A stretch of DNA of 39,331 nt from Thoreauomyces humboldtii. Its lineage: Eukaryota; Chytridiomycota; Chytridiomycetes; Spizellomycetales; Powellomycetaceae. The number at the start of each line of letters is the position of its first letter. Positions within the stretch are counted from its first letter, which is position 1. The notes beneath the pieces are model-generated. The model worked only from the letters and a program-made list of their open reading frames with translations. It searched no databases and was not told the origin of the DNA. The translations under genes were made by a program, and so were the position numbers. Below, piece after piece: positions 1 to 39,331 of this stretch. The stretch is taken from assembly GCA_027596035.1 (NCBI GenBank), contig JADGJA010000126.1, positions 1 through 39,331 of the forward strand, written 5' to 3'.

Positions 1-250
1 CAAGGGATATGCGCTGCAGAGAGAGAGAGAGATAGCCGGTAGATGATGGTGTACCGTAGAGTGGGCCCCTGAAACGCCTTCAAGTCGTCTCTGCGGGTGG
101 AGCGCGTTCCTTCGACTCGGCGTTTCTGCGGCAGCTTCCAATCCGTGTGTGTACGCTCTAAAAGGTTCCCGGAGAGAGAGAGAGAGAGGTTAGGGGATTG
201 AATGCCCCCCTCCCCTCCCCTCCGCTTCTTGTCGGCGTACGCCGAAGAAA

Positions 251-652
251 ACTGTACTGTACCGGTACACCTTGCCGAGCCGCTCCCCCATCTCTTCCCT
301 TCGGCCTGAATAGAACCGTCTTTTCTCTTGGACCGAAAGAACGAACGCAAGCCCCGGACCTGCGGGTCCCGGTACGTGCTTCCCGTCGTCCGTACACATG
401 GTTTTGACATTGACATGGGGGGCGCCTTTGGGAGCACGGTCTTCTTTGGCAGGGCAGAAAACGTGGTTCTGCCCTCCTTCCGTCCCTTCGCGCCATCCGT
501 TGTGTACAGTACAGTAGTGTACAGTACACCTGTAATACACGTTGTACACCCACCGGTCCTCGTCCTTTTAGAAAGGATTCTTCGTGGGTTGGCTACAGTC
601 TGATCAGGGATGTCTGTGTGGATCCGGCGGGTTCTTACTTGCAGTACTGTAC
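251..652. promoter_or_regulatory. Cluster of GTAC-rich palindromic motifs
   Basis: Variants of TGTACTGTAC / GTACAGTAC occur at about 251-270, 502-528 (two in tandem) and 641-652. Each is partly self-complementary. Their recurrence within 400 bases upstream of a gene suggests binding sites for a dimeric regulator, but no known factor is assigned and chance in a GTAC-rich region is possible. Confidence 0.3.
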
Positions 653-752
653 CAAGCATCATGACAGCTCAGGTAAGCATCCTTCCGCCCGTTTTCTTTG
701 CTCCCGCTCGTCGGTTGCCCCGCTCGCCAGGTTGGACAGCCCCCCAATCCGA

Positions 753-779
753 GGCATACATGTACCCGGTATGTATGCC
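753..779. repeat. Perfect 9-bp inverted repeat
   Basis: The arm GGCATACAT at 753-761 is matched exactly by its reverse complement at 771-779 across a 9-base spacer. It lies about 325 bases before the GT2 start codon. The shape suits an operator-like site for a dimeric protein; a role in RNA structure is also possible. Confidence 0.45.
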
Positions 780-1103
780 ATTGTCATTGCACCCACGACG
801 ATGGGGAGAGGGGCTGGCCCGCACGATTTTATTATAGCGACTCGTGTTCTACTCCAAGCAATCGAACCCTCACGTCACGATCTATTCTCCACCCATACAC
901 TCCCTCACCCCCCGATGGCCCTGCGCACTTCACACAGCCACCACCCTGCAGAAACTTGCTTGTTGCGGCAGCCCATGCCTGGTTCGGCTGCCTGGCTTTC
1001 TGCGCGAACGGGAAACTCGACGGGAAATCTCCCGCATCTATTAGTGGGTTTCCTTTCTCTCTCTACCTGACCGATCCCATCGCTTCCCACCCGTGCTCTC
1101 ATC

Positions 1104-4002
1104 ATGGTCAATCTTTTCCTCGTCCTCTACGTGGTCGCCTACGTCCTGCTATGGGCCCACGTTGCCTACGCATTGTGCATGGGGCCGATCCACCAGCTCA
1201 CGTCCTTGAGACGACACGGGGCGAAGCTGGCCAAGGAAGCTCTTCGCGCTCGCGCGTCTCCCGGCGGTCCCGTCCCCTTGGCACCACCTGACCTGGCGCC
1301 TCATCGGATGACGATGCGGTCCGCCGTAATCGCTTGGTCGCTCTGCGCGGTGGCCGTCCTGGCCATGGCCATCCTTCCTTACATGATCATGTTCTCCGAC
1401 ACCGGAGAGATCCTCATCGACCATCAAAAGTCAGGGACGTATTGGTGGGACAGGCTGGAGGTTTGGCATGAGCGATACGTTGCGAGCGATGTCGAGAACG
1501 TCGAGCTCGTGGGAAGCATCTTCCTCTTCATCGTCATCAATCGGGAGATCATCATCATGTCCGCACTGGCCATCTGCTTTCGGTGGCCCAAGATGGATCC
1601 CCGATTGTCCGGTGCCACCGTCTTCCTGAGAGATCATTTGCCGTTGAGACGGTTGAGCACGTTCCGTCACGTCAACCCGCCTGTCAAGAAGGAGGAGGAG
1701 GAGGAGGCTCCACCCGTCCCGCTACCTCTTCTCGCGAAGGAGAAGCAGAAGTTGCAGGTCATGCGCGTCTCCTCCGCTCCCAACCTCAAAGCATTGGACA
1801 GGATCCTGACCGACCACCTCGGAGATCTCCCGGATCCCAAGAGCATTCCGGAAGCACCATCGATGGCGGTCGAGTCGGACGAGATCGAAACGGTACCGGA
1901 GGCGGCACCGGCCTCTCCTACCAACGAGATATCCACTCAGACGCTCTGGACCTCAGCTCCACCGACCGACGTCAACAACACCCCTTCGAGTGACGGGATG
2001 ACCAGTGAGGTCGGAGGGCGGAGGAGAGGTCGACCCGCCATGGTCCGAAGCGTCAGTCTGGGAGAACTGACCACCTGGGCATCTGGCGTCCCAGAGTATT
2101 CCGCACCGTTCAAGAACGTCCGTCACGCCGTCGTCATCGCATGTCACAACAGCTCCGAGGTCCTGGTCGGTACCTTGACGAGACTCTTGGCGCTCGTGGA
2201 ACCGAAGGCCGTGTTCCTGGCTGACAACGGGTCGTCCAAGGACGAGGTGGCGGCGACGAAGAAGGTTGCTGCGGATCTCACCACTCGGTACAAGGAGACG
2301 CATCCGGATTACAAAGGCAGTGGGATCAATGTCGGAGTGCTGGAGCAAGGGTCCAAGACGATCGCTCAGTTCTCCGTTCTCAACAGTCTGGCGTATTTGA
2401 AGTCGGACATCGAGTTCGTCTCGCTTCTCGATGACGACACGGTATTCCCAGGTGGGTACAAGATCGAAAATGACTACTCATGCGCCACGTTCACTCAAAC
2501 ATAATGTTCGCACAGATGACTGGTCGGAGAAATACGTCATGAACATGTTTGACGATCAGTTGGACACCCACTGTTTGGCATACCCGATTGGTGCAGAGAG
2601 GACTCCTAACATGAACCTTCTGGAGCACTTCCAGGACTTTGAGTGTGAGTTCTGGTGTTGGTACTGTTTCAAAGTCTTCACATAGCTCAAATCGTTTGAC
2701 AGACCGCATCTCCATGTTCACCAAGTGCGCACAAGCGAGCATAACAAGTTCGCTTTTCCCTTCAGGTGCCGTCTCTACATGGCGTGCGAGCACCTTGTTA
2801 GATGTGTTAAGCAGGTAGCTCTTTCTTCCACGGGTCTTCTGTTACGATGCCAGTCAACTCATACCTTTTCGACAGACATGACACGATGTTCCGAGGTGAC
2901 GACCTCCAGATGGGACTGCTGATGCACACGCTCTACAACGAGATCAACTTCCTTAATCCGAATGAGGTTCACAAGGGAAACTACGCCATCCGCGTGGCTC
3001 CCTTCATCATCCCAACCATGGTGCCCGTCCACTGGTTCCATTGGAAAGACCTGTTCCCGAAGATCTACTGGAAGAAGCTTCCGGGATGTGAGTGCGGAGA
3101 ACCCAGTCTGTTCTACCAGCGCGCCAGGTGAGTTCCAAAAGCGTTCCACTCTGAGACACCTGAAGCAGAGTTGCTGACGGTGGTGAAAACCCCATGGCCG
3201 CGTTGGAAGGTCCTGGGAAGTGGCTCGTCACCGATTCTTTGGCAAATTCATGCGAGTGGTCGTGCACTCCCAAGGCCTCGACCACTGGAACACGACCTTC
3301 GCCAAGATCTGTTCCCTGGACGCCGTGATCGGCATCATCAACGACTTTCTCCAGATCGCCATGGTGGTCCTCGTGGTGGTCCTCGCCCGATCCGGGATCA
3401 TGATAGGGATCCTATCCCTCGTGTCCATCTCCTTCCAACTCCTGGCCTTCGACATCCTCAACCTTCTCGTCATCGATCGATCCGAAGCCACGGCCATACC
3501 GTGCGAGATCCGAGTGCTGTATCCGCTCTGCTATTCGGCCATCACCAACATCGTGGTGAAGCAGGCGGCGTTGGTGTACAACTACTTCCACTACACGCCC
3601 ATGGTACGTAACCTCGCCGTGATCGGTCGACAGGCCAGGAAGGAGATCCTCGACTCGATGTGGACGTCGTGGTCGCCCGAGGAGGTGGTGTCGGAGGGTG
3701 GGGAGGTGTTGAGGGACGTTGCTCAGAGGATCAGGGACATGGAGAAGAGGAAACGGAGGCTGGGAAGTTGGAGTTCGAAGGATCTCAGGGGTCCTTACTC
3801 TGCCAGTCCCCTCAGTCCTGGTCCGAAGGGTCCCGTGGGTCCGAGTTCCGACGCTCTGGTGTCGAGTCCTGTCAAGGGATCTGAAGGGAGCGATAGCTCG
3901 GCTGTGAGCAGTGACGGAGGCAGCACGAGGACGAGTCAGGAGATCAATAAGGGTTTTACTCTGCTTGGCAAGGCTGGGGCTTCCTTGGCCAGTCTGGATT
4001 GA
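1104..4002 (+). CDS. Membrane glycosyltransferase family 2 (processive polysaccharide synthase type)
   Basis: Proposed exons: 1104-2451, 2516-2644, 2703-2814, 2876-3127, 3210-4002, giving 877 aa. The N-terminus has three hydrophobic segments (within residues 1-30, about 70-95 and 130-155), then a long polar linker with an acidic run. The GT2 catalytic domain starts near residue 345 (VVIACHNSSE). The nucleotide-sugar site is LLDDD at about 441-445, followed by CLAYPIGA, the FQDFEY block and SGAVSTWR. The acceptor motif is QRARSW (611-616), and FRGDD lies just before it. Further hydrophobic segments follow, then a Ser-rich tail. This resembles the fungal type-2 glycosyltransferases related to hyaluronan and cellulose synthases, not classical chitin synthase. 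The product is unknown; the enzyme likely sits in the plasma membrane with its active site in the cytosol. It converges with the gene ending at 4182. Confidence 0.85.
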
Positions 4003-4181
4003 TGTGGCCAAGGAACGAGGGAGCAGGGATCAGGTGGAGGGAGCAGGCAACTTATATATCGCTCGCAACGGAATTTGAAACTACCAACGCCAAATGAATT
4101 ACAATAGATGCAAGAAAAGAAACGGACATTAATGAGGGAAGTGGGAAAAAGAAGAAAGGCCAGGTTCGGCGGTACGGCCGT

Positions 4182-6828
4182 TTACGCAGCGACCCTTGGT
4201 TCGACCGCTAAACTCATCGCCTGCAGTGTGCTTATGTTCATCTCCAAAGGCGGATTGGTGATGTATTCCTGCATGTCAGGATCAAAGTTCCACCACTTGT
4301 ACTCTGACCGAGCGAACGCCGTGATGCCGCGCACGCAGTCCGTCAGCAGTCGAAGTTTGTCAAAGTTGATCCGACCGTCGGGGAGACGGGAGTCATTTCC
4401 ATCGTTGATGAATGTCAGATCTTTCAAGAAGATGGCTACGTCGGAAGAAACATCCAGATGAGCATCTGCAGGTGCGAGCAAGTTGAAACTGCAAACTTAC
4501 GGAGAAATGGAAGGAGAGGTGGCGCGGCCACATCCAGACGATCTCGGTACGTCTTGAAGTTTTTCGACACGTCCGTGAACTTCTCCAGTTCCGCCAGAAC
4601 CTTCTTTTTGTTGTCCGACAAGCTCTGCGAAACGGGATGGATGAGATTGCGTAAAGCCATGAACGAAACGACACGGAAGCTTCATTACCTCCCAGGTATT
4701 TTTCAGCCTCCGCACTGGGGCAAGGCTAAGACCGAACATGATCGCAAAGGTACTGAAGTAATTTTGTGCTTCGAGACACTCCTACATCAGGACTCTCCTT
4801 AATGAGTTACCCGCGGATGGTCCGAGGTCAGTCTCTTTGCCCTCACCTTCGCCGTGACGATAAAAGTCCTCAACACCGCCGACCTTGCCTTCAGATCCTT
4901 CTTGCCCAGAATCTCACTAGCCACCCAATAGCTCTCCTTGTCGAACCGCTCGATGAAGAAAGCAAGCTGAGGAGACGTTTGTTTCCACCCCATTTGGATG
5001 AAATCGATGCCATCGATCATCCGGAACAACATGGAGTCGTACAAACACATCTGCTGAGCCAGATTGTCGGGAAGGACGTCGGGGGTTAGGAGTGACTCTG
5101 AAATGGTACGGGGTTGCTGGTTGGAGGGATCGAGGAGGTCACGAATTTGTGCGGCATGGATCTTGTACCGGGCAGTCTTAGGATAACAGAAGATCAGTCA
5201 AGTGGTCTCCCTTGGAAAGCGCTTATACAAAGTATCTTGAGAGTCACTTACCTGTTTCTCCATCGCGAGCTTCAGTGGTTCCGCCGCTACTTCTGATTCG
5301 TTGCCACGAATCAGGCCGATGAGATCGATGAGTCCAACTTTTAATCCCGCGTCCGTTGCAAAGTCGTGCCATTGCTCTGTGATCCATGTTTGAAGTACCA
5401 TGAGCCCTCTACCAGAAAAAAGCAGAAGTCTTATGTTAGTTCCTCACATCGCTTTACGACAAAACGCTCGTTTACGCACGCTTGCGTGGTTTTTTGGCTG
5501 ACGTCGTCGTTGGATTTGACGGGCTCGCCAAACCGAAGAATCTTCTGACGAAGCCACTTGAGAAGTGCGTCAGGTTCCAAGAAAGAGCGATAGGTAAGGA
5601 GAAATGTGTGAACATATCCGTCTTCAGGTACTATTGCGGCACCAAGGGAAATGCATCAGTCTCTGCAGCACACAATGGCGACCTCGTAATAGTGGACTGC
5701 CTTACCTCTCGCAGGATGTAGCAACGCATCTAACAGCTCCTCCTTTGTTCCCGCCTCTACGTTCCCACCGTTCTTTCCCGCATCTTTCAGAGCCGCTCCA
5801 GTCTTTCTACTGATGGTCCCATTACCACCACCGATACCCCCACCACCACCACCCGCCAATCCTCTCGTCGGACTCAGTTGCACGGCTTGCAGGTATTTCC
5901 CAAGTATCTCCTGCACAACAGCAGGTGTAACAGGTTTGACCAACACCTCGTTCATCCCAGCATCCAGATAGGCTTCCCTCAACTCGGGTGTAACAGCACT
6001 AGTGACCGCAACGATGGGCACCAGTCTGTTCTCTCCCAGGATCCTGGCGCCGGTAGCCTCGAAGCTCTGATCGGGTTCAGTGGGAGACGACGGTAGAGGC
6101 GAAGCCAGAGGACCGCGAGACGAGGGACGGGAGATGGAAGCGGCACGAGTTCGACGGGCGAGGGATCCGTCGGTGGATGATGGGGTGTATGCGGGTACGA
6201 CCGTCAGTGTCTTGAGTTCGGACATTAGGTTCTTCATGGATGCGCTTCGACGATCTCCTCGTATCAACTTCGTCGCCGCCCAGCCTGTCATGACCGGCAT
6301 TTCTGATCATTCCCATTCGCGGTAGGTTGATGTGATCCGTGAGTTACATGTGGATTGAAGGAGCGAAAGGATGGAACCCGCTGTCGACTCACCGATGTCC
6401 ATCAAGATGAGGTCGTATCGACGGAATTCGAGCGCTTTGAGAAGTCCTAGTCCATTTGCGAATACATCGTCTGAAGCAACGGGAAGTCAGCAGTGAGCTC
6501 CCTGATAGTTCCATGATTGTAATGTACAGCCGTTGACCGTAACAGACCGTCGGTGACGTTAACGTGGAAGAATTTCTTCAAGGATTTCTATGATCTAAAG
6601 CGTGAGCTGCCCGCTTGTCTGGTGCTCAAAGTCAATGTCGCCTTTACCGTCATGATCTTCTGGACGACCGGGTTATCATCCTTCAGAACATAGTAATCGT
6701 TAGGCACCTTATCGCACGATAGCTCATGACCCTCAACGGGACCGTACCACGATAGCCACTCTGAACTCTTTGAAGTCTTTCCCAACAATCGAGCTAGGAA
6801 ACACATCCACAGATTTCCGTCGAAACAT
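4182..6828 (-). CDS. Response-regulator receiver domain fused to RasGEF_N and RasGEF
   Basis: Proposed exons on the minus strand: 6828-6748, 6680-6648, 6587-6548, 6470-6393, 6302-5706, 5630-5480, 5408-5252, 5176-4847, 4781-4689, 4624-4501, 4435-4182, giving 645 aa. Residues about 20-215 form a CheY-like receiver: acidic pair DDN at 28-30, phosphoacceptor Asp76 in LILMDIEMPVMTG, switch Thr178 in VAVTSAV and Lys200 in VLVKPV. A Gly-rich linker leads to RasGEF_N (262 to about 385; YVHTFLLTYRSFLEPDALL, then LQTWITEQWHDF). The RasGEF catalytic domain follows (about 416-640: FIERFDKESYWVASEIL, ACQ-like EAQNYFSTFAIM, LPFLPIFLKDLTFI, GRINFDKL). RasGEF domains release GDP from Ras-type GTPases. The exon 6302-5706 alone carries the second half of the receiver and the first helix of RasGEF_N, so the fusion does not depend on splice guesses. 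The small exons 2-4 are the least certain part. Confidence 0.86.
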
Positions 6829-7500
6829 GGTTCCTACGTCGATGAGTCGGATGGAACCGAGGCGGGGGGGGGGGGAGGTTTGGCGCTGACGAAAACGACC
6901 ACAACACAACCTCGCAGACGAAGTAAGCTGCTGAGGGCGGGAAACAAAGAAGGAAGCGAAGAAACAAGAAAAGAGAGAAGGAAGACGAGGGGCGGCTGTG
7001 GGACTTTGAACGAGGAAGGTCCGACTTAAAAAAGAACCCCGCTGGACATCTTGGATCCATGAAAGAAGAGGATGAGCACAGAAAAGGCGGGACGGAGATG
7101 AGCGAAAAATGTCCCCTGCTCGTAAAATCTAGACCAGACCTGTAGCGGTGGGAAGCATTCCGCTAAGTCGGGTCCCCATTATCCTGCTCCTGGGATGCTG
7201 ATGGCTATTTTTGGGAGGCTGCCCACTGTGACTGTCCAAACGTCGGTTCTGCAGCGTTTCTAGAACTACCACGGTCCCTTCGCACCAGCAAAAGGATCGC
7301 CGTTGGTACCCTCTCTCAGGTGGAAAGCTTGTACCTAGCACCCGTGCATTCCCGGTTCTGTATGCTCGACGTCGCAGCGCAAGAGCAAGCAGCACCAGGC
7401 TTTGGACAGCAACCTCACAATCTTTCTGCGAGTTGCGAGGACTTTTCCAAAAGTACGTTTCTAACACATGTATATGTTTCGTCGAAAACAGAATCACTTT
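6829..7500. other. Intergenic: upstream region of receiver-RasGEF gene and downstream of IFT80
   Basis: No supported gene. It contains a run of 12 G at 6864-6875, about 40 bases upstream of the start codon at 6828, and a purine-rich stretch at about 6940-7000. A minus-strand frame ending at 6794 overlaps the first exon out of frame and looks fortuitous. Confidence 0.5.
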
Positions 7501-10500
7501 CTATTTAGCAGTGATGGTCTTCCTCTCGGTTTCCTCCTCCATCGCCATCTTCGCCTTTATCTTCTCCCAGTCCACTTCCACCTATTCGTTTTCGTGACAG
7601 CGGATCGGTTAGCTCTCATAGCAATAGTGAGGAAGACCGAACAGGAAACTCACGTTTTGCGCATACTGTACGAATTTTCGATTCGTCTCTCTCCTGCCGA
7701 CTGCCTTCAGGTACTTTTCCCGATAGTAGAGCACGGTGTCTACGTGGGTTTTGTACTTTATCGCTAGTTCCAGTGCTCTGTCGAACGGAGGTAAGTGTCA
7801 GAGTTCCATAGATACAAAGATCAAATTCTTGGTTGAAGTGTGTCTTCACGTACCTTTCCCAATTGAACAACCCGATCCACATCTTGATGGCCCTGTATGT
7901 CATGTTGGCGGCCAGCAGGATGTTCTCCGCCTCCGTCGGTCGTCTCCTTAGGAGCGCCAGTTCGGCGGCTCGACCTTCGGCGGACGGTATGTCGCGGATG
8001 TAGACTATATAGCGAACTTTGGATATCTCGTCGATGGCAGCGTAGGCTACTTCCGCTGTGTTGAGATCTTGTCCGAAGACGGCCATGGCCGCTAGGCATG
8101 CCCATAGTTCTTTCATCTAAGAGAAGGATTTCAGCATGGGAAGGGGGAGGGAGCGGGTGAGGAAGAAACGACCTACATCCACATATCGACACAGTCGGAT
8201 GGCTTCTTCCCATTGCTTTTTTCGAGCGTGTTCTTGCAGGAGAGCGGGAAGTGGAGTGATGTTTGACACGGTGACGAGAGCCCCGTCCGCTCGTCGAACG
8301 GTGCATTGGGTTCCTTGGAAATTAACGATCTGGGCATCTTTCCCGAACGCACTACCCCAGGCGCCTGGATTTAGCCACGTGTTTCTCGGGTGTTTGGCCA
8401 AAAACTTCACACTTCAGCACTCACCTCCCATCCTTCTCAAACTTGGTCAACGGAGCCACGTCCTCATCCACGAAGACCACGTTCGGGTAATACCATACCA
8501 CGAACTTGTGATCCATCATGGCGACGAGGAGGTCGGTGTCGGCGTTCCATCCGAACGTCTCGACCATCGTACCGAGTTTCTTGAAGTCGGATCGGACGAC
8601 GGTGGAGATAAACATGTCCCGGTTCTTGTCCACCACCACGAGCTGTCGACCCACTGTGGACGCGGAGGGGTTCAGGGCGATCTCGGCGACTTCGGCGTGG
8701 TGCTTCACGGTTCCGGTTCCGAGGGGTCGACCCGAGTGTGTTTCGAACAGGAAGATGGCTAGGGAGAGAAATTGGTGGCTGAGTCTTTCAAGGTTTTGTG
8801 CGTTGCGGTGGAGGGAGATCAATTCAAAAAGTGATGATGTGCGAAAGACAACTCACTTTTCTCGTCCGCGCGATCCTTGACAGCCAGCACGTCGCTCGAC
8901 ACGCTGATGGTATGGACCGTAACGCATTCCGCTCTCAACCCAGTCAACCGAGGTTGACTGATCAACCTTCCCTCGTAGCTGAAGACCTGTATCCCCGTGA
9001 TCGTGTCCACAAGGACGAAATACTCTGGACACTGCTGGATACACGTCACGCGTCCATTGTTGACAACGTCGACGATGGCGGGCGTGTTCCAGTTTCGGTC
9101 GTTGTAGACGTGACATTGGGAGGATGTCGCCACGATGAGGTGCGAGAAACCGAGCGACGCTTTTACCACGCGGTCCCGGAAGTCTTGGGATGAACAATCA
9201 GGGTGAGCCCGGAATCAGTGAATAAAAATGCGATAAGAGAAGCTTTACCGAGATTCTCGGTCGCGCCTTGGACGACGTCGTGAACGTGAATTCGGTGGTC
9301 ATCGAGGATAGTAACTTCATAGTTCTTCCATTCATATCGTCTAAGAAAAAAAAAATTCAGTGATTTGCGACTTCGACCTTCAGTCGTGCCGCCTTACCGA
9401 TTGATGATATGGCCAAACACGACGGCACCGGATCCGCCAGCACAAGCCAGCTGCATGCCATCAGGGGTCCACGCAATGTTGAAGATGCTTCCACTCGTAG
9501 GCTTCTCCATCGCATATGACCACTGTGATACCTTGTCGTCAGTGCCAACACCTTGCAAGCATCGTTGCTCCACTCACACATACCCCAAGCCTATCGCAAA
9601 CTCTCAACATATCATAACTCCCCACAGCGAACATGTCTCCACTCGGATTCCATGCGATGCTCGTTATGGGATGGTCGTGGGCCGAACTGGAGTAGAGCTG
9701 TCGACCGAACGTGTCCCAAACCTTGTATCGTCCGTCTTCCCCGGCTGAGAGGATGAGACCGCTCACGAGATTCCAGTCGACTTTCAGGATCACACCTTCG
9801 TGACCTTTCCATTGCTGTGGCTTGGAACCTGGTTGGAGGGATTTGATGAGGAGGTTTCGACCGTTGGTCAGGAGGAGTTGGTCGTTGTCGGGTGACCATG
9901 CTATCGAATAGATTGGGTATCCTGTTCATGCGATTTACGGGAAACTTCAGCTAGATGATTCCGTTCCAACGCTGGCGAACTGGGCCGAAACTCACCGGTC
10001 TGTATCAGAGAGGATCGAAGCATCCCACTTCGTGACCAGATCTTGACGTTTCCGTCCTCTCCCGCTGAACGCCGCCCAATCAACCACCTGATCAGTCCAC
10101 ACTCCAGCAGGGCTTGCTGCCTGCCTTCTCTTATCACTCACCAGTGACGAGGGCGCTCGCTTCATTGTTCCACCTCAGACACAGCACGGCGCCTTTATGT
10201 GCCTCGACCTCCTTCTCGACCCTCCCGGCCTTGGAACACAGATAGAATTTTCCTGACCACGTCGTAACACGCAGAAACCATCAGCACCGGTTCCCTCCTG
10301 GATCCCATGGTCGAAGCCGATCTTTTCGTCTGCTCACCGTCCGTTCCACCCAACGCGAACACCTCGGCCGTCTGTCCCTTCCCAGGTGCGACCGGAACCC
10401 AGTGCATCTCGGTGGCGTCCACGTCCGACTTTGGCGAGTCGAAGAGAAGGGTAGGGACGGGACCCAGTGGGTCACCGTCTCCGGACCACCGAAAGATCTT

Positions 10501-10806
10501 TCGGTCATCCCTGAGAGGAAAAAAACAACGATGCCCGTTCGGCTTTAGCGTCAGGAGCGAAGCAAGACCTCCCCAAAAAGTCGGCAGCGAACGTGGGTCC
10601 CTCCGGGTGAAAGGCTTGTTTCCCCCGTACCCTATGGAGAAAAGCTCGTTGTTGCTGGTCCATCCGAGACAGGTGACGATGTCTGTGTCTACGATGGCAT
10701 TGTCCAAAGTTGGAGGGTTAGAAACCTGGACGGGGTGAAGGAGTTGGACAGAAGGCTCCATGTACAAACGTTTGTTGGTCGCTTGCTGGTTCAGCTTGAG
10801 CTTCAT
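7501..10806 (-). CDS. IFT80: Intraflagellar transport protein IFT80
   Basis: Thirteen exons are proposed on the minus strand: 10806-10631, 10510-10338, 10252-10142, 10064-9996, 9921-9584, 9522-9398, 9340-9249, 9183-8857, 8758-8425, 8351-8177, 8116-7854, 7777-7654, 7581-7501, giving 795 aa (human protein 777 aa as I recall). IFT80 is a subunit of the IFT-B complex that carries cargo along the axoneme. The N-terminal two thirds are two WD40 propellers; landmarks are [69 protein letters not shown] and [15 protein letters not shown]. The C-terminal helical part has [38 protein letters not shown] and a charged end near DWEKIKAKM. Motif order follows animal IFT80 along the whole length, so the assignment is firm. 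It shows that the organism makes a flagellum. Confidence 0.95.
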
Positions 10807-10904
10807 CGTGCGATACTACTCTCCGAGATTGAAGAGACTCTGATTCCTTGCTCTGGAGGATCCTTGGTTGTTTGTTCTTCAGGGTACTCCGTGAACCAAA
10901 CAGG

Positions 10905-11256
10905 ATGTATTCCTCAAGCAAACGACTGACGCAAGCGCCAAAACGGGGTGGGAAGGTGGACAGGGGGAAAAGTCCGAACGAATCGGTCAACGCGTCGCGT
11001 AGCAGTAGAATCGGCGTCGTTCCAGTCACACTCAACGACACGTGGATTATCGTACCCTACGGAAAGATACGACCCAGCGTTGCGCTTCGCCGGAAGGACC
11101 TGGGAGGACCTTCGAAACATCTTGACCGTCTCAGGGACAAGCTCCCACCTCGCCGGAAGGAAAGACGATCTCCTTCCAAGGCTGCGTCGATTCGCCTTAT
11201 TCGAGTCGCGGAATATGTTTGCTTGGCTCTATGCCAAAAAAATGTTTCTAAGATAA
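10905..11256 (+). CDS. Possible small SAP-like protein, divergent from IFT80
   Basis: A plus-strand frame at 11026-11256 encodes a segment resembling a SAP motif: TWEDLRNIL, then a Gly, then AGRKDDLLPRLRRF. SAP motifs are helix-loop-helix DNA/RNA-binding modules, also found in some mitochondrial proteins. The frame has no ATG of its own. A tentative model starts at ATG 10905, ends exon 1 at 10955 and removes a 70-base GT-AG intron (10956-11025), giving 93 aa with a basic, Ser-rich start that could be a mitochondrial presequence. The donor (GTGGAC) is weak. The start lies 98 bases from the IFT80 start, implying a shared promoter. It may be fortuitous. Confidence 0.3.
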
Positions 11257-12720
11257 ACAGCAAAGGTCTTGCCGTTTTCTCGTCGTTGTTCCTCTTGAAG
11301 ATATCCTTCCCATCGACTGCGAAAGCGGTACATGTGTATTAAACATTACGATTCGGTGTGCAAAACAGTGGGGCCAGCAATCAAAGGCTGTGGAACTTTC
11401 TGCTATGCTATCGGCTTGCAGGCTGAGCATGCCAGATGGTCAGAGAAGAAGCGAAAAGCCAAGATCATATTATGATATCGAGAAGAACTAACAAGAACCA
11501 AAAAAGGGGAGGCGCGGGGGGAAACTTGCTCGGTGCCTTGTTCTGAAAGAAGGTTGGAGATGGAGACCAGGTGAGAAGCGTAGACCCTCTGCATTTTACA
11601 CCGGCTGGGGACGGTTCGCCTCCCGTGAGGGAAGCAAGCTGCATTACCTACAGAAGAGACCAAAGACATGAAAAAGCAAGTGACAATACCGAGTATGCGG
11701 GATTCCCCCAGACGAGATCCTGTGTTCCACTGTGACTCGAACCATCCTGAAGCTCAACCGGTCTTACAACAAAAGTGGCCGGGAGTATCTTCAGGCTCCC
11801 TGATGAAAGAGGTTGAGAGAGAGACAGGATGGTCAGAGAAGAGAGCAATGAAGAAGGTGTGAGAGCTTTGGGTGGACTTTACCAATCCCAGAAGCCCAGA
11901 GAGCCCGAAGCTTCGGTTGGCCCGTCGAGGCTGAAGATCTTGGGGCGCCTGAGAAAGAGAGCGAGAGAGCGAGACATGAAGGTAAGAGAAGACGGAAAGC
12001 ATAATGTGACGATGATACTGTTCCCAATCCTCAAAGCCCAGAGAGCCCGGATGCTTTGGTTGGCCCGTCCGGCCCCGAAGCAAGACCAGTGAAGAATGAG
12101 TGAAGCCTCAAAGTCCCCTGTAACAGATGAGAAGGACAATAAGAGAGTAGACCGGCGATAAGCAAGATAGAAACGAGACGAGGCTGATGACTTACCAATC
12201 CTGGAAGCCCAGAGAGTACGAAGCTTCAGCTGGTATGGACGCCGAGAGATTACAGATGGCGCGTTGGTGAGGGAAGCTTACAATACGAGAGACGCAAGTT
12301 AGAACCGAAGGGGAAATGACTGGCCTGAGAAACACCCCGCGAATGTTCAATGACAGCTTTGACGAGGTGATCGAGATGTCCTCACGCCCGGCAGTCGTTG
12401 GCAAGGCGTGTCCCGCGAGAAGAGCTGCGCAGCAGTGGCCCGTTGGGAGATGTGCTCGGATGTCCGAAGAGATCGTGATCGAGGGAGATACGAATACGAG
12501 CGAAGAGAATTGATGCCGAGCGTGAGGATGAAGCTCTATGGATGAGAACGTTGGAAGATCCTGCTGGGCTAAGACTCTGCAGATGGGATGGAGCGAGTGG
12601 AGATGGGAAAAGCGTGGGAAAGGCGCGATGGGTGCCTGCTTCGTCTTATAGCGAGCGGTTTGAGGGTTTGAGGTCATCGTTCCCCTCGCCGTTCACCTCG
12701 CCGTCCACCCATTATCCCAA
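11257..12720. other. Region without a convincing protein gene; splice-like signals on the minus strand
   Basis: No frame here matches a family I know. The longest (minus, 12677-12192, 161 codons) is Ser/Pro/His-rich. On the minus strand, several pyrimidine-rich stretches end in acceptor-like CAG or TAG (for example about 11804, 11952, 12134) and are followed by GTAAGT/GTAAAG-like donors (about 12195, 11886). This hints at a spliced transcript read away from the gene at 12721. Repeat copies in it differ by single-base indels, which argues against protein coding. A TATA-like CTATAAGA lies on the minus strand near 12648. Confidence 0.4.
11882..12239 (-). repeat. Three degenerate direct repeats of an exon-like unit
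   Basis: A unit of about 45 bases occurs at about 11882-11926, 12024-12070 and 12195-12238 (spacing about 142 and 172). Each copy starts CCAATCC on the plus strand, then has AGCCCAGAGAG, then a variant of CGAAGCTTCGGTTGGCC; the first contains the 12-bp palindrome CCGAAGCTTCGG. Read on the minus strand, copies 1 and 3 end in GATTG directly before GTAAAG or GTAAGT. Flanks are purine-rich on the plus strand in all three, so the true repeat may be a diverged exon-plus-intron of about 150 bases. Confidence 0.6.
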
Positions 12721-14132
12721 ATGCGGACATTAACAGGCGCCAGCAGTGCCTCTCTACTCGCAAACGTCCGCAAGCTCCTCCCACCGCTCACGGGCGTTCT
12801 GCACAAGGGACAGGCTGGTGCGTAAATCAAAGCTTCCCTTCGAATTTGACCACAACCTTAACCGCTCCTTTGTCGTCCAACAGGTCGGATCGGTGTTGTT
12901 GGCGGGAGCGAAGAGTGAGTTGCTGGCCATCACCTCGCGTGCAATCATAATGGTTCCGCTCCACTCACAAGCCACCTCAGCTACACAGGAGCTCCATATT
13001 TTGCTGGAACTACATCTCTGAAATTGGTGCGCATGCCAGTCGAAATATCGGCCAACCTATGTGCTGAACAAGACTCGTAACGCAGGGAGCGGATCTCTGT
13101 CATGTTTTCTGCGAGAAGACCGCTGGACAGGCCATCAAGGTATGGCTCAGAGGCATTGCTGATTCTTGATACGCAACGCTCATGGATGTCCTCACGGTTC
13201 TGTAGACCTACTCGCCGGAGCTGATGGTGCACCCACTGCTGTTAACGACAAAGTAAGTGTGACCGTGCGCATGCTTCAGCACATCGAACGGCACTGAACC
13301 TACTTTGCACATCGTCAGTTCAGCAGAGCCTTCCACCCCGCGTGATGCTTTGGCGAAGCGTGTCTCAGACTCGATCGGCGAGATGCTCCCTCGCCTGCAT
13401 GTCCTCCTCATCGGCCCTGGACTCTCGCGCGATCCACTTATGCTCGCCATAGCCGCCAACGTAATCCTTGCCGCCAGGGATGCAAACCTTCCCATCGTCG
13501 TGGATGCGGACGGTCTTTATCTGGTCCAACGGAACCTGGACGTCATAAAGGGTTATCGACGCTGTATTCTCACTCCCAACGTCGTGGAGTTCAAACGTCT
13601 TTGTGAGGCGGCCGGTGTTGACGTTGATGGGAAAGGCGAGGATGATGCTGCAAAGATGCTCGGCAAAGCTCTGGGAGGCGTTACTATTCTTCGGAAGGGT
13701 GCGGTGGATGTCATTTCCAACGGAGACGAGATCATCGAGTGCGATGCGCAAGGATCTCCGCGCCGATGCGGAGGTCAGGGCGACCTGCTCTCGGGGGCCT
13801 GCGCTACCTTTCTCGCCTGGGGACACAACTACGGAGGAAATGCCTGGGAGTATGACTGTTTACCATCGCCTGATTTTTCTTGCTTCCCCTTTCGCGCTGA
13901 TCATGTACTGACTCCGCTGTTTTCCTCCTTCTCTAGCCATCCCACGGATCCAGAACTTAACGGTGACGAGTTCGAAACCCGGCTCCCGCTGCTCGCAGCG
14001 TGGGGTGCTTCCCTCTTTGCCAGGTCGTGCTCGAGGCAGGCGTTCGAAGCGTCTGGGAGGAGCATGGTCACGGGTGACATGATCGCAGGGATCGGAAAAG
14101 TGTTTGCCGAGATCTTCGAACCTAAACTTTGA
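12721..14132 (+). CDS. NAXD: ATP-dependent (S)-NAD(P)H-hydrate dehydratase
   Basis: Seven exons: 12721-12817, 12884-12914, 12981-13026, 13086-13139, 13206-13252, 13319-13849, 13937-14132, giving 333 aa. The enzyme uses ATP (ADP in some bacteria) to dehydrate the S form of damaged NADHX/NADPHX, restoring NAD(P)H. The fold is ribokinase-like. Visible landmarks in order: RIGVVGGSE, YTGAPYFAG, GADLCHVFC, YSPELMVHPLL, IGPGL (123-127), VVDADGLYL, TPNVVEF, LRKGAVDVI, and the signature GGQGDLLSG with catalytic-type Asp247. A conserved C-terminal block ends with GRSMVTGDMIAGIG. Length matches the eukaryotic family. The last intron (13850-13936) is 87 bases and open in frame, so a retained-intron isoform is possible. 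No targeting peptide is obvious. Converges with the gene ending at 14447. Confidence 0.93.
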
Positions 14133-14446
14133 CGGACGGACCTGGTTTCGGTTCCCCTACGACCCGCATTTGCCATGCAAATCTCGCAGTATATATTGGC
14201 GAAACTGAGGTAGGGTAGCATGTACAGAAGTATTGAGCGCAGACCATTTTCATTGGGGATGACGCAACGATCTATGGTAGCTCTTGCTCGTGCTGCACCG
14301 CTTCTTCCCTGGATCAGGCTAACATAGCAGATCTTCGAAAGATGAGTTATTATGTAATATTGTGAATTGATCCATACACCGTATGCTTTGCATATACAGC
14401 ATAAACAAACATGATCCCCACTCTCGGGATTCCTGCACTTTCACTC
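14133..14446. other. Convergent 3' intergenic spacer
   Basis: The spacer lies between two convergent genes. It is AT-richer than its surroundings, and I see no gene in it. Confidence 0.5.
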
Positions 14447-17170
14447 CTACAAAACATCGATCCTCCACGCCGCAACAGCAGCTAAAGCCTCCACGGCACC
14501 ACGAGCCACCGCCGTGTTCTCATCCCTTGCCAACCTCTTCAACCCGTCCAGCGCACCAGCCGCCACCATGATTTCGGCCATCCCCTTCTCGACAGCCGCC
14601 AGGTTCTTGACGCACTCGACTCCCCTGTGATGGATCTCGGACGCTTCCTCTCGCGACAACCCAGACGCGGCAGACGGGGGGGCCAGGAGACCCACCACGA
14701 TCTGCACGCCTCGAGTGATGGTCGGTCCGGGAGAGACGGCGTCGCGTCGAGTCACGACAGCGGTGGACGTTGTTTTTCCGTCCCGGTCACCTGGAGCGTT
14801 CGCCCCGAACGTCTCAGCGACGATCCTCCTACACGCCGTCGGCGACGAGCTCAGGATGGCGATGGCACCCGCCGCGGCTCTCCTCGTGGCGAAATCCTCC
14901 GCGTCCGCCAAAGCCAGCAGGATCTTGAACGCTCCCGCCGACGCACCGACCTGGGCGACGGCCGTGGCGTCGCCGGCGTAGGCGGCGAAGACGGTGGGAT
15001 CGAACATCATGTTGCAGATGGCTTCCGCCGCCGCTCGACGGACCATGTCGTGGTCGGCGAACAGGAGTTCCTCGAAGGCTCGGATGCCGCCGGCGTGGAC
15101 GATCCGAGCTCGGATGTCGTCGTTCATGGATCCGAGGTTCGTGAGGGCCATCAGGGCCTCGAACTGGGCGAGTTGGTTGGTGACGGGTTGGGAGGGTTTG
15201 GCGAGTGGAGTTGTTGAGGACGATGAGGAAGAGGTGTGTTGCGTGGTGAGGAGGGAAAGGAGGGGTCGAACGAGGTCGGCGGCGAGGTTGGACTGGAAGG
15301 CGTGGTTCGGATTGACTGTGATGGCGATCTTTGCGATCGCATGAGCCGCAAGTCTTGCACCTTCTTCGCTTGCAGTGGATTGATCTGTAGAACGTGCGAG
15401 TTCGACGAGCCCTCTCGCGGCTCCTTGTTGCACCAATACGCTATGGAGCTTTCGATTCGTGGCAAGGCTACAAAGGATCTGCGCGACCAGATCCTGGATG
15501 CGAGGAGATGCGTTCTCGCCCTTCTTCACGAGGGCGAACATGGCGGGTACGCAGCCGTGCTGTACCACCTTGATGCCACGTACCATGACGCGAGCATCCG
15601 TGTCTAGTTCGGCGTCCGGGTCGTCGGTCACGCTGGTATCCTTGGCCATCTTACGCAGGTTCTTGACTTGTTCTTCCTCTTGCGACAGTTTGCGACGGAA
15701 ACCCGTGATGCTGGCAAGGACGGTCAGGAACCCGAAGGCCAGGCCTCGATCTGATTGCATGTAGCGCACGGACGTTGGCAGGAAGGTCGGATGAGAGGTT
15801 AGGTGGTCTTTCACGCGAGGTTGGATGCTGAGATAGGCGAGTCCTTCCATGGCGCGCAGATGTGATTGAGTGTCGACCTTCGTGTCAGCGAGGACGGCGA
15901 TGAAAGCATCCACAGAGGCCATAGCGTTCACGTCGACCGTCTGAGACAAGTCAGTGTTGGATGCGACGAGCTTGGTAAGCGTGACGGAAGCCGCGCTGCT
16001 TAACCGCACGTCCCTGCTTTTTGCCATGTCGTTCAAGAAGGACATACAGTGTGCGCTGACGAGATCTCGATTCGTTTTCTGCGTGCACGCATTAGAGAGA
16101 ACTTCGAGTAGTGCCAGCTGCGTCGAAGGCGCATCCGATTCGACGCAGTCGACCACCGACTCGAGGAGTCCTGGCACTGCGAAAATGGCTGATCCATATT
16201 CGTCGTTGGCTTGCATGACGGCCGAGAGCGCGAGTAAGCCCTTCGTCTTTGTCTTTGGAGACGAAGAGTCGATGCATCGCGTGATTTCCGTAGCGCAAGC
16301 CTCACGAACCGCCTTTCGGTTGCCTTCGGTGACGACCTGCTCGAATATCCGTACCAACGCGGCAGGGACTAGGCCTTTGATGTTCTCGTTGGGGTCCAAC
16401 ACAAGGTCGAACAGGGCGCTGCCGTGTGCCTGGATCAAGCCCATCCCGATTGCCTCGTTGGCTATCGTCTTGATGAGGGCACCAAAGGTAGCTACGCGAA
16501 GCTTATCGTTCTCCGAGGTCCTCAGACGACGCGTTAAAGCGGCGGCAATTCCCCGTGCCTGCACGATGGGAAAGTCGGTCACATTGGCAGCGTCTGCGGT
16601 AGATGCAAGCAGCACCGTAGACGCAAGAAGGTCTACTACGGGGAGCGCAGTCAAGTCGTTCGGATCATCGCCAAGCAGCGCGTCCACCGAGCCTTCCGTC
16701 AACAGCACCAGAGCCCGAACGGCAGCCGGTGGATCGCGCGACAGTTGCCGCAGGACTCGCAGAAGTCCGCTCTGCAGTGCCTCGGACTTGCCGCTCGTCC
16801 GAGCAACTTGGAGCAGCTTGGTCATCACAGCTTCCAAGGCTCCGTCCTGCAGCAATCGCGCCGCGGCCCCCGAGTCCGCCGACAGGGAGGCCAAACGCTG
16901 AGCGGCATCCACCGCCTCTTTCTCCTCTTTGCTGTTGAGTGCGGTCAACAGAGCCGATGTGGTCGTCGCGGTCTGTTCTGCGCTCTTCTTCGCGGACAGC
17001 ACGAGAAGGTCACGCATGGCGGTGACGACATCCTGGTTTGTGCGATCGATGGCCAGTGCCGACTTTAGGTCTGCTAGGGCGAGGGGGTATTCGCCTTGGG
17101 CTTTGTGAGCTTCGGCCTTTGCGAGAAAGGCCAAGGTTGCGACGTGGGCCTTCTCCAGATCTGCCGTCAT
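14447..17170 (-). CDS. UNC-45/She4-like UCS-domain myosin chaperone (armadillo repeats)
   Basis: An uninterrupted frame of 907 codons. UCS proteins bind myosin motor domains and, through TPRs when present, Hsp90. Residues 1-60 hold one TPR-like unit (AHKAQGEYPLALADLKSALAID). The rest is a superhelix of Ala/Leu-rich armadillo-type repeats, including QFEALMALTNLGSMNDDIRARIV, AAAEAICNMMFDPTVF and, near the end, CVKNLAAVEKGMAEIMVAAGALDGL. Length and C-terminal motifs fit the UNC-45/Cro1/She4 group, though the N-terminal TPR block is shorter than in animal UNC-45. An alternative start is a 28-base first exon at 17256-17229 joined by a 68-base intron (17228-17161) into the same frame, giving 913 aa. 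Armadillo proteins of other function are the main alternative. Confidence 0.82.
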   Translation of the reverse strand: MTADLEKAHVATLAFLAKAEAHKAQGEYPLALADLKSALAIDRTNQDVVTAMRDLLVLSAKKSAEQTATTTSALLTALNSKEEKEAVDAAQRLASLSADSGAAARLLQDGALEAVMTKLLQVARTSGKSEALQSGLLRVLRQLSRDPPAAVRALVLLTEGSVDALLGDDPNDLTALPVVDLLASTVLLASTADAANVTDFPIVQARGIAAALTRRLRTSENDKLRVATFGALIKTIANEAIGMGLIQAHGSALFDLVLDPNENIKGLVPAALVRIFEQVVTEGNRKAVREACATEITRCIDSSSPKTKTKGLLALSAVMQANDEYGSAIFAVPGLLESVVDCVESDAPSTQLALLEVLSNACTQKTNRDLVSAHCMSFLNDMAKSRDVRLSSAASVTLTKLVASNTDLSQTVDVNAMASVDAFIAVLADTKVDTQSHLRAMEGLAYLSIQPRVKDHLTSHPTFLPTSVRYMQSDRGLAFGFLTVLASITGFRRKLSQEEEQVKNLRKMAKDTSVTDDPDAELDTDARVMVRGIKVVQHGCVPAMFALVKKGENASPRIQDLVAQILCSLATNRKLHSVLVQQGAARGLVELARSTDQSTASEEGARLAAHAIAKIAITVNPNHAFQSNLAADLVRPLLSLLTTQHTSSSSSSTTPLAKPSQPVTNQLAQFEALMALTNLGSMNDDIRARIVHAGGIRAFEELLFADHDMVRRAAAEAICNMMFDPTVFAAYAGDATAVAQVGASAGAFKILLALADAEDFATRRAAAGAIAILSSSPTACRRIVAETFGANAPGDRDGKTTSTAVVTRRDAVSPGPTITRGVQIVVGLLAPPSAASGLSREEASEIHHRGVECVKNLAAVEKGMAEIMVAAGALDGLKRLARDENTAVARGAVEALAAVAAWRIDVL

Positions 17171-17527
17171 GGGTCAGTTGGGTGCGGGGTGACAAATGCG
17201 ACCGTTTTTGCGATTCGAATTCTCTTACATGCCTGCTGCAGCGTGGGGCGTGACATGAGTGGAGGAGGAGAAGGAAGCCTGCAGAGGCCCCCCTTCGTCG
17301 TGGTGGTTGTCTGCTTCCTTCAACATTGCGAATGGTCCCAATGGTCGTTCGCCGTGTTGCGAATTGACACTTTACACAGTCTCGTCCTCTTTCTGCTGAC
17401 GGCTCGAGCGTTTTCGACAGACCTCGTTCACCTCTCCTGGTCTCCTGGTCTCTCTCGTGTCGCTCTCTCTCTCTGCGCTCTGCTCTCTCTCCTACTGTTT
17501 GTGCTCAACTGGGACCTCCACACTGGT

Positions 17528-17544
17528 ACATGTACTGTACATGT
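17528..17544. promoter_or_regulatory. Near-perfect ACATGTAC palindrome
   Basis: ACATGTAC and its reverse complement GTACATGT flank a single T. It resembles the GTAC-type motifs upstream of the GT2 gene and sits in a divergent intergenic region, so a binding site is plausible. Confidence 0.35.
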
Positions 17545-18021
17545 GACATACTCCTGCTCAGGACGATTTCCTTCGGAACGATACCGTATGTAGACCCAGC
17601 AACGTCGACGGCCGGACGGTATGGTCCTTGGGCAACCGGGAACCAACACCGCAAGTCCGTATCATAGTAGCCGCCCTCTGCTCAGGGTCGACTGAACCCT
17701 TCATCATTCGGCATCGCTCCAGGGACGTTTCCCCTATTACGCGGCACTTTTCAAGGTTGCACGTTTTCTGTTGTTGGTGTACGGGACAGACTGAGGTCGC
17801 GCCAGAAGTGGGTTTCCCTGGAACGCGTGCCTCGCAGCAAGCCTCCCACGCAATCGCCGTGTGCGACGCTCCCCCGCCGGCTGCACTCTTGACCCCCTTT
17901 CTCGAGTTTTTTTTTTTTACAATTCCCTATGAACTCATAAATCATCCCTCGCACTGGCGTTCCCGCTCCCGCGATCCCTTCCATCATCCTAGAAGTCCGA
18001 AGAGGTAGCAGTGTTTTCTGT

Positions 18022-18052
18022 ACATGCGTGTGTGCATGTGTGTGTGTGTGGG
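18022..18052. repeat. GT-rich microsatellite
   Basis: An alternating TG run with a few interruptions, 50-80 bases upstream of the elongase start codon, probably in its 5' leader. Confidence 0.7.
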
Positions 18053-18105
18053 TTCTTTCTGCCTTCTGACACTCTCTCTGCCAATTCACTCCCAGCTCCA
18101 TCAGG

Positions 18106-19292
18106 ATGGCAATCCCCCGTCCAGAAGACCTTTTCATCGCCGGCGCTCGCGCCATCGGCACGTACACGAGTCCGTACCTAGATCCGATCGAAGCCCATCT
18201 CGTCTCCCTCCTCCGTCACCACCTCCCCCAGGTCTCGTCCTACGCCCAGACATGGCTCTCCACCTCGCGATCTGTCCACGCCCAACGGCTTCCCCTCATG
18301 GACCCTTTCCACGTCCTCATCATCATCGCCCTGTACCTCGTCGCCGTATTCGGCGGAAAGGTTTTGATGAAGGAAACGGAAAAGTTCAACGCGAAGGGTC
18401 TCATGCTGTATCACAACGCATTCCTCTTGACGCTGAGTGGGTACATGTGTGTCGCGACCTTGATGGAGGCGTACAAGCAGGGTTACTCCGTGGCGGGAAA
18501 CTACGAGGACGAGACAAAGACGGGATGGCCGGTACGGGTTCTGCTTGAGATCTGTTTACCGTTGCAGAATCAATCTGATTTCTTGCCTTTGATGTCCCCT
18601 TTTTTTTTTGGCTCAAGATGGCTAAGCTCATGTGGCTCTTTTACGTCTCGAAGACGGTCGAGTTCATGGATACGGTGGGTGCCTCCATCACCCCTCGGTA
18701 GGGCCATGCCGAAGATCGGGAGCTCATCAAGCACATGTCCTTCCAGATTATCATGGTCCTCAAAAAGAACGACAGACAGATCTCGTTCCTTCACATGTAC
18801 CACCACTGCAGCATCTTTGCCGTCTGGTGGTTTGTCACGTTCAAGGCTCCCACCGGTGAATGTAAGACAACCCGCTTCCCCTGGGCTGCCGCACACGCAC
18901 ACAACACACCAACCTACTTCCCATTCTTCCCAGCCTACTTCTCCGCAGCCCTGAACTCGTTCATCCACGTGGTCATGTACGGCTACTACTTCTGCATGGC
19001 GGTGGGGATCCGTCAGGTGTCGTTCGTGAAGCTGTACATCACGCGACTCCAGCTCACGCAGTTCTGCTGCATGATGGGTCAATCCATCTACCTCCTCTGG
19101 AACCACAGGTACGGGACCTCCAAGCCCGAGGACACGTATCCCGCGGGAAGGAGTCCGTACCCTGTGGACATCGCCGTCCTGCTCTTCTTCTACATGTGGA
19201 CCATGTTGGGACTGTTTGCAAACTTTTTCGTCAAGGAGGCGAGGAGGACGAGGGCGCTCAGGAGGGTTGCGAAGGAGACGAAGAGTCAGTGA
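18106..19292 (+). CDS. ELO-family very-long-chain or polyunsaturated fatty-acid elongase (3-ketoacyl-CoA synthase)
   Basis: Four exons: 18106-18531, 18618-18674, 18747-18861, 18934-19292, giving 318 aa. ELO proteins condense malonyl-CoA with acyl-CoA in the ER membrane, the first step of each two-carbon elongation. The sequence shows the family blocks in order: KTVEFMDT, IIMVLKKN, the histidine box FLHMYHH, PTGESYFSAALNSFIHVVMYGYYF, and RLQLTQFCCMMGQ. Several hydrophobic segments span the chain. The C-terminus is basic (KEARRTRALRRVAKETKSQ), as is usual for ER retention in this family. The MYHH box and HVVMYGYYF block are of the kind seen in animal ELOVL and PUFA elongases; substrate length cannot be told from sequence alone. 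Confidence 0.93.
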
Positions 19293-20149
19293 TTGGCCAT
19301 TTATATTTTATTCTGGATGGAGCTCGTCGTTCCCTTTCGACCGCTACTGGATCATCACCGTTTACCATCTGGATCGGGGTTATCCGTGTGGGGTGCCCTT
19401 TGCTTATGCAAAATGCTGCCGTGCGGAAAACTCTCAACAATGGCATGTAAATAGGATTTGTTGTATGGACATCATTCCAAAAAACAAACCCCCGCCCCAA
19501 TCGTCTACTACTTAAGTATCTTGATGGTCCCGCTCATGTTGCTCGCAAATCTCATCGCTGTCGAACCATCCGCAGAGATGTCTTCCGCGCTGGGCGGACG
19601 GACTCGAAGTTTTCCCGGCGGGGGACAACGGCGTTCTTCCGGTTTCCTCCTCACGTACGGTTACGGTCGACTCCTTCCTCTAGCGTCGAGTGTTTTGGGC
19701 TCAAAGGACTGCTTCTGTGTGGGATTCTCCCTTTTTTTTGTTCCTTGTTGTGTTTCAGCGTTGTGCACCCCTTCCCGTAGGAAAAATAGTCCAACGAAAA
19801 AAGGTGAAAAAGTTTTTGATGCCCTCACCACGGCCATGGGACAAAGAATGGAGGCTCTACTGTACTCTCAAACAACGGAAGAGAAGGTCCTTCTGCCCCA
19901 GTGGGGTTCGTTCGTACGCGGACAGCGTTCGGGGAACAGTCGAAATTTCTCTTTTGGTCGCCTGAAAATAGAGTGTGTCTTCATGCAAACGCAGATCCCA
20001 TTGAACGAGATGAATGGAGCAAGGCTATATAGGGGGCACTCTTTGTTCAGCGCCTCACTTCTTTTGTGCCGAGGCCATCGCAACCTTCCGTTCTATAAAG
20101 GAACCGCGCTTATCGACTTGGTCCAGTCGGCATCAAACCAAAGCATACC
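19293..20149. other. Intergenic: elongase 3' end and protease promoter
   Basis: No supported gene. Open frames on both strands are short and unlike known proteins. The 3' part carries TATA elements for the protease. Confidence 0.5.
20025..20099 (+). promoter_or_regulatory. TATA elements of the aspartic protease gene
   Basis: CTATATAG at 20025-20032 and TATAAA at 20094-20099 lie about 120 and 51 bases before the start codon at 20150. Clear TATA boxes are rare elsewhere in the window, which fits an inducible secreted enzyme. Confidence 0.55.
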
Positions 20150-21346
20150 ATGAAGCTCTCGATCCTCTCTGTAGCAACGTTGCTCTGCGCCAGCACTTCC
20201 GTCTCGGCAGCCCCAACCACCACCGTCTCGACCTCGACCACCGACGCTGTCCATGTCCCACTCACTCGAACCGTGGGTCGCGTCGCCCCCGCCCAACGCG
20301 TAGCAGCTCGCCACGTCGAACGCATCGCAAAGGCCAAGGGCGTCCCGCTCGGCGACGTTCCGTACGGCGGTTCCCGCGACCAGTTCTGGAACATCCCTGT
20401 CACCGTCGGCAAGAACCAGAACTTTCAGTTGTGTCTGGACAGCGGGTCTTGGGACATCTGGATCCGTGGAGCGAACTGCGTGTCTCCCGACACGTCGTGC
20501 GGTCCCACTCGTCCTCACGTCAACGTCTCGGACCCTCATCAGTTCAAGAACACGACGCTTAGTTATAAGGTCGGTTACGCGTCAGGGTATTCCAACGGTT
20601 CCATCGTTCAGGGTGACTACACCATCGGTTCCATGACGGCAAAGAACGCCTACTTTGGCGTATCTCGCTTCGAGGCCGACTTTGACGAGATCATCGACAG
20701 CGGGATGATCGGTCTCGGTTTCCCATCCCGTTCCAACATCGCCACGCAGACGAACGGAAAGGGACCGGCGGCGGCGCTCGGCGTCACCAGCTTCGGCATG
20801 TACCTTCAGAACAGCGAGGACGGAGATTCGGGTGTCCTCACCTTCAACGGAGTGGACGAGACAAAGTTCCACGGCGATCTATCCTACCACCCGGTCCACA
20901 ACGTGACGCAGGGTTACTGGTCCCTCTCCACCCTCAGCAGCACCGTCTCGCTCGGCAAGGTCCTACCCGCCACGCCCATCACGGTGGACTACTCGATCGT
21001 CGACAGCGGCACGGCCGGCATCCTTCTGGGAACCACGGAAGCCAACGCGATCATTTCCCACTTCAACGTGACGTCGGACGGATACATCGACTGCGACGTG
21101 GCTCGGACCGGTCCGGACCTCACCATCAGGCTCCAGGGTCGTCCCTTCGTGATCCCGGCTTCCATGTACGTCGTGAGGGGGACCGTCGAGTCGCCGCAGT
21201 GTTCGTTGGGGATCTACGGTGGCGCGGACAACGTCTACGGTGGGGTCCTTGGTGGTCCCTTCCTTCGTGCGTATTATGCGTACCATGATTACAAGAACTT
21301 GAGGATGGGCTTCGCGAAGGCGATCCACCCGAAGGCAAGGGCGTGA
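20150..21346 (+). CDS. Secreted pepsin-like aspartic protease (family A1)
   Basis: A single exon of 398 aa. Residues 1-20 form a signal peptide (hydrophobic core LSILSVATLLCA, likely cleavage after VSA). A Thr/Ser-rich propeptide follows to about residue 70. The two catalytic motifs are DSGSWDIW at Asp97 and VDSGTAGILLG at Asp285; both are DSG, whereas the first is DTG in most pepsins. A Cys pair (110 and 117) follows the first active-site Asp, and several N-glycosylation sequons are present (NVS, NTT, NVT). The C-terminal block GGVLGGPFLRAYY matches the conserved end of A1 proteases. It likely digests external protein as a saprotroph or parasite. The lack of introns contrasts with most neighbours. 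Confidence 0.93.
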   Translation: MKLSILSVATLLCASTSVSAAPTTTVSTSTTDAVHVPLTRTVGRVAPAQRVAARHVERIAKAKGVPLGDVPYGGSRDQFWNIPVTVGKNQNFQLCLDSGSWDIWIRGANCVSPDTSCGPTRPHVNVSDPHQFKNTTLSYKVGYASGYSNGSIVQGDYTIGSMTAKNAYFGVSRFEADFDEIIDSGMIGLGFPSRSNIATQTNGKGPAAALGVTSFGMYLQNSEDGDSGVLTFNGVDETKFHGDLSYHPVHNVTQGYWSLSTLSSTVSLGKVLPATPITVDYSIVDSGTAGILLGTTEANAIISHFNVTSDGYIDCDVARTGPDLTIRLQGRPFVIPASMYVVRGTVESPQCSLGIYGGADNVYGGVLGGPFLRAYYAYHDYKNLRMGFAKAIHPKARA

Positions 21347-21715
21347 GAGGTGGTGGGATGAGATATAGAACTACATGTAATCTGAGAGTTGTGGCGTAGA
21401 TATGATAAAATTACATTTAATCGTAGGAACTGGGGGCTTCCTGACGAACAAAGCACTTTTGCCCGAAATTTGACAAGCGGTCGCTCGTCGCGCTTCGCCT
21501 CCGCTTTCCCAAGTCTTTCTGGCACTGGATGCACCCGTCAAAACATAATCCTTCCGACAGATCTCGAGATGAGTCTATCAAGCCCCGCCGTAACTCAGAA
21601 TAGCCCAACTCATCGGAGAAAACCCCTTTCAGTCCTCAACACAACAACCCTCCAGCCGTTTCTTTCCTCAAAAGTCATCCTGCTCCTGCTCCTGGATTCT
21701 TCCACCACGCAACAA
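21347..21715. other. Short intergenic region
   Basis: 3' end of the protease and leader of the next gene. The frame of the next gene stays open upstream, with another ATG at 21569, so part of this stretch could be coding. Confidence 0.4.
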
Positions 21716-23446
21716 ATGTCCTGCACCGACCTGACGACCACCATCACAGCAACCCTGCAAGCAAAATGCGACTCGGACACCTCCTACCTACTCTACGAGC
21801 AGAACATCCAGGTGGCTGCCACCCAGGCGTCCGTCGGACCCATGGGTAAAGTAGTCCCAAGCAAAAGTTCCAGCGTCAGAAGCCACCAAACCGAACTCCC
21901 CTTTTCGCAACCACTGACCACAGCTGTCCAAAAACTTGGGGAATCACATAGGAAGTCTAGTGATCCATATGTTCGTAGTAGCGGTCCTCGCCGACCGACT
22001 CGCTCAGCTAACGTAATGCAGTGAGGAGGTACTTTTCTTCCAAAGTTCCTTTGCCGCTTTCCTTTTTCGTCCGATGGGGGAGAAGATGGAGTGGTGGAGC
22101 GAGAGAAGGAAGGGAGTTTGGGGGCTGAGAGAGCGGATATGGAACGGGGGGGTTTTTTCAGACCGCTTTTTTCTAACATTTTTTTTTAATATCCACCCAC
22201 AGTCACAGACCGACGATATGGTGCTTCGCGATAACGACATCGTTCAGTTTTCTGGCTTCCGTGTGGAGGATCGTCGGTGAGAGATAATGACGAAGCGCCC
22301 CCTTCTCCCGTTTCCTCCCCCCGATTCGTGCTGACAATCACCACCCAGGAAACGACGGACGAAACGGCTGGTTCTTCACGCCCGCAGGCACCGCGACCTA
22401 CTACTACGTGATCGGGATCCTGGACGCCATCTCCGAGTACGCAGCGTCCCAGCTCTTGTACCTTCGGATCAGTCCGTCGGTTCGGTCGACGTTCGGACGG
22501 AGGGTGGACCGATTGGGAGGGGTGTTGGTGGCGGGTGTGTTGGCCTTGGAGCTGTCGAAGAACATGAGGAGGGCGATGGAGCCGGTTGGGTGGACGGGCG
22601 GGACGGGGTTGGTGTGGGGTGCTTTGGGTGAGTTGACGGGAAGGGTTGATGAAACGATGTCGTGGGAGGCTGACAGGGGGAATCTTGGGGTGTGTGGCAG
22701 CATATAGATTGACGCTGAACGTCTTGATGTGCGGGTACAGCTATCTGATGTGAGTCTTCCTCCTTTTCCTTCCCCAGACGCCCGTGTGCTAACCACCTCG
22801 CTCTACCACCAGCACGCATCGAACATATCTGTCTTCCAACCATCCCTCCACCTCACATCAACCTCGATCCCACCCGGATCCACTATCCCACCACGTCGGC
22901 ACGACGATCCGAACTTTCCTCTTCCTTTCGGTGGACGTCGTGAGCGCGCTCAAGACCCTGTTCCCGACGACCGACCTCTCCCTCTGGGGCCTCACGCTCT
23001 GGACCGTGGATGCGTGCGTCAGCGTCTGGAAGCCCTATCTGGTCGTCACGGACGTCCAGAGCGTGCGGGGGATGGGAAGGAGGACGACGGATCAGATCGT
23101 GCGAGATCCACCTGGACGGGCCACGTCCGCCAGACGTGTCGGTGGAGATGGTGCTGGGGATGGTGACGGAGATGGGAGAAGACGAGGAGGACTTGAAGAT
23201 GTCAGCACCGCCAGCAACGTAGGAGGATTGGGGACGATGGACGGTCGTTCCGCCAGCGTGGACATGTTGTTGCCACGGGACGCCACGTACGAGGATCTGT
23301 TCGGTGAGAGCGTCGGCGGTGATTCGACAGAAGGATGGTTGACGTGGATCAAGGGCAAAATGTACAAGACGGGGGCGGAGACGCAAAAGAGGGAGGAAGG
23401 CATGTCGACCGACAGGTTGAAGCGGCAGGGTGTGATATTCAAATGA
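21716..23446 (+). CDS. Polytopic membrane protein, probably seven transmembrane helices, unknown family
   Basis: I do not recognise the family. A consistent model is 21716-21845, 21952-22012, 22203-22276, 22349-22627, 22701-22749, 22813-23446, giving 408 aa. Hydrophobic segments in order: LVIHMFVVAVLADRL, IWCFAITTSFSFLASVWRIV, YYYVIGILDAISEYAASQLLYL, LGGVLVAGVLALEL, GLVWGALGAYRLTLNVLMCGYSYL, TIRTFLFLSVDVVSAL, LSLWGLTLWTVDACVSVW. A polar extracellular-like N-terminus (about 45 residues) and a long charged, Gly/Asp-rich tail (about 125 residues) flank them. Seven helices with a long tail recall receptor topology, but no receptor motif is seen. The start could be 21569. The intron before exon 2 uses the second of two possible acceptors, so details may shift. 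Confidence 0.6.
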
Positions 23447-23505
23447 TATAAAGAACGCGAGGAAACATTCCACCACAAGGAGCGAAGAGCGATAGATAAA
23501 CTACT

Positions 23506-25602
23506 CTATGTCAGTACCCTCGATTCGAAGATCCTATCCAGATCCTCAGGATCCACCTTCTTTCCCTCCAACGCTCCCACGACATCATCCACATAGTCCC
23601 TCCGTCTCATGCCCACGAGCACGCACCCTGGCGCCGCCACGTCGTCGGCTTCCGCGCCGTCGGCAGCGAGAGCGGATCGTGCGATCCTCACAGCCATGGA
23701 AGAGAGCGTGTCCGTCGGTGGAAGCGAGGACGGCGAGGTCGCGGATAGGATCTGAGCCATGTCCTGGTTGGTGCGCAGAAGGGAGACGGCCGAGAGTGCG
23801 AGGAAAGTTTCTTGCATCTTTCGATATTCCTACGTGTGTGTGTGTGTGACGCCGATGTCAGAAGGGCGGAGGGATGGTAGATTTCGCTGAAGCGAAACGA
23901 CGGATCTTTGGGAAAACTCACAGTCTCGTATTGTGTCGCCCAAGCGTTCACATCAGCCTCGCCGTACTCTCCGCGAACTCCCTTCCTTAACAGCGCCAGA
24001 TCCCGTTCGAGACCTGGCATGACCTGACGTTCCAGGTAGTGCTTGGCCGCGAACATGTTCTGAGAGAGGCGCGTGAAGTTGTCTGAGAGTACTCGGCCCC
24101 AGACGAACTTTGCAACGAGCGCCGTCTCCTCGGGACTCCCGCCGACTTCATGAGAGAGGGAGAGAGAGCCATCATCGTTCAGTCGTTCTGACATGATCCC
24201 ATCAAACCGACAAGAAGCATCGCTACTCACGTAGTTCCGGGAGTACAGCCTCCAAACGCGTGACCGTCTCGAAGCATCCCGTGAGCTTCTCGACGATGGC
24301 CCTCTCATCTGGAACGCAGAAACCAAGACTGGAACATGAGCCGCCAGGAATCGAAAGACATGCTCCCGCATCTCCTCCCGTCCCTCACCCTCAGCATGGA
24401 CGCCCAACGTCGTCGACAACACCCTGATGAGTCCCCCAGCGATAGCCATGAGCGGTCTATGCGTCATCTGAAACAACCTCGCCGTCTCCGCCGTCTCCAT
24501 CAACGACTCTGACCCATCGAACCACCTCTCGTACGCGTCGTGCTCGAACAGGTTGAACGGGTACTGAACGGCCACCAGATTGTCCACGTCCGCACCCGCC
24601 TGTGCGACGCTGGCGACCACCTGAGGCAACGAGACGTGATCCGAAGCGCTTCGATTCGCCATGGAATTGGAACAGATCCCGTACGACGCGATGCGACCTC
24701 GCGCGACCTCCTCGTCGAGATGGAGACAGGCGGTTCCGATCAGGTCGTACACGTGCTGCAGTTCGAACCGTTTGTGTTTCCCCAGGACCATGCGTTCCGG
24801 GTTGTTGAGCATCAGGACGTCGACCTTGTCGAGTCCGAGACGGGACAGGGAGCCTGTTATCTCGGATTCGAGGAAGGATGGGGCGAGGGAGTGGGATATC
24901 CGGTCGGCGATGGCGGCGTGTTCGAAGGTGGGACGTGATTGGGGTGGAGCGGAAGATGGGGACATGATGTATCCTACTTTGGTGACGACTACCAATGCCT
25001 ATCCTTTCCGTGTTGTCAAGTTGGGAAGCATGAGGTCAGGGGACTCGTTCGTTCCAAAAAGAACATGTTCCCGACAAGGAAGTCAACGGACAGAGGAGGT
25101 ACCTCGCGCTTCAGTTCTCCCGATCCGATCTTATCGTTCAGCACGGATCCGATGAGCCGTTCAGAGAGTCCGCCTTCAAAGTGAGCGCTCGTGTCGATGA
25201 GGTTGATGCCGGACGATAGGGCATGGGAGAGAGCCTCTGCATGCTGTTTCATGCCATGCTGCACGCGATAGGCTCCGAAGCCTGCAGCCGCGACAGACCA
25301 ACCTGTGTGAGTAAAGAAGCGAGCGTAAGCAGACAAACGCGTTTTCATGAAAGATGAGGAAACCTCTTATGCTTCGAGCACCCACCTGTCTTTGCGAACC
25401 TTGCCTTTGCGATCTTTGGGAATCGGGCGAGGTGGTCAGCGGTTGCTTTGGGAGTGGCACCTCCTGAATGCAGACACCGAACAGTTCGGGAGGAGGGGAG
25501 AGGGTGGTTCGAAGGGATGGCGGTTGTGTATGCTGGTCTCGCCAGATGAGCTGCTGCTCTGGCCCGTCGGCAGACGCTGGTCGAAAGGGCCAGACGGGAC
25601 AT
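23506..25602 (-). CDS. Aldo/keto reductase family protein with altered catalytic residues
   Basis: Six exons on the minus strand: 25602-25386, 25302-25103, 24998-24389, 24308-24231, 24145-23922, 23829-23506, giving 550 aa, longer than the usual 300-350. Residues 1-50 are rich in Arg, Ala and Ser and look like a mitochondrial presequence. The AKR barrel begins near residue 73 (GWSVAAAGFGAYRV). The motif INLIDTSAHFEGGLSERLIG carries catalytic Asp109, but the Tyr position is Phe114. Lys146 is present in LVVVTKVGY. The His of the usual LHNPE motif is Asn204 (LNNPE). SLSRLGLDKVDVLML and VQYPFNLFEH are further AKR landmarks. The C-terminal 200 residues are an extra helical region. Normal AKR chemistry may be lost; a binding or regulatory role is possible. 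Confidence 0.85.
23833..23848. repeat. GT microsatellite inside an intron
   Basis: A short alternating GT run just before the acceptor of the last intron of the AKR-like gene; read on the minus strand it is an AC run ending in the acceptor TAG. Confidence 0.6.
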
Positions 25603-25903
25603 GGTTGCCGAGTGCAACAAGCGGTTGGGTGTGCACACTCGTTCCACCCTCACATACACCAAAGTGAAGAGCGCTAAATGCAACTACCGGGTGCCCAGCG
25701 CATAAGACCGCGGAAGCTACCGAAAAAAAACAAAGAATGTACACACGCCGCTAGCCGCAGGCACTTGTGGCAACCCTTTGCCGTTACTCGACTGGGCGCT
25801 CGCCTCTACAAAACCTGGACTACAAAACCTGGGCGGCGGGCGCTCGCGCCTGCCTCTTCAGTGCATCGTCCGCCCTCCCTCCCGCATCATCGTCCAAGGA
25901 ACC
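25603..25903. promoter_or_regulatory. Divergent promoter between AKR-like gene and CaaX protein gene
   Basis: About 300 bases between two divergent starts. A run of nine A lies at 25722-25730. The frame of the plus-strand gene is open upstream but has no ATG before 25904. Confidence 0.4.
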
Positions 25904-27451
25904 ATGACCGCAATCTTTCAAGCCCTGGACGAAGCTCTGACCTCAGCTCTCGCAGAAGTGCTCGGAGATCCCACGGGAGAGGCTCGAGCCCGTGTCATTT
26001 TCGCGTTCCTGCAGACCACCATGGTGCAAGATCGAGCTGAGGAAGTAGCGGGTCAAGCCTTCCTCGCCAAATGGAACAACGTGGCGGCATCGTTCGACAA
26101 CCACATCGGTGCCCAGGCAGCATTCCAAGTCGCGATCGAACTCTTGGCCGAGGGGTTTGCAGTGGACACGCTGAGCCGGGGTCTGGAGATGCTCCAAAGA
26201 TCCGTTCGTTGGTCTATCCCGGAGGCATGTGAGCTGATGGGGACGTACTTCGAGCGTGGATTGGTGGCGGACGATGGAACCGTCTTGGTCGAAGGAGGAC
26301 GGTTCAAGAGTGCCATGGACTTCTACACTCGACCGGCCAATGTGGAACCGGGTTTGCCCTCTTTCTTGAGACAAACCTCTGGTTCCCAGTATCGAGCCTC
26401 CATGATCCTCAAGAACGGAAACGGGGGAGTTCGCATCGACGGGAAAGCTTCCCTCGACTGGTGCCATTGTTCGGCCGCCAACTTGAACGCCGGGGCAGTC
26501 TGGAGTCTAGGCGCTCGAAAGGTGCCGTCGTGTCGTCCCATGGATCCACCCAACCCCGTGCCGGAAGACCTATGGCAAGCTCTCTCGTACCTCAAGTTCG
26601 GACACGATTATCACAATTCCGACGAAGATGAGGACGGCGAGGAACCTGCCGAGTGGGCAATCATGACGAACAACGTTCGAGATGGACTCTCGAAGGGGTC
26701 GATCCTTCACTACCAGTTCCTCAAGACGGACGATGAGATCAACAAGGCCATGGTACCCGGTCCTCATCATTCCACGCAACAAGTAGTCGATCTATCCCGC
26801 GCTTACGCCGCCAATCCCCGATACCCAGCCGACAAGACGTTCGTGGAACTCCGTCGAATGTGTCTCCTCGTCGCGGTGGCGAGGGACGACGCCGACGCGG
26901 AAGCATCCTACGAGCTCGCACGGTTCCTCCGCTTCATGGGAACATCGACTGGAGCTGCCCCAGACGTCGTGGAGAAAAAGTCCGTGTGCTTCTTCTTCGA
27001 CGCTGCCTCCAGGGGACACGTTCTCGGTCTCCTCGCATGCGCTCATCTCCTCGAAGACGACGTTCCGTATCGACTGGCGGCTTACGAGATCCTGAGGAGG
27101 GGTGGCGGACCCGATGTCGTGAGACTGCCAGAGATCCAGGCGTTGCTGAAGAAGCTGGTGCCACCGTTCGGGGACGGCACGCATCGTTTCCTCGCGAAGG
27201 AGAAGTCGGATTACAAGGTCATAGAAAGGACGGGTTTGACCGATCGGATCAAGTTGCAAACGTCACTTCCAGCGAAGAGCCCGGAAGAACTTCGACAATG
27301 GAAAATGGCACGCCAGGAGTTTCAGCAGATGCAGCAGCAGAAAGCGCGGCAGACTGGCGCGGGAAAAAGTGGCAAAGACAACAAAAGCGGTCACAGCGGA
27401 AAGGGCGGCAAGTGGGATGGCGACGATAAAAAAGGCTGCCTCGTTATGTGA
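25904..27451 (+). CDS. Uncharacterised alpha-helical-repeat-like protein with C-terminal CaaX box
   Basis: A single exon of 515 aa from the first ATG in frame. I do not recognise a named family. The body is helical, with segments that recall Sel1/TPR-like repeats (PEACELMGTYFERGL, then a Phe/Tyr-rich block; ASYELARFLRFMG; AASRGHVLGLLACAHLL). An acidic loop (SDEDEDGEEP) lies near residue 245. The last 60 residues are Gln-rich, then Lys/Gly-rich, and end KKGCLVM. CLVM is a canonical CaaX signal; Met at the last position favours farnesylation, and the nearby lysines would aid membrane binding. This predicts an unusual prenylated scaffold at a membrane. It converges with the carrier gene ending at 27795. 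Confidence 0.85.
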   Translation: MTAIFQALDEALTSALAEVLGDPTGEARARVIFAFLQTTMVQDRAEEVAGQAFLAKWNNVAASFDNHIGAQAAFQVAIELLAEGFAVDTLSRGLEMLQRSVRWSIPEACELMGTYFERGLVADDGTVLVEGGRFKSAMDFYTRPANVEPGLPSFLRQTSGSQYRASMILKNGNGGVRIDGKASLDWCHCSAANLNAGAVWSLGARKVPSCRPMDPPNPVPEDLWQALSYLKFGHDYHNSDEDEDGEEPAEWAIMTNNVRDGLSKGSILHYQFLKTDDEINKAMVPGPHHSTQQVVDLSRAYAANPRYPADKTFVELRRMCLLVAVARDDADAEASYELARFLRFMGTSTGAAPDVVEKKSVCFFFDAASRGHVLGLLACAHLLEDDVPYRLAAYEILRRGGGPDVVRLPEIQALLKKLVPPFGDGTHRFLAKEKSDYKVIERTGLTDRIKLQTSLPAKSPEELRQWKMARQEFQQMQQQKARQTGAGKSGKDNKSGHSGKGGKWDGDDKKGCLVM

Positions 27452-27794
27452 GCGCTTTGCTAGGGTAGATTGAGGGGAGGATGGAGCTGCAATGTCAGCG
27501 CGTAGAGTCTTATCTGTAGAGTAGAAGTTTTTCGTATACAGCATATCTTTACCTTTTGATGTGATACCGAAAGTGAAGAGAAAGTGGCAAAGCCTGGTCG
27601 CCTTTCTCCGCTCCGTGCAGATTATGCAGTAGCGACAGGTAACAGGTAATGAATTTGGTCTATACAGCGATACCTGCAGCAGAAGCAGCAGCAGCGACGA
27701 CCACACCTGCCCACGTCCAGTGTACTCCTCGCCAAATCGCACCCATTTCTGTTCTGATCTGATCTATGAGGCCCAGCTATCTCTGCTCGCCCCT
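27452..27794. other. Convergent 3' spacer
   Basis: The spacer is between the CaaX protein gene and the carrier gene. It has a GCAGCAGCAGC run near 27675-27694, and I see no gene. Confidence 0.5.
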
Positions 27795-30445
27795 CTATAA
27801 CTTACTACTACTACCGCCAGTCTTTGCCAACCCACCCACCAACGCCGGATTGATCTCGTTCAAGACCCTCAGCGCGTTCCTGGCACCCTCGTCGCCCACC
27901 CTCGACGGTCGAGCGAGGGATCCACCACCGCCGCCGGCGTCCCTCGGATGTCTGCTCTCCTGAGCCGTCGCCTGCATGAGGTGATCCTTGCGTTCGTCCC
28001 CGCCAAAGTCCACGGGGAGGAGTCGGTGGAGGAACTCGTACGAGGCGAGCGTCACCCCGAACTGGGGCGAGGACCGGAGGACCCGGGCGATGCCGCCCTT
28101 GAAGAAGGCTCGGTGACCTTCCTCCTTCAGGATCTTGGAGAAGGCGTCTCGGATCCCAGAGTACGTCGTCTCCCCCTTCTTGGCCGCTACCTGCAGTCGG
28201 GTCTGCGAAAGAGAAAAGGAAAAACGGGAAACCAGGTCAGGTGAGGGAACAAGGACAGGTTCGTTTGACGAAGCTTGAAGCTTACCTTGATCACGTCGGC
28301 CGGTGTCACCAGATACGCAGCAGGCATGCCGGCGAGAGCACCTGCCGTCAGCAGCTACATGACGGAATTCCTCCTTTTAATGTCATTCCACTCTTTCGGC
28401 AAATCCCCCACACTTCCCCTTACCTCCAGAGCGTTGAGCTTCTTGCCGTCGGTTCCCTCGTTGAAGAGAGACTTCTTGAGGTGCGCGTAGGTGGGGAAGT
28501 AGATGGCCGAGAAGGGGATGTCTCGCAGAAGACATGCACCGACGCCGCGGTAGAGTCCCACAAGACCCAGCTGACGGACGATGTGGAGTGCCGTGTGCTT
28601 GGGAGTGGCGTCCAGCGCCGTCTTTGCAGCTTCTCCTTGTACTGAAGCGGGGAAGACAAGGAGCATGGTTAGCGTCGGGATAGCTTTGCATCGAGTCGAC
28701 AGGTCCGGAAATAGTTACCCTGCAGACGAATCTTGACGATCTCCAGTGGGTTCGTGAAGAGCACCTGACTCCCACCGGCGGTGCATCCTGCCAAGATTTC
28801 TCCCCAGAGCGGGATCTGTCCGGTCCGTCTATCCTTCAGATGGGATCGAACCAAGTCGTTCATCGTGAGTTTGATGGCCTTCTCCGGCGCGACTGAACAC
28901 AACAAACAGAAAAACCACGCATTAGTTGCAAAAATCACAGACAGACGCGTTCGGGATGAAAGCACGCACCTCCGACGAGTTGCGGTACCAAACCCGAGTA
29001 CAGTCCCGCGACACCCTCGTTCCTCACGACCTTCCGGAAGCAGTCCATGCTGTTCTTGTACATGGCCGTTCCGACGACCTTTGACCTCTGGTTCTGCATG
29101 CGAGTCTTCACGAGATCGATGGGATACACGACGGTAGCCCCGATGGCACCGGCCACGGCGCCCAGTGCAAAGTTGTAGATGCTCTTCAGGGCCTCCATGG
29201 CGGCCGAGAGATGGACGACCTGATCGACGAGGTCCGTGACGTCGGAATGCGTGGCTACGAAGGCACCCGCGGAACGGTCCAAGTCCTGGATCTTCCCCGC
29301 CCTCCACTCTGGGTCGAAGATGCGCTCGAAGGCTGCGATGGGAAGGGTGGTGGTCTCGGGGTCAAAGTCCTGACCGGCGATGAAGAAGAAGATGTCCACC
29401 TCCATGGGTGTCATGAGGTTGAATCGCATCATCTTTACGGCCTGGGACTGGAACTCGTGTTTCGAGATGCGACCGTCCTCGCTCAGGGCGGCCGTCTTCC
29501 TGGCAATGCGTTCCAGCATGTCGAGCTGACGGATGACGTTGTATGTGGCGCGAAGGTTGGCGAATGAGATGTTGTCGCCCGGGTAGAGCTTTGCTATGGA
29601 TGGGAGGTGTTCCGATACGAAGGGGCTCAGTTTGTGACCCGCGATGTGAAGCATGATGGTTCGGAAGGCTTTGGGGGAAATGGATCCGGTTCCCCTTGGA
29701 TCGAAGAACTTGAACTCCTGCTTCAGTCGTTCGGCCTGGAAGCCTTTCAACAGCTGAGCGAATTCTTCGAAGGAGATGTCCCGAGAGTCCTTCCCGACGA
29801 ACAGAGTAAACCAGTCGCTTCTAAAGTCCGTAGGGACCGCTTCGGATGATTGTCGGGAGGGTCCACCAAGGATCTGCTTGAGCTGGTCGAAGGAGATTCG
29901 GTTGTCGCCGTCCTCGTCGAGGAACCGGAAGGCGATCTCAAAGTCCGCGTTCGGTCTTCGCAAGAGACGTTGGAAGTTGAGGAACTCCTCCTGCGAGATG
30001 CGTCCCACGCGCTTTCGATCCGCCACCTTGAAGAGCACTTGGAATTCCTGCACTTGTTTCTATCGAAGGGCGACGGGGACGTAAGAACACAGCCGGTGAT
30101 ATCGTTGAGCCAGACACGCAATGAGAAGGGATCACGCGTTCATCAAACCACGATCCTCCTCCACGCTAGCTGCTTCGTTTTCCCTACCTCGGAGAGCGGT
30201 TCCCCAGCAGGAGCCATGGCCTTCTCAAAATCCTTCAACTCCATGAAAGCGGGCCTTCCCTCTAGATCCTTGACGGAAGCGTTGTCCCGGAAGAGCTCCG
30301 CATAACTCTCCAAGTTGTCATCGACGGCGTCTGCGGCAGTCGAATCGTCGCTGTGATGAAGACTAAAGTCCGGCATTGGGACGGGGTCCTCGCCTGACGG
30401 CGTATGCGTTGACGTTCCCGTCTTGTAAATAAATGACCAGCCCAT
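27795..30445 (-). CDS. Calcium-regulated mitochondrial aspartate/glutamate carrier (Aralar/AGC type)
   Basis: Six exons on the minus strand: 30445-30188, 30059-28970, 28892-28719, 28641-28424, 28354-28286, 28202-27795, giving 738 aa. The carrier exchanges matrix aspartate for cytosolic glutamate plus a proton across the inner mitochondrial membrane (malate-aspartate shuttle). Residues about 85-390 are the EF-hand regulatory domain. Three mitochondrial-carrier repeats follow, each with its signature: [22 protein letters not shown] and [24 protein letters not shown] and [16 protein letters not shown] match animal Aralar closely. The N-terminal about 45 residues are unusual and may help targeting. 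EF-hand loops differ from animal AGC: the loop aligned with the animal calcium site is degraded, while the next one ([12 protein letters not shown]) is near canonical. The C-terminal tail is Gly/Ser-rich. Confidence 0.95.
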
Positions 30446-30992
30446 GATGCGATGATGTGCGGAGGTGTTTGCGGTGTATGCGTGTGTGCAGTGTGTGCGT
30501 GGAGGGAGTGTGAGATGGCGTCTAGATGCTGCGAGTGGGCGTCGCCATGTAGCTGGTCAGATATCTATGGATACAAAGGACGTGATGCAGATGCGATGCG
30601 GCCGAGGGATCCCAGTGGTGAGATACCGATGCAGAAGCGAAGCGCGAAGTTCCCAGGGAGTGCGAAGTTGAGGAGCAGTGTTCACCCACGAGGCAAGGGC
30701 TGTGAAATGTCAAATGTCCTGGCGACGGGAGAAATACGTACAGATGCCCCAGACAGAACACGGGAAATGAAAAAAGAAGCAGAAACAGCCTTGCGGAAAC
30801 GGCAACCCCAACGGTTATCGGAACAAGTCGGAACGGGGCCCTACGATGCGAATCTCTGACAGAGGCCTTCTAACGCTGAACGATAACCAGTATGATTCAA
30901 GAGACAGATGACATTGGGAGAAAAAAGAGAAACGAGAGAGAAACGGTAGGAAGTGGTCGGGGGTTCAAGATGAACGGAGAAGTCCCAGAGCT
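30446..30992. other. Intergenic: carrier promoter and hydrolase 3' end
   Basis: No supported gene. A GT-rich stretch lies at about 30450-30512 immediately upstream of the carrier start. The single long plus-strand frame (30452-30859) has no family resemblance. Confidence 0.5.
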
Positions 30993-32141
30993 TCAATGGT
31001 TTCCGCCGCTCGCGACCTGTTGAGCCAACCAGGCGAACCCTCTCCCGACCGACGTCCTAAAGAGCTCCTCCTCCTCCCCGAGTCCCATGTCGAACAGATG
31101 GTCCGCTCCAGGGACAGACAGGTACGTGACGACCACGCCCGCGGCCCTGAGCTTCTCGGCAGCGTTCCGGGAGACGTCGACGGGGACGAACTGGTCGGCG
31201 TCTCCGTGGAGGGTGAAGACAGGCGGGAAGGATCCCTTGGGAGCGTTGCGGGCCTGAACGATCGGGTCCACTCGATCCACGTCTCCGTCCTTGATCACCT
31301 CTCGGAGCCAAGTACCTCGTTGGGAAGTGAGGGTCATCCAGGCTCCGCGCGGGGACGGGACCGGCGGACGTCCGAACTGGATGGGGAAGGCGGACGGCTG
31401 CGGTCCGTCGAAGATCTTGGACGCGAACTCGTCGGGAGGGGTGGGACGGGTCAGGAATCCCTTGTTGGGAAGTGACCAGGAAGGGTCGGCAAAGTCCTTT
31501 CCACCGTAGATGTCCAGGACCGCTGCCACGGGTCGATATCCGGTTCCGAGGAGAAGGGCCAGGGTGCCTCCAGCGCTGTATCCCACCGTCACGATGCGGG
31601 AGGAGTCGACCGACACGCGTTGCTCCTTGGGCACCGTGTTGAGGAAAAGGCCGTTCAGTGCGCCACGAGTCCAGAACAGGGTGTCCCGAGAGTCCTGGAG
31701 GGGACCGTCGTAGACGCTGATCTGAGGGCAGAGACGGAAGTTTGGGACAACGACGATGAATCCGAGGGAGACGAGATGAGGGACGGTGGCTCTGGGGATG
31801 AAGTCCTTGTCTCCGACGACGAATCCGCCAGCGTGCAGGACGATGGCTGTTGGACGAGGAGCCGAGAGGTCAAACGTCGATTTGGAGGGGGCAACGGCCC
31901 AGTGGACATCGGTCAAGAGCTCCTGTCCGTCGGCTCCGGTCTTGTAGACGAACGTGCGCTTCTCGGCGACCGCAGGGACCGACGTCTGGGAAGCGACCGT
32001 GCCGACGGGTGCCAGATTTTGGGCAGCATGTGCCGGCGAGGGAGGGGCGTTGCCGGCAGTCGGCGAGAGGTCCTGCTTTGTGGCCGTCTGGTCACCGTTG
32101 ACCTTGAGCTTCAAGGCCTGCAGCTTTTCAGAGATGGTCAT
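30993..32141 (-). CDS. Alpha/beta hydrolase (esterase/lipase, hormone-sensitive-lipase-like)
   Basis: A single exon of 382 aa. The alpha/beta hydrolase core starts near residue 95. The oxyanion strand is LHAGGFVVG (102-110), a variant of the HGGG motif. The nucleophile Ser189 lies in VGYSAGG, the acid is probably Asp316 in HGDADQFVP, and the base is His348 in PGADHLF. These fit a carboxylesterase acting on small esters or lipids. There is no signal peptide; the first 60 residues are Ala/Pro/Thr-rich. A decayed second copy lies at about 33540-34400 in the same orientation, so the locus arose by direct duplication. A TATA-like element sits about 95 bases upstream of the start. Confidence 0.88.
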   Translation of the reverse strand: MTISEKLQALKLKVNGDQTATKQDLSPTAGNAPPSPAHAAQNLAPVGTVASQTSVPAVAEKRTFVYKTGADGQELLTDVHWAVAPSKSTFDLSAPRPTAIVLHAGGFVVGDKDFIPRATVPHLVSLGFIVVVPNFRLCPQISVYDGPLQDSRDTLFWTRGALNGLFLNTVPKEQRVSVDSSRIVTVGYSAGGTLALLLGTGYRPVAAVLDIYGGKDFADPSWSLPNKGFLTRPTPPDEFASKIFDGPQPSAFPIQFGRPPVPSPRGAWMTLTSQRGTWLREVIKDGDVDRVDPIVQARNAPKGSFPPVFTLHGDADQFVPVDVSRNAAEKLRAAGVVVTYLSVPGADHLFDMGLGEEEELFRTSVGRGFAWLAQQVASGGNH

Positions 32142-32677
32142 GATGAGGACAGAGTTGTTGTGAAGGAGGGTGGTGATGCTTGGCGAAGGGGATGTAGGAT
32201 GTGTGAGTTGACAGGGCGTTCCGCTCGAGATCCGCAGCTTTTATCAGTCAGTGGCAAGAGATGCATCAAGAGAAACCACGAGCAGCTAGACTGTACGACG
32301 CGGAGTTCCGAGAGCGGACAAGCACCTGGGGATTCGAAGGGACACCCCCAATCAAATGGGGCATCGGGCAGAGGTGCAAACCCACGATGATGCGACGAGG
32401 CACCAGCCTTCAGCCTTCGGCCCTTGGGCGTTGCCGTAGTTGGACGCTCTCTCGGAACTCCTTCGCTCTGCTGAGTCTGCTCTGTCTAAAAGTCCACCTC
32501 GGCGCTCCGAACACTGATGCCACAGTAATACACAACGAAACCTGCAGTGAATTTGCTGTACCGGGATTATCAGGCTAGGAGAGATAATCAACTGCTCGAT
32601 TATTTTATCTACTATAAACCACATCCATTCCCTCTATCCTATAGGTAGGTCTGATTCCAGTCAACCCATGCATCTGC
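32142..32677. other. Intergenic: hydrolase promoter and 3' flank of the small gene
   Basis: Apart from the TATA-like element I see no gene. Short open frames on both strands look fortuitous. Confidence 0.45.
32238..32245 (-). promoter_or_regulatory. TATA-like element of the hydrolase gene
   Basis: On the minus strand GATAAAAGC, followed by TG, lies about 95 bases before the ATG at 32141. The second hydrolase copy has TATAAAGCTG at nearly the same distance, so the element was probably present before duplication. Confidence 0.45.
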
Positions 32678-32703
32678 TTAACCGCCATGCATCTGCTTAA
32701 CCG
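32666..32703. repeat. 19-bp tandem duplication
   Basis: The unit CCATGCATCTGCTTAACCG occurs twice without a gap (32666-32684 and 32685-32703). It contains the stop codon of the small minus-strand frame that ends at 32678. Since 19 is not a multiple of three, the two copies are read in different frames. Confidence 0.9.
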
Positions 32704-33028
32704 TGTTTTCAGCAGAACGTTTGGCCTGTTCAAGAGTGGGCTGAGAAATCCAGACTGGGTCCGTCCAGGCTACGCGGTACTCTTCTTTTCGCAAAAAGGC
32801 CTCGCACATCGAGCAGCCTTGCCCGGGAGATAGGCGTCCGAGTTGGAGTTGTCGGATCTCCGCAAGTCGCTCCTGCTGATCAAAGAGCGCCTGGAGGTTG
32901 GATGAAAGTATGTGGTCTTGATCACACGACCGTGTAAGTCCCGTAGCGGCGGATGTCAGAAAGACTGTGACGAAGGCCGCCAGTAGGGCGATTGCGAAGG
33001 ATGACCAAAAAGTTGAGGAAAAGATCAT
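32678..33028 (-). CDS. Possible small secreted or membrane-anchored protein
   Basis: A 116-codon frame. Residues 1-30 are strongly hydrophobic (SSFAIALLAAFVTVFL) and end TSAATG, resembling a signal peptide or anchor. The mature part is about 85 residues with three Cys (CDQD and CSMC), a helical QERLAEIRQLQLG segment and a polar C-terminus. I know no homolog. A TATA-like AAATATAAAG lies on the minus strand about 55 bases before the start. The stop codon falls in a 19-bp tandem duplication; without it the frame would run on for nearly 30 codons. The case rests on the hydrophobic leader and TATA element, so it may be spurious. Confidence 0.4.
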   Translation of the reverse strand: MIFSSTFWSSFAIALLAAFVTVFLTSAATGLTRSCDQDHILSSNLQALFDQQERLAEIRQLQLGRLSPGQGCSMCEAFLRKEEYRVAWTDPVWISQPTLEQAKRSAENTVKQMHGG

Positions 33029-33539
33029 GACGAAACGACAATGGGTAATGGGGGTGTTGATGTACCAGGTATGGTGTCAGCTCTTTATATTTCTTAGTGC
33101 AAGGCGCATTCTCAACAAGGGAGGAAACAGGAGATGTTCTGCGTGTGGTTTCATAGTGCGATCAGGCACTTTTTTCGCAATCAGAGCCAAAGCCTCGTCC
33201 AATCCAATCGAACAGCTTGAAAAGCTCATCGTCCTGCCCAAGTCGCATATCGAAAGGGGGGACCTCTTTCGGAAGCATGCGGCCACGCTCACTCGATATC
33301 GATAGCGTTTGAGGGATGATGGACCTGCACTCCCCACAGCACGTGGACGATCCGCTCCCAGAGGAAGGAAGGTGCACTAGCACTCCAAAGCAAGCTATTT
33401 GACTGTTGTTGTCTATTCCTTGGAATATTATACTGAACGCGGGGCGGGGACCGGGAAGGTGATGTGAGGAGAATGTCTATGGACGCCAGTGGGACCCTGC
33501 CAAGTTGGCGTCCTCACTCATCAGTGCATTGGCCAAACT
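33029..33539. other. Intergenic region upstream of the small gene
   Basis: It holds the TATA-like element near 33082-33092 and a short palindromic CGATATCG near 33292-33302. A minus-strand frame at 33077-33337 has no recognisable features. Confidence 0.4.
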
Positions 33540-34400
33540 GGGTTCAACTCGATCCTCGTCTCTATCCTTTCATCACCTCCCGGAGCCATGTCTCCTCGTA
33601 GACTCGTGAGGGGTCGTCCGCGCTTGCTCATGACCCTGGAGAACAGACCGGCTGTTGTCCGAGGAGCGGTCCCGGATGCGCGCACTCCTCGGGAGTTGCG
33701 GGACGGGGCAGGCAGCCTTTGGAGGAAAGAGGATCGACGAGATCCTCTCCACCGTAGATGTCCATGACCGCTGCCACGGGTCGATAACCGGTTCCGAGGA
33801 GGAGAGCCAGGGTTCCCCCAGCGCTGCATCCCACTGTCACAATGCGGGAGGTGTCGACCGACACTCTTTCCTCCCTTGGGACAGTGTTGAGGAGGAGACC
33901 GGTCAGTACGTTACGCGTCCAGAACAGAGTGTCCCGGCAATCCTGGCGAGGACCGTCGTAATCGCTGATCTGAGGACAGGGATGGTAGTTGGGGACGACG
34001 ACGATGAATCCCAGGGAAGTGAGATGAGGCACGGTGGCTCTGGGGACCAAATCTTTGTCACCGCCGACGACGAATCCGCCAGCGTGCAGGACGATGGCTG
34101 TCGGACGGGGAGCCGAGAGATCGAAGGTCGATTTGGAAGGAGCGACAGACCAGTGGACGTCGGCCAAGAACTCCTCGTCAGCGAGTCCGGTTCTGTAGAT
34201 GAACGTGCGCTTCTCGACGCCCCCTGGGATGCATGTCTGGGAGATGTCCGGGACAACGGGGCTTAGAATTCTGGCAGCCTGTTTAGACAAGGAAGGGGCG
34301 TCACGGCGATGTATAAAGTGGTGGACAGATCCCACTCGGAGGAGTTCTTATCACCCAATACCTTTAGCTTCAGGGCCAGAAGCGTCTCAACAATGGTCAT
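33540..34400 (-). pseudogene. Decayed duplicate of the alpha/beta hydrolase
   Basis: The minus strand from ATG 34400 repeats the start of the hydrolase at 32141 (MTI, then ALKLKV) and, from about 34230 to 33770, is closely similar along VEKRTFIYRTG, APSKSTFDLSAPRPTAIVLHAGGFVVGG, VSVDTSRIVTVG and DIYGGEDLVDP. The frame shifts near 34310, unless an 81-base stretch with GTATTG and ACAG ends is spliced out. After the nucleophile region (SAGG kept, Tyr before Ser changed to Cys) the frame shifts again and stops at 33628. A remnant of the parental TWLREVIK region can still be seen near 33555-33590. The parts carrying the acid and base of the triad are gone, so any product would be inactive as a hydrolase. 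Confidence 0.78.
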
Positions 34401-35180
34401 GATGTGAAGGGGCTTTCTCGGAAGGATGGGTTGGCGATCGCTGATGTGGGCAGGTGGGCGCTGTGACTGGACGTACGCCCATGCTCTTCAGCTTTATACA
34501 TCCGAAAGCCATAGAGAAAGAAACAGGACCTGACCACGCTGGTGATTCCTGAAATCACGGTGATCCGGACAAGCAACAGGGGCACTCATAGCAAATCAAA
34601 TGGATGGATGACAAGGAGGGCAGGACACCATGATATGGGAACTGCCGAGGGTGGTGTGCCGAGGACTCTCTTCTGGTGAGTTCTACGGTAATACGATGGA
34701 TGCGAAAAGTGTCGAGATGTAAGCAGGGAAGAGAGAGGCTCCGGGAAGCATCTGGCATTCAGTCGAAGTTCACGAACCGTGGCTTTGGCCTTTTGGCACG
34801 TTGGACAGCAGACTTGGCGGTCATCGAGACTCCGGGCATTACTGAAGCGTGCCAGATCGGCAGATGACAATGCAAGAGGCGCGCGGACGGAGGGTTTCGG
34901 TGGGGACACTTTCATTTGGCATGAAGCATGGCTTTAGCAAACCAGCAAGGCGATACAGGAATAAGTGTACTGGATGCTCTTGAAAGAGAGGTAAGAGATA
35001 GCTGAGAAGCATGCATTGCCAGATAATAGCCTCAACGTGGAAAGGATCCTGCCCGATAGAGGCCAAGACCACGAGAAGCGAGTCGGACGACGGGATACAT
35101 ATTGCAGATATCATATATTAACTATGCTATGGCCACCATGCAAGTAGGTGGAAACGGAAATTACGATAATGATGGGCAGT
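34401..35180. other. Intergenic region with no supported gene
   Basis: About 780 bases between the decayed hydrolase and the rhomboid stop codon. A minus-strand frame of 109 codons (34915-34586) includes a CCPTC motif that could bind a metal, but it has no other feature and no promoter signal. I do not call it a gene. Confidence 0.4.
34491..34498 (-). promoter_or_regulatory. TATA box of the decayed hydrolase copy
   Basis: TATAAAGC on the minus strand, about 92 bases before ATG 34400. It corresponds in position and flanks (AAGCTG) to the element of the intact copy, so the promoter was included in the duplication. Confidence 0.45.
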
Positions 35181-35449
35181 CTAAACGGTACGCCAACGAA
35201 CAAGAAGCGGCATCACGTCAAAAATATCTCTCCAAAACGTCACATGCTGATGCCACCACCGCTCGCAAAACACAGCATAGAGACATCCACACAGTGCACC
35301 GGCCAGATGCACCGAATGGGCCACGCGACTTCCCCGACGAAACAGTCCGACAACGTCGAGCACCGCCATGGTCGATATCATCTCTCCCATGGTGATGAGA
35401 TCTCCTCCCTCTTGTCTGAACTCGAGTTCCGGAAGAAGCACTCCGCATC

Positions 35450-35506
<57 letters not shown>

Positions 35507-36251
35507 CACAGAGAGACACAGGATCAGTCCAGCGGTTCCGAAAGAAAAAGTCGGACTCACGTTGAAAAAGAACTCCTCGAGGAACGTACCCAGCCATGAC
35601 GGCGACAACGGCACCGCTCGCACCCAAGGACCGTCTACAAGCCGCGGAACTGAGCGGCCATCTCCGTGAGAGAAGATGCGAGCCGAGTTGTGCCAGGACC
35701 GCGGCTGACAGGTAGAATGCCAGAAAGTGGAGGGGAGAGCGGAGTACTCTATCCTGAAGCAAGGGCGCAAAGACCAGCAACGATCGCATATTGGCAGCAA
35801 GGTAGGACATGGATTCATGACTGAATGCACTCGTGAGGAGCGTGTAAAAGCGACCCGACTCCGTGTCGTGGATGAAGTGTCGACGCATGAAGGTTTGTCG
35901 GGACGGGAATTGCCAGAGCAGGAAAATGATACAATTTGCAGCCACAATGCAGTACGGGATCCCCAGGGAAGGTGGACTTGATCGGGCATCGTCGATGAAG
36001 TCAGGGATGTCGAGGACTTCCAGCACGAGCGATCCCAAGACCCGCCCGTAGATGCGACCTGACTCGACGATTGCAGCAAGCGTCGAAAGGTTGCGTCTTC
36101 GTTCCTCATCGAGCCACGTTGCGGATGCTTCGACATAGGACGCGACGCCGAAGACCGACATGATGATGCACAGGGAGAAACCGATGGGACCCTTCATTGC
36201 ACTCGATGGTAGCGAGCTTACCAACCTGGTGGGCAAATGCCACACGGACAT
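35181..36251 (-). CDS. Rhomboid intramembrane serine protease, mitochondrial PARL/Pcp1 type
   Basis: Two exons on the minus strand: 36251-35561 and 35440-35181, giving 316 aa. Rhomboids cut transmembrane helices within the bilayer; the PARL/Pcp1 branch acts in the inner mitochondrial membrane on dynamin- and kinase-type substrates. The catalytic Ser212 lies in SLGASGAVVAVMAG and His275 in VHLAGAL. Upstream are FYTLLTSAFSHESMSYLAANM and FLAFYLSAAVLAQ, matching the family order. A hydrophobic helix (FSLCIIMSVFGVASYV) before the core is typical of the mitochondrial branch. I chose the acceptor at 35441 rather than the CAG eight bases earlier because it restores RGVLFQLLLPEL, aligning with PARL. 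The intron contains a long CT repeat. The true start may lie further upstream if a short first exon exists. Confidence 0.85.
35453..35506. repeat. GA/CT microsatellite in the rhomboid intron
   Basis: About 54 bases of nearly pure GA on the plus strand. On the coding strand it is a CT tract directly before the acceptor region, so it serves as the polypyrimidine tract. Confidence 0.95.
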
Positions 36252-36528
36252 GACCGCCTTTGCCTTCCCCGATCAGCGAGCATAGCAAGCGGGGGTTGAA
36301 TGCAGGACCGCCGCCGTTTGGCCGCGGGGGAGTCGTAGAGTGGCGCAGCAGTTGCTAACATTCGACAGACCCGTCGAGGTGTTTTGGGGTTTTGGGCTCG
36401 TCTGCCAACTGACGGTACGTAGTATCTCCTTGTCCTATAGTTCCTTGACCATAAACTATCTACAGTACTTCCCACTGCTACTTGCTATCGAGCCCATCTC
36501 AGCTCCTTTCCATCGCCAACCTCATCCC

Positions 36529-38828
36529 TCAAGCACCCTTGAAGAGATCCAACAACCCAGCCCTCTTCCTCCCCTTCCCTCTCCCACCGGGACCGCCCGT
36601 GGCCGCCACGCTCCCCGCCGCACCGAACCCCAGCATCCTGAAGGTCCCGCCCGTGGCCGGCCCGACAGTCCTGCTTCCCCTCTGAGCGGAGAGAGAGGGA
36701 TGATCTTCCTCGGCGGCACTGGCGAGGGCGAGCATGTCCATCGTGACGTCCATCCGGACGGGTTTCTGGAGGGTCAGGAGGGTGATGTCCTTGTCCGGAG
36801 GCGGCGGTCGTGGATGGGGTCGGTCCGTTCGCGGTGCTCCCGGTGGAGGCGGGGAGGTGAGTTCGTAGGAGGAGGAGGGTCTGCGAGGTTCGTCGAGTTG
36901 CACTACAGGTTGAGTTGGGATGTTGAGGAGACGGGAGGGTGTGAGCGTCATGTCTTCCTCGTAGACCTCTTCTTCATCGTCGCTGAAGGTGTCTGGCAAC
37001 GGATCGCGATGGACGGTCATGCTAGGATGTAGGAACGCGGATGTCGGGTTCAAATTCGGCCGAACATCTTTTCCCTCCTGTCGCATGACGTCCTCCGAGC
37101 CACCAAAGGTTTCGTTCGGGTAGTCGCCTGCCACGTCCTCCAACCGTTTCTTGACTTCTTTCAGGACCTTACGAGTCGACATGGTCTGACTGCGTCTCTC
37201 CTCCCTGTCCCGTCTTGCTGCTTTCCGCTGCTGCTGGGTTTCACCATCAGTCCGCGTCTTGCGCTCGTCGATCAGCTCTTGAATCCTGCGTTGAGCTTCC
37301 TGGAGAGCCGTCAAAGGGTCCTGCTGGAATGCTGGCAGCAGATCATCCACCACGGTTGGCGCCGCGTTAACGGATTGAGTTCGACCGTCGATGACCGGGT
37401 AACGTTCGGGAACGAGACTAGCGGATAGACGCGAGGTTGGCCGTATGGGAAGAGGAGCCGGAAAGTATCCATCAAGTTCTGTGGACTGTCGATGAGACGG
37501 AGCTCGAACCGTGGAAGTTGTGGAAACGGTAGGGGCTGCTGACCATCCGTAGGATATCAAGAGAGCATCGGTGAAGGTGGATGGTTCTGCCACCATGTCT
37601 GCGGGTGTGCATGTAGTAACGTCTGCCTGCGATTCAGGCGGGAACTCATCGGCAAGTTCGTATGTGCTCACATCGTGTAGATGCGGTAGCTCTGGCACCA
37701 GCAATGATAGAGCAAGTGTTTGCGTTGCAGGAAGTTCACTGGCAGTACTGCCGTCTGCAACTTCGTTCAACCCAACTGCCTTCCAGGATCCCGGGCTTTC
37801 GGGACGTCCTGGCACCGTCGACGGCGCAATCGCTTCTGCTGCGGAAGCTACAGCGATAGACTCCTCAAGTGATGGCGTAAATACTGATGAATGAGGACTG
37901 GCTGTTACGACAGGGACAAAGTCTGTGACCTGGACCGGATCTGCCTCCTGTGAAGGAGTACTCTTGGTGACAAGCCGCTTCATCAAGGCGTCGGCAATGA
38001 TATCCCGTGGAAGACCTGTGTCGCTATGCGCGTCAATGAGTTGCGGGATGTCGAAAAGGGTGAAATCCACAGCGACCGCGAAGGCTCTCTTGACCTCTGC
38101 AGCGTCAAGGTTGAGATCCTCTCGGAGAGCAAGTCGCCGAAGAAAACGGTATTTGGCAAACTCTCCGCCGATTGACTCTTGCGAAGTGCTGGAAGCTGCT
38201 GCGCCGGCCGCCCTGTCGACCATCCTCTTGAAAACATCGTCACTTGTCCCAGCCTTCAAAGCCTCTCCGAGAAGGTTCTCCCACTCGTTCTCGTCCAGAT
38301 GTCGTCCTTCGTTCTTCAGGATCGTTCGTTCCAGCCAGGCTTCGATGCACGTGTCGAGGCCGTCGATCTGAAGTTGCTGCCCGGCCGAGCGCAAGAGCCA
38401 GCAGTTGCGAGTGGTCAAAGCATCGTCCGGTAGATAGGCACAGTAGCACCACTCCAGGATCAGTCGAAGCGAGGAGCAGTCGGGTAAAGGAAACTGCCAG
38501 ATCGGGAGTGTCGAGCTGGGAACGTCGTTCGAGAGATGGGGCACACGAGGTTTGCTGGGAGCAAGACCTGAGTCCGCTGTCAGCGGTTCCTTTGCGAGGA
38601 TGCCTTCAAGGACCGCACTTTGCGTGGCGAGGATGACGCGATGAATGGGAAAAGGTATCGTTTCTGGATAAAACACGTCAGTCGAGCGCCATGTGTGGGA
38701 CAAATGACCGGCCGAATTGCTCGCGAACCTTCATCACTGTGTCCATGCTCTGGCACGACCAAAGCATCTGCAAGATGGTTGCTGAGGAAGAACCTTGCGT
38801 AGGGAGTTGGATGGGTCCGGGAGGTCAT
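36529..38828 (-). CDS. BTB/POZ-domain protein with coiled coil and disordered C-terminus
   Basis: Two exons on the minus strand: 38828-38729 and 38663-36529, giving 744 aa. Residues about 17-150 form a BTB/POZ domain: HLADALVVPEHG, then across the intron EETIPFPIHRVILATQSAVLEGIL, LPIWQFPLPDCSSLRLILEWCYCAYLP and a helical end (CIEAWLERTIL). BTB domains dimerise and often link substrates to cullin-3 ligases. A helical BACK-like region may follow to about 260. A Ser/Thr/Pro-rich stretch and a charged coiled coil follow (AQRRIQELIDERKTRTDG, basic KAARRDREERRS). The Pro-rich end finishes in a basic tail (RGKGRKRAGLLDLFKGA). The intron has a weak donor (GTTCGC) but a good CTGAC branch and CAG acceptor. 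The partner is unknown. Confidence 0.8.
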
Positions 38829-39331
38829 TGCGGTGAAAGGACGATCCCAAGACAGCTAGATCGAACGAAGCGCAGTATGTGTGGGAAGACGACGAGAGGA
38901 AAGATGCTGGTTGCCTTGCCCTCGAAAGAAACAGTCCTGTGCCCTCCAGGACCCTGCTCCCTAGTATCAGGTGGATCTGAGATGTGCTCTCTCACGCAGC
39001 GACCTCAGTTAGGTGGTTGAATGCTACGTTCTGCAGGTAAGCGTACGGTGTAAAAATATTGCGCAGTGGGAGCTGGCTGTCCACCTATTCTACTAGAAGA
39101 GTGTCCACATCAGCTAATCCAGTCGTCACCGCCGCTCCCTTCCTTTGCGGGCGGGCGACCCTCTCGCCTATATGAAGAGCTACAGTACGAGGTCTCCCCT
39201 CCCCGTTATCCCATTAGCCATTCCCATCGTTTTCCCACACGAGGCCACTCCTCCTCCCACCCTCTTCCCATCTTCACCTCAACCGCATCTCCTCATACCC
39301 TTTAAGCCCTTTGTCCAGCTCCTCGTTAACC
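38829..39331. other. End region: BTB gene promoter and leader of a gene beyond the window
   Basis: No complete gene is supported. The last 160 bases are pyrimidine-rich on the plus strand, like a 5' leader, so a plus-strand gene probably starts beyond 39331. Confidence 0.4.
39168..39175 (+). promoter_or_regulatory. TATA-like element pointing out of the window
   Basis: CCTATATGA is followed by a CT-rich stretch to the window end, the arrangement expected of a TATA promoter for a downstream gene. Confidence 0.4.

What the first reader, a model, noticed from the sequence alone, without database searches (positions are those of the whole stretch)
4182..6828. Two-component receiver domain fused to a Ras exchange factor
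One reading frame links a receiver domain with all key residues (DDN 28-30, Asp76, Thr178, Lys200) to RasGEF_N and RasGEF. The linking exon (6302-5706) is a single open frame holding receiver motifs and the first RasGEF_N helix. I know of no described protein with this order. It would let a histidine-kinase phosphorelay switch Ras on directly, without a MAPK or transcription step.
Basis: partly seen in the sequence, partly recalled or inferred. Interest (0 to 1): 0.85.

Follow-up and report, generated by a model that had tools for sequence, protein, structure and literature searches.

The report
Chytrid receiver domain fused to RasGEF
A chytrid fungus carries a protein that joins a phosphate-receiving signal domain of bacterial type to a domain predicted to switch on Ras-like proteins; related chytrids have the same joined protein, which suggests, but does not prove, a direct wire between two signalling systems usually seen as separate.

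Summary
On the minus strand 6828-4182, eleven GT-AG exons give one 645-aa frame, identical to a deposited hypothetical protein of Thoreauomyces humboldtii: Response_reg, RasGEF_N, RasGEF. DDN28-30, D76, T178 and K200 are as stated.

It is very unlikely to be an artefact. The architecture is in 10 of 76 proteins found with the RasGEF half, from five chytrid genera in two orders. T. humboldtii has a second copy, again with receiver end and RasGEF_N start on one exon. Fusion rows form one clade in the GEF tree (SH-aLRT 98) and the receiver tree (93/95). The receiver shares two introns with an unfused response regulator of the same genome, and the GEF half shares introns with an RBD-RasGEF: a fusion of two native genes.

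Most likely it is a response regulator whose output is a Ras-family exchange factor, controlled in cis by phosphorelay. Phosphotransfer, direction and GTPase substrate are inferred. No structure could be predicted. Ten paper searches found no description, but one survey's table of enzymatic fungal regulators was not open to me.

The parts
6748..6828 (-). exon 1, start codon and first receiver strand (residues 1-27)
   Evidence: spliced model; N-terminus aligned in P0002-P0004 and P0007
6648..6680 (-). exon 2, holds DDN 28-30 (6680-6672)
   Evidence: intron after residue 38, phase 0, also in the unfused regulator on C1 and in copy 2
6548..6587 (-). exon 3, receiver helix 1 to strand 2
6393..6470 (-). 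exon 4, receiver to the phospho-acceptor Asp76 (codon 6399-6397)
   Evidence: D76 in 9 of 9 fusion proteins of alignment A2
5706..6302 (-). exon 5, the linking exon: receiver C-half (T178 at 6003-6001, K200 at 5937-5935), linker, start of RasGEF_N (5763-5706)
   Evidence: same single exon in copy 2; pN below pS in the receiver C-half and the RasGEF_N start
6046..6249 (-). about 68-residue low-complexity insert (residues 96-163) between receiver helix 3 and strand 4, with a conserved Arg-rich Ser patch (residues 128-135, 6153-6130)
   Evidence: alignments; insert placed by comparison with own-genome and bacterial receivers
5480..5630 (-). exon 6, RasGEF_N
   Evidence: donor GTGCGT chosen because it keeps the frame; the result equals the deposited protein
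5252..5408 (-). exon 7, RasGEF_N end and stretch before RasGEF
4847..5176 (-). exon 8, first part of RasGEF (domain 418-590 starts at 5062)
4689..4781 (-). exon 9, RasGEF
   Evidence: intron before it (phase 0) shared with the RBD-RasGEF on C43
4501..4624 (-). exon 10, RasGEF
4182..4435 (-). exon 11, RasGEF end (residue 590 at 4352-4350), conserved C-terminal tail and stop

Best explanation
This is a chytrid response regulator whose output domain is a CDC25-type exchange factor. A histidine kinase passes phosphate through an HPt protein (Ypd1-like) to Asp76. The receiver then changes its contact with the attached RasGEF_N-RasGEF module and so alters the rate at which a Ras-family GTPase loads GTP. 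The gene probably arose once, by fusion of the receiver of a native chytrid response regulator to the catalytic half of a chytrid RasGEF of the RBD-RasGEF kind, before Rhizophlyctidales and Spizellomycetales separated, with a second copy in this genome. Shown: architecture, intact receiver residues, full-length GEF match, conservation, one clade in both halves, relatives of both parents in the genome, HisKA and HPt matches. Inferred: phosphotransfer to Asp76, cis control of the GEF, the substrate. Direction is open; I lean only slightly to phosphorylation releasing an autoinhibited GEF.
For: Pfam domains in order, and the same three families in 6 of 6 other fusion proteins scanned, the receiver being just under the cut-off in one truncated model, P0005. 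Same architecture in 10 of 76 RasGEF-half hits; in none of the 76 do the listed domains include both a receiver and an RBD. DDN in 7 of 7 models that reach it, D76 and K200 in 9 of 9, residue 178 T in 8 of 9 and S in 1. One clade in both halves. Second copy with the ten junctions of copy 1 plus one extra intron. pN below pS on both sides of the junction. Shared introns with both parents. In the own genome 2 HPt, 17 HisKA (16 over the cut-off), 51 Ras-superfamily and 12 cyclase exon matches. Precedents: the hypothesis that Ssk1 binds its target by an alpha3-beta4 insert (PMC8510515, section read), and RomR/RomX acting as GEF for MglA in Myxococcus (PMC11580455, passages).
Against: No RNA, phosphotransfer or exchange data. 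The residue three before K200 is Val or Ile in all 9 fusions of A2, not the aromatic residue used in many bacterial receivers, so the classical signal path may not apply. The GEF tree has long branches for P0121 and P0123 and puts Gaertneriomyces outside Rhizophlyctis plus the Powellomycetaceae rows, which does not follow the taxonomy. In the receiver tree the fusion clade has bootstrap 93, under the tool's bar of 95, and the unfused regulator's highest plain identity is to a bacterial receiver (43% over 115 columns) although its nearest rows by path are fusions.
Confidence: 0.62

Rival explanations
1. The receiver is a docking or dimerisation module. It binds Ypd1, kinases or itself and places the GEF, but phosphorylation does not set exchange activity.
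For: Residue K-3 is aliphatic in 9 of 9 aligned fusions. A long variable insert with one conserved Arg-rich Ser patch could bind partners or be a target of another kinase. No assay links the domains.
Against: The catalytic receiver residues are kept in five genera, while insert and linker diverge between the two copies (pN 0.53 and 0.51 against 0.19 in the receiver C-half). A pure scaffold would be free to lose them.
Confidence: 0.2
2. The exchange factor acts on Rap or another Ras-family GTPase, so the protein would not feed the classical Ras-cAMP or Ras-MAPK route. (This rival concerns the substrate only and can be true together with the main reading.)
For: Best solved relatives are Rap guanine nucleotide exchange factor 4 (E 9.7e-34; Epac2 is its recalled name), then 2ije (4e-31), yeast Cdc25 (1.7e-23) and SOS1 (about 4e-22); one Geranomyces fusion is deposited as Rap guanine nucleotide exchange factor 6.
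Against: Sequence rank among these is a poor guide to substrate, and the deposited name looks automatic.
Confidence: 0.3
3. Two neighbouring genes or an assembly or annotation error were joined.
For: The homologous proteins appear to be gene predictions from genomes; P0005 and P0008 start inside the receiver, and P0003, P0004 and P0006 lack or scramble exons. No RNA was available.
Against: The linking exon is one open frame with both domains in two diverged copies of one genome, with pN below pS on both sides, and the architecture is in proteins of five genera.
Confidence: 0.02

Closest known systems
Fungal Ssk1 response regulator (Sln1-Ypd1-Ssk1)
   Same: Fungal receiver fed by HPt, with a Pro/Ser-rich alpha3-beta4 insert and a signalling enzyme as target (PMC8510515, section 10 read).
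   Different: Ssk1 acts in trans on Ssk2 at the start of a MAP kinase cascade; here the target enzyme is attached and is an exchange factor. An own-genome receiver that resembles Ssk1 (C368, resemblance recalled) does not group with the fusion.
Chytrid RBD-RasGEF (e.g. SPPG_03749 of Spizellomyces punctatus; C43 in this genome)
   Same: Homologous RasGEF_N-RasGEF half, 39% identical over 97% of it for SPPG_03749, shared introns for the C43 gene.
   Different: P0126 and P0131 carry RBD (Ras-binding) domains before the GEF and no receiver.
Epac (cAMP-controlled Rap GEF)
   Same: Exchange factor of the same family with a built-in switch; RAPGEF4 is the best solved match of the catalytic part. Its name Epac2 and its autoinhibition are recalled, not from a call.
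   Different: The switch is a cyclic-nucleotide domain (recalled), not a receiver.
RomR/RomX of Myxococcus xanthus
   Same: A response regulator takes part in GEF activity towards the small Ras-like GTPase MglA (PMC11580455 and PMC4316618, passages).
   Different: Bacterial and a two-protein complex; I did not compare its sequences, and any likeness is of logic only.
RegA (receiver-phosphodiesterase)
   Same: Receiver attached to a signalling enzyme; Physarum RegA relatives are described in PMC4758236 (passages).
   Different: Output is a phosphodiesterase, not a GEF.

Membership tests
Receiver domain (Response_reg, PF00072) | Profile match over cut-off | tested here: met
   64.4 bits against cut-off 30.2, two stretches around the insert
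Receiver domain (Response_reg, PF00072) | Acid pair, phospho-acceptor Asp, Thr/Ser, Lys | tested here: met
   D28 D29 D76 T178 K200; conserved in relatives
Receiver domain (Response_reg, PF00072) | Accepts phosphate from HPt or kinase | not testable with these tools
   needs purified proteins
CDC25-type Ras exchange factor (PF00618 + PF00617) | Both profile matches in order | tested here: met
   RasGEF_N 52.6 bits (cut-off 28.3), RasGEF 179.4 bits (cut-off 23.1), profile positions 2-181 of 181
CDC25-type Ras exchange factor (PF00618 + PF00617) | Exchange activity and substrate | not testable with these tools
   no assay; best solved relative is RAPGEF4; single catalytic residues were not mapped
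Known fungal response regulator classes (Rim15, Skn7, Ssk1, Srr1) | Class-specific partner domain (kinase in Rim15, DNA-binding domain in Skn7; recalled) | tested here: not met
   Pfam lists only Response_reg, RasGEF_N and RasGEF up to E 0.1; class list from PMC8510515
Known fungal response regulator classes (Rim15, Skn7, Ssk1, Srr1) | Receiver kinship to named class members | not tested
   only own-genome and bacterial receivers were in the tree
Chytrid RBD-RasGEF | RBD domain PF02196 before the GEF | tested here: not met
   absent from the fusion; fusion rows are a separate clade

The most novel reading that the evidence does not exclude
A new class of fungal response regulator, present at least in Spizellomycetales and Rhizophlyctidales, in which a histidine-kinase phosphorelay directly sets the GTP loading of Ras or a close GTPase in one protein, with a second input (a basophilic kinase such as PKA or Sch9) at the conserved Arg-rich Ser patch inside the receiver insert that would close a Ras-kinase feedback loop.
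Probability: 0.35. Interest if true: 0.8.

Novelty: new variant of a known kind. Interest (0 to 1): 0.62.

Why it matters
The named fungal response regulator types are Rim15, Skn7, Ssk1 and Srr1, plus unclassified ones (PMC8510515, passages). A receiver built into a Ras-family exchange factor would be a direct wire from two-component sensing to small-GTPase signalling in a eukaryote. It can be tested in vitro with a few purified proteins, and its logic (a receiver controlling a GEF in cis) would be a natural model for how phosphorelay and GTPase switches can be joined.

Tried and rejected
Gene-model error: made very unlikely by the second copy and by homologues. Gain of a bacterial receiver: argued against by an unfused native regulator that shares two introns with the fusion and groups with it at 99/99 against 8 bacterial and 8 own-genome receivers; the alignment kept columns of the insert, which may add to that grouping, and the regulator's highest plain identity is to a bacterial receiver, 43% over 115 columns. 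First exon-6 donor: out of frame, replaced. A wider search with an alignment of nine fusions gave no new fusion in the 120 listed of 609 hits, and did not list three of its own members (P0008, P0121, P0123), so absences from these searches carry little weight. Paper searches for the combination gave nothing on point. Of their hits I opened passages of PMC4758236, PMC11580455, PMC4316618, PMC6066546, PMC2566311 and PMC2699053 and of PMC8510515; none of these passages describes a receiver-RasGEF protein; the other listed papers I saw as listings only. In one search the printed residue ranges are low by one.

Full report
WHAT IS THERE. The window is contig C31 of a 20.7-Mb assembly in 823 contigs. 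The protein encoded at 6828-4182 (-) is identical to hypothetical protein HKX48_001148 of Thoreauomyces humboldtii, whose longest contig is 39331 bases, the window's length. That species is a chytrid of Spizellomycetales, Powellomycetaceae. Eleven exons with GT-AG introns of 60-90 bases give 645 aa. Pfam finds Response_reg (24-95 plus a second stretch, 1.3e-17), RasGEF_N (258-347, 6e-14) and RasGEF (418-590, 8.2e-53).

IS IT REAL. Three lines say yes. First, relatives: a search with the whole model (209 hits, 120 listed) gave P0001-P0008 with receiver plus RasGEF, and a search with residues 250-645 gave 76 proteins, of which 10 carry PF00072 (P0001-P0008, P0121, P0123). They come from Thoreauomyces, Geranomyces (two species), Rhizophlyctis, Fimicolochytrium and Gaertneriomyces, that is Spizellomycetales and Rhizophlyctidales (Geranomyces was not looked up). 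P0006 has no PF00618 in its list and lacks the first receiver half; P0005 and P0008 start inside the receiver; P0003 and P0004 have a scrambled or missing exon in the GEF. Second, the same genome holds a second copy at about 39-80% identity in its main pieces: eight exons at the right end of contig C589 (13572 bases) and four at the left end of C214. The C589 piece has receiver and RasGEF_N, the C214 piece RasGEF. It has the ten junctions of copy 1, one of them across the gap, plus one extra intron in the receiver, and its receiver end, linker and RasGEF_N start again lie on one exon. Third, between the two copies the linking exon shows pN/pS of 0.19/0.86 in the receiver C-half (57 codons) and 0.29/0.60 at the RasGEF_N start (18 codons), against 0.51/0.61 in the linker (25) and 0.53/0.68 in the insert (50) (synonymous sites near saturation, ranges in that output low by one residue).

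WHERE IT CAME FROM. For the GEF half I had 81 segments (76 plus 5), dropped 9 (P0003, P0004, P0006 for damaged models; P0176, P0177, P0183, P0188, P0192, P0209 as short) and built a tree of 72. The 7 fusion rows are one clade, SH-aLRT 98 (quick method, no bootstrap; long branches for P0121 and P0123; Gaertneriomyces falls outside Rhizophlyctis plus the Powellomycetaceae rows, against the taxonomy; the place of the clade among RasGEFs is not settled). For the receiver, 24 rows (7 fusions including copy 2, one unfused regulator, 8 of the 33 own-genome receiver matches, 8 bacterial receivers) give the fusions as a clade at 93/95, and fusions plus the unfused regulator on C1 at 99/99 (the regulator's highest plain identity is 43% over 115 columns to a bacterial receiver, its nearest rows by path are fusions). 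The C1 regulator is a receiver followed by a long tail without Pfam domains. It has introns after the residue that matches T38 (phase 0) and inside the codon that matches E78 (phase 1), as in the fusion, and lacks two other introns of the fusion's receiver. The RBD-RasGEF on C43, 80-83% identical to P0131 over the catalytic part, shares with the fusion the introns at TAK|E (phase 0), PFL|P (phase 1) and before the VIAAF/GLMVLQTW helix (phase 2); a phase-1 intron in the RasGEF_N loop lies within about three residues of the end of the linking exon; two fusion introns (after residues 379 and 520) are absent from it (read by eye). So the gene looks like a fusion of a native receiver and a native RasGEF, most simply made once.

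HOW IT MOST LIKELY WORKS. The receiver keeps its active site in the relatives: DDN in 7 of 7 models that reach it; D76 and K200 in 9 of 9; residue 178 T in 8 and S in 1. P0006, aligned apart, has D76, T178 and K200, and copy 2 has DDN and the acceptor D. The genome has 2 HPt matches, one with the sequence LGHFLKGSSAALGL, which I recall as typical of Ypd1, 17 HisKA matches, 16 of them over the cut-off, 51 Ras-superfamily matches and 12 nucleotide-cyclase matches; these are exon matches, not gene counts. From this I infer a relay kinase - HPt - Asp76 - RasGEF, with control in cis. The direction is not known. The receiver has an insert of about 68 residues between helix 3 and strand 4, variable except for an Arg-rich Ser patch, RRTRAASIS here and RRRAASIS or similar in relatives, which looks like a basophilic kinase site (motif knowledge recalled). 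Ssk1 receivers have such inserts, and the authors of PMC8510515 hypothesise that Ssk1 binds its target with it (section 10 read). The residue at K-3 is Val or Ile in 9 of 9 aligned fusions, and Val in copy 2 and in the C1 regulator, so the usual aromatic switch is absent. The GEF half is best matched by RAPGEF4, then 2ije (guanine nucleotide-releasing protein), Cdc25 and SOS1; I leave Ras against Rap open.

WHAT IS KNOWN. PMC8510515 (abstract, passages and section 10) surveys 670 fungal receivers from 51 species, names Rim15, Skn7, Ssk1 and Srr1 types,% of response regulators outside known groups, and says that a few carry putative enzymatic domains in a Table S4 that I could not open. Its main text has no hit for 'ras' or 'guanine'. 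The other paper searches showed no receiver-RasGEF protein in their listings or in the passages opened; the library holds open-licence papers only. The sequences are public but named hypothetical, RasGEF-domain or, once, Rap GEF 6, and UniRef begins one name 'Response regulatory domain-co'. So the architecture sits in databases and I found no description of it.

LIMITS. Protein searches score at most about 8000 candidates, and one search missed members of its own query, so the taxonomic range is a minimum and absences mean little. No structure model and no RNA were available. All functional steps are inference.

Noticed in passing
C589:11887-13534 (+) and C214:91-1159 (+) of the same assembly (L047, L048): Second receiver-RasGEF copy, apparently one gene cut by the gap between two contig ends.
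   Followed up: yes
C1:134249-136347 (+) (L049 2750-4848): Unfused response regulator with the closest receiver found in this genome and a tail of about 450 residues without Pfam domains, ending two bases before the contig end; shares two introns with the fusion.
   Followed up: partly
window 6153-6130 (-): Arg-rich Ser patch conserved inside an otherwise variable receiver insert; looks like a target of a basophilic kinase.
   Followed up: partly
window 7619-8852 (-): Neighbour gene looks like IFT80, a flagellar transport protein (Pfam TPR_IFT80_172 and Beta-prop_IFT80_2nd on two of its frames).
   Followed up: no
window 14450-17173 (-): 908-aa open frame with UNC45-central and Arm matches.
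   Followed up: no
window 20099-21343 (+): 415-aa frame of a eukaryotic aspartyl protease.
   Followed up: no
G000:C368:16698-17057 (L006): Receiver that looks like Ssk1 (recalled resemblance, not tested), so the canonical output may coexist with the fusion.
   Followed up: no
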